Source: Actinomycetes bacterium
Lineage (GTDB): Bacteria; Actinomycetota; Acidimicrobiia; Acidimicrobiales; Ilumatobacteraceae
Direction: 5' to 3'
DNA length: 64,000 nt
Assembly: GCA_021414085.1 (NCBI GenBank)
Contig: JAIOPC010000017.1
Span: 186,001-250,000 of the forward strand
The notes under the pieces were generated by a model. It did no database searches. It was not told where the DNA came from and saw only the letters and a program-made list of their open reading frames with translations. Positions 1 through 64,000 of the stretch are shown here, in pieces; positions within the stretch are counted from its first letter, which is position 1, and each line of letters starts with the position of its first letter. The position numbers and the translations under genes were made by a program.

Positions 1-128
1 ACGGCGCCGGTGAATCTGCGACGACGGCGCAGGACAGGCTCCGGCGTCTCGTTTCGATGCACGTCGATGGTTTGATCTCGGACGACGAGTTTCAAAGCCG
101 ACGCACGGCGATACTCGACGAGCTGTAG
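1..128 (+). CDS. C-terminal end of a SHOCT-domain protein (5' truncated by window edge)
   Basis: An open frame enters at base 3 and ends with TAG at 126-128, giving about 41 residues. The last 30 residues (RLRRLVSMHVDGLISDDEF, then the basic end before DEL) match the SHOCT pattern: a short amphipathic helix, 'hxxGxIxxxEFxxxKxxIL', then the stop. SHOCT modules are small oligomerisation or regulatory tails found at the C-terminus of many unrelated bacterial proteins. The function of the full protein cannot be judged because its body lies outside the window. The next gene starts 40 bp downstream with its own -10 box. Confidence 0.6.
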   Translation, partial: GAGESATTAQDRLRRLVSMHVDGLISDDEFQSRRTAILDEL

Positions 129-152
129 CAAAGGCACCCGCACCCGGGCGAG

Positions 153-158
153 TAGCGT
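153..158 (+). promoter_or_regulatory. -10 box TAGCGT for the DUF262 gene
   Basis: TAGCGT lies 10 bp before the ATG at 169 (16 bp before ATG 175). It is the same hexamer used by the endonuclease gene at 1917, so the transcript is probably leaderless or nearly so. Confidence 0.4.
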
Positions 159-168
159 CTCTGAGCTG

Positions 169-1866
169 ATGGCGATGCACAAGGAAATTGGCTTCGAACA
201 CAAGGGCATTGGTGAAGTGCTCGCGCACAATCGCCTGATCGTCCCGCTGAATCAGCGGGAATACTCCTGGGAAGACGAGCATGTGCGCGACCTCTTTCAA
301 GACTTTGCTGGCGCAATCGCAGGCGACAAGGGCACGTACTTCCTGGGGACCATTGTGTTGACCAAAGGTGAAGGAGAGTTCCCCGAGGTTTCAGATGGCC
401 AACAACGCCTGGCGACGACCACCATTCTCATCGCCGCCATTCGCGATCACTTTGCAGTTCGTGGAGACAGCGAGCGCGCCAGTTCATTGGAGAACGAGTT
501 TCTCCTAACTACAGACTTCAAGACGACGAACATTGTTCCTCGGCTTCGCCTGAATGTGGACGATAACGAGTTCTTCATGAGGCGAGTTCTCAAACGCCCG
601 GGAACGAAGGAACGTAACGAGACCGCTGCAACAAAGGAATCACACAACAAACTTCAACGTGCGGCAGAGATCGCCGAGGAACACGTCCGCTCGATTCTCG
701 CACCCCATAAAGAAGCAGCACACGTCGACCGACTCGTCGAATGGGTGGACTTCGTTCGATCGGGTGCACTCGTCATTCTGTTGAAGGTTCCCGACCACCT
801 CAATGCGTTCATGATGTTCGAGACGCTCAACGATCGCGGACTCAAGGCGTCGCAGGCAGATCTGATCAAGAACCATCTCCTATCGCACGCGAAGGGCCGA
901 ATCGCGGAAGCGCAATCCAAGTGGTCGGCGATGACGGGAGTTCTCGAATCCCTTGACGAAGATGACATCACGGTGCTCTTCCTGCATCACTACTTGATTA
1001 CGCAGCAGGGTCCAACCAAGGCGCGAGAGGTATTCGAAAAGGTACGTACTCAAATCGATAGCGAGAGTCGGTCTCTCGACTTCCTCGAGGAGGTGTCGAC
1101 GAGCGCTCTCGACTACGCGGCGCTTTTTAACCCGGATCACAAGAAGTGGAACGAGTACGGAACTGCCACGCGTAAACACATCACCACAATCAACCGTGAC
1201 CTTCGGGTAAAGCAGATTCGCCCGCTCATGTTCGCTGTTGCACGACACTTCGCCGTCTCGGAAGCAAAGCTCGCGTTTCGAATGTTCGTGTGTTGGTCCG
1301 TTCGATTCATCATTGCCGGGGGACGGGGCGGGTTGCTTGATCTCAATTACTCCCAACGTGCCCAGCAGGTCGCCAGTGGCCAGATCAAGACTGCGGCTCA
1401 ACTTGCGGCCTCGATGGCGACCGTCGTGCCGAGCGACGTGGAATTCGCTGAGCGGTTCTCGGAGGCTCGGGTGTCACAGGTTCATCTAGCGCGTTACTAC
1501 CTGCGCGCGTTGGAGATGAAGAAAATGGGTTCGTCCGAGCCTGAGCTAACACCCAGTGACGATGAGCAGGCTGTCAACCTTGAGCACGTGCTTCCGCAAA
1601 ACCCGGGAACTAACTGGCCGCAAATCGATAATGACACGGCCGCGGCCAACTACAAGCGAATCGGCAACATGGTGCTGATGCAGGCCACCAAGAACGTATT
1701 GGTCGGAAACAGCGCGTTTGACGACAAGAAGCCGGTGCTGGCGCAGTCAGAGTTTCTCCTCACTTCCGAAGTGGCGGAGCAGACGACTTGGGGGCCACTT
1801 CAGATTGCCGAACGTCAGCGCAAGCTGGCCGATCTTGCAGTAGAGACATGGCCGACCAAGCCCTAG
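169..1866 (+). CDS. DUF262/DUF1524 (GmrSD-like) nuclease-NTPase defence protein
   Basis: 565 residues. The N-terminal DUF262 domain (ParB/sulfiredoxin-like) carries the hallmark DGQQR at residues 76-80, preceded by the typical REYSW segment at 30-34. The C-terminal DUF1524 HNH-type domain has EHVLPQNP at about 472, followed by the conserved RIGNMVLM and GNSAFDDKK blocks. This architecture is that of GmrSD/BrxU-type enzymes, in which the DGQQR domain hydrolyses nucleotide and the HNH domain cuts DNA, often glucosylated or otherwise modified phage DNA. The length fits a single-chain member. The gene sits immediately upstream of a restriction-modification unit, so a defence role is likely. Which DNA modification it recognises cannot be read from sequence. 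ATG 175 is an alternative start. Confidence 0.85.
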   Translation: MAMHKEIGFEHKGIGEVLAHNRLIVPLNQREYSWEDEHVRDLFQDFAGAIAGDKGTYFLGTIVLTKGEGEFPEVSDGQQRLATTTILIAAIRDHFAVRGDSERASSLENEFLLTTDFKTTNIVPRLRLNVDDNEFFMRRVLKRPGTKERNETAATKESHNKLQRAAEIAEEHVRSILAPHKEAAHVDRLVEWVDFVRSGALVILLKVPDHLNAFMMFETLNDRGLKASQADLIKNHLLSHAKGRIAEAQSKWSAMTGVLESLDEDDITVLFLHHYLITQQGPTKAREVFEKVRTQIDSESRSLDFLEEVSTSALDYAALFNPDHKKWNEYGTATRKHITTINRDLRVKQIRPLMFAVARHFAVSEAKLAFRMFVCWSVRFIIAGGRGGLLDLNYSQRAQQVASGQIKTAAQLAASMATVVPSDVEFAERFSEARVSQVHLARYYLRALEMKKMGSSEPELTPSDDEQAVNLEHVLPQNPGTNWPQIDNDTAAANYKRIGNMVLMQATKNVLVGNSAFDDKKPVLAQSEFLLTSEVAEQTTWGPLQIAERQRKLADLAVETWPTKP

Positions 1867-1904
1867 TTTCGCTGTCGGCGGAATGCGTCTCTTCGCTGAC
1901 GAAC

Positions 1905-1910
1905 TAGCGT
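1905..1910 (+). promoter_or_regulatory. -10 box TAGCGT for the PD-(D/E)XK gene
   Basis: TAGCGT ends 6 bp before the GTG at 1917, the spacing expected for a leaderless transcript, and is identical to the box ahead of the gene at 169. Confidence 0.4.
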
Positions 1911-1916
1911 GAAGCC

Positions 1917-2540
1917 GTGGCGGACAAGATCGAACGCGCTGAGGTAGTCGAGAGCGGATTCACCAAAGGCTTGACGGATCTGCCATATGGGTTGCAAGTG
2001 CGCGACTTCCGAAACGCGTTGGATGCGCTGTACGACTTCTTTCACGCCGTGAATACCGCCTTGATGGGTCGCGGCTTGGAATGGATGGAGAACCTTGTTC
2101 GCGCCGCCGCCGTTTCGAACATGGTGTCTGACATGGCATCAGCAGCAATTGCGAAACACTCCAATGGCCTCGTGCTGAACCGGCGACACAATGGCCACCC
2201 TGACCTGATTCCGCACGGCACCTATCCTGACGACAAGGTCGAGCACGGCGAGGAAGGTGTTGAGGTAAAGGGCACCCGCGGCAGAGTCGCCGACACACAT
2301 GGCGCGCGCGACAACTGGGTTTGCCAGTTCAACTACAAGGTCGACCCCGAGGCGATCATCGCCAAGCGACGACCAACGATCGTGACCCACATCTATCTCG
2401 CACACGTCACCAAGGAGCTGTATCGGCGCAACGAACGCAAGACGGAACTTGGTACGGACACGTCGACGCTCGACGCAGCGGGCATGGCCGTGCTCCGCAA
2501 GGGCCTGATCTATCAACACCCCGCAACTCCGAAGGGGTAA
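1917..2540 (+). CDS. putative PD-(D/E)XK restriction endonuclease
   Basis: 207 residues, GTG start chosen because a TAGCGT -10 box ends 6 bp upstream. I do not recognise the exact family. The centre carries a PD-(D/E)XK-like core: HPD with D96, then EVK with E116 and K118 about 20 residues later, followed by a hydrophobic strand (WVCQFNYKV). The core is preceded by a helical N-terminal half. The protein precedes a small winged-helix gene and a DNA methyltransferase on the same strand, so it is most simply the cognate type II endonuclease. The assignment rests on motif and context only; another nuclease role is possible. Confidence 0.6.
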   Translation: MADKIERAEVVESGFTKGLTDLPYGLQVRDFRNALDALYDFFHAVNTALMGRGLEWMENLVRAAAVSNMVSDMASAAIAKHSNGLVLNRRHNGHPDLIPHGTYPDDKVEHGEEGVEVKGTRGRVADTHGARDNWVCQFNYKVDPEAIIAKRRPTIVTHIYLAHVTKELYRRNERKTELGTDTSTLDAAGMAVLRKGLIYQHPATPKG

Positions 2541-2544
2541 TCCC

Positions 2545-2572
2545 TTGCTATTGACGTCTGGACGTCTATACT
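2545..2572 (+). promoter_or_regulatory. promoter with tandem GACGTCT operator-like repeats
   Basis: -35-like TTGCTA (2545-2550) and -10 TATACT (2567-2572) are separated by 16 bp. The spacer contains GACGTCT at 2553-2559 and again at 2561-2567, an 8-bp period, and each GACGTC is itself a palindrome. The ATG at 2580 lies 7 bp after the -10 box, so the transcript should be leaderless. A protein bound to the repeats would sit between the promoter elements and block or remodel RNA polymerase. Confidence 0.55.
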
Positions 2573-2579
2573 CATCGCG

Positions 2580-2795
2580 ATGGGAACAAGTGTTCGGCGC
2601 CCGCCCGGCGAGATAAGGGACGCGATCGTGGCGTTCTTGCGAGCGCGCAACGGTGACGCAAGTGTGGCGGAAGTCTTTACCGCCGTTCAGAAGCGAGTCA
2701 GAGGAGACGTGGCGCGTTCCTCGGTCCGTAGTTATCTCCAGATTGGCACCGGCATCGAACGCACGGAAAAAGGCCGATACCAATGGAAGGCGTGA
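2580..2795 (+). CDS. small winged-helix DNA-binding protein of the R-M unit
   Basis: 71 residues. The pattern is a typical winged helix: an amphipathic first helix (EIRDAIVAFLRARNGDAS), a second helix (VAEVFTAVQKRV), a recognition helix with basic and serine residues (VARSSVRSYLQ) and a short beta wing (IERTEKGRYQWK). It overlaps the start of the methyltransferase gene by 13 bp (4 bp, GTGA, if that gene starts at GTG 2792), so the two are co-translated. Two roles are plausible: a controller (C-protein-like) that binds the GACGTCT repeats in its own promoter, or a specificity/accessory domain for the methyltransferase. It is not a classical Xre-type C protein. Confidence 0.65.
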   Translation: MGTSVRRPPGEIRDAIVAFLRARNGDASVAEVFTAVQKRVRGDVARSSVRSYLQIGTGIERTEKGRYQWKA

Positions 2796-3685
2796 CCGGA
2801 TACGAGTACGAGCTAGCGACGCTCTACCACGCCGACTGCATCGAATGGCTTGACGCTCAGCCCGAGAAGTCGATTCACGGTGTTGTGACTGATCCGCCAT
2901 ACGGAATCGTGGAGTACAACGAGACTCAGCAGACCAAACTGCGCTCCGGGACCGGTGGTGTGTGGCGTATCCCACCGTCATACGACGGACACAAGCGTTC
3001 GCCCATTCCGCGGTTCACGACACTGACGAAAAAGGATTTAGCCGACCTTCAAAAGTTCTTCGCTGAATGGGGACGAGCCGTGCATCGCGTTCTAGTGCCC
3101 GGTGCGCACATCATGGTCGCCAGTAATCCGCTCGTCTCGTATCTCGTCGCGATGTCGCTTGTCGAGGCCGGGTTTGAGCGGCGTGGTGAGATCACCCGTC
3201 TCGTGCAGACGATGCGAGGCGGCGACCGTCCAAAGGGTGCGCATGACGAGTTCGACGACGTGTCGGTAATGATGCGATCACAGATGGAACCGTGGCTCGT
3301 CTGCCGCAAGCCGTTCGAGGGCACAGTGGCTGACAACCTGCGTAAGTACGGGACGGGGGGACTTCGCCGCATATCGGCCAAACAGCCCTTCGGCGACGTG
3401 ATCCGGTCCGCGCCAACCGGCGTGCATGAGCGGGCACTTGCTGACCACCCAAGTCTTAAGCCCCAGAATTTTCTACGCCAAATTGTACGTGCCGTGCTTC
3501 CCCTCGGTGAGGGCATCGTGCTGGACCCATTTGCCGGTTCAGGTTCGACGCTCGCCGCTGCGAACTTCGTCGGCTACCAGTCGATCGGCGTCGAGGCGGA
3601 CTTGCGATACATCAGAGTCGCAGTCGACGCGGTGCCCCGTCTCACTGAGTACAAGAACGGTGCGCCACCGGTTTGGACGAGTTAA
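2783..3685 (+). CDS. site-specific DNA methyltransferase, beta class
   Basis: 300 residues. Catalytic motif IV is DPPYG at 37-41 and the AdoMet-binding motif I is DPFAGSGS at 248-255, so the order (IV, target recognition, I) is that of beta-class N6-adenine or N4-cytosine methyltransferases. The roughly 200 residues between them hold the target recognition domain. DPPY is compatible with either adenine or cytosine N-methylation. A GTG at 2792 forms a GTGA overlap with the stop of the winged-helix gene and is a credible alternative start. It acts with the putative endonuclease at 1917 as a compact type II system. Confidence 0.85.
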   Translation: MEGVTGYEYELATLYHADCIEWLDAQPEKSIHGVVTDPPYGIVEYNETQQTKLRSGTGGVWRIPPSYDGHKRSPIPRFTTLTKKDLADLQKFFAEWGRAVHRVLVPGAHIMVASNPLVSYLVAMSLVEAGFERRGEITRLVQTMRGGDRPKGAHDEFDDVSVMMRSQMEPWLVCRKPFEGTVADNLRKYGTGGLRRISAKQPFGDVIRSAPTGVHERALADHPSLKPQNFLRQIVRAVLPLGEGIVLDPFAGSGSTLAAANFVGYQSIGVEADLRYIRVAVDAVPRLTEYKNGAPPVWTS

Positions 3686-3728
3686 GAGCTCGTTGAAGCG
3701 TCCTCAGCGTCGAGCGATGCCGGACGAA

Positions 3729-4343
3729 TCAAACCACCTTGGTCGTCGGCCTAACCCAACCATCGATCAACATTTCCGGAATTGATGGGCGCTCGGGCAC
3801 TACACCGAGGTCGTTGATCCCGCCGCCCGACCAGTAGGTCTTCCACAACTTCTGAGCGAACTCTCGTGTCACGCTGCCCGCTTGGTACATCCCATTTGCA
3901 ATCGATGCGATCTCCATGTCGCAGATCGAAGTCCGCACGGCGAGGTACTCCATCTCGGCAACTTGTTGAAGGTCCCACTGATGAAGCTGATTGACCAATT
4001 GACACGTCTCAAAATCGGGAAACACGAAGAGTGCTGCGAGTCGAGAGGGGCAGTGCGGAAACTTCTCGGCGCGAACGAGCTCAGCGTCGGCTTCGAGTTG
4101 TGCTTGCCAGCCGATTCCCAGTCGCTGACCGGCGAAGGGCGACAAGAAACCGCCGTGCGACGCATCCGGCTGTTGGTCGATCCGCCAGTGGATGGTCCCG
4201 GAGATGAGTTCTTCGAGGCGACTGTCGAACAGGCCGCACGACGCAGAACAAAGGCGACCGCCACCGACTCGAAGATTGTTGGCCGTGACCCAGTTTCCTT
4301 GATTCAGGAAGATGAAGCAGTGTGGAAGCTCTACATCGTCCAC
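3729..4343 (-). CDS. orphan protein of unknown function (possibly ADP-ribosyltransferase-like fold)
   Basis: About 204 residues on the minus strand. The start is set at GTG 4343 because a perfect AGGAGGT (plus-strand 4350-4356) stands 6 nt upstream; a longer frame begins at 4373. The protein has no membrane segment. A conserved-looking central stretch (PSRLAALFVFPDFETC, then a tryptophan-rich region and YWSGGG) recalls proteins of the DUF2441/ADP-ribosyltransferase-like group, but this is an impression, not a match. It sits between the R-M unit and a decayed gene, so it is probably accessory cargo. Confidence 0.55.
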   Translation of the reverse strand: MDDVELPHCFIFLNQGNWVTANNLRVGGGRLCSASCGLFDSRLEELISGTIHWRIDQQPDASHGGFLSPFAGQRLGIGWQAQLEADAELVRAEKFPHCPSRLAALFVFPDFETCQLVNQLHQWDLQQVAEMEYLAVRTSICDMEIASIANGMYQAGSVTREFAQKLWKTYWSGGGINDLGVVPERPSIPEMLIDGWVRPTTKVV

Positions 4344-4349
4344 GGGTTG

Positions 4350-4356
4350 ACCTCCT
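4350..4356 (-). promoter_or_regulatory. perfect Shine-Dalgarno sequence AGGAGGT
   Basis: Read on the minus strand, AGGAGGT lies 6 nt before GTG 4343 and fixes that start over the in-frame GTG at 4373. Such a strong site is unusual in this window, where many genes look leaderless. Confidence 0.6.
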
Positions 4357-4409
4357 GTCGTCGCAAAGTTCACGAGAATAGGCGCTGACTCCGTTTGTTC
4401 ACGTGACGT

Positions 4410-4667
4410 TCACAGCTGGAAGTCTGTGGCTCCCGTATCTAATGGAGTAGGCCTGGCGTTGGCCCTACACGCGTGTTCGTATTCTGAGAATTGACGCTCT
4501 GACGAAGACTTGAATTGCATACTCGTCGGACCCAACACGTTCAGCCAGAACAGTTCGACGTACTGACTGCGTACTTCGAAGCCGACCGCCTCAACGATTG
4601 GGTCGTGCCACGGGACCACCATCACAGTTGGGGCGTTGACGTTAAAGGTGAACGGTGGGAGCGTCAT
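4410..4667 (-). pseudogene. fragment of a conserved actinobacterial protein
   Basis: 85 codons. Residues 14-48 (PTVMVVPWHDPIVEAVGFE, then RSQYVELFWLNVLGPT) follow a pattern I know from a widespread actinobacterial protein of roughly 160-200 residues, in which 'W.DP.V...G.dpRS.YVE.FWL.VLGP' is followed by a winged-helix-like segment ('TTWLLRRL'). Here the frame departs from that family straight after LGPT and ends about 35 unrelated residues later. This suggests a truncation or frameshift and a dead or dying gene. Confidence 0.5.
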
Positions 4668-4782
4668 GACTACCCCTATGTGCGCGTCGCGGAGAACAGA
4701 GGGAAGCCGTTCAACAGCACTGGGTGCAGTCGGCGCGGCCGAGCGGCAACGCGCTCCGTGCCCGTCGCTACTTACCCCGCCG

Positions 4783-5628
4783 CTACTTACGAGGTTTGAC
4801 GGCCGGTGGAGCGCTGGCGCCGTAGCCCGTCGTTAGGCCTAAAGCGCCTGCCACCGTGAAACTCAGATGGACGTGGTCGTAGTGGCCGACGTCGCACTCA
4901 CGAAGGTCGAGGTAGGTGGTCGCGCCAAGCTCACTGTCCTTGGACGTGTCCCAACACCTATCGAAGAAGATGATCTCTTGCACTCCAAGTCGGCGCGCTC
5001 TGGCCGCCTTGTTGCCCGCGGCGTCGGGTGCGAGCAGCCATTCGATCATCGCCGTGCCGTGGGCGATGCGCTGGCGCCCGGAGCCTTTGCCAACCAAGAA
5101 GTCGGAGGCTCGCCCCTGCGCGTGATTGCTCCAACAGTCGCTGTAGAAGTGAAGTGGCAGTTCGGCACCAGGACCAGGTGCGGGATAGATCTGGCCATCG
5201 CAGTTTCGGTTCGTCTTTGAGAGCAGCAACTCTCGACACTGGCCAAGTGTTCCTCGCCCGGCCCAAGTGAAGATGGTGCGCATGTACGCGGAAGCGGCTT
5301 GCGTTCCCGGCAGCAGCAGCGCTTGCCTGACGTCTTCGTCGGTGCGGCCGTAGGCGAAACACACTTCCTCGATCGTGCCTTTGTCGTCGCGTCGGTCGAA
5401 AAGGTTGCTCGCCTCGATCGGGGTGGTGAAGTCGATTGGGTCGCCTGGGACCGCGACGGTCGCGGCGGCAAACGTTCCTGCAGTCGCATCGCCGACGCTG
5501 AAGTGAGCGGCGACCAGGCACGACACAAGGCTGAACGCGATCAGGCTTTTCGGCGCACGTTTAAATCGTCGGATAGGGGAGAATACCCGGATGTCGTCTC
5601 TGACCGATGCGCAGGCATGGGTGCGCAC
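4783..5628 (-). CDS. secreted LAS/M15-like peptidase-fold protein
   Basis: About 281 residues from GTG 5628; the frame is open to 5721. A signal peptide is clear: RRFKRAPKS, then the hydrophobic stretch LIAFSLVSCLVAA. The C-terminal half carries the metal-site pattern of LAS/M15-like (ARB_07466/VldE-type) proteins: HAQGRASDF with the His and Asp, an intervening helix, and HYDHVHLSF near the C-terminus. The expected role is zinc-dependent cell-wall peptide cleavage outside the membrane. No ATG, GTG or TTG lies between codon GTG 5628 and the signal peptide, so its 5' end overlaps the start of the divergent sirtuin gene. The substrate is unknown. Confidence 0.7.
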   Translation of the reverse strand: MRTHACASVRDDIRVFSPIRRFKRAPKSLIAFSLVSCLVAAHFSVGDATAGTFAAATVAVPGDPIDFTTPIEASNLFDRRDDKGTIEEVCFAYGRTDEDVRQALLLPGTQAASAYMRTIFTWAGRGTLGQCRELLLSKTNRNCDGQIYPAPGPGAELPLHFYSDCWSNHAQGRASDFLVGKGSGRQRIAHGTAMIEWLLAPDAAGNKAARARRLGVQEIIFFDRCWDTSKDSELGATTYLDLRECDVGHYDHVHLSFTVAGALGLTTGYGASAPPAVKPRK

Positions 5629-6352
5629 AGCTAAGTGGATTGTGGCGCTCACAGGCGCCGGTATCTCCACGGATTCCGGCATCCCCGACTTCCGCGGACC
5701 GCAAGGCGTTTGGACGCGCAACCCTGCCGCCGAAAAAGCGTCGACGTTGCAGCACTATCTGGCGGACCCAGCGGTGCGGCGCGCTGCGTGGCAGCGCCGC
5801 CTGCATACGTCGGTGTTCGATGCCGAACCAAATGCCGGTCACCGCGCAATCTTCGACCTGGATCAACGAGGGCAACTACTTGCAGTCGTCACGCAGAACA
5901 TCGATGGGTTGCATCAGAAGGCTGGGCACGATCCGCGCGATGTCATCGAGGTGCATGGCTCGGCGCTCTGGGCGCGGTGCTGGAACTGCAACGACCGGCG
6001 GCCGATGGCCGAGTTGCTCGATCGCGTCCGAGCAGGCGAGGAAGATCCGCCATGTGTGGTGTGCGGCGGCATCGTGAAGAGCGACACGATCCTGTTCGGT
6101 CAGGATCTGGTTCCAGTGGTCATCCAGGCGGCGATGATGGCCGCCGACAACGCGGACGTCGTCATCGCCGCTGGCTCGACTCTGTCGGTCTTCCCGGCGG
6201 CGAACGTTGTGCCGCAGGCGAAGGCCGCTGGCGCCCGGGTCATCATCGTCAACGGCGAACCCACCAAGATGGACGGACTAGCCGACGCCGTACTGCTCGG
6301 GCCCCTGTCCGAACTCCTACCCGCCCTGTGTGAATCCCGACTAGACCAGTAG
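5591..6352 (+). CDS. NAD-dependent protein deacylase (sirtuin, CobB-like)
   Basis: 253 residues. It removes acyl groups from lysines using NAD. GAGIS (22-26) and the TQNID motif (101-105) form the NAD pocket, His122 is the catalytic base, and Cys130/Cys133 with Cys155/Cys158 form the structural zinc site. The length matches bacterial class III/U sirtuins. ATG 5591 follows AGGGGAG 9 nt upstream; GTG 5621 is a later in-frame option. The gene is divergent from the LAS-like peptidase and precedes the rhodanese-ThiF gene by 9 bp, so those two are probably co-transcribed. Confidence 0.92.
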   Translation: MSSLTDAQAWVRTAKWIVALTGAGISTDSGIPDFRGPQGVWTRNPAAEKASTLQHYLADPAVRRAAWQRRLHTSVFDAEPNAGHRAIFDLDQRGQLLAVVTQNIDGLHQKAGHDPRDVIEVHGSALWARCWNCNDRRPMAELLDRVRAGEEDPPCVVCGGIVKSDTILFGQDLVPVVIQAAMMAADNADVVIAAGSTLSVFPAANVVPQAKAAGARVIIVNGEPTKMDGLADAVLLGPLSELLPALCESRLDQ

Positions 6353-6361
6353 GCTTTAACC

Positions 6362-7525
6362 ATGGCGAGTTACCGCGATCTCCTCACTGCCGCCAAGGCA
6401 CGGATCACCGAAGTCGATACTGCCGGCGCCGAGCAACGCATTGCTGCTGGCGCCATAGCGCTGGATGTGCGCGAGCCCGACGAGTTCGATGCCGGCGCCA
6501 TGCCCGACGCCGTGCACATTGCACGTGGTCATCTCGAGTCGCAAGTCGAAAGTCGACTGCTCAACAAGAACGCGCCGGTGGTTGTGTATTGCGCCGCTGG
6601 TGCACGCAGCGCGTTTGCCGCTCAGACGCTGCAGGAGTTGGGGTACACCGACGTTGTCTCGATGGCCGGTGGTTTCGGCAAGTGGAAGGACGAAGGCCGC
6701 GCGTGGAGAACGCCGGTCACGCTGTCGGCCGAACAACGCAACCGCTACATGCGCCACCTATTGCTGCCGGAAGTGGGCGTTGTTGGTCAGACGAAGTTGC
6801 TCAACAGCAAGGTGCTGATGCTCGGCGCCGGTGGCCTCGGATCGCCAGCGGCGATGTATCTCGCCGCCGCAGGCATCGGCACGATCGGAATCGTCGATAT
6901 GGACGAAGTCGATGCCAGCAACTTGCAGCGCCAGATTCTGCACAACATTGATCGCATCGGTGATCGCAAAGTCGATAGCGCGAAGAAGACGCTCACGTTG
7001 TTGAACCCCGACGTCAACGTCGTCACCTACGACACGCGCCTCGATGCCAGCAACATCATCGACATCATCAGCGGCTACGACGTGATCGTCGACGGCGCCG
7101 ACAACTTCCCCAGCCGCTATCTGCTCAACGACGCCAGCGTGAAGCTTGGTATTCCGGTTGTGCACGGCAGCATCTTCCGCTTCGAGGGAATGGTCAGTGT
7201 CTTCCATCCACTGGAAGGGCCGACGTATCGCGACATGGTCCCCGAGCCGCCGCCCGCCGAACTCGCGCCAAGTTGCGCCGAAGCTGGCGTGTTGGGCGTG
7301 CTGCCCGGCATCGTGGGCAGCATCCAGGCGTTGGAAGTGATCAAGCTGCTGCTCGGGCTGGGCGAAGGCCTTGTCGGGCGCATCCTCACGATCGACACCA
7401 CCGACATGAGCTTCCGCACGTTCAACCTGCGGCCCGACCCCGACAACGTGGTCACCTACGCCAACCGCGATCGCATCATCATCAAAGAACTCGATGGTCT
7501 GTGCGCGCCAGGCTTGGCGCACTGA
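6362..7525 (+). CDS. rhodanese-ThiF/MoeB fusion (sulfur-carrier adenylyltransferase/sulfurtransferase)
   Basis: 387 residues. Residues 10-115 are a rhodanese domain with active-site Cys77 (YCAAGARS). Residues 125-345 are a ThiF/MoeB E1-like domain with the nucleotide loop GAGGLGS at 155-161, the IVDMDEVDASNLQRQ stretch and PSCAEAGVLG near the catalytic region. Such proteins activate ThiS/MoaD-type carriers by C-terminal adenylation and then pass sulfur. Two features are odd. The rhodanese is N-terminal, whereas in MoeZ/MOCS3 it is C-terminal. Both CxxC pairs of the usual zinc site are absent (YRDMVPEPP and FNLRPDPDN at their places). The carrier protein is not in the window. Confidence 0.85.
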   Translation: MASYRDLLTAAKARITEVDTAGAEQRIAAGAIALDVREPDEFDAGAMPDAVHIARGHLESQVESRLLNKNAPVVVYCAAGARSAFAAQTLQELGYTDVVSMAGGFGKWKDEGRAWRTPVTLSAEQRNRYMRHLLLPEVGVVGQTKLLNSKVLMLGAGGLGSPAAMYLAAAGIGTIGIVDMDEVDASNLQRQILHNIDRIGDRKVDSAKKTLTLLNPDVNVVTYDTRLDASNIIDIISGYDVIVDGADNFPSRYLLNDASVKLGIPVVHGSIFRFEGMVSVFHPLEGPTYRDMVPEPPPAELAPSCAEAGVLGVLPGIVGSIQALEVIKLLLGLGEGLVGRILTIDTTDMSFRTFNLRPDPDNVVTYANRDRIIIKELDGLCAPGLAH

Positions 7526-7548
7526 CCGCCAGCACTACAGTTTCCGAC

Positions 7549-8574
7549 GTGCAAGCTGTCGACGTCGCAAAACGCCAAACGGTCGCAACCTCTCGGTGGT
7601 TGCATGGTCCGCTCAGCGACACGCTGCTGGGCTGGTGCTTCCTCCCAGTTGCCGTAGTCGTTCACTTGCTCGGCCCGAATCTTTCGGCCGTGCAAACCGT
7701 GGTGGGTTTGGTGTTTCTGCTGTCGTTTGCGCATCAACCGCTGACGCTCGGCTTGGTGTACGGCGATCCGGTGCAGCGCGCCGCTCACCGCAAGCTGTAT
7801 CAATGGGCGCCAGCGGTGGCCACGGTTGCGATCTTCATTGGCCTGTCGGTCAGTCTCACGTTGGTCGCCGCCATCGCTGCGCTGTGGAACGCCGAGCACA
7901 CGCTGATGCAGCGCTACGGCCTGATGCGCATTTATGGCCGCAAAGTGGGCGATCAGAACGGTCCGTTGGAGAAGCCGATGCTGATCGTGTGGCTAGTCGC
8001 GGCGCTTGCGTTCATCGGTGCCTATGTCGACCTTGAAGACTTGGTGCTGCGCTTGGGCCTCGATGAAACCAACGCGCGTGGCGTTCGGCTGCTCGATCCG
8101 CTGCGCGTTCCTGCGCAAGTGCTGTTCTGGGTAGCCGCCGTGGTTGGTTTCGGACTGGCCATGCGTTGGTGGCGCGCTGAACGCGCGCTGGGCGCGGCTG
8201 CCAGTCGACCGAAGCACCTGTACACGCTCGGCACCATCGGCCTACTGGTGGCTGTGATGATCGATCCGATTGCGGGCGTGGCCGGTTACGTGGCCGCGCA
8301 CGCGATCGAGTACTACGCCGTCGTGCATCGCAGCCTGCGCACTCGGCGCGACGATGCGCCGGTTGCACGTGCGACTCGTTCGGGCCTGCGTAGGTTCGCT
8401 GTGTATGCGGCCTACTTCGGTGCGATCACCGCGTTTGTGTGGGCAACGGCCGACGTGCTGGACGGTCGGGTCTACGCGTTCGCGATCTTGTTCTTCGGAG
8501 CGCTGCACATCCTGTACGACGGGTTCGTGTGGAAGCTGCGGCGACCGAATGTCGCCGCTTCCCTCGGCCTCTAA
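7549..8574 (+). CDS. polytopic membrane protein of unknown function
   Basis: 341 residues from GTG 7549, chosen because the frame upstream lies inside the preceding gene. It has seven to nine predicted membrane segments. Several histidines sit at membrane edges: SFAHQP, a conserved-looking WNAEHTLMQRYGLMRIYGRK loop, AHAIEYY and LHILYDGF near the end. This arrangement of polar motifs in helices suggests a membrane enzyme (hydroxylase, desaturase or Brp/Blh-like) more than a carrier, but I do not recognise the family and assign no reaction. It follows the ThiF gene by 23 bp on the same strand. Confidence 0.65.
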   Translation: MQAVDVAKRQTVATSRWLHGPLSDTLLGWCFLPVAVVVHLLGPNLSAVQTVVGLVFLLSFAHQPLTLGLVYGDPVQRAAHRKLYQWAPAVATVAIFIGLSVSLTLVAAIAALWNAEHTLMQRYGLMRIYGRKVGDQNGPLEKPMLIVWLVAALAFIGAYVDLEDLVLRLGLDETNARGVRLLDPLRVPAQVLFWVAAVVGFGLAMRWWRAERALGAAASRPKHLYTLGTIGLLVAVMIDPIAGVAGYVAAHAIEYYAVVHRSLRTRRDDAPVARATRSGLRRFAVYAAYFGAITAFVWATADVLDGRVYAFAILFFGALHILYDGFVWKLRRPNVAASLGL

Positions 8575-8638
8575 GGCGTTGACGTAAGGCACGTCGGCCC
8601 GTGACCGCGCCAGTGGTCCAACCGGTATCAGGTTCGTG

Positions 8639-8676
8639 GCGTCGGTGAGCGTTGAACAGCTCGGTCACGCCGACGC
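8639..8676 (+). repeat. bulged hairpin after the membrane-protein gene
   Basis: GCGTCGG (8639-8645) pairs with CCGACGC (8670-8676), and GAGC (8647-8650) with GCTC (8659-8662) inside it. There is no following T-run, so it is at best a weak terminator or mRNA-end structure for the gene ending at 8574. Confidence 0.35.
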
Positions 8677-8723
8677 TCATTCCAATTGGGTTTGAGGCCG
8701 AGCCGTGGCTCCGCATGGGCTGT

Positions 8724-8868
8724 TACAGTTTGATCGTGACGCTGTGCACGCTCCGGATCTTTAGGCCAATGCGGCCACCGAGCTACGCGTGCTGCGACAG
8801 AGATGACCCGGCGAGCTGACGCTCGCTGTTCGTCGATTTCTCTGTCCCTTCCATCTGAATGAGGTTCT
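8724..8868 (+). ncRNA. candidate structured 5' leader of the EamA transporter gene
   Basis: A TACAGT -10 box at 8724-8729 would start a transcript near 8736, giving a leader of about 130 nt before ATG 8869. Near its 3' end, ACAGAGA (8797-8803) pairs perfectly with TCTCTGT (8839-8845) and encloses a second perfect stem, GCGAGC (8811-8816) with GCTCGC (8821-8826), loop TGAC. A GAGG ribosome-binding site follows at 8861-8864. The layout is that of a cis-regulatory RNA, but it does not match the SAM, guanidine or other riboswitch consensus sequences I know. Confidence 0.4.
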
Positions 8869-9795
8869 ATGTCACGCGCACGCCTTTCGGCGTGGTCGCT
8901 GGTTGCTGCAGCTGCATGCTGGGGCACTGCGACCGCGATCAGCAAGCGAGCGGTCGAGGAGATCGCCCCACTCACCTTGCTCCCCATCGAACTCGCCGTC
9001 AGCGTCGCGGTGCTGCTCGCGGCATCAACGATCGCCGGTGACCGCACACTTCCGACCAGCAACCGTGCCGCTCTCGGCTGGCTCGGTGTTCTCAATCCGG
9101 GACTCTCGTACGCGCTGAGCCTCGCGGGTCTTGCGCGAATCACGGCGAGCTCGTCGGCGCTGCTCTGGGCTACCGAACCCATTCTGATCCTTGCGCTGGC
9201 ATGGCTTGTTTTGCGCCAACGACCCAGCACGCCAACTCTCGGATGCGCTGCGATCGCACTCGTCGGGGTGGTGCTCGTAGTTGCCCAACCCGGTATTCGA
9301 TTAAGCACAAGCGGCGTCGTGCTCACCGTCGCCGGTGTCGCGGCGTGTGCCGTTTACACCGTGCTCTCAAGCCAGTATCTCGGCGAGCACTCCACCCTCG
9401 GCGTGGTGCTGCTCCAGCAGAGCTCTGCGCTCGGCTTCGCTGTGTTCCTCGGCATAGGTGGACTCCTCACCGGGCACGCCGGATCGCTGGCAGACGTCTC
9501 CCTCACGGGGTGGGCCAGCGCACTCGCCGCCGGGGCGCTGTATTACGGGGTGGCGTTCTGGTTCTACGTCAATGGACTCCGCTCATGCTCCCCGACAGTC
9601 GCCGGGCTGTTCATCAACCTCGTGCCCGTGTTCGGGGTGTCGTCCGCAGCTCTGCTCCTCGGTGAGCGACTCGCTACCAGGCAGTGGATTGGATCAATGC
9701 TCATCCTTGCTGCCGTCACCGCCGTCGCCGTCATGCAATCAAAACGACCAAGCGCCGATCAGGTCGGCGAGGAGGGTCGTACTAAGAGTGTGTGA
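8869..9795 (+). CDS. EamA/DMT-family transporter
   Basis: 308 residues with ten predicted membrane helices in two EamA repeats (about 8-145 and 150-295), the standard drug/metabolite transporter layout. Members export amino acids, purines or other small metabolites through the cytoplasmic membrane; the substrate cannot be told from sequence. The start is ATG with GAGG 4 nt upstream. A structured leader precedes it, and the first copy of a dispersed repeat overlaps its last codons. Confidence 0.88.
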   Translation: MSRARLSAWSLVAAAACWGTATAISKRAVEEIAPLTLLPIELAVSVAVLLAASTIAGDRTLPTSNRAALGWLGVLNPGLSYALSLAGLARITASSSALLWATEPILILALAWLVLRQRPSTPTLGCAAIALVGVVLVVAQPGIRLSTSGVVLTVAGVAACAVYTVLSSQYLGEHSTLGVVLLQQSSALGFAVFLGIGGLLTGHAGSLADVSLTGWASALAAGALYYGVAFWFYVNGLRSCSPTVAGLFINLVPVFGVSSAALLLGERLATRQWIGSMLILAAVTAVAVMQSKRPSADQVGEEGRTKSV

Positions 9796-9814
9796 GGTTG
9801 CTGATGTCAGTTGG
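9776..9814 (+). repeat. dispersed repeat, copy A
   Basis: The first 26 bp match copy B (10483-10508) at 21 positions and copy C (10886-10911) at 18. A further 13 of 15 bp are shared with C, including the uninterrupted AGGTTGCTGATGTC. It spans the end of the EamA gene. Confidence 0.5.
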
Positions 9815-9816
9815 CC

Positions 9817-10455
9817 CTACCAGCGAACAACATTAAGGGCCGCAAGCCCCAGTTGCCTTCGCGTAGTGGCAACGTCCACGCTCACCTTCTCCCGCGCCGC
9901 TGACTTGCTGAGCCTCAGGTAGCTAGCTGCCAACTCCTGATCCACATCGTGGACGCGAGCACTCAGACGCGCAGTTCCGTCCGCGTCGCCCAACAAAGCA
10001 GAAGCGATACCAGCGTTGAGATCATCGCTTCCCTGTGTCAGTCGGCTGAGTGCGTCGGTGCCCTCGCCATGAGCAACGCGACGACGCGCCACAGCGCTAA
10101 CTGCGGCCGTGGCAACGCCCTCCATCGCCTGGCTAAACGCTTCCTCGTCGCCGTCAAGCGCGACGAACGTTGAACTACCGAGGGGACGTTCCGCGTTCTC
10201 GAAGCACAAGTGGTCACGCACTACCCAGAGGTGCTGCTCGCCGACGTTGAGATAGCAACCGGGACGATTGGGCAACGGCTGGAACTCGACATTGATTAGC
10301 CACCAGCCGTGATCATCAATCCACGTTCGGGATCGTCCCTTGCGGATCAGGCCCAACGGCGCGAGACGGTCCCTGGCAATTGCAGCAATTAGTCGGTCCG
10401 CCGCTTGCGCCACCGAACCAGAATGCCCAGGTTTCGATGCCAACACAAGTAACAC
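9817..10455 (-). CDS. DUF4304-like protein of unknown function
   Basis: 212 residues, soluble, with no signal peptide. The first half has the layout of DUF4304 proteins: a helix, then 'LGLIRKGRSRTWIDDHGWW' running into strands (INVEFQPLP, CYLNVGEQH). The second half is helical and alanine-rich. DUF4304 proteins have no known activity. The start is GTG 10455, with GTG 10446 as an alternative. It lies in opposite orientation between repeat copies A and B, so it looks like an independent unit rather than part of an operon. Confidence 0.6.
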   Translation of the reverse strand: MLLVLASKPGHSGSVAQAADRLIAAIARDRLAPLGLIRKGRSRTWIDDHGWWLINVEFQPLPNRPGCYLNVGEQHLWVVRDHLCFENAERPLGSSTFVALDGDEEAFSQAMEGVATAAVSAVARRRVAHGEGTDALSRLTQGSDDLNAGIASALLGDADGTARLSARVHDVDQELAASYLRLSKSAAREKVSVDVATTRRQLGLAALNVVRW

Positions 10456-10482
10456 AACCGACTGTCAATCGCGCCGGGAGGG

Positions 10483-10508
10483 GTCGTATTGAGAATGGAT
10501 GAGGTTGC
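10483..10508 (+). repeat. dispersed repeat, copy B
   Basis: It shares 21 of 26 bp with copy A, including the flanking GTCGTA and GAGGTTGC blocks. It lies between the divergent DUF4304-like and lipoprotein genes. Confidence 0.5.
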
Positions 10509-10566
10509 CCAATCCCACGTTGACCAGGTCGTGCTCGACGACTGCCCGCTCTATACGCTCACACCG

Positions 10567-10863
10567 GTGTCAAACGTCACGCGGGTCGCGGTATCGGGAG
10601 CGTCCTGCCTCGCTCTGACTCTTAGTGCTTGTGCAAGAGACAGTAAGCAGCCATCAACTCCAACAGCTGACGATGTGTGTATCAGCGGCGCGAGAACTCT
10701 GGGTTACAGCCCGTCCAACGTTGGTTTCATTTTCTACGATGTGCGACCTGAGGATCAGTCGGAAGTCGGGATGGTCTGTGTCGTGTCCGTGGGCGGTCAG
10801 CTGGTCGACATCTTCATACCGAAGGCCGGACCCCCAACTGAGATCGACTTCGCAGTCCCATGA
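10567..10863 (+). CDS. small putative lipoprotein
   Basis: 98 residues from GTG 10567; an in-frame start at 10489 exists but would put repeat copy B inside the gene and bury the signal. The N-terminus (VTRVAVSGASCLALTLSAC) is a lipoprotein signal peptide with lipobox LSAC and Cys22. The remaining 75 residues form a small exported domain (GYSPSNVGFIFYDVRPE, VCVVSVGGQLVDIF) of a family I do not recognise. It lies between repeat copies B and C. Confidence 0.5.
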   Translation: MSNVTRVAVSGASCLALTLSACARDSKQPSTPTADDVCISGARTLGYSPSNVGFIFYDVRPEDQSEVGMVCVVSVGGQLVDIFIPKAGPPTEIDFAVP

Positions 10864-10885
10864 CTGATTCGGTCCCGCATAAGGG

Positions 10886-10924
10886 GTGGCATTAGGAGTT
10901 GATCAGGTTGCTGATGTCGCTTGG
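10886..10924 (+). repeat. dispersed repeat, copy C
   Basis: It begins 23 bp after the lipoprotein stop. It shares AGGTTGCTGATGTC and the following TTGG with copy A, and 18 of the first 26 positions. Confidence 0.5.
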
Positions 10925-10958
10925 GCAGGCAGGCCATTTACGCGTCACACCGACCAGG

Positions 10959-10964
10959 TACGCT
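10959..10964 (+). promoter_or_regulatory. -10 box TACGCT for the DUF5678-like gene
   Basis: TACGCT ends 6 bp before ATG 10971, which supports this internal start and a leaderless transcript. Confidence 0.35.
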
Positions 10965-10970
10965 TCGTTC

Positions 10971-11159
10971 ATGGTGCGCACGCTTGATCTCTCGCAGTGG
11001 GCAGGTCGTTGGGTAGCCATCGACGCGTCGAATGAAGTGCGCTGCGATGCACCATCGTTGGCTCAACTCCTCGACGTCCTTGCTCTCCGTGAGGTCGGCG
11101 ATGTCGAAGTGATGAGGGCCCCTGCACCGGATGAGCCGGTGGTCTACGGGCTGGGCTGA
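10971..11159 (+). CDS. DUF5678-like small protein
   Basis: 62 residues from ATG 10971, chosen for the -10 box 6 bp upstream; the frame is open from 10899. The sequence QWAGRWVAIDASNEVRCDAP, then a helix (LAQLLDVLALREV), then VEVMRAPAP follows the DUF5678 layout: 'GkWVA', a strand, a helix, and a strand ending in 'vP'. No function is known for that family. It overlaps the next reading frame by up to 29 bp, as often seen when DUF5678 genes pair with retropepsin-like genes. Confidence 0.6.
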   Translation: MVRTLDLSQWAGRWVAIDASNEVRCDAPSLAQLLDVLALREVGDVEVMRAPAPDEPVVYGLG

Positions 11160-11412
11160 CGCCTGGCAATACGGGTACACAGACTTCGGAGAAGGCTACG
11201 GTCGAAGCCCGCACCCTGTCCTCCGAGCGGTGGTCGGAGTCGCTGCGCCAGGTGCTGCGAGCCGCTTCGCCGCCATCATCGATACCGGCGGCCCGATCAC
11301 CGTTGTCGCAGCCGAGGTATTGGGCTCCGGCGGCGATCCGGTTGATCGCATTACTGACACACACTCCGCGGGAGTGCGTGCTACGCGGGTAGCTCCTCAA
11401 GCGGTTGCTTGA
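11131..11412 (+). pseudogene. truncated retropepsin-like aspartyl protease
   Basis: 93 codons. The segment HPVLRAVVGVAAPG, then FAAIIDTGGPITVV, is the N-terminal lobe of a retroviral-type aspartyl protease: strands, then the catalytic D-T-G, then 'p.tvv'. Full-length bacterial relatives run to 120-150 residues with a second conserved loop, which is missing here. The frame ends inside the 3' end of the convergent EamA gene (31-bp overlap), so the C-terminus has probably been lost. It forms a pair with the DUF5678-like gene just upstream. Confidence 0.5.
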
Positions 11413-12256
11413 TCTCTTCGCGCTCTTGCGTGACGACTCCGGCGATCACCAGTCCCGCGCCGATGAGGTCGATGGGCGTCGGCCGCTGATCGAGCGCGAT
11501 GTAGCCGACAACCATCGCTGTCACCGGCAGCAAAGCAAGCATGAGCGCGAAGCGGCGGATCGGTATCCGACGAATCACGAACTGGTCGATCGTGTAGCCG
11601 ACTGCGCTGGAGAGCAAGCCGACGAGCAAACACTGCGTGAGTAGACGGCTGCTGCTCAACACCTCGCCGACTCCGCTGATGCCGAACGGAAGAATCACCA
11701 CCGAACCAATGACCAGTCCGACGGCCAATCCGCTGAGACCGCGGTCGAGTGATGCAACCCGGCGACCGAGCACGATGTACGCAGCCCACATCGCCGAGGC
11801 GCCGAGGATGAACGCGATGCCCAGCGGCTCACCACCGATCTCAACGCCCGACAGGATTGCGACGCCGCCAGCCGCCAGCAACAACGCGATCGTGTTGCGA
11901 CGTGTGCGTGTGAGCACCGCGGCGACCGAGATCGGGCCGATGAACTCGAGCACGACGCTCTTGCCGAGCGGCAGGCGATCGATGGCGAGGTAGAAGCACA
12001 GGTTCATCAGCGCGGTCGCGATTCCGAAGATCGCCGCGGCGCGCAGATCGGCGGCGGTCCATCCGCGCAATCGGCGCGCCGAGAGCATGAGAACGATCAC
12101 GGCACCTGCGGCGACGCGAAAGAACGCGACTGTCGCCGGCGGCAACTCTTGGAACAGCGTGACAGCAATCGCGGCCCCCGCGTATTGCGAGATGCCGGAG
12201 ATAGCGAACAACGCCTCCGGTGAGGCGGTGCGAGCAAACGCGGAAGGAGAACGCAA
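11381..12256 (-). CDS. EamA/DMT-family transporter (RhtA-like)
   Basis: About 291 residues with ten predicted helices in two EamA repeats. It begins with PEALFAISGISQYAGAAIAV and contains the RhtA-like segment FYLAIDRLPLGKSVVLEFIGP; RhtA proteins export threonine, homoserine or similar amino acids. The frame extends to 12313, but TTG 12256, just beyond the stop of the upstream aldolase gene at 12271, gives a natural N-terminus. It is probably co-transcribed with that gene. The substrate is uncertain. Confidence 0.82.
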   Translation of the reverse strand: MRSPSAFARTASPEALFAISGISQYAGAAIAVTLFQELPPATVAFFRVAAGAVIVLMLSARRLRGWTAADLRAAAIFGIATALMNLCFYLAIDRLPLGKSVVLEFIGPISVAAVLTRTRRNTIALLLAAGGVAILSGVEIGGEPLGIAFILGASAMWAAYIVLGRRVASLDRGLSGLAVGLVIGSVVILPFGISGVGEVLSSSRLLTQCLLVGLLSSAVGYTIDQFVIRRIPIRRFALMLALLPVTAMVVGYIALDQRPTPIDLIGAGLVIAGVVTQEREEIKQPLEELPA

Positions 12257-12270
12257 GGGCGAGTGGCGAG

Positions 12271-13083
12271 TCAGTCGAAGAGTTCGGGGTCGGTGCGGCA
12301 GATCTCCTGCCACAACGGCTGAAAGCTGAACCAGCCCGCCAGCGGGAACCCCGTCTGCCGTTGCGTGTATTCGGCCGACTCGTGCGGGATCTGCAGTGGA
12401 GTGCCAGCCGCCATCGCCAGTAGCTGCGCGTGGCAGCTGCGATCGAGGCTCAGGAACCAGAACGCGGCCTCATCGACGGTCTCGCCAACGGTGAACAGAC
12501 CGTGGTTCTGATGAATCGCGGCCTTGCCGGTGGGGAAGTGGGCCGCGAGTTCCTTGCCCGCTTCGACATCGAACACCACCTTGCCGCCCTGCGCACTAAT
12601 GACGGTGTGGTCGTTGTAGAAGATGCACGCGTCCTGCGTTAGCGGATCGAGCGGAATGCCGAGTGTGCTGAAGGCCTTGCCGTGCACGCTGTGGCTATGC
12701 GCGGCAGCAACGACGTCGGGACGCGCCTCGTGGATGGCCGAATGGATCACGAACGCTGCGCGGTTTACCGGGTGCTTGCCGTAGATGACGTTGCCGTCGT
12801 GATCGACCAGGATGAGGTCGCTGACCTTGGCATGGCGGAAGCTGATCGCAAACGGGTTGACCCAGAAGTACTCAGGGAACTCGGGATCGCGCACCGTGAT
12901 GTGCCCGGCGACGCCTTCGCCGAAACCGACACGACCGAAGATGCGCAGCGCACCGACCAACTTCTGCTTGCGGTGTAAACGCTCTTCTTCGATCGTGGCG
13001 AACGTTGGCGGACCGGCGAGCGCCACCTTCTTGGGGGTCAACGGCACCCCGTCGATTTCGCGGACGGTCTCGGTCGCTGTCAT
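12271..13083 (-). CDS. class II aldolase/adducin-family protein
   Basis: 270 residues. The aldolase/adducin domain spans about 35-230, with the metal ligands AHSHSVHGK and, further on, HQNHGLFTVGETVDEA. The closest functional group is FucA/AraD-like zinc enzymes, which cleave or epimerise sugar phosphates, but long members with this N-terminus are mostly of unknown substrate. The start codon is 6 bp from a TAACCT box (plus-strand 13090-13095). It is divergent from ridA with only 26 bp between start codons. Confidence 0.85.
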   Translation of the reverse strand: MTATETVREIDGVPLTPKKVALAGPPTFATIEEERLHRKQKLVGALRIFGRVGFGEGVAGHITVRDPEFPEYFWVNPFAISFRHAKVSDLILVDHDGNVIYGKHPVNRAAFVIHSAIHEARPDVVAAAHSHSVHGKAFSTLGIPLDPLTQDACIFYNDHTVISAQGGKVVFDVEAGKELAAHFPTGKAAIHQNHGLFTVGETVDEAAFWFLSLDRSCHAQLLAMAAGTPLQIPHESAEYTQRQTGFPLAGWFSFQPLWQEICRTDPELFD

Positions 13084-13089
13084 CTCGCC

Positions 13090-13095
13090 AGGTTA
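13090..13095 (-). promoter_or_regulatory. -10 box TAACCT for the class II aldolase gene
   Basis: Read on the minus strand, TAACCT ends 6 bp before ATG 13083, consistent with a leaderless transcript. Confidence 0.35.
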
Positions 13096-13109
13096 GGCAA
13101 GATGGGGAC

Positions 13110-13499
13110 ATGAATCGCGAAATCGCTCCTTCCTCGATCGCTGCACCTGCCGCTAACTACGCGCTCGCTGTGCAATCCGAGAATGTGACGGCTTGGCTGC
13201 ACACGAGCGGGATTGTGGGTGTTCGTCCGGATGGTTCGATTCCTGCCGACATCGCCGAACAGGCAGACGTGATTTGGGCGAGTTTGCAAGCACTGCTCGC
13301 CGAGGCGGGCATGATCGCTGGTGATGTCGTGAGCATCACGACGTATGTGGTCGCCGATCAGCTCGAGGCGTTACCGCAGGTGATGGCCGCCCGAGATCGC
13401 GCGCTGCAGGGACGTCGAGTCGCCAGCACTTTGGTGACGGTGCCGGCTTTGGCGCGACCACAGTGGAAGGTTGAGATTGCGCTGATCGCTGCTCGGTGA
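13110..13499 (+). CDS. RidA/YjgF-family protein
   Basis: 129 residues from ATG 13110. The family deaminates reactive enamine/imine intermediates that arise from PLP enzymes. The chorismate-mutase-like trimer fold is evident from LHTSGIVGVRPDG, the helix AEQADVIWASLQALLAEAG, SITTYVVADQ and the C-terminal VPALARPQWKVEIALIA. The usual R-x-x-V/K-V-E-I pattern near the end is only partly kept (ARPQWKVEI), so imine deaminase activity is likely but not certain. Confidence 0.85.
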   Translation: MNREIAPSSIAAPAANYALAVQSENVTAWLHTSGIVGVRPDGSIPADIAEQADVIWASLQALLAEAGMIAGDVVSITTYVVADQLEALPQVMAARDRALQGRRVASTLVTVPALARPQWKVEIALIAAR

Positions 13500-13523
13500 A
13501 GCACCGGTCGGGATTGATCGGCG

Positions 13524-13529
13524 TACGCT
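13524..13529 (+). promoter_or_regulatory. -10 box TACGCT for the acyl-CoA mutase gene
   Basis: TACGCT ends 9 bp before ATG 13539, which would start transcription within two or three bases of the start codon. Confidence 0.35.
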
Positions 13530-13538
13530 CGGTTCTCT

Positions 13539-15130
<1,592 letters not shown>

Positions 15131-15131
<1 letters not shown>

Positions 15132-15508
15132 TGATGAGCTGGCTCACCGCTCACGCCGATACCGAGAACTGCTACGTGACCACAAAGGGTCGCCGCACCG
15201 GCAACCCGCACGAGGTGGAGATCTGGTTCGGGGTCGTCGACGACACGTTGTATCTGATCAGCGGTAACGGGGCGAAAGCCGATTGGTATCGCAACGCGCT
15301 CGCGAGCCCAGGTGTGACGGTGCGGATTGCTGGCGATATTCGTGCCGGAGTCGCGCGGCCGGTAACCGACGCGGCGGAACGGCGCACCGTTGGCGAGCTG
15401 ATGGGCGCGAAGTATCCCTGGGATGGCGATGCATCGATCGGCTTGACGTTTGAGGCATGGTGCTTCGACGTGCCGTTGCTTGCGATCTCGGCGTGGTCGA
15501 CCGCATGA
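15131..15508 (+). CDS. DUF385/deazaflavin (F420)-dependent nitroreductase-family protein
   Basis: 125 residues. The split beta-barrel signature is TTKGRRTGNPHEVEIWF, with NGAKADWYRNALASPGVTVRI after it. This is the layout of the DDN/DUF385 family, which binds coenzyme F420 and reduces quinones or nitro compounds. It overlaps the mutase stop by one base and is followed by an ATGA overlap, so it is in a three-gene operon. F420 use fits the presence of cofD at 46.6 kb. The natural substrate is unknown. Confidence 0.82.
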
Positions 15509-16200
15509 AACGGCAAGCGCTGACGCCAGGCTCGTTGATCGAGGCCATCGGTGTTCGGGGCGCGATCGCCGGTGGGTTGGCGCTTGCGGTCGCCATCGGG
15601 CTTGCGACCTGCCGCCCCGACGAGTCGACCCCGCCCGACACGGTGGGTGTGGTGCCTGAGCAAACAACCACAACGTTGTTGGAGTTCATTCCCGACACGG
15701 ACCCGCCCGATCCAACCGCCGAGCCAACAGTGCCACCCCAGTCGTTGTTCGGCGGCGATCCGTGCCGCGCGCTTACCGCGCAGGACTTCACGGTGGTGAT
15801 CGCCGGGCTTGGGCGCGGTCAGCTCGTCGACGCCAGCCCATTGTCGGACGACGAGTGCGGCTATGTCGTCATTGTTGTCGGGCAGGAATACAACATCAGC
15901 GTGCAAGCGATCGATCCCACCGCGTTCGGTCGACCGCCCGCGGAGGATGAGGTTCGCACTGCGCTCACCGACATCGGGCTCGCCGCCTACATCGTCCCCG
16001 TCGATGCCGACTTCACTGTGTGGGTGAAGGTAGCTAACGGCTACTTCGTCGTCACCGCCCCCGACGAGGAACTTGCGCTGCACCTCGCCGAAGCTGCCGC
16101 CGGGCGAGCAGACGACCCCGCAGAAAGTCCACCGATTACGACTCCGATCACGAACCTGGCTGGCACCACTACACCTGTGGCGACGACCGCCGCTCCGTAA
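15505..16200 (+). CDS. exported or membrane-anchored protein of unknown function
   Basis: 231 residues from ATG 15505, which forms an ATGA overlap with the preceding stop; the open frame reaches back to 15457. One N-terminal hydrophobic segment (GAIAGGLALAVAIGLATC) could be an uncleaved anchor or a signal peptide ending in Cys. It is followed by a Pro/Thr/Glu-rich linker (residues 45-80), a globular part with paired cysteines (GGDPCRAL and DDECGYVV), and a Thr/Pro tail. I do not recognise the domain. The linker-domain-linker form is typical of actinobacterial surface proteins. Confidence 0.6.
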   Translation: MKRQALTPGSLIEAIGVRGAIAGGLALAVAIGLATCRPDESTPPDTVGVVPEQTTTTLLEFIPDTDPPDPTAEPTVPPQSLFGGDPCRALTAQDFTVVIAGLGRGQLVDASPLSDDECGYVVIVVGQEYNISVQAIDPTAFGRPPAEDEVRTALTDIGLAAYIVPVDADFTVWVKVANGYFVVTAPDEELALHLAEAAAGRADDPAESPPITTPITNLAGTTTPVATTAAP

Positions 16201-16204
16201 CTGC

Positions 16205-16759
16205 TTACTCGATGACGTTCAGCGTCGGGGCTGGGCGAGCTGGCACAGCCGCCGGAGTCGTCGCCCAGCCGAGGTAGATGATGGCGACGATCGTCGTGTC
16301 GGAATCGAAACCACACAGCTGCGCGGTCGCGTCGTTGGCGCCCTTCGGACACGAACTCCAGTAGCTCGCAAGCCCGTGGGCTGTTGCCGCCAGCAGGATG
16401 TTCTGAATGCCAGCGGCGACAGCGTCGCGATTCTCGGCGGTGCGCAGCTCGGTGTCGCCCGCCGCAGATCCGACGACCAAGACCGAGGGTGTACGCAAGT
16501 ACTTCGTGCGGGCCTTCGCGACCTTCTCGGGTGTGTCGCCGTGAGCTTCGATTGCGTCCGCAATCACGTCGCCAAGGCGGGCGCGGCCGTCGCCGTCGGC
16601 CAGCGCGAATCGCCAGGGCCACGTGCGTTTGTGGTTGGGAGCGAACTGGGCGAGATCGCACAACGCCATCACAACGTCGCGCGGTACAGCGACGTCTTTC
16701 TGCACTGCCATGCTGGTGCGTCGAGCGTGGGCGAGCTCAGCGAAGTCGTCGAGGTTCAT
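16205..16759 (-). CDS. nitroreductase-family protein
   Basis: 184 residues from ATG 16759, which makes an ATGA overlap with the stop of the upstream hydrolase gene. The FMN-binding nitroreductase fold is recognised from the N-terminal RRTSMAV helix-strand start, LAQFAPNHKRTWPWRFA (a variant of the usual 'aPS..n.QPw.f'), the AAGIQNILLAATAHGLASYW helix and the C-terminal YLGWATTP. Such enzymes reduce nitro groups, quinones or enoates with NAD(P)H. It is the last gene of the fadD-hydrolase-nitroreductase operon. Confidence 0.85.
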   Translation of the reverse strand: MNLDDFAELAHARRTSMAVQKDVAVPRDVVMALCDLAQFAPNHKRTWPWRFALADGDGRARLGDVIADAIEAHGDTPEKVAKARTKYLRTPSVLVVGSAAGDTELRTAENRDAVAAGIQNILLAATAHGLASYWSSCPKGANDATAQLCGFDSDTTIVAIIYLGWATTPAAVPARPAPTLNVIE

Positions 16760-17595
16760 GAGTGCGACCAGATGTGGCCGGCGACCAAGGCGACCCATCT
16801 CTCCCAGAGTTGTGGTGGGTAGTCGTGGCCCATGCCTTCCATCAACTCGAACCGCGCGCCGGGAATCAGTTCCGCGGTGCGGCGGCCACCGATCACGTCG
16901 ATGAGGGTGTCCTTGTCGCCGTGCATCACCAATGTTGGCACTCTCAGTAAGCGCAATCCGTCCGCTCGCGAACCATTGGCCATAACGGCTGCGTACTGGC
17001 GAGCGCTGCCACCTATGACACCTCCACGATCAAACGAGCGCGCCGCGTTGGCACGCCACCGTGCCTCGTCGGCGAACTCGGGCGTGCCCCACTCGTGCAA
17101 GCCGTCGACCCACTGCTGGATGGCTCCTTCGCGGTCGGGTGCGGCCGGCTCTAACAACAACTCCAACGCACGGCGCGAACTCTTGCGATACATGTCCTCG
17201 CCGGTGGTGCTCATCACCGAAGTCATTGTCAGCACGCGTTCGGGATGATCGATCGCCATTTGCTGCACGATCATGCCGCCCATTGAAAGCCCCATGACGT
17301 GCGCTTGCTGCACGCCGATTGCGTCGAGCACGGCCATTCCGTCGGCAGCCATGTCGCTGAGTGTGTACGGAGCGCCTTCGGCGTTGAGCGGTGCACCTTC
17401 GAACGAACTGCTGAGGCCGACATCGCGGTTGTCGTAGCGCACTACCTGCAAGCCTTCGGCCGCAAACAGGCGGCACCAGTCCTCGTGGTAGTTAATGCAC
17501 TGGCTGCCAAGGCCGTTGACGAGCAACAACGTCGGGTGCAGCGGATCACCGAACGTCTCGTAGTACAGCTTGCAGTCGCCATTGTTTGCGTACAT
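16756..17595 (-). CDS. alpha/beta hydrolase
   Basis: 279 residues. The alpha/beta-hydrolase fold has an oxyanion region (LLLVNGLGSQC), the nucleophile elbow GLSMGG with Ser, an acid in MHGDKDTLID and a C-terminal His in GMGHDYPP. The NRDVGLSSSF segment and this length resemble carboxylesterase or epoxide-hydrolase-like members found in actinobacteria. It starts one base after the stop of the acyl-CoA synthetase gene, so it may act on an acyl ester or thioester in the same pathway. Confidence 0.85.
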   Translation of the reverse strand: MYANNGDCKLYYETFGDPLHPTLLLVNGLGSQCINYHEDWCRLFAAEGLQVVRYDNRDVGLSSSFEGAPLNAEGAPYTLSDMAADGMAVLDAIGVQQAHVMGLSMGGMIVQQMAIDHPERVLTMTSVMSTTGEDMYRKSSRRALELLLEPAAPDREGAIQQWVDGLHEWGTPEFADEARWRANAARSFDRGGVIGGSARQYAAVMANGSRADGLRLLRVPTLVMHGDKDTLIDVIGGRRTAELIPGARFELMEGMGHDYPPQLWERWVALVAGHIWSHS

Positions 17596-17596
17596 G

Positions 17597-19333
17597 TCAG
17601 CCTTTCAGCGCGTCGTCTTGCAGCAACTCGTCGCGTAGCTCACGCTTGAGAAACTTGCCGCTGGCGTTACGGGGAATCGGTTCGGTGCGGAACCAAACGG
17701 TCGCGGGAATCTTGTACTTGGCAAGGCTGGCGGCGAGGAACTCGGTCAATGCCGCCTTCGTCAACGTGTGGCCCGGTCGCAGCACGATGGCGGCCGCGAC
17801 GTCCTCGCCGAGTCGTTCGTCGGGAATGCCAAAGACACAAGCCTCAGCGACCGCGTCGTGGTGATAGATCGCCGTCTCCACTTCGCTGCAGAACACATTC
17901 TCGCCGCCACGCAGCACCATGTCCTTCGCGCGGTCGACGATAAACACGAACCCGTCGTCGTCGATGCGGGCGATGTCGCCGGTGTTCAACCATCCGTCGC
18001 GGATGGCGTCGGCCGTCGCTTCCGGGCGATTGATGTAGCCCTTGATAACGATTGAACCGCGCACGCACAACGTGCCCACGGTGGTAGCCGCCCGCGGCAG
18101 GTCGTTGCCTTCCTCGTCGACCAGCTTCGCCTCGAGTGTCGGCACGATGGAACCGCACGACTCGGGTTTGGCAAGGAACAGTTGCGCGGAGTTGGCGGTG
18201 ATGATACCGCACGTCTCGGTCATGCCGTAGGCCGTGGTTGGCTGCCCCTTCTCGAGCGCGCCAGCGATCTTGCCGACTAAGTCGGGCTGCAGGGCAGCGC
18301 CACCGCCGCCCATTCCTTGCAGGGTCGACGTGTTGCGGCGTGCCCAATCGGGGTGCAACAACATTTCGCGACTCATGGTCGGAACGCCCGAGAAGTTGGT
18401 GACACCTTCGCGTTCGATCAATTCCAGCGCGCGGCCAGCATCCCACTTGTACAGCAGAACGAGTTTGGCGCCGCCGATCGTTGCTGCGTGCATGACGCAG
18501 TTACACGCGGTGACGTGAAATAGGGGAGTAGGCGCCATCAACACGCGTTGCGCTGGTGCGGGCATCGGTGAGTCGCTGGCCTCGCCCGCGTCTCGCGCTT
18601 TCTGCTCCGCGATACTTGTGGCCAAGCCCATCGTGACGATGTTGAAGATGTTGTCGACCGAACCGCGGTGGGTGAGCTGCGCGCCCTTCGGGAAGCCAGT
18701 GGTGCCCGATGTGTAGAAGATGGTTGCATCATCGTCGGGGTCGATGGCGGCGTCGGGCAGGCTGCCCGGGTCGTCGGTCGCCATTACTTCCGTCCATGGG
18801 GTGGATCCACCGGGGACCTCCCGCGAACTGCGCACTGCGATGATGTGCATCGGCCGTTGTGCGGGCATGTGGTTCAGGCGTTCGAGACGCTCGTCGTCCG
18901 CGATCATGACGGCTGGTTCCGAGTCGTTGAGTGCGTATTCCAATTCCGGTGCCGTCCACCACGCGTTGACCCCGACGACAACCGCGCCGACGCAGACCGT
19001 TGCCCAATAGCTGACGACCCATTCCGGATAGTTGCGCATGGCGATGGCCACGTGACTGCCGGGGTGCACTCCGTTGGCGACGAGGTGCGCCGCCAGCTTG
19101 CGTACCTGCGCGTGCACTTCGCCGTACGTGTAGCGCTCGTCTTCGTAGACCAGGTAGTCGAGCTCCGCGTGTTTCGCAGTTGCTTCCCACACGGCGCGCA
19201 TGTTCGGCGGTGCCGACGCATACGCCTTCAACTTCACTCCCCGCACCTCGATCGTGGTGGTCGCGAAGGGTGAACCGGGGGCGTCGAGTTCCGCGCGGGC
19301 GGCGAGGTAGTGGCGAATCACGGTGCTGATCAT
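17597..19333 (-). CDS. long-chain fatty acyl-CoA synthetase (AMP-binding, FadD-type)
   Basis: 578 residues from ATG 19333; the frame runs to 19435, but the internal ATG gives the usual N-terminus (MISTVIRHYLAARAELDAPG). The AMP-binding motif YTSGTTGFPKGA, the A5-type AYGMTETCG, GWLNTGDIARIDDDGF and the C-terminal lysine motif NASGKFLKRELR are all present. It activates a carboxylic acid to acyl-AMP and then acyl-CoA. The acid cannot be defined. It heads an operon with the hydrolase and the nitroreductase and is divergent from tag. Confidence 0.9.
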   Translation of the reverse strand: MISTVIRHYLAARAELDAPGSPFATTTIEVRGVKLKAYASAPPNMRAVWEATAKHAELDYLVYEDERYTYGEVHAQVRKLAAHLVANGVHPGSHVAIAMRNYPEWVVSYWATVCVGAVVVGVNAWWTAPELEYALNDSEPAVMIADDERLERLNHMPAQRPMHIIAVRSSREVPGGSTPWTEVMATDDPGSLPDAAIDPDDDATIFYTSGTTGFPKGAQLTHRGSVDNIFNIVTMGLATSIAEQKARDAGEASDSPMPAPAQRVLMAPTPLFHVTACNCVMHAATIGGAKLVLLYKWDAGRALELIEREGVTNFSGVPTMSREMLLHPDWARRNTSTLQGMGGGGAALQPDLVGKIAGALEKGQPTTAYGMTETCGIITANSAQLFLAKPESCGSIVPTLEAKLVDEEGNDLPRAATTVGTLCVRGSIVIKGYINRPEATADAIRDGWLNTGDIARIDDDGFVFIVDRAKDMVLRGGENVFCSEVETAIYHHDAVAEACVFGIPDERLGEDVAAAIVLRPGHTLTKAALTEFLAASLAKYKIPATVWFRTEPIPRNASGKFLKRELRDELLQDDALKG

Positions 19334-19382
19334 TGCCGAACCGGAAGGGAAACGACAACGCAGTCGGTGCCAGCACGGTTGG

Positions 19383-19388
19383 TAGGTT
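19383..19388 (+). promoter_or_regulatory. -10 box TAGGTT for tag
   Basis: TAGGTT ends 6 bp before ATG 19395, consistent with a leaderless transcript. Confidence 0.35.
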
Positions 19389-19394
19389 GAACAA

Positions 19395-19976
19395 ATGGGT
19401 GCCGAGCGGTTGCGGGTTGGCAGTGATGGAGTCACTCGCTGCTGGTGGTGCGGCGACGACCCGTTCTACATGCAGTACCACGACGACGAGTGGGGCCACC
19501 CGGTCACCGCCGATGTGCGCCTGTTCGAGAAGTTGTGCCTCGAGGGCTTCCAGTCAGGGCTGTCGTGGCTGACGATTCTGCGCAAACGCGAGAATTTCCG
19601 AGCCGCATTCGCGGGATTCGACATCGCGAAGGTGGCAGCGTTCGACGACTGCGATGTGCAGCGTCTGCTTGGCGATGCTGGCATCGTGCGCCATCGCGGC
19701 AAGATCGCGAGCACGATCAACAATGCCGGCCGCGCGCTTGTGCTGTGCGACGAGTTTGGATCGATCTACGACTACGTGTCGCAATACCGTCCCGCACGCA
19801 CGACGCGGCTGACGGTGGACAGCGAAGTTCCTCCGACGTGCCCCGAGTCGATCGCGATGTCGAAGGACTTGAAGCGCCGCGGCTGGAGCTTCGTCGGCCC
19901 GACCACGATGTACGCCTTTATGCAAGCAATGGGTTTAGTCAACGACCACATCGAAGGCTGCGAGCGAAGCGCCTGA
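19395..19976 (+). CDS. tag: DNA-3-methyladenine glycosylase I
   Basis: 193 residues. It excises 3-methyladenine from alkylated DNA. The zinc-snap residues of the family are present: Cys16 (RCWWCGDDPFY), His29 (QYHDDEWG), and His185 and Cys189 in the C-terminal GLVNDHIEGC. The catalytic-pocket region with EGFQSGLSWLTILRKRENFR is also intact. Length and order match E. coli Tag. The gene ends just before a strong bidirectional terminator. Confidence 0.95.
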   Translation: MGAERLRVGSDGVTRCWWCGDDPFYMQYHDDEWGHPVTADVRLFEKLCLEGFQSGLSWLTILRKRENFRAAFAGFDIAKVAAFDDCDVQRLLGDAGIVRHRGKIASTINNAGRALVLCDEFGSIYDYVSQYRPARTTRLTVDSEVPPTCPESIAMSKDLKRRGWSFVGPTTMYAFMQAMGLVNDHIEGCERSA

Positions 19977-19980
19977 GGTG

Positions 19981-20067
19981 CGGGGGGTTTGCTGCACCCC
20001 GGGGGTTTGATGCCTGGAAACCTGCACGAAACCCCCGCCACCCCTTGATGCGGCAGGAAACCCCCCG
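19981..20067. terminator. nested inverted repeats, probable bidirectional terminator
   Basis: The convergent stops of tag and dapD flank two nested stems. The outer arm CGGGGGGTTT-g-CTGC (19981-19994) pairs with the G-CAG-g-AAACCCCCCG arm (20052-20067). The inner arm CGGGGGTTT (20000-20008) pairs with AAACCCCCG (20029-20037). Both stems read the same way on either strand, with T-tracts of three only. The position and strength fit a shared terminator. Confidence 0.65.
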
Positions 20068-20077
20068 GCGTCGCGCG

Positions 20078-21013
20078 CTAGTTGGCGTGGAGGTCGGCGT
20101 TTAAGCCTTCCCATTTGGCGCTGCGGGGGAGCGCTTCCACCGCGCCGGACTGACTGTTGCGGCGATACAGCAAGCCGCCCTTGCCGCTGAGCTCGCGTGC
20201 CTTGACGACGCCGACCGCGCCTTGACCGGAAGCGTGAACGCTCACGAGCGTGCCGGCAGTGACGTAGAGCCCAGCTTCGACCACGCACTCGTCGCCGAGG
20301 CTGATACCGATGCCAGCTTCGGCGCCGAGCAGGCAACGCTCGCCGATGCTGATCTGTTCCTTGCCGCCGCCGGACAACGTTCCTTGGATGCTGGCGCCGC
20401 CACCAATGTCGCTGCCGTCTCCGACAATGACGCCTTGCGAGATGCGACCTTCGACCATCGAGGTACCCAGCGTGCCAGCGTTGAAGTTGCAGAAGCCTTC
20501 GTGCATCACCGTGGTGCCCGGCGCGAGATGTGCGCCTAGACGCACGCGATCAGCATCGCCAATGCGAACTCCGCTGGGCACGACGTAGTCGGTCATGCGC
20601 GGAAACTTGTCGACGCCATGCACGGTGAGAACTCCGCCATCGTGACGAACGCGCCAGCGCAACTCTTCCAACGCCTCAACCGGTGCTGGCCCAAGGTTGG
20701 TCCACGCGACGTTGGCGAGTAGGCCAAAGATGCCGTCGAGGTTGATGGTGCGCGGTTTCATCAACCGGTGCGACAGCAAGTGCAACCGCAGGTAGACATC
20801 GCTCGCAGATGCCGGAGGCGCATCAGTGTCGACGTGCACCTGCACCGCGCGAACGGACACTCGACGCGTGTCGTCGTGGCGCTGCGCCGTGGTGTAGGCC
20901 TCGAACTTCTCGGGGTCTGGTTCGTCACCCAATCCCAGTTCGCGGAACCATGTGTCGAGAACGACTCCATCGTCGCCGACGGTCGCAAGCCCGCGACCCC
21001 ATGCGCTGGGCAT
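20078..21013 (-). CDS. dapD: 2,3,4,5-tetrahydropyridine-2,6-dicarboxylate N-succinyltransferase
   Basis: 311 residues, the long actinobacterial DapD type (about 315 residues in mycobacteria). It has an N-terminal alpha/beta domain and a C-terminal left-handed beta-helix of hexapeptide repeats ([59 protein letters not shown]). It succinylates tetrahydrodipicolinate in the lysine/diaminopimelate pathway. Its ATG overlaps the lysS stop by one base (TAATG), a neat operon linking lysine synthesis with its charging enzyme. Confidence 0.93.
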
Positions 21014-22554
21014 TAGAAGACCTCCGGTCGCAGAGTCGGGAACAAGATGACTTCCTTGATGGAGTGCACGCCGGCGATCAGCATCGCGACGCGGTCCATT
21101 CCGATACCTAGGCCGCCGGTCGGCGGCATGCCGTATTCGAGTGCGCGCAGGTAGTCCTCGTCGACCGTGCCGCGCTCCGCGTCGCCCGCATCCTTCGCGG
21201 CCTGCTCGTCTTCGAACCGACTGCGCTGCTCGACCGGATCGTTGAGCTCGCTATATCCATTGGCCAGCTCGCGGCCGCCAACGAAAAGTTCGAAGCGTTC
21301 GGTGAGGAACGGATCGTTGCGATCGGTGCGCGCTAGGGGCGAAATCTCCACCGGGTGACCGGTGACGAAGGTCGGTGCGAGCAGCAGGTGCTCGGCCGTT
21401 GCTTCGAACAGCTCCTCGATGATCTTGCCCGAACCCCATCGTGGCGAGCAAGAGATGCCGTGCTTCTCCGCGAGTGATTGCAACTGCTTCACCGATTGCG
21501 ACGGGTGTACTTCAACACCAGTGGCCTCCGTCACGAGATCGATCATGCGTGCCCGTCGCCACGGCTGCGCGAGGTCGACGGCGAGTTCGGCGTCGCCCGG
21601 GCCGTAGATCATGACGTTCGACGTTCCGGTCGCATCGATGGCGGCCTGCGTGATCAGCTTCTCGGTGATCGCAATCATCTCGCTGTAATCGGCGAAGGCC
21701 TGATACAGCTCCATCATGGTGAATTCAGGATTGTGGCGCGTACTGATGCCTTCGTTGCGGAAGATGCGCCCGATTTCGAACACGCGCTCCATGCCGCCGA
21801 CGATCAATCGCTTGAGGTGCAGCTCGAGCGCAATACGAAGCACTAGCGGCATGTCGAGCGTGTTGTGGTGCGTGATGAACGGTCGTGCCATCGCGCCGCC
21901 GGCTTCCATGTGCAGCACCGGCGTTTCGACTTCGATGAAGCCGTCGGCGTGCAGAGTGCGCCGAAAGCTGGCGATGATCTCGTGTCGGATTCTGAACGAC
22001 CGCCGCGCATCCTCGTTGACGATGAGGTCGGCGTAGCGCTGACGGAAACGAGTGTCGGTGTCGGTGAGCCCGTGCCACTTGTCGGGCAGCGGCCGCACAG
22101 CCTTGGCCAGCAGCTCGCAGCGCTGCACTTTCACGCTCAGCTCGCCCTTGCGCGTCGTCATCACCGTGCCGTACACGCCGACCCAGTCGCCGAGGTCGAG
22201 CCCGAGAAAGGCCTCGAACCCTTCGTCGCCGACGACGGCCTTCGACACGAACAACTGCACTTCGTCGTCGCGATCGCGAACGGTGGCGAAGATCAGTTTG
22301 CCCGAGTCGCGCATCAGCATCATGCGGCCGGCGATTGCCACCTCGTGCTCGGTTTCGGTGCCCTCCGGAAGGCCGCCGTGCTCGGCGCGCAGCTCGCCAA
22401 GCGTGATGCTGCGGTCGAAGCGGAACGGGTACGGATTGCCGCCGGCGGTTCGAATGTCGTCGAGCTTCTGCAGTCGCTTGGCCTTCTCGGCGACCAGACC
22501 ACTGCCCGTGCTGGTGTCGGTGGCCGTGTTGCTGTCGGCGTCGTCGCTGCTCAC
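21013..22554 (-). CDS. lysS: lysyl-tRNA synthetase, class II
   Basis: 513 residues from GTG 22554. The open frame extends to 22893, but GTG 22554 sits 8 bp after a TACGGT box and gives the normal N-terminus (an acidic Ser/Asp/Thr-rich tail, then the [24 protein letters not shown] helix). It has the OB-fold anticodon-binding domain, motif 2 ([19 protein letters not shown]) and motif 3 ([15 protein letters not shown]). It charges tRNA-Lys. It is divergent from the lpdA-like gene with 37 bp between the start codons. Confidence 0.95.
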
Positions 22555-22562
22555 GACCTCCG

Positions 22563-22568
22563 ACCGTA
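22563..22568 (-). promoter_or_regulatory. -10 box TACGGT for lysS
   Basis: Read on the minus strand, TACGGT ends 8 bp before GTG 22554. It lies face to face with the lpdA box, only 10 bp away. Confidence 0.35.
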
Positions 22569-22578
22569 GCGCGGCGGG

Positions 22579-22584
22579 TAGCCT
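22579..22584 (+). promoter_or_regulatory. -10 box TAGCCT for the lpdA-like gene
   Basis: TAGCCT ends 7 bp before GTG 22592, and supports that start over the much longer open frame upstream. Confidence 0.4.
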
Positions 22585-22591
22585 GCGACAC

Positions 22592-23983
22592 GTGGCGATT
22601 CGGTTCGTGATCATCGGTGGTGGCCCGGCGGGTAACACAGCGGCATCGCATGCGGCCCGACTTGGTGCCGACGTGACTCTGATCGAACGCGACGTTGTTG
22701 GCGGCGCGGCCCACTTGTGGGACTGCATTCCGTCGAAGACGATGATCGCGACCGGCGGCGCGATGAGCTTCACGAGTCGCCTTGCCGGCATGGGCCTGGA
22801 ACAGCAGCGGGCCGAGGTCGATGTCGCGGCCCTGACCGAGCGCATCGAGAGCATCAAGCGTCGCCTAGGTAAGGGCACCACCAACTTGCTCACCAGTCAG
22901 GGCGTCCAGCTCGTTCATGGGACCGCCAAACTGCTTTCGCCGAACTTGGTTGAAGTCACAACCGTCGACGACCAAGGTGTCACCGAAGTGCGGCAGCTAG
23001 AAGCCGACGCGGTGCTCGTCGCTACCGGCAGTCGGCCGCGTATCCCGGAGTGGTGTCACCCCGATGGCGAGCGCATTCTCGTCACGCGCGATTGCTACCC
23101 ACCGAAGGTGTTCCCCGAGAGCGTGACGATCATCGGTTCCGGGGTCACCGGCGTCGAGTTCGTCCACATGTTCAGCTCGTTCGGCGCGAAAGTGAATCTT
23201 GTGGTCAGTCGCCAGCAGGTGCTGCCGACCAAGGATCCGGAAGTCGCAGCCGTCCTGGAAGACGATTTCCTCAAGCGTGGCGTCTCGTTGCTGAAGGGCG
23301 CACGCGCGACGTCGATCGCGCGCGAGGTCAACGACGCTGGCGTCGAGGAAGTTGTTGTGCGTTGCGACGATGGTCGTGTGGTGCGCAGCAGTCACGCCGT
23401 GCTCGCGATCGGTTCAGTGCCCAACACCGATGGTCTTGGCCTCGAAGAGGCGGGCGTTCAGCTCGACAAGGCCGGCAACATTGCCATCAACCGACATTGC
23501 CAGAGCAACATCCCGCATATCTATGCGGCCGGTGACATGAGCGGCAAGTTGCCGTTGTCGTCGGTGGCCTCGATGCAGGGCCGCAAGGTTGCCGAGCACG
23601 TGATGGGCCTCCAGAAAGTCGCGCACCGCCATCTCGACTACGACAAGGCAGCAAGCGCCATCTTCACCGAGCCCGAGATTGCCGACGTCGGCCTTGCTGA
23701 GGCGGATGCGTTCGCCGCCGGTCGCAAGATTCGCGTGACGAAAGTTCCGTTCAGCTCGACGCCGAAGGCGCTGATCAACAACGACTGGCGCGGGTTCGTG
23801 AAGATCATCAGCGACCCAGCAACCGGTGTCGTGCTCGGTGGGTCAATCGTCGGTCGCCACGCGGCGGAACTGATCAGCGTGATTGCGCTGGCGGTGACGG
23901 CCAACCTGAAGGTCACCGACATCGTCGAAAGCTTGTTGGTGCACCCGGCGTTGGCCGAAGCGCTGGCCGAAGCCGCCGACTAG
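22592..23983 (+). CDS. LpdA-type NAD(P)H:quinone reductase (pyridine nucleotide-disulfide family)
   Basis: 463 residues from GTG 22592. FAD- and NAD-binding motifs are clear (VIIGGGPAGNTAA; TIIGSGVTGVEF; PHIYAAGDMSG), with the dimerisation domain at the end. The redox motif is GGAAHLWDCIPSK: Cys45 is kept, but the first cysteine of CxxxxC is Ala40. A dithiol mechanism as in lipoamide dehydrogenase is therefore impossible. This resembles mycobacterial LpdA (Rv3303c), which reduces quinones instead. His/Glu of the HPALAE motif near the C-terminus are retained. No 2-oxoacid dehydrogenase genes are nearby, which fits. Confidence 0.85.
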   Translation: MAIRFVIIGGGPAGNTAASHAARLGADVTLIERDVVGGAAHLWDCIPSKTMIATGGAMSFTSRLAGMGLEQQRAEVDVAALTERIESIKRRLGKGTTNLLTSQGVQLVHGTAKLLSPNLVEVTTVDDQGVTEVRQLEADAVLVATGSRPRIPEWCHPDGERILVTRDCYPPKVFPESVTIIGSGVTGVEFVHMFSSFGAKVNLVVSRQQVLPTKDPEVAAVLEDDFLKRGVSLLKGARATSIAREVNDAGVEEVVVRCDDGRVVRSSHAVLAIGSVPNTDGLGLEEAGVQLDKAGNIAINRHCQSNIPHIYAAGDMSGKLPLSSVASMQGRKVAEHVMGLQKVAHRHLDYDKAASAIFTEPEIADVGLAEADAFAAGRKIRVTKVPFSSTPKALINNDWRGFVKIISDPATGVVLGGSIVGRHAAELISVIALAVTANLKVTDIVESLLVHPALAEALAEAAD

Positions 23984-23996
23984 TCAATAACGACGA

Positions 23997-25772
<1,776 letters not shown>

Positions 25773-25791
25773 AGGTGGCAATACTGTCGGA
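25773..25791. promoter_or_regulatory. 19-bp divergent promoter between accA3-type gene and birA
   Basis: Only 19 bp separate the two GTG codons. An AATACT box (25780-25785) faces birA, and TATTGC read on the minus strand overlaps it and faces the carboxylase gene. Both transcripts would be leaderless and the two polymerases would compete for the same DNA. Confidence 0.45.
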
Positions 25792-26499
25792 GTGGAGCCC
25801 CCGATTGCTACCTCGCCACCGGATCGGCCTGCCTGGCCACCCGGATGGCACGTCACAGTGGTCGACGAAACGGGCAGCACGAACGCCGATTTGCTGCTTG
25901 CTGCAGCAGCAGGAGCCGCCGATCGCAGTGTTCTCGCGGCACGGCACCAGACGGCTGGGCGGGGCCGCCTGGAACGCAGATGGGAAGCGCCAGCCGGGCT
26001 GAACCTGCTGGTCTCGATTCTCTTGCGTGATGTACCCCGGTCGCCGCACGTGTTGACACAACGGGTAGCGCTCGCCGCGATGCAAGCATGTGACCGCGTG
26101 GCCAGCGCGAAGGCGACGCTGAAGTGGCCAAATGATTTACTGCTTGATGGCATGAAGCTCGCCGGAATCCTCGCTCAGGCGGAACACGGGGTAGTGGTGG
26201 TTGGCCTTGGACTGAACGTCGGTTGGGCGCCCGTCGGTGCCGCCCGATTGGGTCGCGACATCGATCCGCTGCACGTGTTGCGCGAGATACTGGTCGCCTA
26301 CGACGAACTACCCGCCGATCCGTGGTCGCAGTACCGCGAGAACCTGGGCACGATCGGGAAGCGTGTGCGTGTCGAGTTGGCCGATTCGGCTGTGTCGGGA
26401 CGGGCGCTCGACGTCGAACGCGACGGCCGCCTACTGGTCGTTGACGACGCCGGGGTGAAGCACCGCTTCGCTGTCGGCGACATCGTGCACCTGCGATGA
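25792..26499 (+). CDS. birA: biotin--[acetyl-CoA-carboxylase] ligase
   Basis: 235 residues from GTG 25792. Ligase motifs: DETGSTNADL, then ARHQTAGRGRLERRW (the GRGRxxRxW biotinyl-AMP loop), LKWPNDLLL, GLGLNVGWAP, and a C-terminal SH3-like domain (VSGRALDVERDGRLLVVDDAGVK is its core). There is no N-terminal helix-turn-helix, so this is a monofunctional ligase, not the repressor type. It modifies Lys557 of the divergently encoded carboxylase. It begins an operon through an ATGA overlap with the next gene. Confidence 0.93.
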   Translation: MEPPIATSPPDRPAWPPGWHVTVVDETGSTNADLLLAAAAGAADRSVLAARHQTAGRGRLERRWEAPAGLNLLVSILLRDVPRSPHVLTQRVALAAMQACDRVASAKATLKWPNDLLLDGMKLAGILAQAEHGVVVVGLGLNVGWAPVGAARLGRDIDPLHVLREILVAYDELPADPWSQYRENLGTIGKRVRVELADSAVSGRALDVERDGRLLVVDDAGVKHRFAVGDIVHLR

Positions 26500-27536
26500 C
26501 GCGCCGCGGGGTTCTTCGGTGTTCTTTGGCCGCCGTGCTGTTCGGCATTTCGGCTCCTGCGGCCTCACGCCTCGCGGGCGACATGAGTGCGTTCACGCTT
26601 GCCGGCTTGCTGTACCTCGGCGCCGCGCTCGCAGTGCTTCCGTTCATCGGTCGCGTGCGCCCTACTCGGGCAGCAGTTCGTCGAGGGGCGCCTCGTCTGG
26701 CAGCGGCAGTCGTGCTCGGCGGAGCGGTCGGACCGGTGTTGCTCGCCGCCGGGCTCAGCCACGCGCCCGCGGCGTCGGCATCGCTGCTCCTCAATCTCGA
26801 GCTGGTGTTCACCACGTTGCTCGCGTACTTCATCTTTCGCGAACACATCGGGCCGCGCGTCGTTGCCGGCACGGTGATGGTTGTGATCGCCGGTGTCGTG
26901 CTCGGTTGGTCGGGGAGTGCCGATCTGCGCTGGGGCGCGCTGCTGATTGCCGGCGCGTGTTTCTGTTGGGGCGTCGACAATTGCGTGACGGCGAACCTCG
27001 ACGAGTTGGCACCCGCGCACATCACGCTCGTGAAGGGTGTCGTAGCAGGTACAGCGAACCTGGCAATCGGTCTCGCGCTCGGCGGTGCACCCGCCGGATG
27101 GCCGATTCTCGGCGCATTGCTTGTCGGCGCGTTCGGATACGGAGCGTCGATCACATTGTGGGTGGCAGGCGCGCGCGATCTCGGTGCCGCCCGCGGGCAG
27201 TTGGTTTTCGCGACGGCTCCATTCGTCGGTGCGTTTGTGGCGTGGACGGTGTTCGCCGACCCGGTGAGCGGTCGTCAACTGGTCTCTCTGTTGATTGCTG
27301 CGGTCGGTGTGAGCTTCGTGCTACGCAGCGGACATGCGCACGAACACGAACACCCTGAGGTCGAGCACGATCACGAGCACGTCCACGACGACGGGCATCA
27401 CGCACATAGTCATGGCGACGAGGCCGCAGGTCGACACCAGCATGCTCATCGTCACGAGGCGCTAGTGCATGCCCACCCGCACGTGCCCGACCTACACCAT
27501 CGCCATGAACACGCAAGCGTGAAGGCCCAGTCGTGA
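26496..27536 (+). CDS. EamA/DMT transporter with a histidine-rich C-terminal metal-binding tail
   Basis: 346 residues. The first ~278 are a normal ten-helix EamA transporter (for example DMSAFTLAGLLYLGAAL, SAPAASRL and the repeat SLLLNLELVFTTLLAYFIFRE). The last ~68 residues (from about 279) contain 23 histidines with Asp/Glu, as in HEHEHPEVEHDHEHVHDDG, a typical zinc/nickel/cobalt-binding tail. It forms ATGA with birA and GTGA with the cation diffusion facilitator gene, so its closest functional partner is a metal exporter. I infer a metal-linked transport role. EamA proteins are usually metabolite exporters, so the substrate is open. Confidence 0.85.
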   Translation: MTRRGVLRCSLAAVLFGISAPAASRLAGDMSAFTLAGLLYLGAALAVLPFIGRVRPTRAAVRRGAPRLAAAVVLGGAVGPVLLAAGLSHAPAASASLLLNLELVFTTLLAYFIFREHIGPRVVAGTVMVVIAGVVLGWSGSADLRWGALLIAGACFCWGVDNCVTANLDELAPAHITLVKGVVAGTANLAIGLALGGAPAGWPILGALLVGAFGYGASITLWVAGARDLGAARGQLVFATAPFVGAFVAWTVFADPVSGRQLVSLLIAAVGVSFVLRSGHAHEHEHPEVEHDHEHVHDDGHHAHSHGDEAAGRHQHAHRHEALVHAHPHVPDLHHRHEHASVKAQS

Positions 27537-28447
27537 GCGGCCACGACCACAACCACGGCGCCGCAGCGATGCGCGCAGGCGCTCGCCACGTTCGCCCGTT
27601 ATTGATCTCGTTCCTGTTGGTCGTCGCGTTCATGGTCGTACAGGTCGCGACATCGCTCATCACCGGATCGTTGGCGCTGTTGTCGGATGCCGGGCACATG
27701 GCGACCGATGCGCTGGGGCTCGGCATGGCGCTCGCGGCGATCCATGCCGCATCGAATGCGCGAGTCCACCCGCAGCGCACATTCGGTCTCTATCGATTGG
27801 AGATCCTGGCGGCGTTCGTCAACGCAATCCTGCTGTTCGGTGTTGCCGGGTATGTGCTCTATGAAGCGGCCAGCCGTCTTGGCGAGGAACGAGATGTGGC
27901 ATCGACGCCCGTGTTGGTCGTAGGCATCGTCGGCCTGGTCGTCAACGTGATCGCGTTCCTGCTGTTGCGCTCGGGCTCCAAGGAGAGTCTGAACATGCAG
28001 GGTGCATATCTGGAAGTGGTTTCCGACATGCTCGGCTCGATTGGTGTGATCGTCGCCGCGATCGTGTGGGGAATCACCGACTGGACGTGGGTCGACCCTG
28101 TGATCGGCGCCGCTATCGGACTCTTCATCCTGCCCCGAGCGTGGAGGCTCGGCCGCCAAGCGCTGCGTGTATTGGTGCAGTCCGCTCCGGAGCGGTTGGA
28201 TGTTCCGGCTTTGCTGGCGGAACTCGGTGCCATTGAAGGTGTTGTCGACGTGCACGACCTGCATGTGTGGACGCTGACCTCAGACATGGAAGTCGCAACG
28301 GCCCATCTGATGGTTGCCGCTGGCACCGATCATCACGCAGTGCTCGATGCGGCACGCGCCTTGCTCGCCGAGCATCACGGAATCACGCACGCCACGCTGC
28401 AGGTCGAACCGGAGGACCACCACGGGTGTGACGAACTGACCTGGTAG
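27533..28447 (+). CDS. cation diffusion facilitator (CzcD/ZitB-type Zn/Co/Cd exporter)
   Basis: 304 residues. It starts MSGHDHNHG, a short His stretch typical of ZitB/CzcD, followed by six helices. HxxxD sites characteristic of the family: SDAGHMATDALGLG (Asp/His in helix 2) and ITDWTWVDPVIGAAIGL (Asp in helix 5). A cytoplasmic domain with VDVHDLHVWTL and a His-rich end completes the fold. It exports divalent metal in exchange for protons. Co-translated (GTGA) with the His-tailed EamA gene. Confidence 0.93.
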   Translation: MSGHDHNHGAAAMRAGARHVRPLLISFLLVVAFMVVQVATSLITGSLALLSDAGHMATDALGLGMALAAIHAASNARVHPQRTFGLYRLEILAAFVNAILLFGVAGYVLYEAASRLGEERDVASTPVLVVGIVGLVVNVIAFLLLRSGSKESLNMQGAYLEVVSDMLGSIGVIVAAIVWGITDWTWVDPVIGAAIGLFILPRAWRLGRQALRVLVQSAPERLDVPALLAELGAIEGVVDVHDLHVWTLTSDMEVATAHLMVAAGTDHHAVLDAARALLAEHHGITHATLQVEPEDHHGCDELTW

Positions 28448-28479
28448 TCGCGTGCCCTGCCACGGCTGTGGGTAACCAC

Positions 28480-28485
28480 TACCCT
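28480..28485 (+). promoter_or_regulatory. -10 box TACCCT for the LCP gene
   Basis: TACCCT ends 7 bp before GTG 28493, consistent with a leaderless transcript. Confidence 0.35.
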
Positions 28486-28492
28486 CGACATC

Positions 28493-29482
28493 GTGCTCGC
28501 TGTCGACACGACGCCTTTGCCGAAACGTAGGCGGGTACCACTTTTCCTTGCGATCATTCTGTTCACCGCCGTTATCGGCGCGGCAGGAACACTGGTCGCT
28601 GCTCGCCGTGCGGTCGACAACGTGTCCCGCGTCGGGGGTGTATCGGCCGTGCTCGATGCGGTTAGCGGCAACATCGAGAACTACCTACTGGTCGGCAGCG
28701 ACAGTCGTGCGCTCGGCGACCCGAACACGGGTGCCGTCGGTGAGGTGACGGGCAGCCGCAGCGACACGATCATGGTTCTAAGGCTCGATAACGACACCGA
28801 TGAAGCGGCATTGCTTTCGATCCCACGAGATCTATACGTCGATACGCCGGTTCACACCGGGCGGATTAACAGTGCTTACAACGATGGGCCGGCCGCCCTG
28901 GTGCAGACGGTGCAGCAAGCACTGGCCCTGCCCATCCATCACTACGTCGAAGTCGACTTCTACGGCTTCAAGGCATTGGTCGAGGCGCTTGGCGGAGTCG
29001 AGGTGTGCTTCGCGTTGCCGACGCGCGACCTCAACACCGGGCTCGAGATCGGCGCGCCGGGTTGTTTCCTGCTCGACGGCACGCAGGCCCTGGCCTATGC
29101 GCGTAGCCGGCACTACGAGCAACTACAGGCCGATGGCGAATGGCATGAAGACCCGACAAGCGATCTTGGCCGCTCGAGCCGCCAGCGCGACTTCGTCAAT
29201 CGTTGCCTGCAACAGGCCGTCGAGCAGGTGAAGATCAACCCCTTCGATTCCGGCGATCTTGTGCACGCCATGGGAAACGCAATCAGCATCGACGACGAAC
29301 TCGATCCGATCGGTGCTGCCTCGTCGCTGCGAACGGCGGTTGATGCCGGTCTTGAGACCTATTCGCTGCCGGTCGTTCCCGAGCGAATCAATAGCGACGA
29401 TGTCTTGCTGCTGGGTGATGGCTCCGGCGCGGTGCTCGACTTCTTCCGTGGCCTTGGGCCGCCGCCAGCGCCGAATTCGTAG
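28493..29482 (+). CDS. LytR-CpsA-Psr (LCP) family glycopolymer ligase
   Basis: 329 residues: a short cytoplasmic basic N-terminus, one membrane helix (VPLFLAIILFTAVIGAAGTLVA), and an extracellular LCP domain. The pyrophosphate/polyprenol-site residues are visible in SRSDTIMVLRL, LSIPRDLYVD, GRINSAYNDG and YARSRHYE, with the later SSRQRDFVN. LCP enzymes move glycan chains from undecaprenyl pyrophosphate onto peptidoglycan (in mycobacteria, arabinogalactan). The rmlCBD genes directly downstream fit a rhamnose-containing linkage or surface polymer. Confidence 0.92.
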   Translation: MLAVDTTPLPKRRRVPLFLAIILFTAVIGAAGTLVAARRAVDNVSRVGGVSAVLDAVSGNIENYLLVGSDSRALGDPNTGAVGEVTGSRSDTIMVLRLDNDTDEAALLSIPRDLYVDTPVHTGRINSAYNDGPAALVQTVQQALALPIHHYVEVDFYGFKALVEALGGVEVCFALPTRDLNTGLEIGAPGCFLLDGTQALAYARSRHYEQLQADGEWHEDPTSDLGRSSRQRDFVNRCLQQAVEQVKINPFDSGDLVHAMGNAISIDDELDPIGAASSLRTAVDAGLETYSLPVVPERINSDDVLLLGDGSGAVLDFFRGLGPPPAPNS

Positions 29483-29506
29483 CGCTTGCCGCCATAATGG
29501 AAGCTC

Positions 29507-30058
29507 ATGCCGAACGTACGAGAGAGCGAAGAGATCGCAGGCGTGTGGATCGTCGAGCCAACGCTGCACGGTGATCAGCGTGGGATGTTCATCGAAACCT
29601 TTCGCCGCGAATGGTTTCCGAACTCCCGCGAGATGCTGCAAGGCAACCGATCGAACAAGCAGGCTGGGGCGTTGGTCGGACTGCACTATCACCTCCACCA
29701 AGCTGACTACTGGTATTGCCCGGTCGGCACGATCCGCGTGGTGCTGCACGATCTGCGCGCCGGGGGACCGACCGACGGTGGCACCCTCTGCTTCGACATC
29801 AGCGGCGAGAACCATCTCGGCGTGTACATCCCGCCTGGCGTCGCGCACGGCTTCGCCGCGCTCACCGATGTCGTCATGACGTACCTCGTCGACGGCTACT
29901 ACAACCCGGCCGACGAGCTGGGCGTGGCGTGGAACGACGCGACAATCGGTGCCGATTGGGGACTTACCGATCCGATCTTGTCCGCACGGGATTTGGCCAA
30001 CCCCGCACGCGCCGACCTGCCCGAGGGCCGCAAGCCGTACTGGCCGATGCGGCTATGA
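29507..30058 (+). CDS. rmlC: dTDP-4-dehydrorhamnose 3,5-epimerase
   Basis: 183 residues. RmlC cupin: DQRGMFIETFRREWF, SNKQAGALVGLHYH with the catalytic His region, WYCPVGTIRVVLHDLR, and GVYIPPGVAHGFAALTD. It epimerises C3 and C5 of dTDP-4-keto-6-deoxyglucose in dTDP-L-rhamnose synthesis. ATG 29507 lies 8 bp after a CATAAT box. It overlaps rmlB by ATGA, giving a C-B-D gene order. Confidence 0.93.
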   Translation: MPNVRESEEIAGVWIVEPTLHGDQRGMFIETFRREWFPNSREMLQGNRSNKQAGALVGLHYHLHQADYWYCPVGTIRVVLHDLRAGGPTDGGTLCFDISGENHLGVYIPPGVAHGFAALTDVVMTYLVDGYYNPADELGVAWNDATIGADWGLTDPILSARDLANPARADLPEGRKPYWPMRL

Positions 30059-31017
30059 AGCTTTTTGTCACCGGCGCGGCCGGATTCATCGGCTCCAACT
30101 ACGTGCGTTGGTTGCTTGCCAACTCCGACGACGAGATCACGATCTTCGATGCCCTCACGTATGCCGGCAACATGGCCAGCATTCGCGACGTACTCGACGA
30201 TCGTCGCTGCCGGTTCATCCACGCCGACATCTGTGATCAAGACGCAGTGCTCAGCGGCATGCAGGGTCACGACGCAGTCGTGCACTTCGCGGCCGAGACC
30301 CACGTGGACCGCAGTATTAGCGATCCATATTCCTTCGTGCGTACCAACTGCTTCGGCACCAACGTGCTGTGCGACGTTGCTCGCCAGGTTGGTGTCGAGA
30401 AGTTCCTGCACATCAGCACCGACGAGGTGTACGGCAGCATCGACGTTGGCTCGTTCAGCGAGACCGATCGTCTGACGCCGCGCTCGCCATACAGCGCGGC
30501 GAAAGCCGGGAGCGACCTGATCGCCCTGAGTTACGTAACCACGCACGGGCTGCCCGTCGTGGTTACCCGGTGCAGCAACAACTTCGGTCCCTATCAGTAC
30601 CCGGAAAAGGTAATCCCGCTGTTCACCACCAATCTGCTCGACGGTCACAAGGTGCCGCTCTACGGCGATGGTGGCAATGTGCGCGACTGGATTCATGTGG
30701 AGGACCACAACCGCGCCGCCCACTTGGTGTTGAAGGATGGAATTGTCGGTGAGGTGTACAACATTGGTGCTCATCACGAACTGACAAACCGCGAACTGAC
30801 TTACAAGTTGATCGAGTTGTGCGGGCGCGACGAAAGCTTCATCGAGCCCGTTGCCGATCGGCTCGGCCACGACCGCCGCTACTCGGTGAACATCGACAAG
30901 GTCAGCGCACTGGGCTGGCGCATGGAGCGCACGTTCGAACAGTCGCTCGCAGAAACCGTTGCCTGGTATCGGGATAATCGCGCATGGTGGGAGCCGCTCA
31001 AAGCGGCAAACAAGTGA
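30055..31017 (+). CDS. rmlB: dTDP-glucose 4,6-dehydratase
   Basis: 320 residues from ATG 30055 (ATGA overlap with rmlC; the open frame extends far upstream in the wrong gene). Short-chain dehydrogenase with the NAD loop TGAAGFIGSNYVRWLL, the HISTDEVYG segment, the catalytic pair in PRSPYSAAKAGSD and SNNFGPYQYPEKVIPL. The first of the three dTDP-rhamnose enzymes acting after RmlA, which is not in this window. Confidence 0.94.
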   Translation: MKLFVTGAAGFIGSNYVRWLLANSDDEITIFDALTYAGNMASIRDVLDDRRCRFIHADICDQDAVLSGMQGHDAVVHFAAETHVDRSISDPYSFVRTNCFGTNVLCDVARQVGVEKFLHISTDEVYGSIDVGSFSETDRLTPRSPYSAAKAGSDLIALSYVTTHGLPVVVTRCSNNFGPYQYPEKVIPLFTTNLLDGHKVPLYGDGGNVRDWIHVEDHNRAAHLVLKDGIVGEVYNIGAHHELTNRELTYKLIELCGRDESFIEPVADRLGHDRRYSVNIDKVSALGWRMERTFEQSLAETVAWYRDNRAWWEPLKAANK

Positions 31018-31027
31018 CGGGCACTCC

Positions 31028-31885
31028 GTGCGCGTCCTGATCACTGGCGCTGGCGGGCAACTTGGCATCGACTTGGTAGCGGTGTGCAACGTCGCGGGCG
31101 ACGAAGTTCACGCCTTTGATCGCGCTGGCCTTGATGTCGCCGATCGCTCGCAAGTCTTCGAAGCGATCGCGTCGATCGAGCCCGAGATCGTCGTCAACTG
31201 CGCCGCGTGGACGGCGGTCGACGCCTGCGAAAGCGATCCTGCTCGCGCGCAGGCCACAAACGGCATGGCGGTGCGCTGGATAGCGGAGGCCTGCCATCGG
31301 TCGTATGCGCATCTCGTGCAGGTGAGCACCGACTACGTCTTCGATGGCACTCTGGATCGGCCCTACGTCGAAACAGACGCGACCAATCCGCAGAGCGAGT
31401 ACGGCCGCAGCAAGCTGTTCGGCGAACAGGAAGCGCTCATGAGTGGTTCCGGCGTCGCTGTGGTCCGCACGTCGTGGGTCTGTGGTCCTAACGGTGCGAA
31501 CATGGTGAAGACCGTGATGCGACTCGCGAGTGAGCGCCCACAGCTCAGCTTCGTCGCAGATCAAGTGGGTAACCCCACCTTCACGCAAGATCTCGCGCCG
31601 TTGCTCCGCACCATCGCGGTGGATCGAGTGCGCGGCGTCGTGCACGCCACCAATCAGGAGTCATGTTCTTGGCATCAGTTCGCGCAGGCGGTGGTCGCGG
31701 CGATGGGCAAGGATCCGGCGATGGTGCTACCAATCACCACCGCCGAACTCCAGCCCCCACGCCCTGCGCCGCGCCCCGCCAACAGCGTGCTCGACAATGC
31801 AGTATTGCGTGCATCCGGTTATCCGCCGATGCGCAACTTCCATGAACCGCTCGCCGAGACGGTCGCCGCGCTGCTTGCTACCTGA
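31028..31885 (+). CDS. rmlD: dTDP-4-dehydrorhamnose reductase
   Basis: 285 residues from GTG 31028, which gives the expected VRVLITGAGGQLG N-terminus. Catalytic features: VNCAAWTAVDACESD, HLVQVSTDYVFDG, and YGRSKLFGE with Tyr and Lys. It reduces the 4-keto group with NAD(P)H to give dTDP-L-rhamnose. Last gene of the rml trio, 10 bp after rmlB. Confidence 0.93.
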   Translation: MRVLITGAGGQLGIDLVAVCNVAGDEVHAFDRAGLDVADRSQVFEAIASIEPEIVVNCAAWTAVDACESDPARAQATNGMAVRWIAEACHRSYAHLVQVSTDYVFDGTLDRPYVETDATNPQSEYGRSKLFGEQEALMSGSGVAVVRTSWVCGPNGANMVKTVMRLASERPQLSFVADQVGNPTFTQDLAPLLRTIAVDRVRGVVHATNQESCSWHQFAQAVVAAMGKDPAMVLPITTAELQPPRPAPRPANSVLDNAVLRASGYPPMRNFHEPLAETVAALLAT

Positions 31886-31903
31886 GGCGGGAATGCCGCG
31901 GCG

Positions 31904-32347
31904 GTGGCACTGGTTGCAGAGCGCATGGAACTTCAGACCGCACTCGACTTCATCCGTACGCGCAAGAACGGTGTGCTCGTCACGCTGAAACGCGATGGTC
32001 GGCCGCAGCTTTCGAACATCACCTACGCCCTGGGTGCCGACGACGTTGTACGTATTTCAATCACGGCCGGTCGCGCGAAGTTCGTCAACCTGCAGCGCGA
32101 TTCGCGTGCGTCGCTGTATGTCGCGAAGGAAGACTTCTGGGGCTACGTCGTCATCGACGCGAACGCAGAGTTGTCACCACCGGCCGCCGCGCCCGGTGAT
32201 GCGACGGTTGAGGAGCTGATCGTGCTGTATCGCGATGCCGCTGGCGAGCATCCGAACTGGGACGAATATCGCGCGGCGATGGTCAGTGACCGTCGAGTTG
32301 TCGTGCGGTTGCATCCGGTACATGCCTATGGCATGGGTGCCGAATGA
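31904..32347 (+). CDS. PPOX-class F420-dependent oxidoreductase-like protein
   Basis: 147 residues. The split barrel fold is visible as ALDFIRTRKNGVLVTLKRDG, RPQLSNITYALG, VRISITAGRAKFVNLQRD and VAKEDFWGYVVIDA. Members bind F420 or FMN and carry out redox or heme/biliverdin reactions. GTG 31904 follows rmlD by 18 bp; ATG 31925 is an equally good start. Together with the DUF385 protein and cofD it supports an F420-using host. Confidence 0.85.
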   Translation: MALVAERMELQTALDFIRTRKNGVLVTLKRDGRPQLSNITYALGADDVVRISITAGRAKFVNLQRDSRASLYVAKEDFWGYVVIDANAELSPPAAAPGDATVEELIVLYRDAAGEHPNWDEYRAAMVSDRRVVVRLHPVHAYGMGAE

Positions 32348-32364
32348 CCCGCAGTTGACCCTCT

Positions 32365-32400
32365 GTTAGATTGTTAGGGTCCAAACGATCTATTCGGAGG
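32365..32400 (+). promoter_or_regulatory. control region of the dioxygenase operon
   Basis: A TTGACC box stands at 32355-32360. A tandem pair GTTAGATT (32365-32372) and GTTAGGGT (32373-32380) follows with an 8-bp period, and then a strong GGAGG Shine-Dalgarno at 32396-32400, 7 nt before ATG 32408. The leadered, repeat-bearing design contrasts with most neighbours and suggests inducible expression. Confidence 0.4.
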
Positions 32401-32407
32401 TTCGTCA

Positions 32408-33292
32408 ATGGCAACACAGGCGGGGACGGGAACTGGGCGAATTGTCGGCGCCGCCTTGATCGCTCATGTGCCACCGTTGGTGCTGCCCGAAGCGGTCAGG
32501 CTGGAGATGAACGATGGCCGCGACTTCACCATTGTCGAGGGGCTGCATCGGCTGCGGCGCGAGCGCCTTGAGGGGCTGCAACCCGACACGATCATCGTGC
32601 TCGATACCCATTGGTTCACGACCTTCGAATGGGTGGTCACCGCGCACGATCGCCGCGCTGGTCGCTTCACCAGCGAGGAACTTCCGCGTGGGAACCCGCA
32701 GATGCCGTACGACCTTCCGGGTGACCCCGCGTTGGCGCATTTGATTGCGCAGGTCGCCAGCGAACGCGCCGACACCTGGGTGCACGCAAGCGAAGACCCG
32801 TGCCTGGCGATTCATTATCCGACCGTGTACCTGACGCCCTTCCTGCAGGGCGAAGAGGCGTGGCTGTCGATCGGCATTTGCCAGACAGCGACTTTCGACG
32901 ACTTCATGATCTTCGGTCAGGTGTTGGCAGAAGCAATCCGTCGATCTGGCAAGCGAGTGGTGATCCTCGCCAGTGGCGGGCTGTCCCACAAGTTCTGGCC
33001 GCTGCGCGAAATCCGCGATCACGAGGGTGCAGACCTGCGCCACATCATCGATCCCGAGCACCGCGCCGCCGACGAGCAAGTCATCCAACGGCTCGAGTCC
33101 GGCGATCATGCGGCGGTGTTGCGCGACTATCCCAACTTTCGTCGGTTCAGCCCCGAGGGCCGGTTCGCGCATTACGTGATCATGGCTGCGGCGATGGGGG
33201 GCGAGGCGTGGAAGTCGCCGGGCGTCGCGTACAGCGACTATGAAAGTGCCGCAGGAACGGGGCAGATACATATGTGGTTTCCATGCGACTAG
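32408..33292 (+). CDS. LigB-type class III extradiol dioxygenase (HpaD-like)
   Basis: 294 residues. The LigB fold: ALIAHVPPLVLPEAV near the N-terminus (first His ligand), LDTHWFTTFEW (second His), CLAIHYPTVYL, the general-base region LASGGLSHKFWPLRE, and a C-terminal DYESAAGTGQIHMWF with the acidic ligand. This set resembles 3,4-dihydroxyphenylacetate 2,3-dioxygenase (HPCD), which opens homoprotocatechuate next to its hydroxyls using Fe(II). Other catechols remain possible. The following gene, an FAH-family enzyme, fits HpaG-type processing of the ring-cleavage product. Confidence 0.8.
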   Translation: MATQAGTGTGRIVGAALIAHVPPLVLPEAVRLEMNDGRDFTIVEGLHRLRRERLEGLQPDTIIVLDTHWFTTFEWVVTAHDRRAGRFTSEELPRGNPQMPYDLPGDPALAHLIAQVASERADTWVHASEDPCLAIHYPTVYLTPFLQGEEAWLSIGICQTATFDDFMIFGQVLAEAIRRSGKRVVILASGGLSHKFWPLREIRDHEGADLRHIIDPEHRAADEQVIQRLESGDHAAVLRDYPNFRRFSPEGRFAHYVIMAAAMGGEAWKSPGVAYSDYESAAGTGQIHMWFPCD

Positions 33293-34134
33293 CCAACCTC
33301 ATCGGCAGGGCAACGATCGTCGTCGACGGGCGTGCCATCGACGTGCATCGTGCAAGTGATGGCGAGTTGAGTGCCGACCCGATGATGATGTGCGACCTCG
33401 CGAACCACAGCGCGCTGAGGGGTCTAGCGCTCAACGCGACTGCCAGCGATTGGCCGCTGCTTGAGCCCGCGCAACTTGGCGCGCCCGTGCCACGGCCCGG
33501 CAAGGGCTTCGGTGTTGCACTCAACTACCGCCAGCATGCGCTCGAGTCCGGTCGCCCGCTCCCAACCGAGCCGCACCTCTTCGGTAAGTCGCAAAACTGT
33601 GTCGTCGGGCCATTCGACGAGATCATCGTTCCGGTCGGCTGCGAGTCGGTCGACTATGAGGCCGAGTTGGTGATCGTGTTCGGACGCACCTGTAAGAACG
33701 TTCAGCGTGACGATGCGTGGAGCGTGCTCGCTGGTGTGACGTGCGGACAAGATGTATCCGATCGCGCCGAACAACATCGTCCGCCGGTGAAGCAATTCAC
33801 GATCGCCAAGAGTTACGACAGCTTCGGACCCGTCGGTCCCTACTTGGTGACGCAGGACGATCTCGCTAATCGCGACGCGTTGCCGATGCAGTGCCGAATC
33901 GGCGGCGAGGTGCTGCAGACCACCAACACGAGCGACCTGATCTTCGATGTGCCAGCACTGGTTGAGTGGGTCACGCGCTACATCACCTTCGAACCCGGTG
34001 ACCTGCTGTGGACCGGAACGCCCGGTGGCGTCGGTGAGGCACGGAACCCGCAGCGCTTTTTGCGTGCGGGCGATGTCGTCGAGACCGACATCGAGGGCAT
34101 CGGCTGCATGCGCAATCCTGTCGTTTCTCGGTGA
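33283..34134 (+). CDS. fumarylacetoacetate hydrolase-family protein (HpaG-like)
   Basis: 283 residues from ATG 33283, overlapping the dioxygenase end by 10 bp; GTG 33274 is an alternative. The FAH fold is seen in PGKGFGVALNYRQHALESG, SVDYEAELVIVFGRT (metal-binding acid residues), FTIAKSYDSFGPVGPY and the C-terminal TGTPGGVGEAR, FLRAGDVVETDIEGIG. Members decarboxylate, isomerise or hydrolyse acyl-pyruvates. Translational coupling to an extradiol dioxygenase points to a meta-cleavage product as substrate. Confidence 0.88.
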   Translation: MRLANLIGRATIVVDGRAIDVHRASDGELSADPMMMCDLANHSALRGLALNATASDWPLLEPAQLGAPVPRPGKGFGVALNYRQHALESGRPLPTEPHLFGKSQNCVVGPFDEIIVPVGCESVDYEAELVIVFGRTCKNVQRDDAWSVLAGVTCGQDVSDRAEQHRPPVKQFTIAKSYDSFGPVGPYLVTQDDLANRDALPMQCRIGGEVLQTTNTSDLIFDVPALVEWVTRYITFEPGDLLWTGTPGGVGEARNPQRFLRAGDVVETDIEGIGCMRNPVVSR

Positions 34135-34242
34135 TGTAGTGCGCTGACGCTGCTCAGACGGGGTTTCGCAGCGTGTTACTTTGCTCCCTAACTAATCCGC
34201 CGCATGGGGGCGACGGATCTTGACGAGGGGAACAAACTCACT

Positions 34243-35634
34243 ATGTCTACTGATGTAAACCGGCTCGCTCAGGGCCAGTTGTCAACGCTCGACTGCGTGG
34301 CGCAGTCGCTCGCCGTTGGCCCCGTCTTCTCCGGTGCGTTGCTTGGCGGCATCCTCGCCGGGCTCAGCGGTGGGGTAGGGCCGTTCGTCATCGTGGTCAC
34401 CGTCATCGGTGTGCTCGGACTTGGCCGCGTCGTCAGCGAATTCGCCAAGCGATACAGCGGCACCGGAACGGTCTACGAGTTCATCGCCCGTTCGCTTGGC
34501 CAGCGCGCTGCTGTGTTTGCGGCCGGCGTGTATCACTTAGCGGCCACTGCACTCGCTGGTCCCGGCATCGCGATTATCGGAGGCTTGCTTGCTCGCGACT
34601 TCTTCAACGCGCACATGGGCATCGATTGGCCTTGGTGGGTGTGGGCTTTGATCGTGACCGCGATCATTCTTGAGGTGAACGTCGTCGGCGTGAAGATCTC
34701 GATGAAGGCGCAACTTGCGCTGATCGCTGCTTCGGTGTTGCCGTTCGTCATTCTCTTCTTCAAGGTGCTGCTCGATGGTCCAACCGACAACAGCATCGAC
34801 TCGTTCAACCCGAGCAACGTGGCCGAAGGTGGTTCGTTGTTCAAGGGTTTGCTGTTCGCGATCCTCATGTTCGTCGGCTTCGAACTCTCAGCTGCGTTGG
34901 GTGAAGAGACTAAGAACCCGAAGCACTCGATTCCCCGAGCGGTGTTGATGACGATTGGGATTACCGGCGCCTTCTACATCATGACGCAGTACACGCTCGC
35001 GATTGGCGGCGGCCTCGACTTCGCGCCGCTGGCGGAGGCGGAGCTGAGCAGGTTCTTCGGAATCTGGATCGAGCTCGCAGTCATTCTCGACATCCTCGCT
35101 GTTGGCATTGGATTCCAGTTGGCGGCGGCCCGCGGTGTCTTCTCAATGGCGCGCGACGGCGTTCTGCCCAAGGCGCTCGCTCGCACGAACGCGAAGCAGT
35201 TGCCAATCGCTGGCAGCATCGCCGTTTGTGCGGTCGCAGTCGTGACCACCCTGATCGCTCTGGCCAAGTACGGCACCGACCTCATTGATCCCACCGGACC
35301 CGACTTTGCGTTCAACTCGAAGGTGTTCTTCGGCTTCCTTGGCACCACCGTCATCGGCGGCATGCTGATCTGCCTCGTGTACCTGCTCGTGTGTTTGGGG
35401 GCGTTGAAGCTGTTCGCGACCAAGAACCCACTGGATCTTGGCGGTGCAATTCTTGGTCTCGCGACGTGCGCTGGTGGCATCGCTGCGCAGTTCATCGAGG
35501 GCACGAAGCCGGCACCGGACTACGAGTGGGGTCGCACGTTCGGCATCGTCATTGCCATTCTGGTTGCCATTTGGGCGGCCGTGGCGAAGAAGGACGTCGT
35601 CGCCAAAGTTGCACAACACGCGACGGAGCACTAG
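34243..35634 (+). CDS. APC-family amino acid/amine permease
   Basis: 463 residues from ATG 34243; a longer frame starts at ATG 34204, 7 bp after a TAACTAAT box. Twelve predicted helices. The APC signature GGVGPFVIVVTVIGVLGLG and SEFAKRYSGTGTVYEFIARS, and the helix-6 segment FVGFELSAALGEETKNPKHSIPRA, mark a YhdG/AguD-like amino acid or amine carrier. It lies between the ring-cleavage genes and a glutamine-synthetase-like ligase, so it probably imports the amine or amino acid that the operon degrades. Confidence 0.9.
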   Translation: MSTDVNRLAQGQLSTLDCVAQSLAVGPVFSGALLGGILAGLSGGVGPFVIVVTVIGVLGLGRVVSEFAKRYSGTGTVYEFIARSLGQRAAVFAAGVYHLAATALAGPGIAIIGGLLARDFFNAHMGIDWPWWVWALIVTAIILEVNVVGVKISMKAQLALIAASVLPFVILFFKVLLDGPTDNSIDSFNPSNVAEGGSLFKGLLFAILMFVGFELSAALGEETKNPKHSIPRAVLMTIGITGAFYIMTQYTLAIGGGLDFAPLAEAELSRFFGIWIELAVILDILAVGIGFQLAAARGVFSMARDGVLPKALARTNAKQLPIAGSIAVCAVAVVTTLIALAKYGTDLIDPTGPDFAFNSKVFFGFLGTTVIGGMLICLVYLLVCLGALKLFATKNPLDLGGAILGLATCAGGIAAQFIEGTKPAPDYEWGRTFGIVIAILVAIWAAVAKKDVVAKVAQHATEH

Positions 35635-35644
35635 AAGTCGCATC

Positions 35645-36958
35645 ATGGGAAATCGACGAGTTCGAGTGATGTGGTGCGATCTCAATGGGCTGTCGCACGG
35701 GCGCTATGTGCCCGAGCGGCGCCTCTACGAGCACGGGCATCATGCCGTGACAACGCTGGTGATGAACGTAGAGCGCGACATCCTGCCGGTCGCCGGCTAC
35801 TCGGCCGATGTTGGTTTCCCCGACCTTTCCACAGTCCCGCTCGTCGACACGCGACGAGCGGGCTGGGAGGTCGACACCGACGTTGTCATCGCCGACCTCG
35901 AATACAACAACGAACCCTTGCCGATTGGTCCGCGCAACGCGCTGAAGCGCGCAGTACAGGCATGGCACGCACTCGGGTACGAGCCGATGCTGGGCTTCGA
36001 GATGGAGTTCTACGTGATGCAACCCGACGCCGATGCGCCGGGAGGCTTCTCGCCGCTACACATCCCGTCGCACCGCGTGTACGGCGTTGGGACAGGCGGC
36101 GACAACACGGGCTTGATGTTCGACCTGTTCGACGCCGCTGAGGATTCGAGCCTCGACCTAGAAGGAATGATGGGCGAGTTCCATCCCGGCCAGATGGAAT
36201 TGAACATGAAGTACGGTCCGGCGCTCGATGCCGCGGATCGAGCGTTCATCTGTAAGGACATGACGCGCGAAATAGCAAGCCGCAAGGGCTACTGCATCAC
36301 GTACATGGGTCGGCCCAGCGCGGTGTTGGTCGGCAGTGGATTGCACATCAACTTCTCGCTCAACCCACTGAAAGGCGGGGCGAACGCATTTGATGATCCC
36401 AAGGCGGAGTACGGATTCTCATCACTGATGCGGCAATGCCTCGGCGGGCTGATTCATCATCACGAGGCTTTGGCCGCGATGTCGGCACCGACGATCAACA
36501 GCTACAAGCGACTGATTCCAGGCATCATCGCCGGCTATTGGGCGAACTGGGGTCTCGACAATCGCATCAGCACGTATCGCGTGCCGTGCGAGCGCGGCGC
36601 GGCGACTCGCATCGAGAACCGCATGCCCTGTGGCTCGGCGAATCCGTACCTCGCGGCAGCGGCAATGCTGAACGCGGCGCTGCTCGGTGTTGTCGACGGT
36701 AGAGATTGCGGGCTACCGCAGGTCGGCGATGGCGATGCCGAACCCAACACGGATCGGCACACTCCGCACACGCTCGCCGATGCGCTCGACGCATACGAGG
36801 CCGACTCAGTGTTGTGCGAGGCGATGGGCGGCGACCTAACCCGGGCCTATGTCGCGATTCGTCGCGACGAGGTCGCGCGTTGGGAGGCGGCCGGCAACGA
36901 GTGGTCGGCCGACGAAATCACGCCCTGGGAACTGAACGAGTACCTGCCGTTCTACTGA
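35645..36958 (+). CDS. glutamine synthetase-family ligase (gamma-glutamyl-amine synthetase-like)
   Basis: 437 residues from ATG 35645, shorter than GlnA (about 470). Active-site residues of the family are kept: GFEMEFYVM, GEFHPGQMELNM, GSGLHINFSL (ATP/metal His), NSYKRLIPG, and RIENRMPCGSANPYLA. The usual adenylylation Tyr loop of GlnA is not seen. Members of this branch (PuuA, IpuC, GlnA3-like) join glutamate to amines rather than ammonia. The context (permease plus ring-cleavage genes) favours a gamma-glutamylated amine. The substrate is inference. Confidence 0.85.
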   Translation: MGNRRVRVMWCDLNGLSHGRYVPERRLYEHGHHAVTTLVMNVERDILPVAGYSADVGFPDLSTVPLVDTRRAGWEVDTDVVIADLEYNNEPLPIGPRNALKRAVQAWHALGYEPMLGFEMEFYVMQPDADAPGGFSPLHIPSHRVYGVGTGGDNTGLMFDLFDAAEDSSLDLEGMMGEFHPGQMELNMKYGPALDAADRAFICKDMTREIASRKGYCITYMGRPSAVLVGSGLHINFSLNPLKGGANAFDDPKAEYGFSSLMRQCLGGLIHHHEALAAMSAPTINSYKRLIPGIIAGYWANWGLDNRISTYRVPCERGAATRIENRMPCGSANPYLAAAAMLNAALLGVVDGRDCGLPQVGDGDAEPNTDRHTPHTLADALDAYEADSVLCEAMGGDLTRAYVAIRRDEVARWEAAGNEWSADEITPWELNEYLPFY

Positions 36959-37623
36959 GAGTTGTTCGGCGCGTCTAGGCCGAGCAGTGGTAGGCACCCC
37001 GCAACACCGTGCAACGTGATGTCGTCGCGCTGCAGGCGAGCGACGAAGTCGGCGCGGCTCATTTCGAACAGGTGCATCGTGTCGCTGTCAGCGCGTCGGA
37101 GCTGGCGGCGCACACCGACCGCGCTGTAGCCGAGGCTGCGGGTCACGCCAAGCGACGGTTCGTTGTCGTGCCAAGCCGACGTGGTCGCGTGTTCGGCTCC
37201 GAAGCCAAGGAAACCGAGTTGCAGCGTGGCGACTCGCATCTCTTTGCCGATTCCTTTGCCCTGAAACTCGCGGCCAAGCCACGATCCGGTTCCGAACTCA
37301 CGCAGAGTCGGAAAGTTCGTTGTCTCCAACGCTGTGGTTCCGACAACTGTCCCGTCGACGATCGTGGCCAGGCCGATCGACCAAGAGTTGGGCGTGGTCT
37401 CGGCTCGGTTCCGCCAGTAGAACTGCATCGCGTTGCGCTCGAGTTCCGGCGAGGCGACATCGGACCACGGGAGCCCAAATGGCATGGTGGAAGGGTCGTG
37501 GATTCCCTTCGCGGACAGCAGCGCGAGTTCGGTAGCGAGTTCGTCGTCGAGATAGCGCAGCTCAAGCCGCGGCGTGCGCACGCGCAGATCGAACAGCGGC
37601 CAAATCGGATGCGTCACTGACAC
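36952..37623 (-). CDS. GNAT-family N-acetyltransferase
   Basis: 223 residues from GTG 37623 (GTG 37617 is the next option; the frame opens at 37761). RimJ/RimL-type GNAT: LRTPRLELRYLDD-like beginning (VRTPRLELRYLDDELATELA), acetyl-CoA loop LGREFQGKGIGKEMR, and the ATTSAWHDNEPSLGVTRSLGY motif. It transfers an acetyl group from acetyl-CoA to an amine, protein or antibiotic; the acceptor is unknown. Its 3' end overlaps the GS-like gene by 7 bp in convergent orientation. Confidence 0.85.
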   Translation of the reverse strand: MSVTHPIWPLFDLRVRTPRLELRYLDDELATELALLSAKGIHDPSTMPFGLPWSDVASPELERNAMQFYWRNRAETTPNSWSIGLATIVDGTVVGTTALETTNFPTLREFGTGSWLGREFQGKGIGKEMRVATLQLGFLGFGAEHATTSAWHDNEPSLGVTRSLGYSAVGVRRQLRRADSDTMHLFEMSRADFVARLQRDDITLHGVAGCLPLLGLDAPNNSQ

Positions 37624-37669
37624 ATTGTGACGTACTGGCAGCTGAGACTCGCCCCGATTATCAACCGAT

Positions 37670-38899
37670 TCAGCTGGGGATGTTTGAGGGCCGAAATGCT
37701 GTGACGAAGGTCGGCACACCGAATGCGATCGACAGAATGACGACGTCGCTCTCGGGAACACCGCCGGTTCCGGCGTAAGTGACAGTTCCGGTCGTCACCG
37801 GCAGATTCTGCAAACCATCAATCGTCGCAATCAGGTCCGCGGCAGCGACTGAACATGCTTGCGTGGCAGCGGCCGCAAGGATCTGCACCGCGTCGGCGGC
37901 GATTGCTCGAAAGCTGATTGTTCTGGAGTCCACCCCAGCGTCTTGCGTGTCGGCGAGAAACTGTGCGACGCCGTTGGTTTCGAGCGGGAAGGTATGTGTC
38001 GCGAAGTAGACGCCGTTGGCGGTGTCGCCCGCCGTCCACAGAACGGTTGCATCCAAGCCATCAAGGCCGAGCACCTTGATGGCCCCGAGGTCGGCAGTGT
38101 CGAGCTGTTCGAGGAGCACTTCCATTTGTGGCATCTCCATCGCGGTGAAAAGAACGTCGGGCGTCTCGCTGAGTGCCGCGATTTCGTTGACCTGGGTACT
38201 GAAGTCGTTATCGGCGAGGCTGTACGGATAGTCGGCGAGGACGGTGCCACCGCCTTCTTCGAACACCGTCGTGAAGTACTCCGTGTTGCTGGAGAAGTAG
38301 CGGTCGTCGGAGCTGCTGAATGTGATTGCCGTTAGTCGTCCTTGGCTCAGTGTCCATTCGGCCATGGCCGAGGACTGCACCGGATCGGTGAAGCCGCCGA
38401 GAAATGCGCCGCGGGAGGGATCGGCGAGTGCCGGGTCGGTCGACGCCATGAAGATGACCGGTGCTTGGCCGTCGACCGTGTCGAGGAGTGGCGTGCCAGT
38501 GCTTGCGAAGCGCGGGCCGATCAGCGCGTTGACGCCGTCGTCCAGCAACTCTTGCGCAGCGAGCTGTACCGCGGCCGGATCGCCCTCGATGTCCTTCACG
38601 ACGTACTCGACAGGTAACCCACCGACGCCACCAGCCTCGTTGATCTTGTCGATCATCACCTGCGCCGCCTCCGAGCCAGGCTGGTCAGAAGGGGCACCGA
38701 GTGACCCCAAGTCGGCGGCGTAGCCGATGCGTAGGGGAGTGCTGAGCGTGCAGTTGTTGATGGTTGTGCTCGTTGTGGTCTCGACATCACCATTGGTCTC
38801 GTCGGCCGGTTGAGTACTGGCGGTGTTCTCGTCGTCGGAGCACCCAACGCCGAGAAGACTCAATGACAGCAGAACAATCGGACTCATGCGCTTTCTCAT
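37670..38899 (-). CDS. ABC-transporter substrate-binding lipoprotein (branched-chain amino acid type)
   Basis: 409 residues. Lipoprotein signal with lipobox LGVGC and Cys20, a Thr-rich linker (residues 30-48), then a Peripla_BP_6/LivJ-type bilobed domain starting CTLSTPLRIGYAADLGSLGAP. The N-terminal-lobe pattern (MIDKINEAGGVGGLPVEYVVKDIEGDPA) and the later YFTTVFEEGGGTV are characteristic. It should capture amino acids or related solutes for an ABC importer. No permease or ATPase genes are adjacent, so it is an orphan receptor here. Confidence 0.88.
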   Translation of the reverse strand: MRKRMSPIVLLSLSLLGVGCSDDENTASTQPADETNGDVETTTSTTINNCTLSTPLRIGYAADLGSLGAPSDQPGSEAAQVMIDKINEAGGVGGLPVEYVVKDIEGDPAAVQLAAQELLDDGVNALIGPRFASTGTPLLDTVDGQAPVIFMASTDPALADPSRGAFLGGFTDPVQSSAMAEWTLSQGRLTAITFSSSDDRYFSSNTEYFTTVFEEGGGTVLADYPYSLADNDFSTQVNEIAALSETPDVLFTAMEMPQMEVLLEQLDTADLGAIKVLGLDGLDATVLWTAGDTANGVYFATHTFPLETNGVAQFLADTQDAGVDSRTISFRAIAADAVQILAAAATQACSVAAADLIATIDGLQNLPVTTGTVTYAGTGGVPESDVVILSIAFGVPTFVTAFRPSNIPS

Positions 38900-38946
38900 G
38901 GCCGCAGCCTACTACCACGAATCCGTGCTAGTTTACGAACGAACGG

Positions 38947-39210
38947 CTAGAGCGAAATCAGCAAGATGCCGGAAGCCAAAAGTGCGAGACCGACACCGAT
39001 CCGGATGAAGGCGGCCTTTCGGCTGGGAAGCTCGTGATCCTTGCCTGAGCGCATGTGATGAGATCCCGATGCGAGCGTTGGGACGTGGTCGCGCAGCAGT
39101 GGGCGCGACTTCCACCCGATCGACGCGTCCCAAGCTCTGCTACCCGATGATTCGCGCGGTGCGAGTAGCGCCAACGCGAAGATCAGAAGGATTACGCCAA
39201 ACCCCTTCAT
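38947..39210 (-). CDS. small membrane protein of unknown function
   Basis: 87 residues. An N-terminal helix (MKGFGVILLIFALALLAP) and a C-terminal helix (IRIGVGLALLASGILLISL) flank a hydrophilic middle with several His and Lys residues. There is no recognisable family. It starts 7 nt after the stop of the SnoaL-like gene and probably belongs to that fcl operon. Small two-helix proteins of this kind are common; it is kept because of the spacing and the two clean helices. Confidence 0.5.
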   Translation of the reverse strand: MKGFGVILLIFALALLAPRESSGSRAWDASIGWKSRPLLRDHVPTLASGSHHMRSGKDHELPSRKAAFIRIGVGLALLASGILLISL

Positions 39211-39217
39211 GAGTCAC

Positions 39218-39655
39218 CTACTTCGTGGGATTCATCGACTCGAGCATCTTGGCCATTTGTTGGTGCACCAGATTCACCGCTTGCAGGGGGCGAATCATTA
39301 CTCGGAACTCCACGATGCGGTCGGCATCGTTCACGCGAATGATGTCGACGCCGTTGACGTACTTGCCCTCGACGGTGGTTTCGAATTCGAGCACTGCGGT
39401 GTCGCCAGCCAACACCTGCTTGGTGTAGCGGAATCCGCCGCTGCTGCTGCCGCCGCCGTCGTCCGGCGCCGATTTCTCGCCGGGAAGCGTTTGGCCCGCG
39501 GCTTGCAGGTACAGCATGGTGATCGCCTTCCCGCGCTGCGGTGTGAAGACGATCGGCGAATAGAAGACGACATCGTCGTCGAGTAAATCGTCGAGCCCGC
39601 CAGCAAGTTCGCCGCGCAGGTATGCGTGCCACCGCTCGATCACGTGCTCGATCAA
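39218..39655 (-). CDS. SnoaL/NTF2-like protein
   Basis: 145 residues from TTG 39655, which makes a TTGA overlap with the fcl stop; GTG 39643 is an alternative. NTF2-like cone fold: IERWHAYLRGELAGGLDDLLDDDVVFYSP, TPQRGKAITMLYLQ, AVLEFETTVEGKYVNGVDIIRVND and IVEFRVMIRPL near the end. Such domains are either enzymes (isomerases, cyclases) or ligand-binding folds; the residues here do not identify a reaction. Confidence 0.75.
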   Translation of the reverse strand: MIEHVIERWHAYLRGELAGGLDDLLDDDVVFYSPIVFTPQRGKAITMLYLQAAGQTLPGEKSAPDDGGGSSSGGFRYTKQVLAGDTAVLEFETTVEGKYVNGVDIIRVNDADRIVEFRVMIRPLQAVNLVHQQMAKMLESMNPTK

Positions 39656-40614
39656 GACGGCTCGCGTTCGGCTTCGGCTCGGTTTGCCTTGTACCAGTCG
39701 ATGGTGGCTTGCAATCCCTGCTCGAACGGCATCTGCGCGCGCCATCCGAACTCCGCCTCCGCGCGTGCGGGGTCGACCCGGCGACGCGGTTGACCGTCGG
39801 GCTTGGTCGGATCCCACACCAGATCGCCGTCGTAGCCGACCATCTGCGCAATGAGCTCGACCGTTTCGCGGATCGTAATCTCGCGGTTGGTGCCCAGATT
39901 GATCGGTTCGTCGCCGTCGTACAGCTCCGACGCGAGCACGATCGCTTCGGCCGCATCGTCGACATAGAGGTACTCGCGGCTGGCGGTACCGGTGCCCCAC
40001 ACTTCGATCTTCTGATGGCCCTGTTCCTTGGCCTCCACACAACCCTTGATGCGCGCCGGGATGACGTGGCTGACTGACGGATGGAACTTGTCGCCGGGCC
40101 CGTAAAGATTGGTTGGGATCAGGTACGCGAACCTCTGTCCGTATTGGGCGCGATTGACTTGCGCGTGAATGAGGTGCGCCTTCTTCGCGATGCCATACGG
40201 CGCGTTGGTTTCCTCTGGGTAGCCATCCCACAGGCTTGATTCGCGAAACGGCACCGGCGTGAACTTTGGGTACGAGCACACCGTGCCGAGCAGCACCGTC
40301 TTCTCGACTGAAGGGGCGACTCGCGCAGCCTCGATGATGTGGGTGCCCATCAGCAGGTTGTCGAGGTACAGCGACGCAGGCGCTTCCTGGTTGTACCCGA
40401 TACCGCCGACTCGCGCGGCGAGATGCATGATGTGGGTTGGCGTCGTGTCGGCTAGCAGCTGCTCGGCGACACCGGGCTGGGTGAGGTCGTAGTCGCGGCT
40501 ACGCGGGACGGCAACCGTGGCTCCCAATGCCTGCAGCTTGCCGACAACGACGCGACCAAGAAACCCTGCTCCGCCCGTGACGACAACACGCCGACCGTCC
40601 CAGAACCCCGTCAT
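39652..40614 (-). CDS. fcl: GDP-L-fucose synthase
   Basis: 320 residues from ATG 40614. SDR epimerase/reductase with the NADP loop VVTGGAGFLGRVVV, HLAARVGGIGYNQ, LLGTVCSYPKF, the catalytic NAPYGIAKKAHL (Tyr and Lys) and the GTASREYLYVDDAAEAI segment typical of WcaG. It converts GDP-4-keto-6-deoxymannose to GDP-L-fucose, so its substrate would come from gmd at 48.7 kb. Divergent from a glycosyltransferase gene with about 13 bp between the start codons. Confidence 0.92.
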   Translation of the reverse strand: MTGFWDGRRVVVTGGAGFLGRVVVGKLQALGATVAVPRSRDYDLTQPGVAEQLLADTTPTHIMHLAARVGGIGYNQEAPASLYLDNLLMGTHIIEAARVAPSVEKTVLLGTVCSYPKFTPVPFRESSLWDGYPEETNAPYGIAKKAHLIHAQVNRAQYGQRFAYLIPTNLYGPGDKFHPSVSHVIPARIKGCVEAKEQGHQKIEVWGTGTASREYLYVDDAAEAIVLASELYDGDEPINLGTNREITIRETVELIAQMVGYDGDLVWDPTKPDGQPRRRVDPARAEAEFGWRAQMPFEQGLQATIDWYKANRAEAEREPS

Positions 40615-40627
40615 AGGTGTCAATGCT

Positions 40628-41725
40628 ATGTCCGGGCAGGGCATGATGGGTCGCGTGCGAGTCGCGTACACGCTTGAACAATGTTGGCATCGGGTGCCTG
40701 GCGGCACCGGTGTCGCGGCGCTACGAATTGCCGAGGCGTTGGGTCCGCACAACGATGTACGCCTGATGGGCGTCGCTGGGCGTCACCGCCGCTTGCCACC
40801 GGAACCGTGGGTGCCAGCCATACCGGTGGCTCAGCTACCGATCGCCTCGCCGTGGCTCTACGAGACGTGGCTACGCCTGCAGTGGCCGAAGGTGGAGGTC
40901 GCGACTGGCCCGGTCGACATCGCTCACGCCACCACGCTCATCCCGTGCCCCACGGACGCAAAGTTGGTGGTGACGCTGCACGATCTTGCGTTCTTGCACG
41001 ATCCGACTCAGTTCACTCGCCACGGCGTTCGTGTGTTTCGCCAAAGCCTGCGACAAATCCGCCAGCGTGCCGACCTGGTGTTGTGTTGCAGCCAAGCGAC
41101 TATGGACGACTGCGTGGCCTCGGGCATCGGTGCCGATCGACTGCGACTAGTGCCACTGGGAGTTGAGACTTCGCGAGCTGATCACGACGAGATTGCGCGC
41201 GTTCGCGCGGCGCACGACCTTCCCGAGGAATACGTGCTCTTCGTTGGCACGGTCGAGCCGCGTAAGAACCTGCGTGGCCTCGTGGCCGCGTTGAAACTGC
41301 TGGGCGACGCTGCTCCGCCACTGGTTGTCGCCGGCGCTGCCGGCTGGGGCACCACCGGCGTCGAGGAGAGCGAACACGTTCGATTCCTCGGCTTCGTTCC
41401 GAGCACAGATCTCGGTGGGCTGTACGGCGGGGCCAGCGTGTTCTGCTATCCGAGTGAGCGCGAGGGGTACGGACTGCCGGTGCTGGAGGCGATGGCCCAA
41501 GGTGTTCCCGTCGTGACCAGTCGCGGCACCGCCACCGAAGAAGTCGCGGGCACGGCAGCGGTGCTGGTGGATCCGAAAGATCCGACCGACATTGCTCGTG
41601 GCATTGAGGAGGCGGGTAACCGGCGCAAAGAGTTGCACGCGAAGGGTCTCGCCCGCGCGCAACGGCGCAGTTGGGCCACGACCGCCGACCTCACCGCCGC
41701 TGTGTATCGCGAGCTTGCTGGCTGA
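40628..41725 (+). CDS. glycosyltransferase, GT4 family (mannosyltransferase-like)
   Basis: 365 residues from ATG 40628; ATG 40643 or 40646 and GTG 40655 (VRVAYTLEQCWHRVPGGTG) are credible later starts. Two Rossmann domains: LHDLAFLHDP, the GTVEPRKNLRGLVAALKLL phosphate loop and the E-x7-E-type nucleotide site PSEREGYGLPVLEAMAQGVPVV. GT4 enzymes of this shape often use GDP-mannose or similar. First of three glycosyltransferase genes joined by overlaps. Confidence 0.9.
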   Translation: MSGQGMMGRVRVAYTLEQCWHRVPGGTGVAALRIAEALGPHNDVRLMGVAGRHRRLPPEPWVPAIPVAQLPIASPWLYETWLRLQWPKVEVATGPVDIAHATTLIPCPTDAKLVVTLHDLAFLHDPTQFTRHGVRVFRQSLRQIRQRADLVLCCSQATMDDCVASGIGADRLRLVPLGVETSRADHDEIARVRAAHDLPEEYVLFVGTVEPRKNLRGLVAALKLLGDAAPPLVVAGAAGWGTTGVEESEHVRFLGFVPSTDLGGLYGGASVFCYPSEREGYGLPVLEAMAQGVPVVTSRGTATEEVAGTAAVLVDPKDPTDIARGIEEAGNRRKELHAKGLARAQRRSWATTADLTAAVYRELAG

Positions 41726-42846
41726 TGCACTCCAACGCCATGTCGAAGACCGACGAAGTCTTGGTGAACCTTCTCTGGTGCGTGCCGGGGAAGGTCGGCG
41801 GCTCAGAGGAGTACCTGGTTCGGCAACTGCTCGGCCTCGCCGAACAACCAGAGCAGCGATGGACGCTCTCTGCGGCAGTGGCGCGCGGGTTGCCCGCGGC
41901 GCACCCAGAGCTGGCCGGCGTGGCGCGCCTTGTCGAACCGAGTTTCGACAGCCGCAGTCGTGTTCGGCGCATACTCGGCGAGGCGACGTGGTTGAAGCGA
42001 GCATCCGCCGACGCGGCGCTGGTGCACCACGGTGGTGGCACAGCGCCGCTGCGCGCGCAGCGGCCGTATGTGCTCACCGTCCACGATCTGCAATTCCGTA
42101 CCTACCCGCACTACTTCTCCCGTGCGAAGCGCGCGTATCTTTCGGCCGCGATCCCGCGTTCGGTGAGCGGTGCCGCGGTGGTGACGGTGCCGAGCGCATA
42201 CGTGCGCGACAGCGTGATTCGGGCGTACAACGCAGAACCCGAGCGTGTGTTGGTGGTGCCGCACGGCATTGAGCCGACGCTGGTAGACGACGTGACGCCC
42301 GCCGATGAGCTTCGGGATCGCTTTGGGCTCGGCGAAGGCCCAATCATCGTGTATCCCGCCGTCACGCACCCACACAAGAACCATCGCTTCCTTCTCACAC
42401 TGTTGCGCGAGCGATGGACAGACCCGGACCTGCGGTTAGTTCTTGCCGGTGGTGTCGGGAGCGCCGAGAGCGGCGTGCAGGCGTCGAGCGATTCACGTGT
42501 TCGCCGGCTCGGGCGAGTGTCGGCCGCCGACCGCAACGGGCTGTTGGCGATGGCAGAGGCAATGGTTTTCCCCAGTGAGTACGAAGGCTTTGGCGCACCG
42601 CTGATCGAAGCGATGGCGCTCGGCGCGCCCGTGATTTGCAGCAATGCCACGTGTATGCCAGGCATCGTCGAGAGCGCAGCGCTAGTGCTGCCGCTTGAAC
42701 TCGACGCGTGGGCTGGCGCGCTCGACGAAGTACGCCGCCGGCGCACAGAACTTGTGGCCGCGGGGCAACGTCGCGTGCAGGCCTTCACGTCGTTCGCCAG
42801 TGGCGCCGCTCTGGCTGCCGCCTACGAGCAAGCGATGGGTTCATGA
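41725..42846 (+). CDS. glycosyltransferase, GT4 family
   Basis: 373 residues from ATG 41725 (TGATG overlap with the preceding stop); the frame opens earlier at 41671. The N-domain begins VNLLWCVPGKVGGSEEYLVRQLLGL and the C-domain has YPAVTHPHKNHRF, LLAMAEAMVFPSEYEGFGAP and EAMALGAPVIC. Same GT4 class as its neighbour but only distantly similar, so probably the next sugar in the chain. Confidence 0.9.
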   Translation: MHSNAMSKTDEVLVNLLWCVPGKVGGSEEYLVRQLLGLAEQPEQRWTLSAAVARGLPAAHPELAGVARLVEPSFDSRSRVRRILGEATWLKRASADAALVHHGGGTAPLRAQRPYVLTVHDLQFRTYPHYFSRAKRAYLSAAIPRSVSGAAVVTVPSAYVRDSVIRAYNAEPERVLVVPHGIEPTLVDDVTPADELRDRFGLGEGPIIVYPAVTHPHKNHRFLLTLLRERWTDPDLRLVLAGGVGSAESGVQASSDSRVRRLGRVSAADRNGLLAMAEAMVFPSEYEGFGAPLIEAMALGAPVICSNATCMPGIVESAALVLPLELDAWAGALDEVRRRRTELVAAGQRRVQAFTSFASGAALAAAYEQAMGS

Positions 42847-44099
42847 AGCGGCAGCGAAACGTCGAGTCGTTGCGAATAGCGGTCCTGTGTCCGCACTTTG
42901 CGCCCGACACCGCGCCCACCGGTGTCGTGTTCACTCGCATCGTGCACGAACTGGCCGCGCTGGGGCACGAACTGCACGTGATCACCACACTTCCTTGGTA
43001 TCGCGAGCACGCGATCGAGCCGGAGTGGAGAAGCACCGGATGGAAGGGCAAGTTGGTTCGGCGTGAGACGACGTCGTGGGGCTCGATCACGCGTGTGCAT
43101 CCGTTCCCAGGTGCCGACAAGCGAAACCTGTTGCGTCGCGCGGCTGGCTTCGTCGGCTTCAGCGCGCTCGCCGGGTTGACGTCTTTGCGCGGTGGTCGCG
43201 TCGATGCCGTGATCGCAATGTCGCCGCCACTGACGCTCGGGCTCACCGGGTGGGGAACGCACCTCATTCGGCGCGGACCGCTGGTGTTCAACATTCAAGA
43301 CGTGTTCCCGGATGCGGCGGTGGCGACCGGTGCGATTACCAATCGCACCGTGATTGCGGTCGCGCGTCGGCTCGAACGAATCAGCTATCACCGGGCGGCC
43401 GCGGTGACGGTGCTGTCCGACGACCTGCGCGACAACGTGGTCGCGAAGGTGAAGCCATCGCATCGATCGCGAGTGCATGTGATTCCGAATTTCGTAGATA
43501 CCGAAGTCATCGCACCCTCGGATCGGATGACCAAGCTTCGCGGTGAGCTCGGCATTGGTGACGAGCCGGTCGTCCTCTACGCGGGCAACATCGGCTTCTC
43601 GCAGTCGCTTGAGATGGTGATCGACGCGGCTGGCGAGTTTCCGGGTGTGACCTTCCTGATCAACGGCGACGGCGCTGCCCGCGGCGCGTTGCAGGATCGG
43701 GCGGCCGCGATGCGCAATGTGGTGTTCAGCGGCTATCAGCCTCAGGAGCGGCTGCCGGAACTTTTGGCCACCGGCGACATTCATCTTGTGCCGCTGAAGG
43801 CCGGCCTGGGGCGGGTCAGCGTGCCTTCCAAGACGTATTCGATCCTTGCTGCTGGGAGGCCGGTACTCGCCGCTATCGACCCGGGCACCGAAGTGCCGCG
43901 AATACTGCAGTCCAGTGGCGCCGGCGTTGCAGTCGACCCGGATCAGCCGGAACAGTTCGTGGCCGCGCTGCACTCGATGTTGGGCGACCTTGCGGGCTGG
44001 ACGCTGAAAGGCGCCGCTGGCCGTGAGTGGGTCTTGCGCGCCGCGTCGCCGAGGGCCGTCGCCTTGGAGTACGAACGGCTGATTCGGGCGCTGGCCTGA
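42843..44099 (+). CDS. glycosyltransferase, GT4 family (WbuB-like)
   Basis: 418 residues from ATG 42843 (ATGA overlap). The N-domain starts RIAVLCPHFAPDTAPTGVVF, followed by HVITTLPWYREHAIEPEW, and the C-domain has LYAGNIGFSQSLEMVIDAA, FLINGDGAARGAL and VPLKAGLGRVSVPSKTYSIL. This matches the WbuB/WcaI-type GT4 group that builds O-antigen or colanic-acid-like chains, often with a fucosamine acceptor. The donor is not certain. Confidence 0.9.
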   Translation: MKRQRNVESLRIAVLCPHFAPDTAPTGVVFTRIVHELAALGHELHVITTLPWYREHAIEPEWRSTGWKGKLVRRETTSWGSITRVHPFPGADKRNLLRRAAGFVGFSALAGLTSLRGGRVDAVIAMSPPLTLGLTGWGTHLIRRGPLVFNIQDVFPDAAVATGAITNRTVIAVARRLERISYHRAAAVTVLSDDLRDNVVAKVKPSHRSRVHVIPNFVDTEVIAPSDRMTKLRGELGIGDEPVVLYAGNIGFSQSLEMVIDAAGEFPGVTFLINGDGAARGALQDRAAAMRNVVFSGYQPQERLPELLATGDIHLVPLKAGLGRVSVPSKTYSILAAGRPVLAAIDPGTEVPRILQSSGAGVAVDPDQPEQFVAALHSMLGDLAGWTLKGAAGREWVLRAASPRAVALEYERLIRALA

Positions 44100-44157
44100 C
44101 GGCGCTCAGCCAGCCGCCACCACGACGGCAGGCACAGCTTTTACGCCATCCAGGCGC

Positions 44158-44163
44158 TAGCCT
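44158..44163 (+). promoter_or_regulatory. -10 box TAGCCT for the Thr-rich surface protein gene
   Basis: TAGCCT ends 9 bp before GTG 44173. Confidence 0.4.
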
Positions 44164-44172
44164 CGCTCCCTC

Positions 44173-45048
44173 GTGGCTCCGTCATCTTCCGCCAAAAAAG
44201 TCGCCAAGCTCGCCTCCCGCGGTAAGGGCAAGAAGGTCCGCTTCTCCAGCGGCACCACCTTCCCTACCGTCGTCGGTGCAGCCCTTCTTGCGATGATCGC
44301 GCTCGTCACCTACGCGAAGGCCAGCGTGCCTGGCATCGAAACCGGCCCGCCGCAGCCAACCGACCTTTGGTCGATGGCATACGGCATTCGCGTTTGCGAC
44401 ACGTATCTGCCGCAGATTGAGGGCACAGTCCTCGAGCTCACCAAGGATGCCTCGACCGGCGACGAAGCAACGGTGCAGGGCGGCGTATCCGATGGCGATG
44501 GCATCATCCACTACCACGCGCAAGAGGGCGGCAACACCGGCCGCAAGGCCAAGCTCAGCGTCTTCCTCGACATCTACGGCATCAAACTGAGCACCGACAA
44601 GCTGGAAGTTCCCGCCGCGCTGGTCGGCGAAGGTGAAGCGAATTCGTGGGATGTTGGCGACGACAACGTCTTCCAGGGCACGCCGTGCGAGGGCAAGAAG
44701 GCCGTCATCACGGTGCGAATCTGGAACGACTACACGACCGGTGCGTTCGAAGACAAGGTCACCGACTTCGGCAACCAGCGCTTCACCCGCAACGGAATGA
44801 TCTTCGTGATCGCTGTTGTGCCTGAGAGCGACGATCCCGACATTCCGAAGCCGTCGCACTTCTGTGAGCTGGAAGATCTCGGCGTCGTCGGTTCTGGCGA
44901 CGGTTGTCGAACAGGCGGCAGCGGCACAACCGTTGCGCCGGGCGACACGACTCCCGATACAACCGCCGACACGACCGCCGACACGACTGCTGATACCGCT
45001 GCCGCGACGACTTCCACGACGGCAGTAACGACCACGACCGGCGGCTGA
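44173..45048 (+). CDS. membrane-anchored surface protein with Thr/Asp-rich tail
   Basis: 291 residues from GTG 44173. A basic N-terminus (SAKKVAKLASRGKGKKVR) precedes one membrane helix (FPTVVGAALLAMIALVTYA). The extracellular domain (about 55-235) has four cysteines (VCDTYLPQI, GTPCEGKK, HFCELED, DGCRTGG) and the His pattern IIHYHAQEGGNTG. The C-terminal 40 residues repeat TTADTTADTTAD and threonine runs, a good target for O-glycosylation. Unrecognised family. It lies between glycosyltransferases and a nucleotidyltransferase gene. Confidence 0.7.
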   Translation: MAPSSSAKKVAKLASRGKGKKVRFSSGTTFPTVVGAALLAMIALVTYAKASVPGIETGPPQPTDLWSMAYGIRVCDTYLPQIEGTVLELTKDASTGDEATVQGGVSDGDGIIHYHAQEGGNTGRKAKLSVFLDIYGIKLSTDKLEVPAALVGEGEANSWDVGDDNVFQGTPCEGKKAVITVRIWNDYTTGAFEDKVTDFGNQRFTRNGMIFVIAVVPESDDPDIPKPSHFCELEDLGVVGSGDGCRTGGSGTTVAPGDTTPDTTADTTADTTADTAAATTSTTAVTTTTGG

Positions 45049-46052
45049 TGCGCGCGGTCGTGCTCGTTGGTGGGTTCGGCACTCGGTTACAGCCGTTAAC
45101 ACTGTCGACCCCGAAACCAATGCTGCCGGTTGGCCACGTGCCAATCATCGAGCGACTGGTAGCCAACCTCGCCCGCAGCGGTGTGTCGGATGTGACATTT
45201 GCGCTTGGCTTCAAACCGGAACCCTTTATTGAGGCCTTCCCGACCGGCGAGTGTGCTGGTGTTGCGTTGCATTACGCCGTCGAACCGTCGCCGCTCGACA
45301 CGGCGGGAGCCATTCGTTTTGCGGCGGAAGCCGCGGGCATCGACGACACGTTCGTTGTCGTGAACGGTGATGTGCTGACGGATCTCGATGTCGCGCAGCT
45401 CGTCCGCTTTCACCGCGATCGCGGCGCCGAGGCAACGTTGCATCTCATTCCGGTCGCCGACCCTTCGTCGTTTGGCGTAGTAGGGCTGGATGCGGACGGG
45501 CGCGTCGAACGATTTGTCGAGAAGCCTGCCCCGGGCACAGCACCGAGCAATCTGGTAAATGCGGGCACCTACATTCTCGAGCCGTCGGTGTTGCAACGCA
45601 TCCCGAGCGGCGAGAAGGTCTCGATCGAACGGGTCACGTTTCCTGCCATTGCCGCTTCTCGCGGGTTGTTCGGGATGGCCACCGACGACTACTGGATCGA
45701 CACCGGCCAACCTGAGTTGTACCTGCAAGCGAACCTGGATGTGTTGGCCGGGCTTCGTCGGAACGACCGCTCGGTTGCAGTGCACGCAGATGCCAGCGTG
45801 GACGGCACCGCCGTGATCGATCACGCCCTCATTGGTCCTGGCGCAATCGTTGGCAAGGACGCCGTCGTACGGCGCAGCGTTGTCTTGCCAGGCGCTGTGA
45901 TCGGTGATCGAGCGACGGTGACAGACTCGATGGTGATGGGTCGCATTGGTAACGATGCTGTGGCGGCCGCGTGTGTGATCGGCGCGAGCGGCGTGGTGGC
46001 AGCAGGAGAAGACGTGCAGGCCGAACGTCGTCCGCAACCGATAGCAAAATGA
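45048..46052 (+). CDS. NDP-sugar pyrophosphorylase (mannose-1-phosphate guanylyltransferase-like)
   Basis: 334 residues; ATG 45048 overlaps the preceding stop by one base. The nucleotidyltransferase signature VLVGGFGTRLQPLTLSTPKPMLPV is at the N-terminus, with VVNGDVLTDLD and VEKPAP in the catalytic domain and a C-terminal left-handed beta-helix (ALIGPGAIVGKDAVVRRSVV). It makes GDP-mannose or a related NDP-hexose from the sugar-1-phosphate. It would supply gmd and the GT4 enzymes. Confidence 0.9.
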   Translation: MRAVVLVGGFGTRLQPLTLSTPKPMLPVGHVPIIERLVANLARSGVSDVTFALGFKPEPFIEAFPTGECAGVALHYAVEPSPLDTAGAIRFAAEAAGIDDTFVVVNGDVLTDLDVAQLVRFHRDRGAEATLHLIPVADPSSFGVVGLDADGRVERFVEKPAPGTAPSNLVNAGTYILEPSVLQRIPSGEKVSIERVTFPAIAASRGLFGMATDDYWIDTGQPELYLQANLDVLAGLRRNDRSVAVHADASVDGTAVIDHALIGPGAIVGKDAVVRRSVVLPGAVIGDRATVTDSMVMGRIGNDAVAAACVIGASGVVAAGEDVQAERRPQPIAK

Positions 46053-46576
46053 GCCAGTCGGCGTTATCAGCGTTGGTGGTCGAAGTCGCCGCTGCGGAGA
46101 GCCTCGTTGGGCATTGGCGCCGGCGGCACGACTCCGCTGCGGGCCGGGGTATGCCAGCGCACATCACTGCTTTGTTTCCCTTCCGCGCGCCCGAGTCCCT
46201 CGCCAGAATCGAGCTGCAGGGTCTGACGAACCTTGCCGCGCAGACGCAGCGCCACCGCTACGCACTTGGCGCCGTCGACGCATTCGACACAGCGATCTTT
46301 CTGCGACCGTTTCCCGACGAGTGGTTCCGCCAACTGACGGCTCGCCTGTTCGAGGCCTTTCCGGATTGCCCGCCTTACGGCGGCGCCTATCCCGACGTTG
46401 TTCCCCACCTCACGGTGGCGCAGACCGCTGGCGGCGAAGCCCACGCGACGCTGCGCCTTGCCATCGAAGCGGCTATGTCCCCGGCATTGCCCATTGCGTG
46501 CGAAGCGACCGCGCTTTCGCTCTTCATCAATGAGAACGGCCAATGGACCCTCGCCCAACGCTTCCCGTTCGGATGA
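46049..46576 (+). CDS. 2'-5' RNA ligase (2H phosphoesterase) family protein
   Basis: 175 residues from ATG 46049 (ATGA overlap). The two H-x-T/S motifs of the 2H superfamily are present: AHITALFPF near residue 37 and PHLTVAQTA near residue 120, with the paired strands expected between them. These enzymes cleave or join 2',5'- or 2',3'-cyclic phosphodiester bonds in RNA or nucleotides. Its coupling to a nucleotidyltransferase gene is odd for an RNA enzyme; a nucleotide-sugar or cyclic phosphate substrate is possible. Confidence 0.82.
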   Translation: MSQSALSALVVEVAAAESLVGHWRRRHDSAAGRGMPAHITALFPFRAPESLARIELQGLTNLAAQTQRHRYALGAVDAFDTAIFLRPFPDEWFRQLTARLFEAFPDCPPYGGAYPDVVPHLTVAQTAGGEAHATLRLAIEAAMSPALPIACEATALSLFINENGQWTLAQRFPFG

Positions 46577-46583
46577 GCGCGAG

Positions 46584-47552
46584 CTAGCGGCGGGCGGCGG
46601 CAAGCGTTCTACGGGCGAGTTCTGTGCCCACGCCTGGTTCGCTCATCACGCTGCGGGTGACCACTACCCGCATGCCTGCCGCTTCGATTGCGGGCACATG
46701 GGCTTCATCGACGGGGTCGATTACCAACGTCGCCGCGATCTCGCTGTACAGGCGAGCAACCCCCACCACCGACGGCTCGTGCCCCAGCTCGCGCAACATC
46801 TGATCGGCGGGACCTTTGAGGGCGACACCACCCACGATCGGCGAGATGGCGACGACTGATTCGCGTCGGGCGCCGAGTATCTCGTCAACGTCGCGTAACC
46901 CACGGATCGGCGCGATCGACACCAGTGGATTGGAGGGCGCGATGACAACCACCTCACTGTCGACCAGTGCCAAACGTGCGAGCGCAGTCAGCGATGCCAC
47001 GTCGGCGCCAGCGAAGCGCACGGCCTCCACCGGGACGTTGTGGCGACGCTTCACGAAGTACTCCTGAAACGGCACCTCGATGCTTTCCTCGCGCAGCGTG
47101 ACCATCGTCGAAACCTTCGAGTCGGTCATGGGCAGCAGGCGGTGCTCGAGCCCCCACGCCGTTGCGATCTCGGCAGTGACGAGCGTGAGGGGTGTTCCCT
47201 CGGCGAGCCGGGCCGTGCGATAGAGGTGCGTGGCCAGGTCTTTGTCGCCCAAGTTGAACCACGTCGGCGCAGCCGAGGAATCGTTGGGCTTCACGGCGGT
47301 GTAGCGCTCGAGCGACTCCATCGCGCGCCACGACTCGCCGTGCAACCCCCAGCCACGCTCCGGATCGATCGCGCCGGCCAGCGTGTAGATGACGGTGTCG
47401 ATGTCGGGCGAAATGGATAGTCCGTGCAGCACAGTGTCGTCGCCGGTGTTGATGACGGCGGCGGTGTCGGCGGGCGAATGCACGTCGGCCAGCGCACGCA
47501 TAAAGCGAGCCGCACCTACGCCCCCGCACACGACTGTGACCGAGGGCGTCAC
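46584..47552 (-). CDS. cofD: LPPG:FO 2-phospho-L-lactate transferase
   Basis: 322 residues from GTG 47552, which forms GTGA with the stop of the upstream glycosyltransferase gene; the frame opens at 47615. N-terminal SVTVVCGGVGAARFMRAL, VINTGDDTVLHGL and DIDTVIYTLAG, then PSNPLVSIAPI and SPIVGGVALKGPA: the CofD pattern. It joins the phospholactyl (or phosphoenolpyruvyl) group to FO in coenzyme F420 synthesis. It shows that this organism makes F420. Confidence 0.93.
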   Translation of the reverse strand: MTPSVTVVCGGVGAARFMRALADVHSPADTAAVINTGDDTVLHGLSISPDIDTVIYTLAGAIDPERGWGLHGESWRAMESLERYTAVKPNDSSAAPTWFNLGDKDLATHLYRTARLAEGTPLTLVTAEIATAWGLEHRLLPMTDSKVSTMVTLREESIEVPFQEYFVKRRHNVPVEAVRFAGADVASLTALARLALVDSEVVVIAPSNPLVSIAPIRGLRDVDEILGARRESVVAISPIVGGVALKGPADQMLRELGHEPSVVGVARLYSEIAATLVIDPVDEAHVPAIEAAGMRVVVTRSVMSEPGVGTELARRTLAAARR

Positions 47553-48661
47553 TGCCAGCCGTCCGTGTCGCCCGCTGCGACTCGCGCGTACACGGCTGCG
47601 AGTTCTCCGGCGCATTTCTCCCAGGTGAACTCACGCCACCGGGCGTTGCCAGCTGCCACCAGTCGGCCTCGTGCCGCAGGATCGGTGAGAACGGTGTTCA
47701 GATTCGATGCCAGCGCGGCGACGTCGTTGGGTTCGCTGAGCAGAGCCGCGTCGCCACCAACTTCGGGGATCGAACCCGCGTTGCTGGCGACGATCGGCAC
47801 GCCCGCCTGCATGGCATCGAGCAGCGGGAACCCGAAACCTTCATCCAGCGATGGATACGCGAGTGCGCTGGCATGATGCAACAGCCACGAGCGGACGTCG
47901 TCGTCGACGCGCCCAGTGAACGACACACGATTGGAAGCGTTACCCAGCGCATCGATTGCGGCGTCGATCGCAGGTCGATCGTCGCCGTCGGATCCGGCCA
48001 ACACCAAGTGCAGATCTGGGATCGAGTGTGCCAATTCGCCGAATGCTCTGACCAGCGCGGGCAGGTTCTTGCGTCGTTCCAGTTTGCCGACAGCCAGCAC
48101 AAAGGGGGGCCCGTCGAGATCGTGAATCGGTGCTCGTGTTGGCGCAGGGGGCAGGGGCAAGGCGCCAAGGTGCACCGTTACCACGCGTGCGCCGGGCAAA
48201 AGCTCGCGTACGGCCTGGGTGCTGGCGTGTGAACTGGTGTGTACCACGGCTCCGGACTTGACTGCGCGCTTCAGCACTTGTCCCGCCCGCGCCACGGCGG
48301 GTTGTGCATCGTGCGGGTTGCGGAGGAACCAGCAGTCGTACACCGAGACAAGCCTTGGGAGGTTGCACGGCGGCACGACGTAGTTCGTCCCGTGGACGAC
48401 CGACGCGGCCCCCAACCATCGGTCGGCGCGTGGCCAGTCGAACTTTGCCCATAGCCGATGTGCCAACGCAGCGGGCAGGGGGAGTCGTGCGACGCCGGTT
48501 TCGGGCCGAGCACGAAACGACACCAAGTACTCGAGCAGCTCGACATCGTCACGCTGGAGAAGCGCGCGCCGCAGGGCATCGACGGCGAATCCGATGCCGG
48601 TCCGTTCGCCAAAGAGGGGACCGATGTCGAAACCCACGCGCAGTTCAGCGAGATCAGCCAT
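47549..48661 (-). CDS. glycosyltransferase, GT4 family
   Basis: 370 residues, ATG 48661, 10 bp after a TAGCCT box. N-domain: VGFDIGPLFGERTGIGFAVD, SVVHGTNYVVPP. C-domain: LAVGKLERRKNLPALVRAFGEL, AYPSLDEGFGFPLLDAM and GVPIVASNAGSIPEV. Mannosyltransferase-like GT4. Followed by cofD with a 4-bp overlap, and divergent from gmd across a dyad-bearing 75-bp promoter. Confidence 0.9.
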   Translation of the reverse strand: MADLAELRVGFDIGPLFGERTGIGFAVDALRRALLQRDDVELLEYLVSFRARPETGVARLPLPAALAHRLWAKFDWPRADRWLGAASVVHGTNYVVPPCNLPRLVSVYDCWFLRNPHDAQPAVARAGQVLKRAVKSGAVVHTSSHASTQAVRELLPGARVVTVHLGALPLPPAPTRAPIHDLDGPPFVLAVGKLERRKNLPALVRAFGELAHSIPDLHLVLAGSDGDDRPAIDAAIDALGNASNRVSFTGRVDDDVRSWLLHHASALAYPSLDEGFGFPLLDAMQAGVPIVASNAGSIPEVGGDAALLSEPNDVAALASNLNTVLTDPAARGRLVAAGNARWREFTWEKCAGELAAVYARVAAGDTDGWQ

Positions 48662-48671
48662 TTGAGAGCGC

Positions 48672-48697
48672 AGGCTAGACGGGCTTGCCCGTAGACT
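48672..48697. promoter_or_regulatory. divergent promoter with central dyad (GT4 gene / gmd)
   Basis: TAGCCT read on the minus strand (plus 48672-48677) drives the GT4 gene. TAGACT (48692-48697) faces gmd. Between them lies the perfect dyad ACGGGC-tt-GCCCGT (48679-48692). A single regulator bound to the dyad could control both genes. Confidence 0.45.
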
Positions 48698-48736
48698 CGG
48701 CGTCTCTGCCCGCCGCTTCGTCTACAAGGAACTCCC

Positions 48737-49720
48737 ATGCCCCGCGCGTTTATCACCGGAGTCACCGGCCAGGATGGCCAACACCTCGCCGAATTCCTGC
48801 ATGGCAAGGGCTACGAGGTGTTCGGCCTCGTCAAAGGCCAGAACAACCCACGCATGGTGCAGATGCGCGACGAGTTCCCGTACGTCCAGCCGGTGCCAGG
48901 CGATCTGGCGGATTTGCCGTCGCTCGTCAAGGCTCTTGAGTACGCACAACCCGACGAGGTCTACAACCTCGGCGCTATCTCGTTCGTGGCGATGAGCTTC
49001 AATCAGGCAGAGCTCACCGCCAACATCACTGGCCTCGGCGTGCTGCGCATGCTGGAAGCGATCCGGATGGTGGGCGGAGCGAGCGAGAACTCGATGCGCC
49101 TCTATCAGGCGAGCAGTAGCGAGATGTTTGGCAAGGTGCGCGAGACCCCGCAGACGGAACGCACTCCATTTCACCCCCGGTCGCCATATGGCTGCGCGAA
49201 GGTGTTTGGGCACGACATCGTCGTCAACTACCGCGAGAGCTACAACCTGTTTGCTTGCAGCGGCATTCTGTTCAATCACGAGGGCCCGCGCCGCGGTCTC
49301 GAGTTCGTCACCCGCAAGGTCACCAACTCAGTCGCACGCATCAAGCTCGGCCTGCAGAAAGAGATCGTGCTCGGCAACCTCGATAGCAAGCGCGACTGGG
49401 GCTATGCCGGCGACTACGTGAAGGCGATGTGGCTGATGCTGCAGCGCGACCAGCCCGACGACTACGTCATCGCGACTGGCGAGACATACAGCATCGAGGA
49501 ACTAGTGAAGTTCGCGTTCGCCGAGGTGGGAATCGAGAACTGGCGCGATTATGTGCGCCAGGATCCGAAGTTCTTCCGCCCCGCCGAGGTCGACCTACTG
49601 ATCGGCGACTCCACCAAGGCGCGTACCGAACTGGGCTGGAAGCCGGAAGTCGACTTCCCGACCCTCATCAAGATGATGGTCGCCCACGACTTGAAGTTCG
49701 AGAGCGACAAGATCCGCTAA
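48737..49720 (+). CDS. gmd: GDP-mannose 4,6-dehydratase
   Basis: 327 residues, ATG 48737 preceded by AAGGA. NAD(P) loop ITGVTGQDGQHLAEFL, SSSEMFGKVRETPQTE, the catalytic SPYGCAKVFGHDIVVNYRES (Tyr and Lys), SGILFNHEGPRRG and LDSKRDWGYAGDYVKAMW. It converts GDP-mannose to GDP-4-keto-6-deoxymannose, the substrate of Fcl at 39.7 kb. The two genes are separated in this locus by the GT4 block. Confidence 0.94.
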   Translation: MPRAFITGVTGQDGQHLAEFLHGKGYEVFGLVKGQNNPRMVQMRDEFPYVQPVPGDLADLPSLVKALEYAQPDEVYNLGAISFVAMSFNQAELTANITGLGVLRMLEAIRMVGGASENSMRLYQASSSEMFGKVRETPQTERTPFHPRSPYGCAKVFGHDIVVNYRESYNLFACSGILFNHEGPRRGLEFVTRKVTNSVARIKLGLQKEIVLGNLDSKRDWGYAGDYVKAMWLMLQRDQPDDYVIATGETYSIEELVKFAFAEVGIENWRDYVRQDPKFFRPAEVDLLIGDSTKARTELGWKPEVDFPTLIKMMVAHDLKFESDKIR

Positions 49721-49740
49721 GCAGCTAGGGCCGATTGGCG

Positions 49741-51069
49741 TCAGGACTCAAACGGCATGTCGGTGATCGCGTCGATCACCGAATCGCCGGTGGGCACAAC
49801 ACCGGTGCGCAGCTTGTAGCGCAGGGCAATAGCGAATGCGACCAGCCCCATCGTTGAGGACGCCAGCAAACCGAGTTCGACACGGCGGAACAACGGCTCG
49901 TGGTTCAACCAGGTGACCAGGAAGAACGTGATGCCGGCGCAGCCCCAGCCCATCGCCACCAGCTTGTGCCCGCGCAGTGCAATCACGGCCTGCGCCAATG
50001 CCAGCGCCAGCATGTAGATAGCGCTGCCGAGCGCCAAGATGGCGAGAGTGCTGCCGGATAGCTTCGAGTCGTAGAACTTCTCGATGATCACCGGCCCGAG
50101 CAAGAAAGCGCCAGCAGTTCCGAGCACGGCGGCCGCAAGCACCAGCTTGAGCAGTCGCCGAAGGCCGTCGCGAAACTCGGCAATCTCGTTGCGCGCCGCC
50201 AGCCGCGACAAGCGGGGCAGCAACGCTGCCTGCACAGCCTGAAACAGAAACAGCGGAATTCGGGCCAACAACACGCCATAGGTGAAGCGGGTGACGAGAT
50301 GCTTTTGATCGGGCTCCGCCAAGATTGTTGCCGCCAGCGGCCCGGCGTTTACGAGACCGGCCGCGAAGATCGAACCGACCAGCAACCAACCGAGATTCTG
50401 CGTGACTTCGCCCCATTCGGCAGCGGGGCCGTCGTCGGCGCGCAGGTGGCCGCGAGCCCACACGAACAGCACGCCGGGCAGCGGGGCGAACGCGATCGCA
50501 AGACCGTACGGGCCCACCGATGTCACGCCCGCGATCGCGAGCACAAGGCAGGCGACAATTCGCATCACGCCGTCGGAGGCCATCACAACGGCGTAAGCGC
50601 GGAAGCGGCCGTGCCCGCTGGCGACACCGCGTGCGATGTGTGCCGGCGTGTAGGCAACGAAGCCGATCAGCAACGCGAGTACCAGTACCCAGTCGTCGTT
50701 GAAGAATGCGGACGAAATGGCCGAACCGGCGCCGACAATGCCGACGGCGACGATGCCAGCGAGTATCGAGCCGAGGACGATGACCTTGCGCAGTACGGGC
50801 TTGCCGCCGACGCCGGTTGCCCGACGATGGGCGAGCGCGCGAGCGAGTTCTTGCTCGACCGGTAGGAACACGCCGGGAGCTAATGCGAAAGTGGCAACCC
50901 ACAGGCTGGTGATCGGCTGCAGCGCTTCATCGCTGCCGAGGGCTTCTTTGCCGACCTTCAAAAACAGGTAGCTGGCCAGGCCCGCAATCAGCAGGCCGAT
51001 CCCGACCGGCACCGTGCCCTCTGGCAGCGGGACGCGAGAAGAAGAGGACGAATCGTCGGAGGCTGCCAC
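49741..51069 (-). CDS. polysaccharide flippase-like protein (MOP/Wzx type)
   Basis: 442 residues with about twelve to fourteen predicted helices. Loops such as PVEQELARALAHRRATG, FVAYTPAHIARGVASGHGRFRAYAVV and FTYGVLLARIPLFLFQAVQAALLPRLSRLAA are characteristic of the MATE/Wzx-like O-antigen flippase superfamily. It should move a lipid-linked oligosaccharide across the membrane, before the LCP or other ligase steps. It ends 20 bp from gmd in convergent orientation. Confidence 0.85.
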   Translation of the reverse strand: MAASDDSSSSSRVPLPEGTVPVGIGLLIAGLASYLFLKVGKEALGSDEALQPITSLWVATFALAPGVFLPVEQELARALAHRRATGVGGKPVLRKVIVLGSILAGIVAVGIVGAGSAISSAFFNDDWVLVLALLIGFVAYTPAHIARGVASGHGRFRAYAVVMASDGVMRIVACLVLAIAGVTSVGPYGLAIAFAPLPGVLFVWARGHLRADDGPAAEWGEVTQNLGWLLVGSIFAAGLVNAGPLAATILAEPDQKHLVTRFTYGVLLARIPLFLFQAVQAALLPRLSRLAARNEIAEFRDGLRRLLKLVLAAAVLGTAGAFLLGPVIIEKFYDSKLSGSTLAILALGSAIYMLALALAQAVIALRGHKLVAMGWGCAGITFFLVTWLNHEPLFRRVELGLLASSTMGLVAFAIALRYKLRTGVVPTGDSVIDAITDMPFES

Positions 51070-51158
51070 CAGGGGGTCGAATCTATCCGCGAGAGGGCCG
51101 AACGGCTCACGCCGTTCGGCCCGTCGCTGAGTATTGGTTTCGAAAAGCGAGTTGTCGC

Positions 51159-51638
51159 TTAGGCGGTTGCGGCGGTGGCCGGGGCGACACCGACGAGGTC
51201 GCGCACTTGCTTGCGTGCGGCCTTCACCAAACCGTGGGCCTGACCTACAACGGCGGCTGCCTGATGCGGAAGACGGTCCTCGAACTTCTCCACTGCGGCG
51301 TCGATCTTGGTCTCCATTGCGACGACGCGTGTGTCGAGCTTGGCGAACTGGGTCTCAAACTTGCCCAGCATTTGCTCAACTTGCGCCTTGCTGGTTCCGA
51401 AGCGGGTGGCGATATTGCGCACCATTTCGCGGCGGCGAACTTGCGCCTGCTGTACGGCCAGCACGCCGAAACCGACGGTTACGTAGGCGGCATCGCGCAC
51501 GGCGGCAACCAGCTTCTCGTTGGTGTCGGCCAGGCGGGACACGTCGAGCCCAGAGATGTCGACGGAAGGAAACGTTGCCAGCTTGACCTTGTCGTTGACC
51601 TTGGTCAGCAGGTTGTCGAGATTTGGCATGGTCACCAT
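51159..51638 (-). CDS. coiled-coil protein, phasin/heparin-binding-like
   Basis: 159 residues from ATG 51638, chosen because AAAGGA lies 8 nt upstream; the frame opens at 51728. Mostly long amphipathic helix (VRDAAYVTVGFGVLAVQQAQVRRR, the heptads of TRFGTSKAQVEQMLGKFETQ) ending in an Ala/Lys-rich tail (AARKQVRDLVGV, APATAATA). This recalls phasin or HbhA-like proteins that coat storage granules or the cell surface, but the family is not certain. It has the best consensus promoter of the window. Confidence 0.65.
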   Translation of the reverse strand: MVTMPNLDNLLTKVNDKVKLATFPSVDISGLDVSRLADTNEKLVAAVRDAAYVTVGFGVLAVQQAQVRRREMVRNIATRFGTSKAQVEQMLGKFETQFAKLDTRVVAMETKIDAAVEKFEDRLPHQAAAVVGQAHGLVKAARKQVRDLVGVAPATAATA

Positions 51639-51694
51639 GGTGGTAGTCCTTTGTGAGTGTCGGTGGGGATTCCGACAGTGGTGGGTACGAGTAA

Positions 51695-51724
51695 CACTGT
51701 ACCGCACAGTGCTAACTATTGCAA
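51695..51724 (-). promoter_or_regulatory. consensus promoter with an overlapping palindrome
   Basis: On the minus strand, -35 TTGCAA (51719-51724) and -10 TACAGT (plus 51696-51701) are 17 bp apart. CACTGT-accgc-ACAGTG (51695-51711), a perfect 6-bp-arm inverted repeat, lies over the -10 box, so a repressor binding it would block initiation. The promoter drives the coiled-coil gene at 51638. Confidence 0.6.
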
Positions 51725-51757
51725 GCACATGACCGGTCGCCGCGCAGTGCTCGCAGC

Positions 51758-51763
51758 TAGCCT
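51758..51763 (+). promoter_or_regulatory. -10 box TAGCCT for the GT2 fusion gene
   Basis: TAGCCT ends 9 bp before GTG 51773, consistent with a leaderless transcript. Confidence 0.4.
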
Positions 51764-51772
51764 CATCAGTTC

Positions 51773-54700
51773 GTGGAACCGACTGGATCGCTCGCCCCTC
51801 CCGTCGTGGTCGTCATGGTGGTCTACGAGCCGGGCGACTGGTTCCAGACATTTCTCGATGGCATCGCGGCCCAGGACTACAGCAACCTCAAGTCGCTCTT
51901 CCTGCTGGTCGGAGACTCGGGCGACTTGCCGGCAATCATTCGAGCATCGGTCCCCAACGCGTTCGTCCGCGCTGTCGATGGCAACCCCGGCTTCGGCACG
52001 GCAGCCAATGAAGTGCTGCGACTAGTAGAGGGCGAGAACGGCTTCTTCTGTTTCGTGCACGACGATGTTGCGCTCGATCCCGGCACCATTCGATTGCTGG
52101 TAGAGGAGGTCTACCGCTCGAACGGTGGCATCGTCGGACCGAAGCTCGTCGAGTGGGCCAACCCGCGAGTTCTGCAACACGTCGGCTTGGCTGTCGACCG
52201 CTTCGGTGAGGTCGATGCGATGGTCGAACCTGGCGAGCTGGACCAGGAACAACACGACGCCGTGCGCGATGTGTTCGCTGTTCCGACGGCTTGCATGATG
52301 GTTCGCGCGGATCTCTTTCGGGCGATCGGCGGCTTCGACACAGCGATCGAGTACTGCGGCGACGACATCGACCTGTGCTGGCGCGCGCATCTCGGTGGGG
52401 CGCGAGTGCTGGTGGTGCCCGCGGCCCGCGCTCGCCACCGCGAACAGCTGGCCGATCGTCGACCCGATGCCGTCAGCGTCAGCCGGGCGACTCGCACACG
52501 TATGCGAACGGTGTTGACACTGACGGGTGGTCAGCGGTTGCCGCTGCTGTTGTTGCAACTGATCGTGATGACTCTCACCGAGTCGATCGTGTTTGCCCTC
52601 ACAGGTCGCGTGCGACTGATGTTGGCGTCGATGGGGTCGCTGTTGGGTATTGCTCCGCGCTTCCCGTCGTATCTCTCTCGTCGCCGGTCGCTGGCAGCGC
52701 TGCGCAATGTGCCCGATCGCGAGATTGCGGGCTTGCAGTTGCGCGGCAGTGCGCGTTTCGCGACCTACATGCGCTCACGCGACGCGCGCACGATGGACGC
52801 CGACTTCACTACCGAGCGTCGTTGGCGCCAAACCGCGGGCAGCGCGCCGGCGCTGGCGTGGCTGTCGGTGACGCTGTTGGCGTTGCTTGGTAGCCGCTCG
52901 CTCATCACCGGCGGTGTCCCGCGGTTCGGGCAATTCCTGGCATTCCCTGCGAGTCCCGCCGATCTGCTCTCCAACTATCTCTCCGGATGGTCGGGGCATG
53001 GACTGGGCAGCACGTCGGCGGCACCCACCGGACTGGCATTGATTGCCCTGGGTGCAGTCGCGACGGTGTTTCACATGGGTGCGCTGCACACGTTGTGCGT
53101 GATCGGGTTGCTGTTCGCTGGCTATCTGGGCATATGGCGGCTGTCGTCGTTGTTCCCGACGGCACGCGCTCGTGTCGCGGCTCTTGTTGTGTACGCGGCC
53201 GTGCCGTTGCCGAGTCAACTGCTGGCCGGCGGCCGATGGGGCGCGCTGGCGTGCTACGCAGCGACTCCGTGGGCGGTCCACCTCCTGCGTCGACTGGCGG
53301 GAATCGAATCCTCCAGCTCGTACAGCGCCACTAACGACCTATCAGCCGAGCATTACTCGCACCCGGCAACGCGCAAGCTCGTGCGTTGGTTTGCGCAACT
53401 GTCGCTCGTCACCGCCGTTGCGTTTGCGTTCGCCCCTTCCTTCGCGGTGGTGCTGATTGGTGTCGGCGTCGTGCTCGCCGTTTCCACGCTGATCGTGGGC
53501 GGAGAGAGTGCAGACGGTGGCGGGCGCGGAGGACATGTGCGTGCCGCTGCCACGCTGGCCATTTCGGCGGTCGCCGCTGTGGGGGTGGCGGTGGTGGCCA
53601 ATCTGCCCTGGGCCGCGTCGCTCACCGGTAGCGATGGCTGGACGGCGATCGTCGGCGTGCCCGGCGCTTCTGCGCGCTCGCTGGGCGTCGGCCGACTGGC
53701 GCGCTTTCTTGACGACAGCGGAGGCCTCGGCGTCTTATCGCTCGTTGGTTTCCTGCCGGTGATCGCAGCGCCGTTGATCGCCCGTGCGTGGCGCTTCGCT
53801 TGGGCGATGCGTGCGATCGCGATGGTCGCCGGCTTCGGCATCCTCCTCGTGATGGACGATCGCGACAAGCTCCCGTGGCGCATGCCAGAGCCTGGCGTGC
53901 TCCTGGTGCCCGTTGCGATTGGTGTCGCGCTCGCAGCGGCGGTCACCGTGTCAGCGCTGCGAGAGGACGTGCTCAGTGGCTCGTTCGGATGGCGACAACC
54001 GCTTGGGCTGATCAGCGCTTTCGCGATTGTCATCGGACTGGTTCCGGGCACACTCTCGGTCTTCAACGGTCGGTGGGAGATGCCTGAGCGCACGCTCGTG
54101 TCGGTGCTTGGTCAGCTGCCGGTCAATCCGGCCGAGGGTGACTATCGGGTGTTGTGGTTGGGTGATCCGCGTGCAATCCCGGTGGGCGCGTACACGTACA
54201 CGATTGGGATCGGCTACGCGATCACCGACGACGACCTCTTGTCGATTGAGGACTATTGGGCGGGCTCGCCGACGGGGGTCGAGACCGATGTGGCCGAGGC
54301 GCTACGCAACATTGCCGACGGGCTGACCCTGCGTGGCGGTCGCCTGCTGGCACCCTTCGGAATTCGATACGTGATCGTGCCGATCGCCGACGGAGCGAAC
54401 GGAACCATCGACTCGCCGCTAGCGGCGCCGGAAGGACTCATCGATGTGCTTGATGATCAACTCGACCTTGCCGCGCCGCTCACGAAACCGCCGAACTACG
54501 TCGTGTACGAGAACACTGCATACACGCCGACTCGATCAGTGCTGTCGCCGGAGGGCGCCGTAGCAAGTCAGCAAGCCGGTGGCGAGGTACTCGCGCAGGC
54601 CGATCTGCGGGATTCGGTTCCCTTCGCTGTCGGTTCGCCCGACCGGGGCGAGGCTGTCGGCGATATCACGGCGGGCACGCTGCACGTCGCGGTGCCATAC

Positions 54701-55018
54701 GACACGCATTGGCAGTTGACGGTCGACGGGCAGCGTGTTGTCGGTCGACGAGCGTTCGGCTCAACGTTGGCTTTCGACGTAACCACTGGTGGGCGAGCGA
54801 CGCTGGTGTATGAGACGGATTCCAGCCGATCGCTGTGGTTGACCGGGCAGTTGGTGGTTTGGCTTGCGCTGGTGTTGGCCGCGACTCGCTTCCGGCCGTC
54901 GATGCTGCTGCGGCGGCGGGCGGCGACCGGCGAAGTGATCGATCGCACACCCGTGGCCGATCTCACGGCGCCGATGCAGCTACCTAGCAGCGAGTCAGCG
55001 AGCGAGGGCGACCTGTGA
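51773..55018 (+). CDS. GT2 glycosyltransferase fused to a large polytopic membrane domain
   Basis: 1081 residues, GTG start. Residues 1-250 are a GT2 domain (WbbL-like): VVVVMVVYEPGDWFQTFLDG, GNPGFGTAANEVLRLVEG, FVHDDVALDPG and GGFDTAIEYCGDDIDLCWRAHLGG (DDIDL catalytic-type site). The rest has about ten to twelve helices with an extracellular domain near the end (residues 780-1020). The fusion would add a sugar, possibly rhamnose, from the inside and carry out export or extracellular transfer. It overlaps the DUF5719 gene by GTGA, a conserved-looking pair. Confidence 0.85.
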   Translation: MEPTGSLAPPVVVVMVVYEPGDWFQTFLDGIAAQDYSNLKSLFLLVGDSGDLPAIIRASVPNAFVRAVDGNPGFGTAANEVLRLVEGENGFFCFVHDDVALDPGTIRLLVEEVYRSNGGIVGPKLVEWANPRVLQHVGLAVDRFGEVDAMVEPGELDQEQHDAVRDVFAVPTACMMVRADLFRAIGGFDTAIEYCGDDIDLCWRAHLGGARVLVVPAARARHREQLADRRPDAVSVSRATRTRMRTVLTLTGGQRLPLLLLQLIVMTLTESIVFALTGRVRLMLASMGSLLGIAPRFPSYLSRRRSLAALRNVPDREIAGLQLRGSARFATYMRSRDARTMDADFTTERRWRQTAGSAPALAWLSVTLLALLGSRSLITGGVPRFGQFLAFPASPADLLSNYLSGWSGHGLGSTSAAPTGLALIALGAVATVFHMGALHTLCVIGLLFAGYLGIWRLSSLFPTARARVAALVVYAAVPLPSQLLAGGRWGALACYAATPWAVHLLRRLAGIESSSSYSATNDLSAEHYSHPATRKLVRWFAQLSLVTAVAFAFAPSFAVVLIGVGVVLAVSTLIVGGESADGGGRGGHVRAAATLAISAVAAVGVAVVANLPWAASLTGSDGWTAIVGVPGASARSLGVGRLARFLDDSGGLGVLSLVGFLPVIAAPLIARAWRFAWAMRAIAMVAGFGILLVMDDRDKLPWRMPEPGVLLVPVAIGVALAAAVTVSALREDVLSGSFGWRQPLGLISAFAIVIGLVPGTLSVFNGRWEMPERTLVSVLGQLPVNPAEGDYRVLWLGDPRAIPVGAYTYTIGIGYAITDDDLLSIEDYWAGSPTGVETDVAEALRNIADGLTLRGGRLLAPFGIRYVIVPIADGANGTIDSPLAAPEGLIDVLDDQLDLAAPLTKPPNYVVYENTAYTPTRSVLSPEGAVASQQAGGEVLAQADLRDSVPFAVGSPDRGEAVGDITAGTLHVAVPYDTHWQLTVDGQRVVGRRAFGSTLAFDVTTGGRATLVYETDSSRSLWLTGQLVVWLALVLAATRFRPSMLLRRRAATGEVIDRTPVADLTAPMQLPSSESASEGDL

Positions 55019-56466
55019 GTTGGAGCGTGAGCCGCCGTGCGTTGTCGCTGCTGGTGCTGTTGGTGCTGCCGGTGGCGCTGCTGATTGGAGCCATGTTCGT
55101 GTGGAAGGCGCCGGCGCGGGCGACAGCGCGGTTTGCCTCGCTGGGTCTGCCGACGACGCCGTTCGTGCCCGGTCAGTCGTTCATCACGGCGACATGGTTT
55201 TGCCCGGGAGTGCCCAATGGTCAAGGCAGCGGGGGAGCTGTCGTGATTGCGAATCCCGCCGACCAACCGCTCGTCGGCCGCCTCACGGTCTTCACCGATG
55301 CCGATGGAGTCGGGCCGACCGAGTTCAACTTCGAGGTGACCGCTCGCGAAACGCTCGAGCTCAATCTGGTCGGCGTGCAGAACCAGGGCACGTATTTGTC
55401 CGCGATGGTCGAGATCAATGGCGGCGGCGGCTTTGTCGAACAGCGCGCCGATACTCCCGATGGCAACGCTGTGAGTCCTTGCTCAAACAGCACGTCGAGC
55501 GAGTGGCACTTCGCCGACAACTACACGTTGAATGACAGTCGCGAAGACCTCATCATCACCAATCCATTTCCCGACGATGCGATCGTCAACTTCCAGTTCG
55601 TCAGTAGTGACGGCACACGCGAGCCCGGTTTGCTGCAGGGCGTGCCTGTCCCGGGCAACTCGGTGTACGTGGTGGATCAGTCGCAATTGTCGAAAGACGA
55701 GATTGTGTTCGCGCTCTCGGTCGTTGCGTCGCGTGGGCGAGTGGTGGTCGGGCGGGCCCAGCACTACTTGGTCGAGCGCCAGGGCTTCACGCTGAGTCTC
55801 GGCGCGCCATCGGGTTCTACCGGCTGGTGGTTCGCTGATGGAGAAAATCCGGCCGAGGCATACTTCGAGCGATTCAGCATCTATAACCCTTCGGATCGCG
55901 ACGCCGTAGTGCAGCCCGACTTCTACGGACTCACCAGTAACACAGCCGGCTTCGTCGACGAGTTAACGGTGCCCGCACACCGGGTCGTTTCGTTCAGCAT
56001 CACCGATGTGCCTGGATTACCGACCGGACGGCACGGGTCGCAGTTCATCTCAATGAACGACGTGCCGATCGTGGTGGAGCGGGCGATAACACGACGTGCG
56101 GGTGCCGGGGTTGCGACGACGGTGGTGCTTGGCGTGCCGGCCTACTTCGTTGAGGTCGGCACGACGCGCTGGAGCATGGCGATCGGTAGTGATCAACCAC
56201 TCGACGGTGTGCTGGTGGTACTGAACCTTGGGGCCGACGCAGCTGCGGTCGCAGTGAAGGCGTTGGGTCCCGGTGGCGAGGTCGACATCGCCGGGCTCGA
56301 GTCAGTGCTGGTGCCAGCGTTGGGCGTGGCCACGATCGCGCTTCCGGATACCGCACTTGGGCAGCCATTGATTGTTGTGGGCAACCAGCCAATCATTGTT
56401 GAACGTTCGTTGCCGCGCAGCGCGACGCTCAGCGGTCGGTCTGGGTCAATGGCGATGCCGGGCTGA
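55015..56466 (+). CDS. DUF5719-family extracellular protein
   Basis: 483 residues, GTG start overlapping the GT2 fusion stop (GTGA). One membrane helix (ALSLLVLLVLPVALLIGAMFV), then an extracellular part of repeating beta-sandwich character: WFCPGVPNGQGSGGAVVIAN, VVIANPADQPLVGRLTVFT, WHFADNYTLNDSREDLIITN, WWFADGENPAEAYFERFSIY. These 'W.F..(G/N)...' repeats are the DUF5719 pattern seen in actinobacterial surface proteins next to large glycosyltransferases. Function unknown, likely in glycan assembly at the cell surface. Confidence 0.85.
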   Translation: MSWSVSRRALSLLVLLVLPVALLIGAMFVWKAPARATARFASLGLPTTPFVPGQSFITATWFCPGVPNGQGSGGAVVIANPADQPLVGRLTVFTDADGVGPTEFNFEVTARETLELNLVGVQNQGTYLSAMVEINGGGGFVEQRADTPDGNAVSPCSNSTSSEWHFADNYTLNDSREDLIITNPFPDDAIVNFQFVSSDGTREPGLLQGVPVPGNSVYVVDQSQLSKDEIVFALSVVASRGRVVVGRAQHYLVERQGFTLSLGAPSGSTGWWFADGENPAEAYFERFSIYNPSDRDAVVQPDFYGLTSNTAGFVDELTVPAHRVVSFSITDVPGLPTGRHGSQFISMNDVPIVVERAITRRAGAGVATTVVLGVPAYFVEVGTTRWSMAIGSDQPLDGVLVVLNLGADAAAVAVKALGPGGEVDIAGLESVLVPALGVATIALPDTALGQPLIVVGNQPIIVERSLPRSATLSGRSGSMAMPG

Positions 56467-56482
56467 GTCGGGGTTAGCCGTT

Positions 56483-56899
56483 GTGCCGCAGGTAGTCGTC
56501 GCCATGGTGGTCGTCGTGGGCGCTGTCGGTCTTGGATTGGTGTTGCGCAAACGCCAGCGCGTGGCAGCGCCTACGCAACCTTCACGTGCGGTTCCCGCCC
56601 AACTCGATCGCGCCGACTTTGCGCCGACGACCGAATGGCTGGTCGTCGTTTTCTCGTCGGCGACGTGCGACACGTGTGCGGCTGTTGCGCGCAAGGCGGA
56701 GGTGCTGCGATCGGAGTCGGTCGGAGTGATCGAAGTCGAGTACAGCGCCGCTCGCGATCTCCATCGTAAGTACGACATCCAGGTCGTGCCGATGGTGGCG
56801 ATTGCAGACCGCGAGGGTGTCGTGTGTGCGGGTTTCGCTGGGCCGGTGACCGCGGAGGACTTGTGGGGCGCGCTCGCAGACGTGCGCGAGAAGCAGTAG
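56483..56899 (+). CDS. membrane-anchored thioredoxin-like protein
   Basis: 138 residues from GTG 56483, with ATG 56504 as an alternative. A helix (VVVAMVVVVGAVGLGLVL) anchors a thioredoxin-like domain with redox motif CDTC (Cys62, Cys65) in FSSATCDTCAAVARKA, and the cis-Pro segment YDIQVVPMVAIADREG. It may reduce or oxidise disulfides, for example in the cysteine-rich surface proteins encoded nearby. It lies 16 bp after the DUF5719 gene on the same strand. Confidence 0.8.
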   Translation: MPQVVVAMVVVVGAVGLGLVLRKRQRVAAPTQPSRAVPAQLDRADFAPTTEWLVVVFSSATCDTCAAVARKAEVLRSESVGVIEVEYSAARDLHRKYDIQVVPMVAIADREGVVCAGFAGPVTAEDLWGALADVREKQ

Positions 56900-57195
56900 A
56901 GGCCCTTTGTGCACTCGTTCAGACTGGGAACTCGCCGCTACCGGTCAAAGTCGGCGAACTCAAGGTCGTATGGCGCGCAACAGGCGAGGGAGACCTGACG
57001 GTTAGGTATTGGTCACCTGACGGTCGCCCGGGTGAGCTCGTATTCGGTCCCGAGGCCCACGGCGGCAGTGGCTACGACCGTCCAGGCCAGGAATGGGGTA
57101 CAGGTTTCAACTTCGACGAGCCGGGTTGTTGGCACATCCACCTCGAACGCGCCACTGGCAGCGGCGACGCGTGGATCGAAGTAGTCGCCGACTAG
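56863..57195 (+). CDS. small beta-domain protein, probably 5' truncated
   Basis: 110 residues from GTG 56863 inside the thioredoxin gene; GTG 56824 is the other choice. The conserved part begins only at about residue 22 (PLPVKVGELKVVWRATGEGD), followed by RYWSPDGRPGELVFGPEAHG and GQEWGTGFNFDEPGCWHIHL. This resembles the DUF4871-like secreted domain seen in actinobacteria, which normally has a signal peptide. No start codon or signal peptide fits here, so the 5' end may be lost or displaced. It overlaps ftsH by 4 bp in convergent orientation. Confidence 0.5.
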   Translation: MGRARRRAREAVEALCALVQTGNSPLPVKVGELKVVWRATGEGDLTVRYWSPDGRPGELVFGPEAHGGSGYDRPGQEWGTGFNFDEPGCWHIHLERATGSGDAWIEVVAD

Positions 57196-59114
57196 TCGAC
57201 GGCGGCAGGCTCCACCGCGGGCGACCCGAGGCTCTCGTGCACCAAGCGTGCGATTTCGGCGCCGTCAACGGTCTCGTGTTCGAGTAGTGCCAGAGCGACG
57301 GCATCGAGTGCCTTGCGGTGCTTGCCGAGCACGTCGAGCGCCCGTTGCTCCTGTCGATGTAGCAGACCGGAGATCTCGGTGTCGATCATCTTGGCGGTGT
57401 CGTCGCTGTACTCGCGACCTTGCGTCATCAGGTCCTCGCCCAGGAACACCTGCTGGTGGCCACTCCACGCCATCGGCCCGACGGCATCGCTCATGCCCCA
57501 CTCGCGCACCATGCGGCGGGCGATGCTGGTGGCTTGCTCGAGGTCGTTGGCGGCACCCGAGTTGAGATTTCCGAACACGATCTTCTCGGCAGCACGGCCA
57601 CCCATCGCAATACAAATGCGATCCTCGAAGTATTCCTTCGAGTACGTGTGGCGCTCTTCGGGAAGGCTCCACGTGACACCCAACGCCATACCGCGCGGCA
57701 GGATCGTCACCTTGTGCAGCTTGTCGGAGTGCTCCATCAACACGGTGAGGATGGCGTGACCACCCTCATGAATTGCGGTGGCGCGCTTCTCGTCGGCCGA
57801 CATCACCAGGCTCTCGCGGCGAGCACCCAGCACAATTCGGTCGCGGGCATTCTCGAAGTCGATGCGCTCGATCTGCTTGCTATTGCGCCGCACCGCGAAC
57901 AAGGCCGCCTCGTTCACCAGGTTGGCCAGATCGGCGCCGCTCATACCCGGCGTTGCCTTCGCCATCACTTCTAGGTCGGCGTCGGGGCCCATCCGCTTGT
58001 CGCGGCTGTGCACCTTGAGAATCTCGAATCGCTCGTCGTTCTCGGGCAACGGCACGACGATCTGGCGGTCGAAGCGACCGGGGCGCAGCAAGGCGGGGTC
58101 GAGGATGTCGGGTCGGTTGGTTGCGGCGAGAATCACGATGCCCTCGCTGGTTTCGAAGCCATCCATCTCGGCGAGCATTTGGTTCAGCGTTTGCTCGCGC
58201 TCGTCGTGGCCACCACCGAGGCCAGCACCGCGCTTACGCCCAATCGAATCGATCTCGTCGATGAAGATGATTGCTCGCCCCAACTTGCGTGCCTGCTGGA
58301 ATAGGTCGCGAACGCGGCTGGCGCCGACACCTACGAACATCTCCATGAAGTCAGAACCGGTGACCGAAAGAAAACCAACGCCGGCCTCGCCGGCAACAGC
58401 ACGAGCGAACAGTGTCTTGCCGGTACCGGGAGGACCGACGAGGAGCATGCCCTTGGGTACGCGGGCGCCGATCTCCTTAAACCGTTCCGGCATGCGCAGG
58501 AAGTCGACAACCTCGGTGATCTCCTGCTTGACGCCCTCGTAGCCGGCGATGTCGGCAAACGTGGTGGACGGCTTGTCGGCCGAGTAGGTCTTGGCACGAC
58601 TGCGACCGATCGACATCACGTTGCCCATCTGGCCCTGAGCGCGCTTGTTCATCCACACCAAGAACCCGATGATCAGCAAGAACGGCAACAACAGCCCGAT
58701 GGAGCTGAGCAACCAGTTGCTGTCGGGTGCCTTGTACGTCACTTCGACGTTGTGCGCGGCGAACAGTTCCTTTTCGCTCTCGAGCGGGAAGTTGTCGCGG
58801 GCCGTGGTTGTGAACTTGGTGCCATCGTCGAGCTCGCCCGAGATCGAGTTCGAGCCGTCGGTGACCGTGAACTTGACCACCTCGTCCTTCTCGACGGCGG
58901 TGATGAACTCGCTGTAGGAGAGCTTCTCGCCCTCGTCGGATGGCCACACCTGGTTGAGCAGCAGAGTGCCGACCAGCACCGCGAGCAGAACTGGCAAAGC
59001 CCAGCGAGGGAACCCGACGCCCATTGGCTTCTTTCCGCCTGGCGGAGGCGGTGGCCCCTGCTGCTGGCCACGCCCAGCGGGCGGTGGGGGAGGCGGCGGT
59101 GGAAGGTTGCTCAT
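57192..59114 (-). CDS. ftsH: ATP-dependent zinc metalloprotease FtsH
   Basis: 640 residues. An unusual Pro/Gln-rich N-terminus (runs of eight and five Pro within the first 25 residues) precedes two membrane helices (about 38-55 and 135-155) that flank an extracytoplasmic segment. The AAA+ module has GPPGTGKT at 227-234, FIDEID at 284-289 and GRFDRQI. The protease domain has HEGGH with His449, Glu450 and His453; the family usually has HEAGH. It degrades membrane and misfolded proteins. ATG 59114 is 6 bp from a TAGCAT box, so it is probably leaderless. Confidence 0.95.
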
Positions 59115-59120
59115 GCATCA

Positions 59121-59126
59121 ATGCTA
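59121..59126 (-). promoter_or_regulatory. -10 box TAGCAT for ftsH
   Basis: Read on the minus strand, TAGCAT ends 6 bp before ATG 59114. Confidence 0.4.
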
Positions 59127-59240
59127 GGGGCGCGAACGGCGTCGCGAACCGTCGCGCCGCCTGTCATGGAGTCGTCATGCGCCTTTTCGCGCGGTCGTTG
59201 CGACACCTTCTAGATCCACCATTCGGGCTGCGCGGCCATT

Positions 59241-59246
59241 TAGCGT
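59241..59246 (+). promoter_or_regulatory. -10 box TAGCGT for the DUF3499 gene
   Basis: TAGCGT ends 7 bp before ATG 59254 and supports that start over the GTG at 59245, which overlaps the box. Confidence 0.4.
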
Positions 59247-59253
59247 GGGCTGC

Positions 59254-59490
59254 ATGGGGAGACAATGTTCGCGTACCGGTTGTGCAGCGCCGGCCACCGT
59301 CACGCTGTCGTACCAATACGCGCGCGCGGTCGTGTGGCTCGACGATCTGCTCACCGCTCGCGATCCGCACAGCTACGACCTCTGCCAGCGACACTCGGCT
59401 CGGCTGACGGTTCCAAACGGTTGGCGGCTGGAGGATCGGCGTTCACCTCGCGAACTCGTCTACGCCGGTGGTCCTCGCCAGTACGGCTGA
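59254..59490 (+). CDS. DUF3499-family protein
   Basis: 78 residues from ATG 59254, chosen for the -10 box 7 bp upstream. MGRQCSRTGCAAPATVTLSY, then DPHSYDLCQRHSARLTVPNGW, is the DUF3499 signature with Cys5, Cys10 and the C..H pair, a likely small zinc ribbon. The family is near-universal in actinobacteria and of unknown function. It lies alone between ftsH and the CPBP gene. Confidence 0.85.
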   Translation: MGRQCSRTGCAAPATVTLSYQYARAVVWLDDLLTARDPHSYDLCQRHSARLTVPNGWRLEDRRSPRELVYAGGPRQYG

Positions 59491-59500
59491 GATCCAGCGT

Positions 59501-59506
59501 TAGCCT
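59501..59506 (+). promoter_or_regulatory. -10 box TAGCCT for the CPBP gene
   Basis: TAGCCT ends 11 bp before ATG 59518. Confidence 0.35.
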
Positions 59507-59517
59507 CCACGACTTCT

Positions 59518-60228
59518 ATGAACAGCAACCGAGCTCAGATCTCGATTCGCGGCGCCGGCCTCGCGTATCTGGGGGCATGGTTCGTCGGCAATCTGGCTGC
59601 TGGTGCGGTTCTTTCTGCGAGCGGCAAGGACTCGGTCGCCGAGGCAGGTCACGGCTGGCTGCTCGGCATCAGCCTTGCGCAGTGGTTGCCGATCTTGGTC
59701 GCACTTTGGTTGGTCGGTCGGCGAGCGGGCACGGGCAGTTTCGCCACCGATTACGGACTTTCGTTTCGCCCGATCGATCTCGTCGGTATCCCGATTGGTG
59801 TCGTTACTCAAGTTGCGCTCGTTCCGTTGCTGTACGTGCCGTTGGAACGGATGTGGCCGGCAACGTTCGGTGACGACGACATCGAAAAGCGAGCGCGCGA
59901 GTTGTATGGCAATCCTTCGACTCTCGGTCTCGCGCTGTTGATCCTCGTCGCCGTCGTGGGCGCGCCACTTGTCGAAGAACTTCTGTACCGCGGTCTGCTC
60001 CAGGGGGCCCTGGGTCGCACGCTGACGCAGTGGCGGGGGTGGCTTGCGTTGGTGTTGGTCGCCGCGCTGTTCGCCCTCGTGCACTTCTCGCCCGTCGAGT
60101 ACCCAGGCCTGTTCTTAATCGGGTTGGTGCTCGGCGTATGCGCGCTCCGAACCGGCCGTCTAGGGCTGGGCATCGTCACCCACGCTGCGTTCAACGCCAC
60201 CGCGCTCGTGCTAGTAGCCCGATCGTGA
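59518..60228 (+). CDS. CPBP-family intramembrane metalloprotease
   Basis: 236 residues with about seven helices. CPBP/Abi motifs: EELLYRG with Glu153-Glu154, ALVHFSPVEYPG (His near 188) and HAAFNATALVL (His/Asn) near the end. The family includes CAAX-type proteases and bacteriocin-immunity proteins; the substrate here is unknown. Confidence 0.88.
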   Translation: MNSNRAQISIRGAGLAYLGAWFVGNLAAGAVLSASGKDSVAEAGHGWLLGISLAQWLPILVALWLVGRRAGTGSFATDYGLSFRPIDLVGIPIGVVTQVALVPLLYVPLERMWPATFGDDDIEKRARELYGNPSTLGLALLILVAVVGAPLVEELLYRGLLQGALGRTLTQWRGWLALVLVAALFALVHFSPVEYPGLFLIGLVLGVCALRTGRLGLGIVTHAAFNATALVLVARS

Positions 60229-60242
60229 CGCCCCGAACTGTC

Positions 60243-60264
60243 GGTGGCATGGAAAGATGCCACC
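60243..60264 (+). promoter_or_regulatory. perfect hairpin overlapping the start of the GT-C-like gene
   Basis: GGTGGCAT (60243-60250) and ATGCCACC (60257-60264) form an 8-bp stem with the purine-rich loop GGAAAG. The ATG at 60257 is in the stem, and the ATG at 60269 lies 4 bp after it. The fold could hide the ribosome-binding region. Confidence 0.5.
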
Positions 60265-62920
60265 CGGTATGACCGACCAATCGACCCCTGAAACCGACGA
60301 CGCCGAGATCGAGAGAGATCACAACGCTCCGGCCGCGGGTCGCGCGGCAGTGCTCGCTCGTCGCGTCGGTCGGCGCATCGTCCGCCGTCCATCCAACTGG
60401 CTCAACTCGCCGTGGCCAATCGAACGCGTCGTGCAGTACCTCACCGCCCTAGTGGTGGTTGGTGGCTGCATCTTCGCCGTCTTGCAGGTTGTCCACCTCA
60501 ACTTGGTGTTCACCAACAACACGCCTACCGGTGGCGACATGGGCGCACACGTCATGGCGCCTGCGTACCTGCGCGATCATCTTCTGCCGCACGGCCAACT
60601 CACCGGCTGGAGCAACTACTGGTACAACGGCTTCCCGATCTACCGCTTCTACATGGTGATCCCAGCGCTGATGATGGTTGCGCTCAACGTGATCTTCCCC
60701 TACGGCATCGCGTTCAAGATCGTGGTCTGCCTCGGATTGGTAACGCTGCCGTTCTGCTGTTGGGCGTTCGGTCGCCTCGCTCGCTTCCGTTACCCAGTGC
60801 CAGAACTGATGGCACTCGCGTCGTTGGTGTTTCTGTTCGACGAGAGCTTCAGCATCTACGGCGGCAACGTGAAGAGCACGATGGCCGGCGAGTTCTCGTT
60901 CTCGATCGCTCTGTCCTTCGCGATGCTGGGTCTCGGGTTGTTCGCACGCGGTCTGGAAAACGGTAAGTACCGCAGTTGGGCCGCAATTGTCCTCGCGCTG
61001 GCGATGCTCTCGCACGGCATCGTCTTGCTCTTCGTAATGCTCGCGGTTGCCCTGATGTGGCTGGTGTGGATGGACAAGACGCGCTTCTGGTACGGCATCA
61101 CCGTCTTCGTTGGCGTTGGATTGCTGGTGTCGTTCTGGGTGCTGCCCTTTGTTTCGAGCACCGACTACATGACCGACATGAAGTACGGCTTCCGTCCCGA
61201 CGGCGTCAACGACAGCTTCTGGGACATGTTCTTCCCATGGTCGGGGTTCCTCGACGTTGTCGTCAGTGGCCTCGCGCTTTTGGGCTTCATCAGCAGCGTG
61301 ATTCGGCGCAACCTCAACGGTGCCTGGCTGGGCATCATGTGCATCGCGTTGATGGCTGCAACGTTCCTTGCGCGCGACAGCCTGCCTGGCGTCGGCTTGC
61401 TGTGGAACCCCCGCATCCTGCCGTTCCTCTACCTGCTGCGACTGCTGCTGATGATGGTGGGCATCGTCGACCTCGTCTACTTCGTGACCCGTTCGCTGAA
61501 GGGTCGTTCACTGAACGTCACCGAGATCTGGTTGACGGGTGCTGCCACCGCAACAGTCGTTGGTGTGTTGATCATGTCGATGGAACTTTTCCTGTTCCGC
61601 AACTTCCCGGGCGCTGAATTGAAAGAGCGCGACGGCACGACGTGCTACGTGCAATCGCAGTCGTGTCGCTACTCGTTCTTCATTGACGCCTGGGGCCCGA
61701 TCTCGCTCACCTCCACCTCGCGCGATGCGCTTGCCGACGGCTGGACCAGTTACAACTTCAACGGCTACGAAGGTCGGCCCGCATACCACGAGTACAAGTC
61801 GCTGGTCGACGCGATGGCTGCACTCGGCGAGGACACCGACGAGAACCTGGGCTGCGGTCGCGCCGTGTGGGAGAACAACGGCGAGACTGGTCAGTACGGC
61901 ACCACGATGGCGCTGATGTTGCTGCCGCACTGGACCGACGGCTGCATCACCAGTCAGGAGGGTGTTTTCTTCGAAGCGTCGGCCACCACGCCGTATCACT
62001 TCTTGTCGGTGGCGGCGATGAGCCAGAACAGTTCGAACCCAGTTCGCGAACTGCGTTATACGGATAACGACGCCGACGTCGGTGTGCCCATGCTGCAGAA
62101 GCTGGGCATCAAGTACGTGATGCTGTTCACGCAACTCGCCAAGGACGAGGCCGATGGGCGTGACGATCTGGAACTGGTCGCGACCAGCGGCCCGTGGGAG
62201 ATCTACCGCGTCGCCGACAGCGACGTAGTCGTGCCACTGACCGTGCAACCGGTCGTCGTCAACGAGCGCAGTGGCGACCAACGCGAGCGCAACCTGGAGC
62301 TTGGCACTAGCTGGTTCCAGAACGACAGTGAGTGGGCCGCCATGCCGGCGGTCGACGGGCCTGCCGAGTGGCAGCGCATCGACGCGATGATCGACTTCAG
62401 CCGACGGGTTGGCGAGAAGCCGATGGACCCGGGCCGCCGTGTCGACATCGTCGTTCCAGCCGACAAGATCAAAGTCGTCGAACTTCCAGAGATCGAAGTC
62501 ACCAACTATCACCTTGGCGAGCAAGATCTCACGTTCGACGTCTCTCAAATAGGTGTGCCGGTGCTGGTGAAGGTGAGTTACTTCCCCAACTGGGAAGTCG
62601 ACGGTGCCGACGGGCCTTATCGCATCGGTTCCAACATGATGGTGGTCATCCCGACGAGCAAGCACGTGCGCCTGCACTACGAGGCCTCGACCACCGATCA
62701 GGTCTCGTATGCACTCACGTTCTTGGGCTTCGGGTGGCTGATCTTTTGGCGCATCAGGGGCGATGCCAAGCACCGCAACACGCACCCGTTCCTCGTCAAC
62801 GACAGCGACGACTGGGATGAGTGGGATGACGACGACGACCTCGTAGCTGTTGCAGTGCAAGAGGAATCCGACGAGAAACCTGTTTCAGAGGCACCTGACG
62901 CACCCTCCGCTACCCTCTAG
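60257..62920 (+). CDS. large polytopic membrane protein, GT-C/PTPS-related-like
   Basis: 887 residues (ATG 60257; ATG 60269 is an alternative that leaves the hairpin outside). A cytoplasmic charged N-terminus, about twelve helices between 62 and 440, then a large extracellular domain (about 450-780) and one last helix (YALTFLGFGWLIFW). The segment FTNNTPTGGDMGAHVMAPAY after the first helix, with Asp in a loop, recalls the GT-C glycosyltransferase fold and the 'PTPS-related' membrane protein family. It ends in an acidic tail. It probably transfers sugar from a lipid donor outside the membrane; this is inference. Confidence 0.7.
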   Translation: MPPGMTDQSTPETDDAEIERDHNAPAAGRAAVLARRVGRRIVRRPSNWLNSPWPIERVVQYLTALVVVGGCIFAVLQVVHLNLVFTNNTPTGGDMGAHVMAPAYLRDHLLPHGQLTGWSNYWYNGFPIYRFYMVIPALMMVALNVIFPYGIAFKIVVCLGLVTLPFCCWAFGRLARFRYPVPELMALASLVFLFDESFSIYGGNVKSTMAGEFSFSIALSFAMLGLGLFARGLENGKYRSWAAIVLALAMLSHGIVLLFVMLAVALMWLVWMDKTRFWYGITVFVGVGLLVSFWVLPFVSSTDYMTDMKYGFRPDGVNDSFWDMFFPWSGFLDVVVSGLALLGFISSVIRRNLNGAWLGIMCIALMAATFLARDSLPGVGLLWNPRILPFLYLLRLLLMMVGIVDLVYFVTRSLKGRSLNVTEIWLTGAATATVVGVLIMSMELFLFRNFPGAELKERDGTTCYVQSQSCRYSFFIDAWGPISLTSTSRDALADGWTSYNFNGYEGRPAYHEYKSLVDAMAALGEDTDENLGCGRAVWENNGETGQYGTTMALMLLPHWTDGCITSQEGVFFEASATTPYHFLSVAAMSQNSSNPVRELRYTDNDADVGVPMLQKLGIKYVMLFTQLAKDEADGRDDLELVATSGPWEIYRVADSDVVVPLTVQPVVVNERSGDQRERNLELGTSWFQNDSEWAAMPAVDGPAEWQRIDAMIDFSRRVGEKPMDPGRRVDIVVPADKIKVVELPEIEVTNYHLGEQDLTFDVSQIGVPVLVKVSYFPNWEVDGADGPYRIGSNMMVVIPTSKHVRLHYEASTTDQVSYALTFLGFGWLIFWRIRGDAKHRNTHPFLVNDSDDWDEWDDDDDLVAVAVQEESDEKPVSEAPDAPSATL
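62911..62916 (+). promoter_or_regulatory. -10 box TACCCT for the phosphomannomutase gene
   Basis: TACCCT ends 10 bp before ATG 62927 and overlaps the end of the upstream gene. Confidence 0.3.
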
Positions 62921-62926
62921 AGCCGC

Positions 62927-64000
62927 ATGTTCGCCACTGATCCAGCGGTGCTCGACGAGGTCGTCAAGGCGTACGACGTCCGGGGTACCGTGCCCGACCA
63001 AATCAACCCGGAAGTCGCGTATGCGCTCGGCGTTGGTTTCGCCCGCTTCTGCCAAGCCGGCGGCACCACCGATCGCCCAGTCGTTGATCGAATCATCGTT
63101 GGGCGCGACATGCGCTCGTCCGGGCCGGAGCTGGTCGAAGCCTTTGCCCGCGGCGTCATGGAACAGGGCCTCAACGTCGTCGACGTCGGCCTAGCCAGCA
63201 CCGATCTCGTCTACTTCGCCTCCGGCACGCTGGATGCACCCGGGGCCATGTTCACCGCCTCGCACAACCCGGCGCAGTACAACGGGGTCAAGTTGTGCCT
63301 CAGCGGCGCCCGCGCCGTGGGCATCGATACCGGCCTCGACAAGGTCAAGGCTGTCGCTGCCGACGTTCTGCGCGGTAACGGCCCCAAGCCCTCCGCTCGC
63401 GCCGGCTCGTTGACCACGCGCGACCTACTGCAGGCGTTCGCCGATCATGTGGTCTCGTTCGTCGATGTCGCATCCATCCGCCCCTTGCGCGTTGTCGCCG
63501 ACACCGCCAACGGGATGGGCGGGCTCGTCTTGCCCGCCGTGTTCGAGCGCTTGCCGCAGATCACTCTCGAGGTGATGTACGGCGAACTCGATGGCACGTT
63601 CCCCAACCATCCCGCCGACCCGCTGCAAACCGCCAACCAACTCGACCTGCAGACGCGCGTCGTGGCAGGCGGGTTCGACATCGGACTTGCTTTCGATGGC
63701 GACGCCGACCGCGTCTTCGTTGTCGACGAAACCGGCCGTGGCCTCAGCGGCAGCACCACAACAGCGCTTCTCGCGGCGGGCGTCTTGCGCTCGAACCCTG
63801 GCGCCACGATCCTGCACAACCTGATTTGTTCGCGCGCGGTGCCGGAAGTGATTCGCGAACACGGTGGTGTTCCTGTGCGCACCAAGGTCGGCCACAGCTT
63901 CATCAAGCAACGCATGGCCGAGACCGGCGCGGTGTTCGGCGGCGAACACTCGGCCCACTACTACTTCCTGCGCAACTTCCGCGCCGACAGCGGTTTGATT
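62927..64000 (+). CDS. manB: phosphomannomutase/phosphoglucomutase (3' end beyond window)
   Basis: The first 358 residues are present; the C-terminal ~90 lie outside. Domain 1 has KAYDVRG, GRDMRSSG and the phosphoserine loop TASHNP at 110-115 (Ser112). The metal loop DGDADR follows in domain 2, and GGEHSAHYYF in domain 3. It interconverts mannose-6-phosphate and mannose-1-phosphate (and the glucose pair), feeding the pyrophosphorylase at 45 kb. ATG 62927 is 6 bp after the stop of the membrane protein gene. Confidence 0.92.
   Translation, partial: MFATDPAVLDEVVKAYDVRGTVPDQINPEVAYALGVGFARFCQAGGTTDRPVVDRIIVGRDMRSSGPELVEAFARGVMEQGLNVVDVGLASTDLVYFASGTLDAPGAMFTASHNPAQYNGVKLCLSGARAVGIDTGLDKVKAVAADVLRGNGPKPSARAGSLTTRDLLQAFADHVVSFVDVASIRPLRVVADTANGMGGLVLPAVFERLPQITLEVMYGELDGTFPNHPADPLQTANQLDLQTRVVAGGFDIGLAFDGDADRVFVVDETGRGLSGSTTTALLAAGVLRSNPGATILHNLICSRAVPEVIREHGGVPVRTKVGHSFIKQRMAETGAVFGGEHSAHYYFLRNFRADSGLI

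Follow-up and report, generated by a model that had tools for sequence, protein, structure and literature searches.

How is the methyltransferase of a restriction-modification (R-M) system regulated when the gene that precedes it encodes a predicted winged helix? The C proteins of type II R-M systems are Xre-type helix-turn-helix proteins, and a small winged-helix protein in a comparable position is therefore unlike them in fold. The question was raised by an earlier note on the window, which is the whole 64,000-nucleotide stretch of DNA analyzed here. The note described an R-M unit with two GACGTCT repeats between TTGCTA and TATACT, followed by a gene for a 71-residue winged-helix protein overlapping the methyltransferase gene, and proposed a new type of R-M controller. 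The repeats were confirmed at 2553-2559 and 2561-2567, between the two hexamers, and the features of the region are listed below.

1917-2540, + strand: likely restriction endonuclease gene, 207 aa, GTG start, PD-(D/E)XK-like
2545-2550, + strand: -35-like hexamer TTGCTA, from the promoter scan
2553-2566, no strand assigned: candidate operator GACGTCTGGACGTC, two palindromic GACGTC with a 2-nt spacer, within the -35/-10 spacer
2567-2572, + strand: -10-like hexamer TATACT, from the promoter scan, in a layout resembling that of relatives
2580-2795, + strand: predicted winged-helix protein, proposed regulator, 71 aa, from an AlphaFold model and Foldseek
2783-3685, + strand: beta-class amino DNA methyltransferase, 300 aa from ATG 2783

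The 207-aa, 71-aa and 300-aa genes are codirectional in the window. The methyltransferase matched PF01555 (E 2.5e-19) and the PADLOC profile MTase_II (E 4.3e-111), and its beta class was assigned from the motif order, judged by eye, together with the PF01555 match. In 82 of 96 family loci a homologue of the 207-aa protein is encoded next to the methyltransferase, and the locus in the window has the type II layout of methyltransferase and predicted restriction endonuclease genes side by side. These matches uphold its reading as an R-M unit. The first gene downstream of the repeats is indeed the 71-residue protein, whose ORF lies in another frame than the methyltransferase and overlaps it by 13 nt from ATG 2783 or by 4 nt (GTGA, shared with the winged-helix stop) from GTG 2792, a possible start that may be the true one. 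Directly 5' of the R-M genes, at 169-1866, lies a 565-aa GmrSD-type gene (PF03235 and PF07510; PADLOC HEC-06, E 4e-167), and the region therefore forms a small defence cluster. On the other side, a 214-aa ORF on the reverse strand (3729-4373) is convergent to the methyltransferase, sits where relatives carry the restriction gene and gave a weak, sub-threshold DUF2441 match. It was rejected as a second restriction enzyme, being unrelated to the restriction gene by BLAST, and a ribosomal L19 match was set aside as weak.

The 207-aa protein matched no Pfam family. Its AlphaFold model (pLDDT 91) had no Foldseek match at E <= 0.001, the best being SwaI at 9.7e-3. In a second-look structural aligner type II restriction enzymes ranked first, led by NaeI (Z 10.2 over 146 residues, 3.4 A) and followed by SwaI, 3ndh, EcoRV and SfiI at Z 6-7. 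The PADLOC profile REase_II was matched by 29 of 59 members of the restriction-gene family (E <= 0.01; best 2.2e-5), and the restriction-enzyme profile had no match among the sequences of solved structures. The 207-aa protein is likely the cognate restriction enzyme. The gene is convergent to and downstream of the methyltransferase in 78 of the 82 loci, and the window order, with the restriction gene upstream and codirectional, is shared by one other locus only (L095). Two relatives carry variations of their own. The restriction-enzyme homologue of L008 (3967-4890) is longer at its C-terminus by about 90 residues, which look like another winged helix by eye. In L013, a distant family member without a winged helix, a 73-aa helix-turn-helix gene (4578-4799, reverse strand) overlaps the restriction gene, as if a classical C protein had replaced the winged-helix controller.

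Structure prediction was also applied to the 71-aa protein. The AlphaFold model (pLDDT 81) has the order H-E-H-H-E-E, its best Foldseek match is the Rok DNA-binding domain 5zuz (E 5.6e-4), and winged helices, among them Rok and cullin WHB domains, make up its best structural matches. The protein is thus a predicted winged helix. No HTH_3 or Xre family was found among the 25 of 33 Pfam families listed for 68 members, and the winged-helix profile returned nothing significant against the sequences of solved structures. Of the 68 members, 11 matched HARE-HTH (PF05066) with E values of 10 or less (best 0.0011), and the 71-aa protein was not among these.

A promoter scan of 2440-2640 returned a single site with 9 of 12 matches (shuffle mean 0.1), in which TTGCTA and TATACT are separated by 16 nt. 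The final T of the second GACGTCT is also the first T of the -10 hexamer, and the palindromic core is GACGTCTGGACGTC. Because the -10 hexamer ends 7 nt 5' of ATG 2580, the winged-helix mRNA could be leaderless. Composition alone is not decisive for the repeat, since 0.84 operator matches are expected in window shuffles when up to one mismatch is allowed. The exact GACGTC-NN-GACGTC occurs once in the 3.2-Mb genome, and a reversed-pattern control occurs not at all. The repeat rises above chance because it is conserved in other genomes, and a chance origin was ruled out on that basis.

To follow this conservation, 96 loci, the top-scoring members of a larger family, were collected through methyltransferase similarity, independently of the operator. 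The sampling covered the best 80 of 560 relatives, nine plasmids (L005-L013) of 97 matching records and one phage (L014) of 383 records. Of 515 viral relatives found, 80 were kept; the three closest (L095-L097) were classified and L098-L174 (20-53% identity) left aside. Exact GACGTC-NN-GACGTC is present in 76 of the 96 loci. Loci were sorted by winged-helix presence with profile searches at E 1e-3, the profile seed being 11 sequences from loci that all bear the operator. Five more loci brought the final table to 101; L207, a short contig with a winged helix and no methyltransferase, stands outside it.

The search for such repeats beside winged-helix and methyltransferase pairs, which the earlier note had proposed, gave a clear result. 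The exact operator is present at 81 of 83 loci with a winged helix versus none of 18 without one, some of which could contain one that has diverged beyond the reach of the profile. By state, the operator counts are 60 of 61 for winged helices fused to the methyltransferase, 21 of 22 for separate ones and 0 of 18 for loci without one. Homologous units without the repeats thus occur only where the winged helix is missing, besides two exceptions: L018, with a contig that starts at the winged helix, and L094, with a single mismatch in its operator (GACGTATGGACGTC) and with SSVQSCL in place of the consensus SSVRSYL in the third predicted helix. The 81 of 83 counts separately two pairs with identical methyltransferases (L004/L079 and L031/L204) and two near-identical pairs (L008/L043 and L010/L011). 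The winged-helix loci span nine named phyla, as given by record titles, many of them of metagenome bins. The survey shows that, at the level of sequence, the winged helix and GACGTC-NN-GACGTC go together.

The association was also met from the side of the winged helix. The operator is present at L182 (tblastn E 1e-13) and L184 (1e-10), found by winged-helix similarity alone (the third hit of that search, L183, is the contig of L095), and at the winged-helix hits L204-L207 (E 4e-20 or lower), of which L204 has a methyltransferase identical to that of L031. The operator is absent from the weaker, more distant winged-helix hits that have no such methyltransferase nearby (L178-L181 and L208, with E from 8e-11 for L178 to 2e-4). 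Family methyltransferases without a winged helix, at 63-70% identity to that of the window, lack the GACGTC pair as well, which makes it unlikely that the methyltransferase itself needs the operator. A single GACGTC lies within 360 nt 5' of the methyltransferase core in two of the 18 loci without a winged helix (L036 and L083).

Fisher's test of winged helix against operator gave p 4e-18, with kinship ignored and with the three upstream-truncated loci (L018, L028 and L033, upstream < 360 nt) dropped; these were also excluded from the tree contrasts and kept in the 83 and 18 counts. A quick methyltransferase tree (101 rows, 99 different sequences, 35 of 96 inner branches open) requires at least 10 changes in winged-helix presence, and at least 16 among the fused, separate and absent states, on the best tree. 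Well-supported branches provided three independent contrasts, whose agreement averaged 2.9 of 3 over 200 pairings with none opposite, and the sign test on these three gave p 0.25.

Fusion is the commoner arrangement: in 61 of the 83 loci the methyltransferase begins with the winged helix as its N-terminal domain, and in 22, including the window, the winged helix is an ORF of its own. Actinomycetota accounts for all 12 of the split loci assigned to a named phylum, and also has two fused loci and five without a winged helix. Among the other split loci 18 were checked, and 10 of them are compatible with the 4-nt overlap of methyltransferase start and winged-helix stop. Several loci carry unusual arrangements around the operator. 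On a Microvirga plasmid (L009), a second, divergent winged-helix gene (2335-2532, reverse strand) lies opposite the fused winged-helix methyltransferase with a single operator between the two, and no restriction gene of the usual kind was found there. Extended operators occur in L026 (3605-3626, three GACGTC in a row) and L063 (3704-3747, two full pairs), and L010 has an extra single GACGTC 5' of the pair, upstream of 871.

The promoter context is shared by many relatives. A sigma-70 match of at least 8 of 12 surrounds the operator in 44 of 83 copies versus 0.8% of random positions, the other 39 copies falling below that level. Among the 44 promoter-matched copies the -35/-10 spacing is 17 nt in 29, 18 nt in 11 and 16 nt in 4. 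Across 78 operator copies the commonest bases are TTGACA at -9 to -4 and T-A-A-T-x-T directly 3' of the operator, and of 76 copies, 62 have TA, CA or TG as the central dinucleotide of the operator. An in-frame ATG or GTG lies 9-19 nt 3' of the operator in 46 of 76 loci, which is compatible with leaderless mRNA. The upstream regions of the restriction genes contain no operator pair, and a single GACGTC occurs in 3 of 73, about what is expected from the density of the loci; an operator at the restriction gene as well was ruled out on these figures. Because the restriction gene has no operator, direct control seems limited to the methyltransferase operon.

We propose, with a probability of roughly 0.8, that the winged helix is a sequence-specific autoregulator of the methyltransferase operon. 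From the promoter layout alone we infer autorepression, over activation, as the simplest reading, because a near-consensus promoter with the usual spacing needs no activator and should fire unaided, while occupation of its spacer by a protein should shut it off. An R-M operon that opens with a small-protein gene and has a tandem operator at the promoter of that gene would also be expected of an activator-repressor resembling the Xre C proteins, one that activates at low levels, represses at high levels and controls the restriction gene too. That reading is unlikely, for the operator falls within a spacer of normal length and not 5' of the -35 hexamer, the promoter is often near consensus, the restriction gene lies convergent to the methyltransferase in 78 of 82 loci and has no pair in its upstream region, and the predicted fold is not Xre. 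We give as little credence to a non-regulatory role, in which the winged helix serves the methyltransferase as a subunit for DNA contact or activity and became detached in some lineages, the promoter pair having some other function. Such a role would fit the 61 fused loci and the overlapping frame of the split ones, but the 18 members without a detectable winged helix also lack the operator, so the winged helix seems dispensable for the enzyme. Its relatives also precede an unrelated methyltransferase family, and a subunit leaves the fixed promoter operator unexplained. The possibility, raised earlier, that the 71-residue protein is a stable subunit of the methyltransferase was half true, as the winged helix is part of the enzyme in the fused loci and a protein of its own in the 22 others. 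The winged helix might depend for its action on fusion to, or a complex with, the methyltransferase.

Under autorepression, the winged helix, probably in the form of a pair of dimers or a single tetramer, would bind the paired palindrome and exclude RNA polymerase from the promoter. On entry into a naive cell no repressor would be present, the promoter would fire and the methyltransferase would protect the DNA. As the winged helix accumulated, the operon would fall to a low steady level, at which methyltransferase would not build up and invading DNA would stay unprotected. The restriction gene, without an operator, would probably be expressed separately. In the split form both proteins would come from one, possibly leaderless, mRNA, and the overlapping stop and start would keep them in a fixed ratio.

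Comparison with known systems places this proposed control closer to one class of regulator than to another. The consulted sections of a 2025 review name C proteins, methyltransferase-fused helix-turn-helix domains, promoter methylation and antisense RNA as R-M regulators (PMC12707154). Ecl18kI, SsoII and EcoRII have methyltransferases fused to a helix-turn-helix repressor, that of EcoRII repressing only when its sites are methylated, while CfrBI, AhdI and LlaDII are controlled by promoter methylation (PMC12707154). The term 'winged helix' comes up at three places of that review, in connection with modification-dependent nucleases, in an author note and in a reference; the review was the sole match in our literature search, which found no description of a winged-helix R-M controller. 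The portions of a second paper that were at hand deal with C-restriction-enzyme fusions (PMC3850674), and those of a third with winged helices that sense 6mApT in the nucleases DpnI and HhiV4I and in wH-fusion nucleases (PMC11037411). From what these portions describe, the 6mA readers are alike in tying a winged helix to DNA modification; theirs are nuclease domains reading 6mApT, whereas the winged helix here is linked to a methyltransferase and GACGTC contains no ApT.

The closest functional parallel is with the methyltransferase-repressor fusions and not with C proteins, because 61 of 83 loci encode the winged helix and the methyltransferase as one protein. The DNA-binding N-terminus of M.Ecl18kI, M.SsoII and M.EcoRII acts at its own promoter, and the layout here is consistent with the same own-promoter repression. 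The fusion that characterizes these dual-function repressors is found in the family but not in the separate window protein. M.Ecl18kI, M.SsoII and M.EcoRII are C5 methyltransferases with a helix-turn-helix, whereas the present enzymes combine a beta-class amino methyltransferase with a winged helix, which is a separate protein in 22 of 83 loci. The restriction gene is moreover convergent in 78 of 82 loci, so that overlapping R and M promoters are absent there. With the C proteins the system shares a small, separate regulator in the R-M operon and a symmetric tandem operator that would lie at its own promoter, the conserved pair standing 5' of the winged-helix gene in 81 of 83 loci. Unlike theirs, the operator lies inside the -35/-10 spacer and the winged helix is coupled to the methyltransferase and not to the restriction gene, with which the layout does not suggest co-transcription (convergent in 78 of 82 loci and 5' of the operator in the window). 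A resemblance to CfrBI, AhdI and LlaDII would lie in the system's own site, which may sit in the methyltransferase promoter; unlike in those systems, a dedicated predicted DNA-binding protein accompanies the sites. The controller reading of the earlier note is supported by the pairing of winged helix and operator (81 of 83 versus 0 of 18), with the amendment that the proposed regulator would be an autorepressor linked to the methyltransferase, more like the methyltransferase-repressor fusions than the C proteins. Methyltransferase-linked autorepression is known, and what would differ here are the winged helix, the other methyltransferase class and the detachable domain.

A second methyltransferase family bears on what the operator may be. 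Relatives of the winged helix also precede XamI-type methyltransferases on actinobacterial plasmids; the restriction gene of L185 matches PF09572 (E 6e-53). The GACGTC pair is absent from the XamI-type loci with a winged helix, and one or two copies of GTCGAC, which we take to be the XamI recognition site, lie just 5' of the winged-helix gene in all five loci where it is intact (L185-L189). Four of these loci are distinct, with GTCGAC within 70 nt where 0.02-0.08 are expected from the density of each locus. Two other XamI-type loci (L203 and L214) have an unrelated small protein, ribbon-helix-helix-like on sub-threshold Pfam matches (E 0.0013 and 0.0048), and carry GTCGAC-NN-GTCGAC in the promoter, with the same geometry as GACGTC-NN-GACGTC. 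The near-identical L199 and L200, with a HigA-type regulator, have one GTCGAC 32 nt 5' of the regulator gene and another at the methyltransferase start. No GTCGAC occurs at that place in the XamI-type loci with other regulators (the HigA-like L198 and L201, and also L202 and L215), nor nearby in those without a recognized regulator (L190-L192, L194-L196, L210-L212 and L216). Among these, L190 retains only a broken winged-helix remnant elsewhere in the locus. L213, also without a recognized regulator, has one GTCGAC 319 nt upstream, and the fragments L193 and L197 were kept outside the comparison. The small regulator 5' of the methyltransferase in L202 and L215 is a different one with a palindrome of its own (GGATACAC...GTGTATCC), another controller type within the XamI-type R-M family.

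By analogy, the XamI parallel hints that the operator may be the very sequence that the system recognizes, which would be GACGTC for the window system. In its full form this explanation holds that methyltransferase and restriction enzyme both recognize GACGTC, that the promoter pair acts as sentinels whose methylation state alters winged-helix binding, and that methyltransferase expression tracks the methylation level of the cell; we rate its chances as even. It draws on the GTCGAC sites at the five intact winged-helix loci, on the paired sites of L203 and L214 and the single sites near the regulator gene of L199 and L200, and on the precedents of promoter methylation in CfrBI, AhdI and LlaDII and of EcoRII repression at methylated sites (PMC12707154). 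Yet GACGTC is avoided neither in the genome (1475 copies versus 1373 of the reversed word) nor in the operator-bearing loci (observed/expected 0.84, rank 24 of 64 palindromes), and site avoidance was dropped as evidence for a GACGTC target. The 63-70%-identical methyltransferases that lack both winged helix and pair indicate that the enzyme alone needs no pair, and several XamI-type loci with other or no regulators have no GTCGAC nearby. Both words, moreover, consist of GAC/GTC half-sites, and related winged helices could simply share a half-site. Literature searches on GACGTC operators, AatII and ZraI genes, winged-helix autoregulators and XamI yielded nothing usable. A wider version is tentative, at slightly less than an even chance: a widespread self-sensing switch in which at least two unrelated methyltransferase families keep paired copies of their own site (GACGTC, or GTCGAC in the XamI-type systems) in the methyltransferase promoter, read by a winged helix, fused or free, or, in part of the XamI-type systems, by a ribbon-helix-helix protein, so that expression would follow the methylation of the genome.

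These observations suggest that the R-M systems of this family may control themselves through a winged-helix switch, of which we found no description. The coexistence of fused and separate forms offers a natural model for how a controller leaves or joins its enzyme, and the proposed controller, with its exactly conserved operator, is found in records from nine named phyla. AatII and ZraI recognize GACGTC. If the operator is the recognition site, the methylation-feedback circuit would be directly testable with either of these commercial enzymes, and the specificity of uncharacterized R-M systems would be readable from promoter sequence alone.
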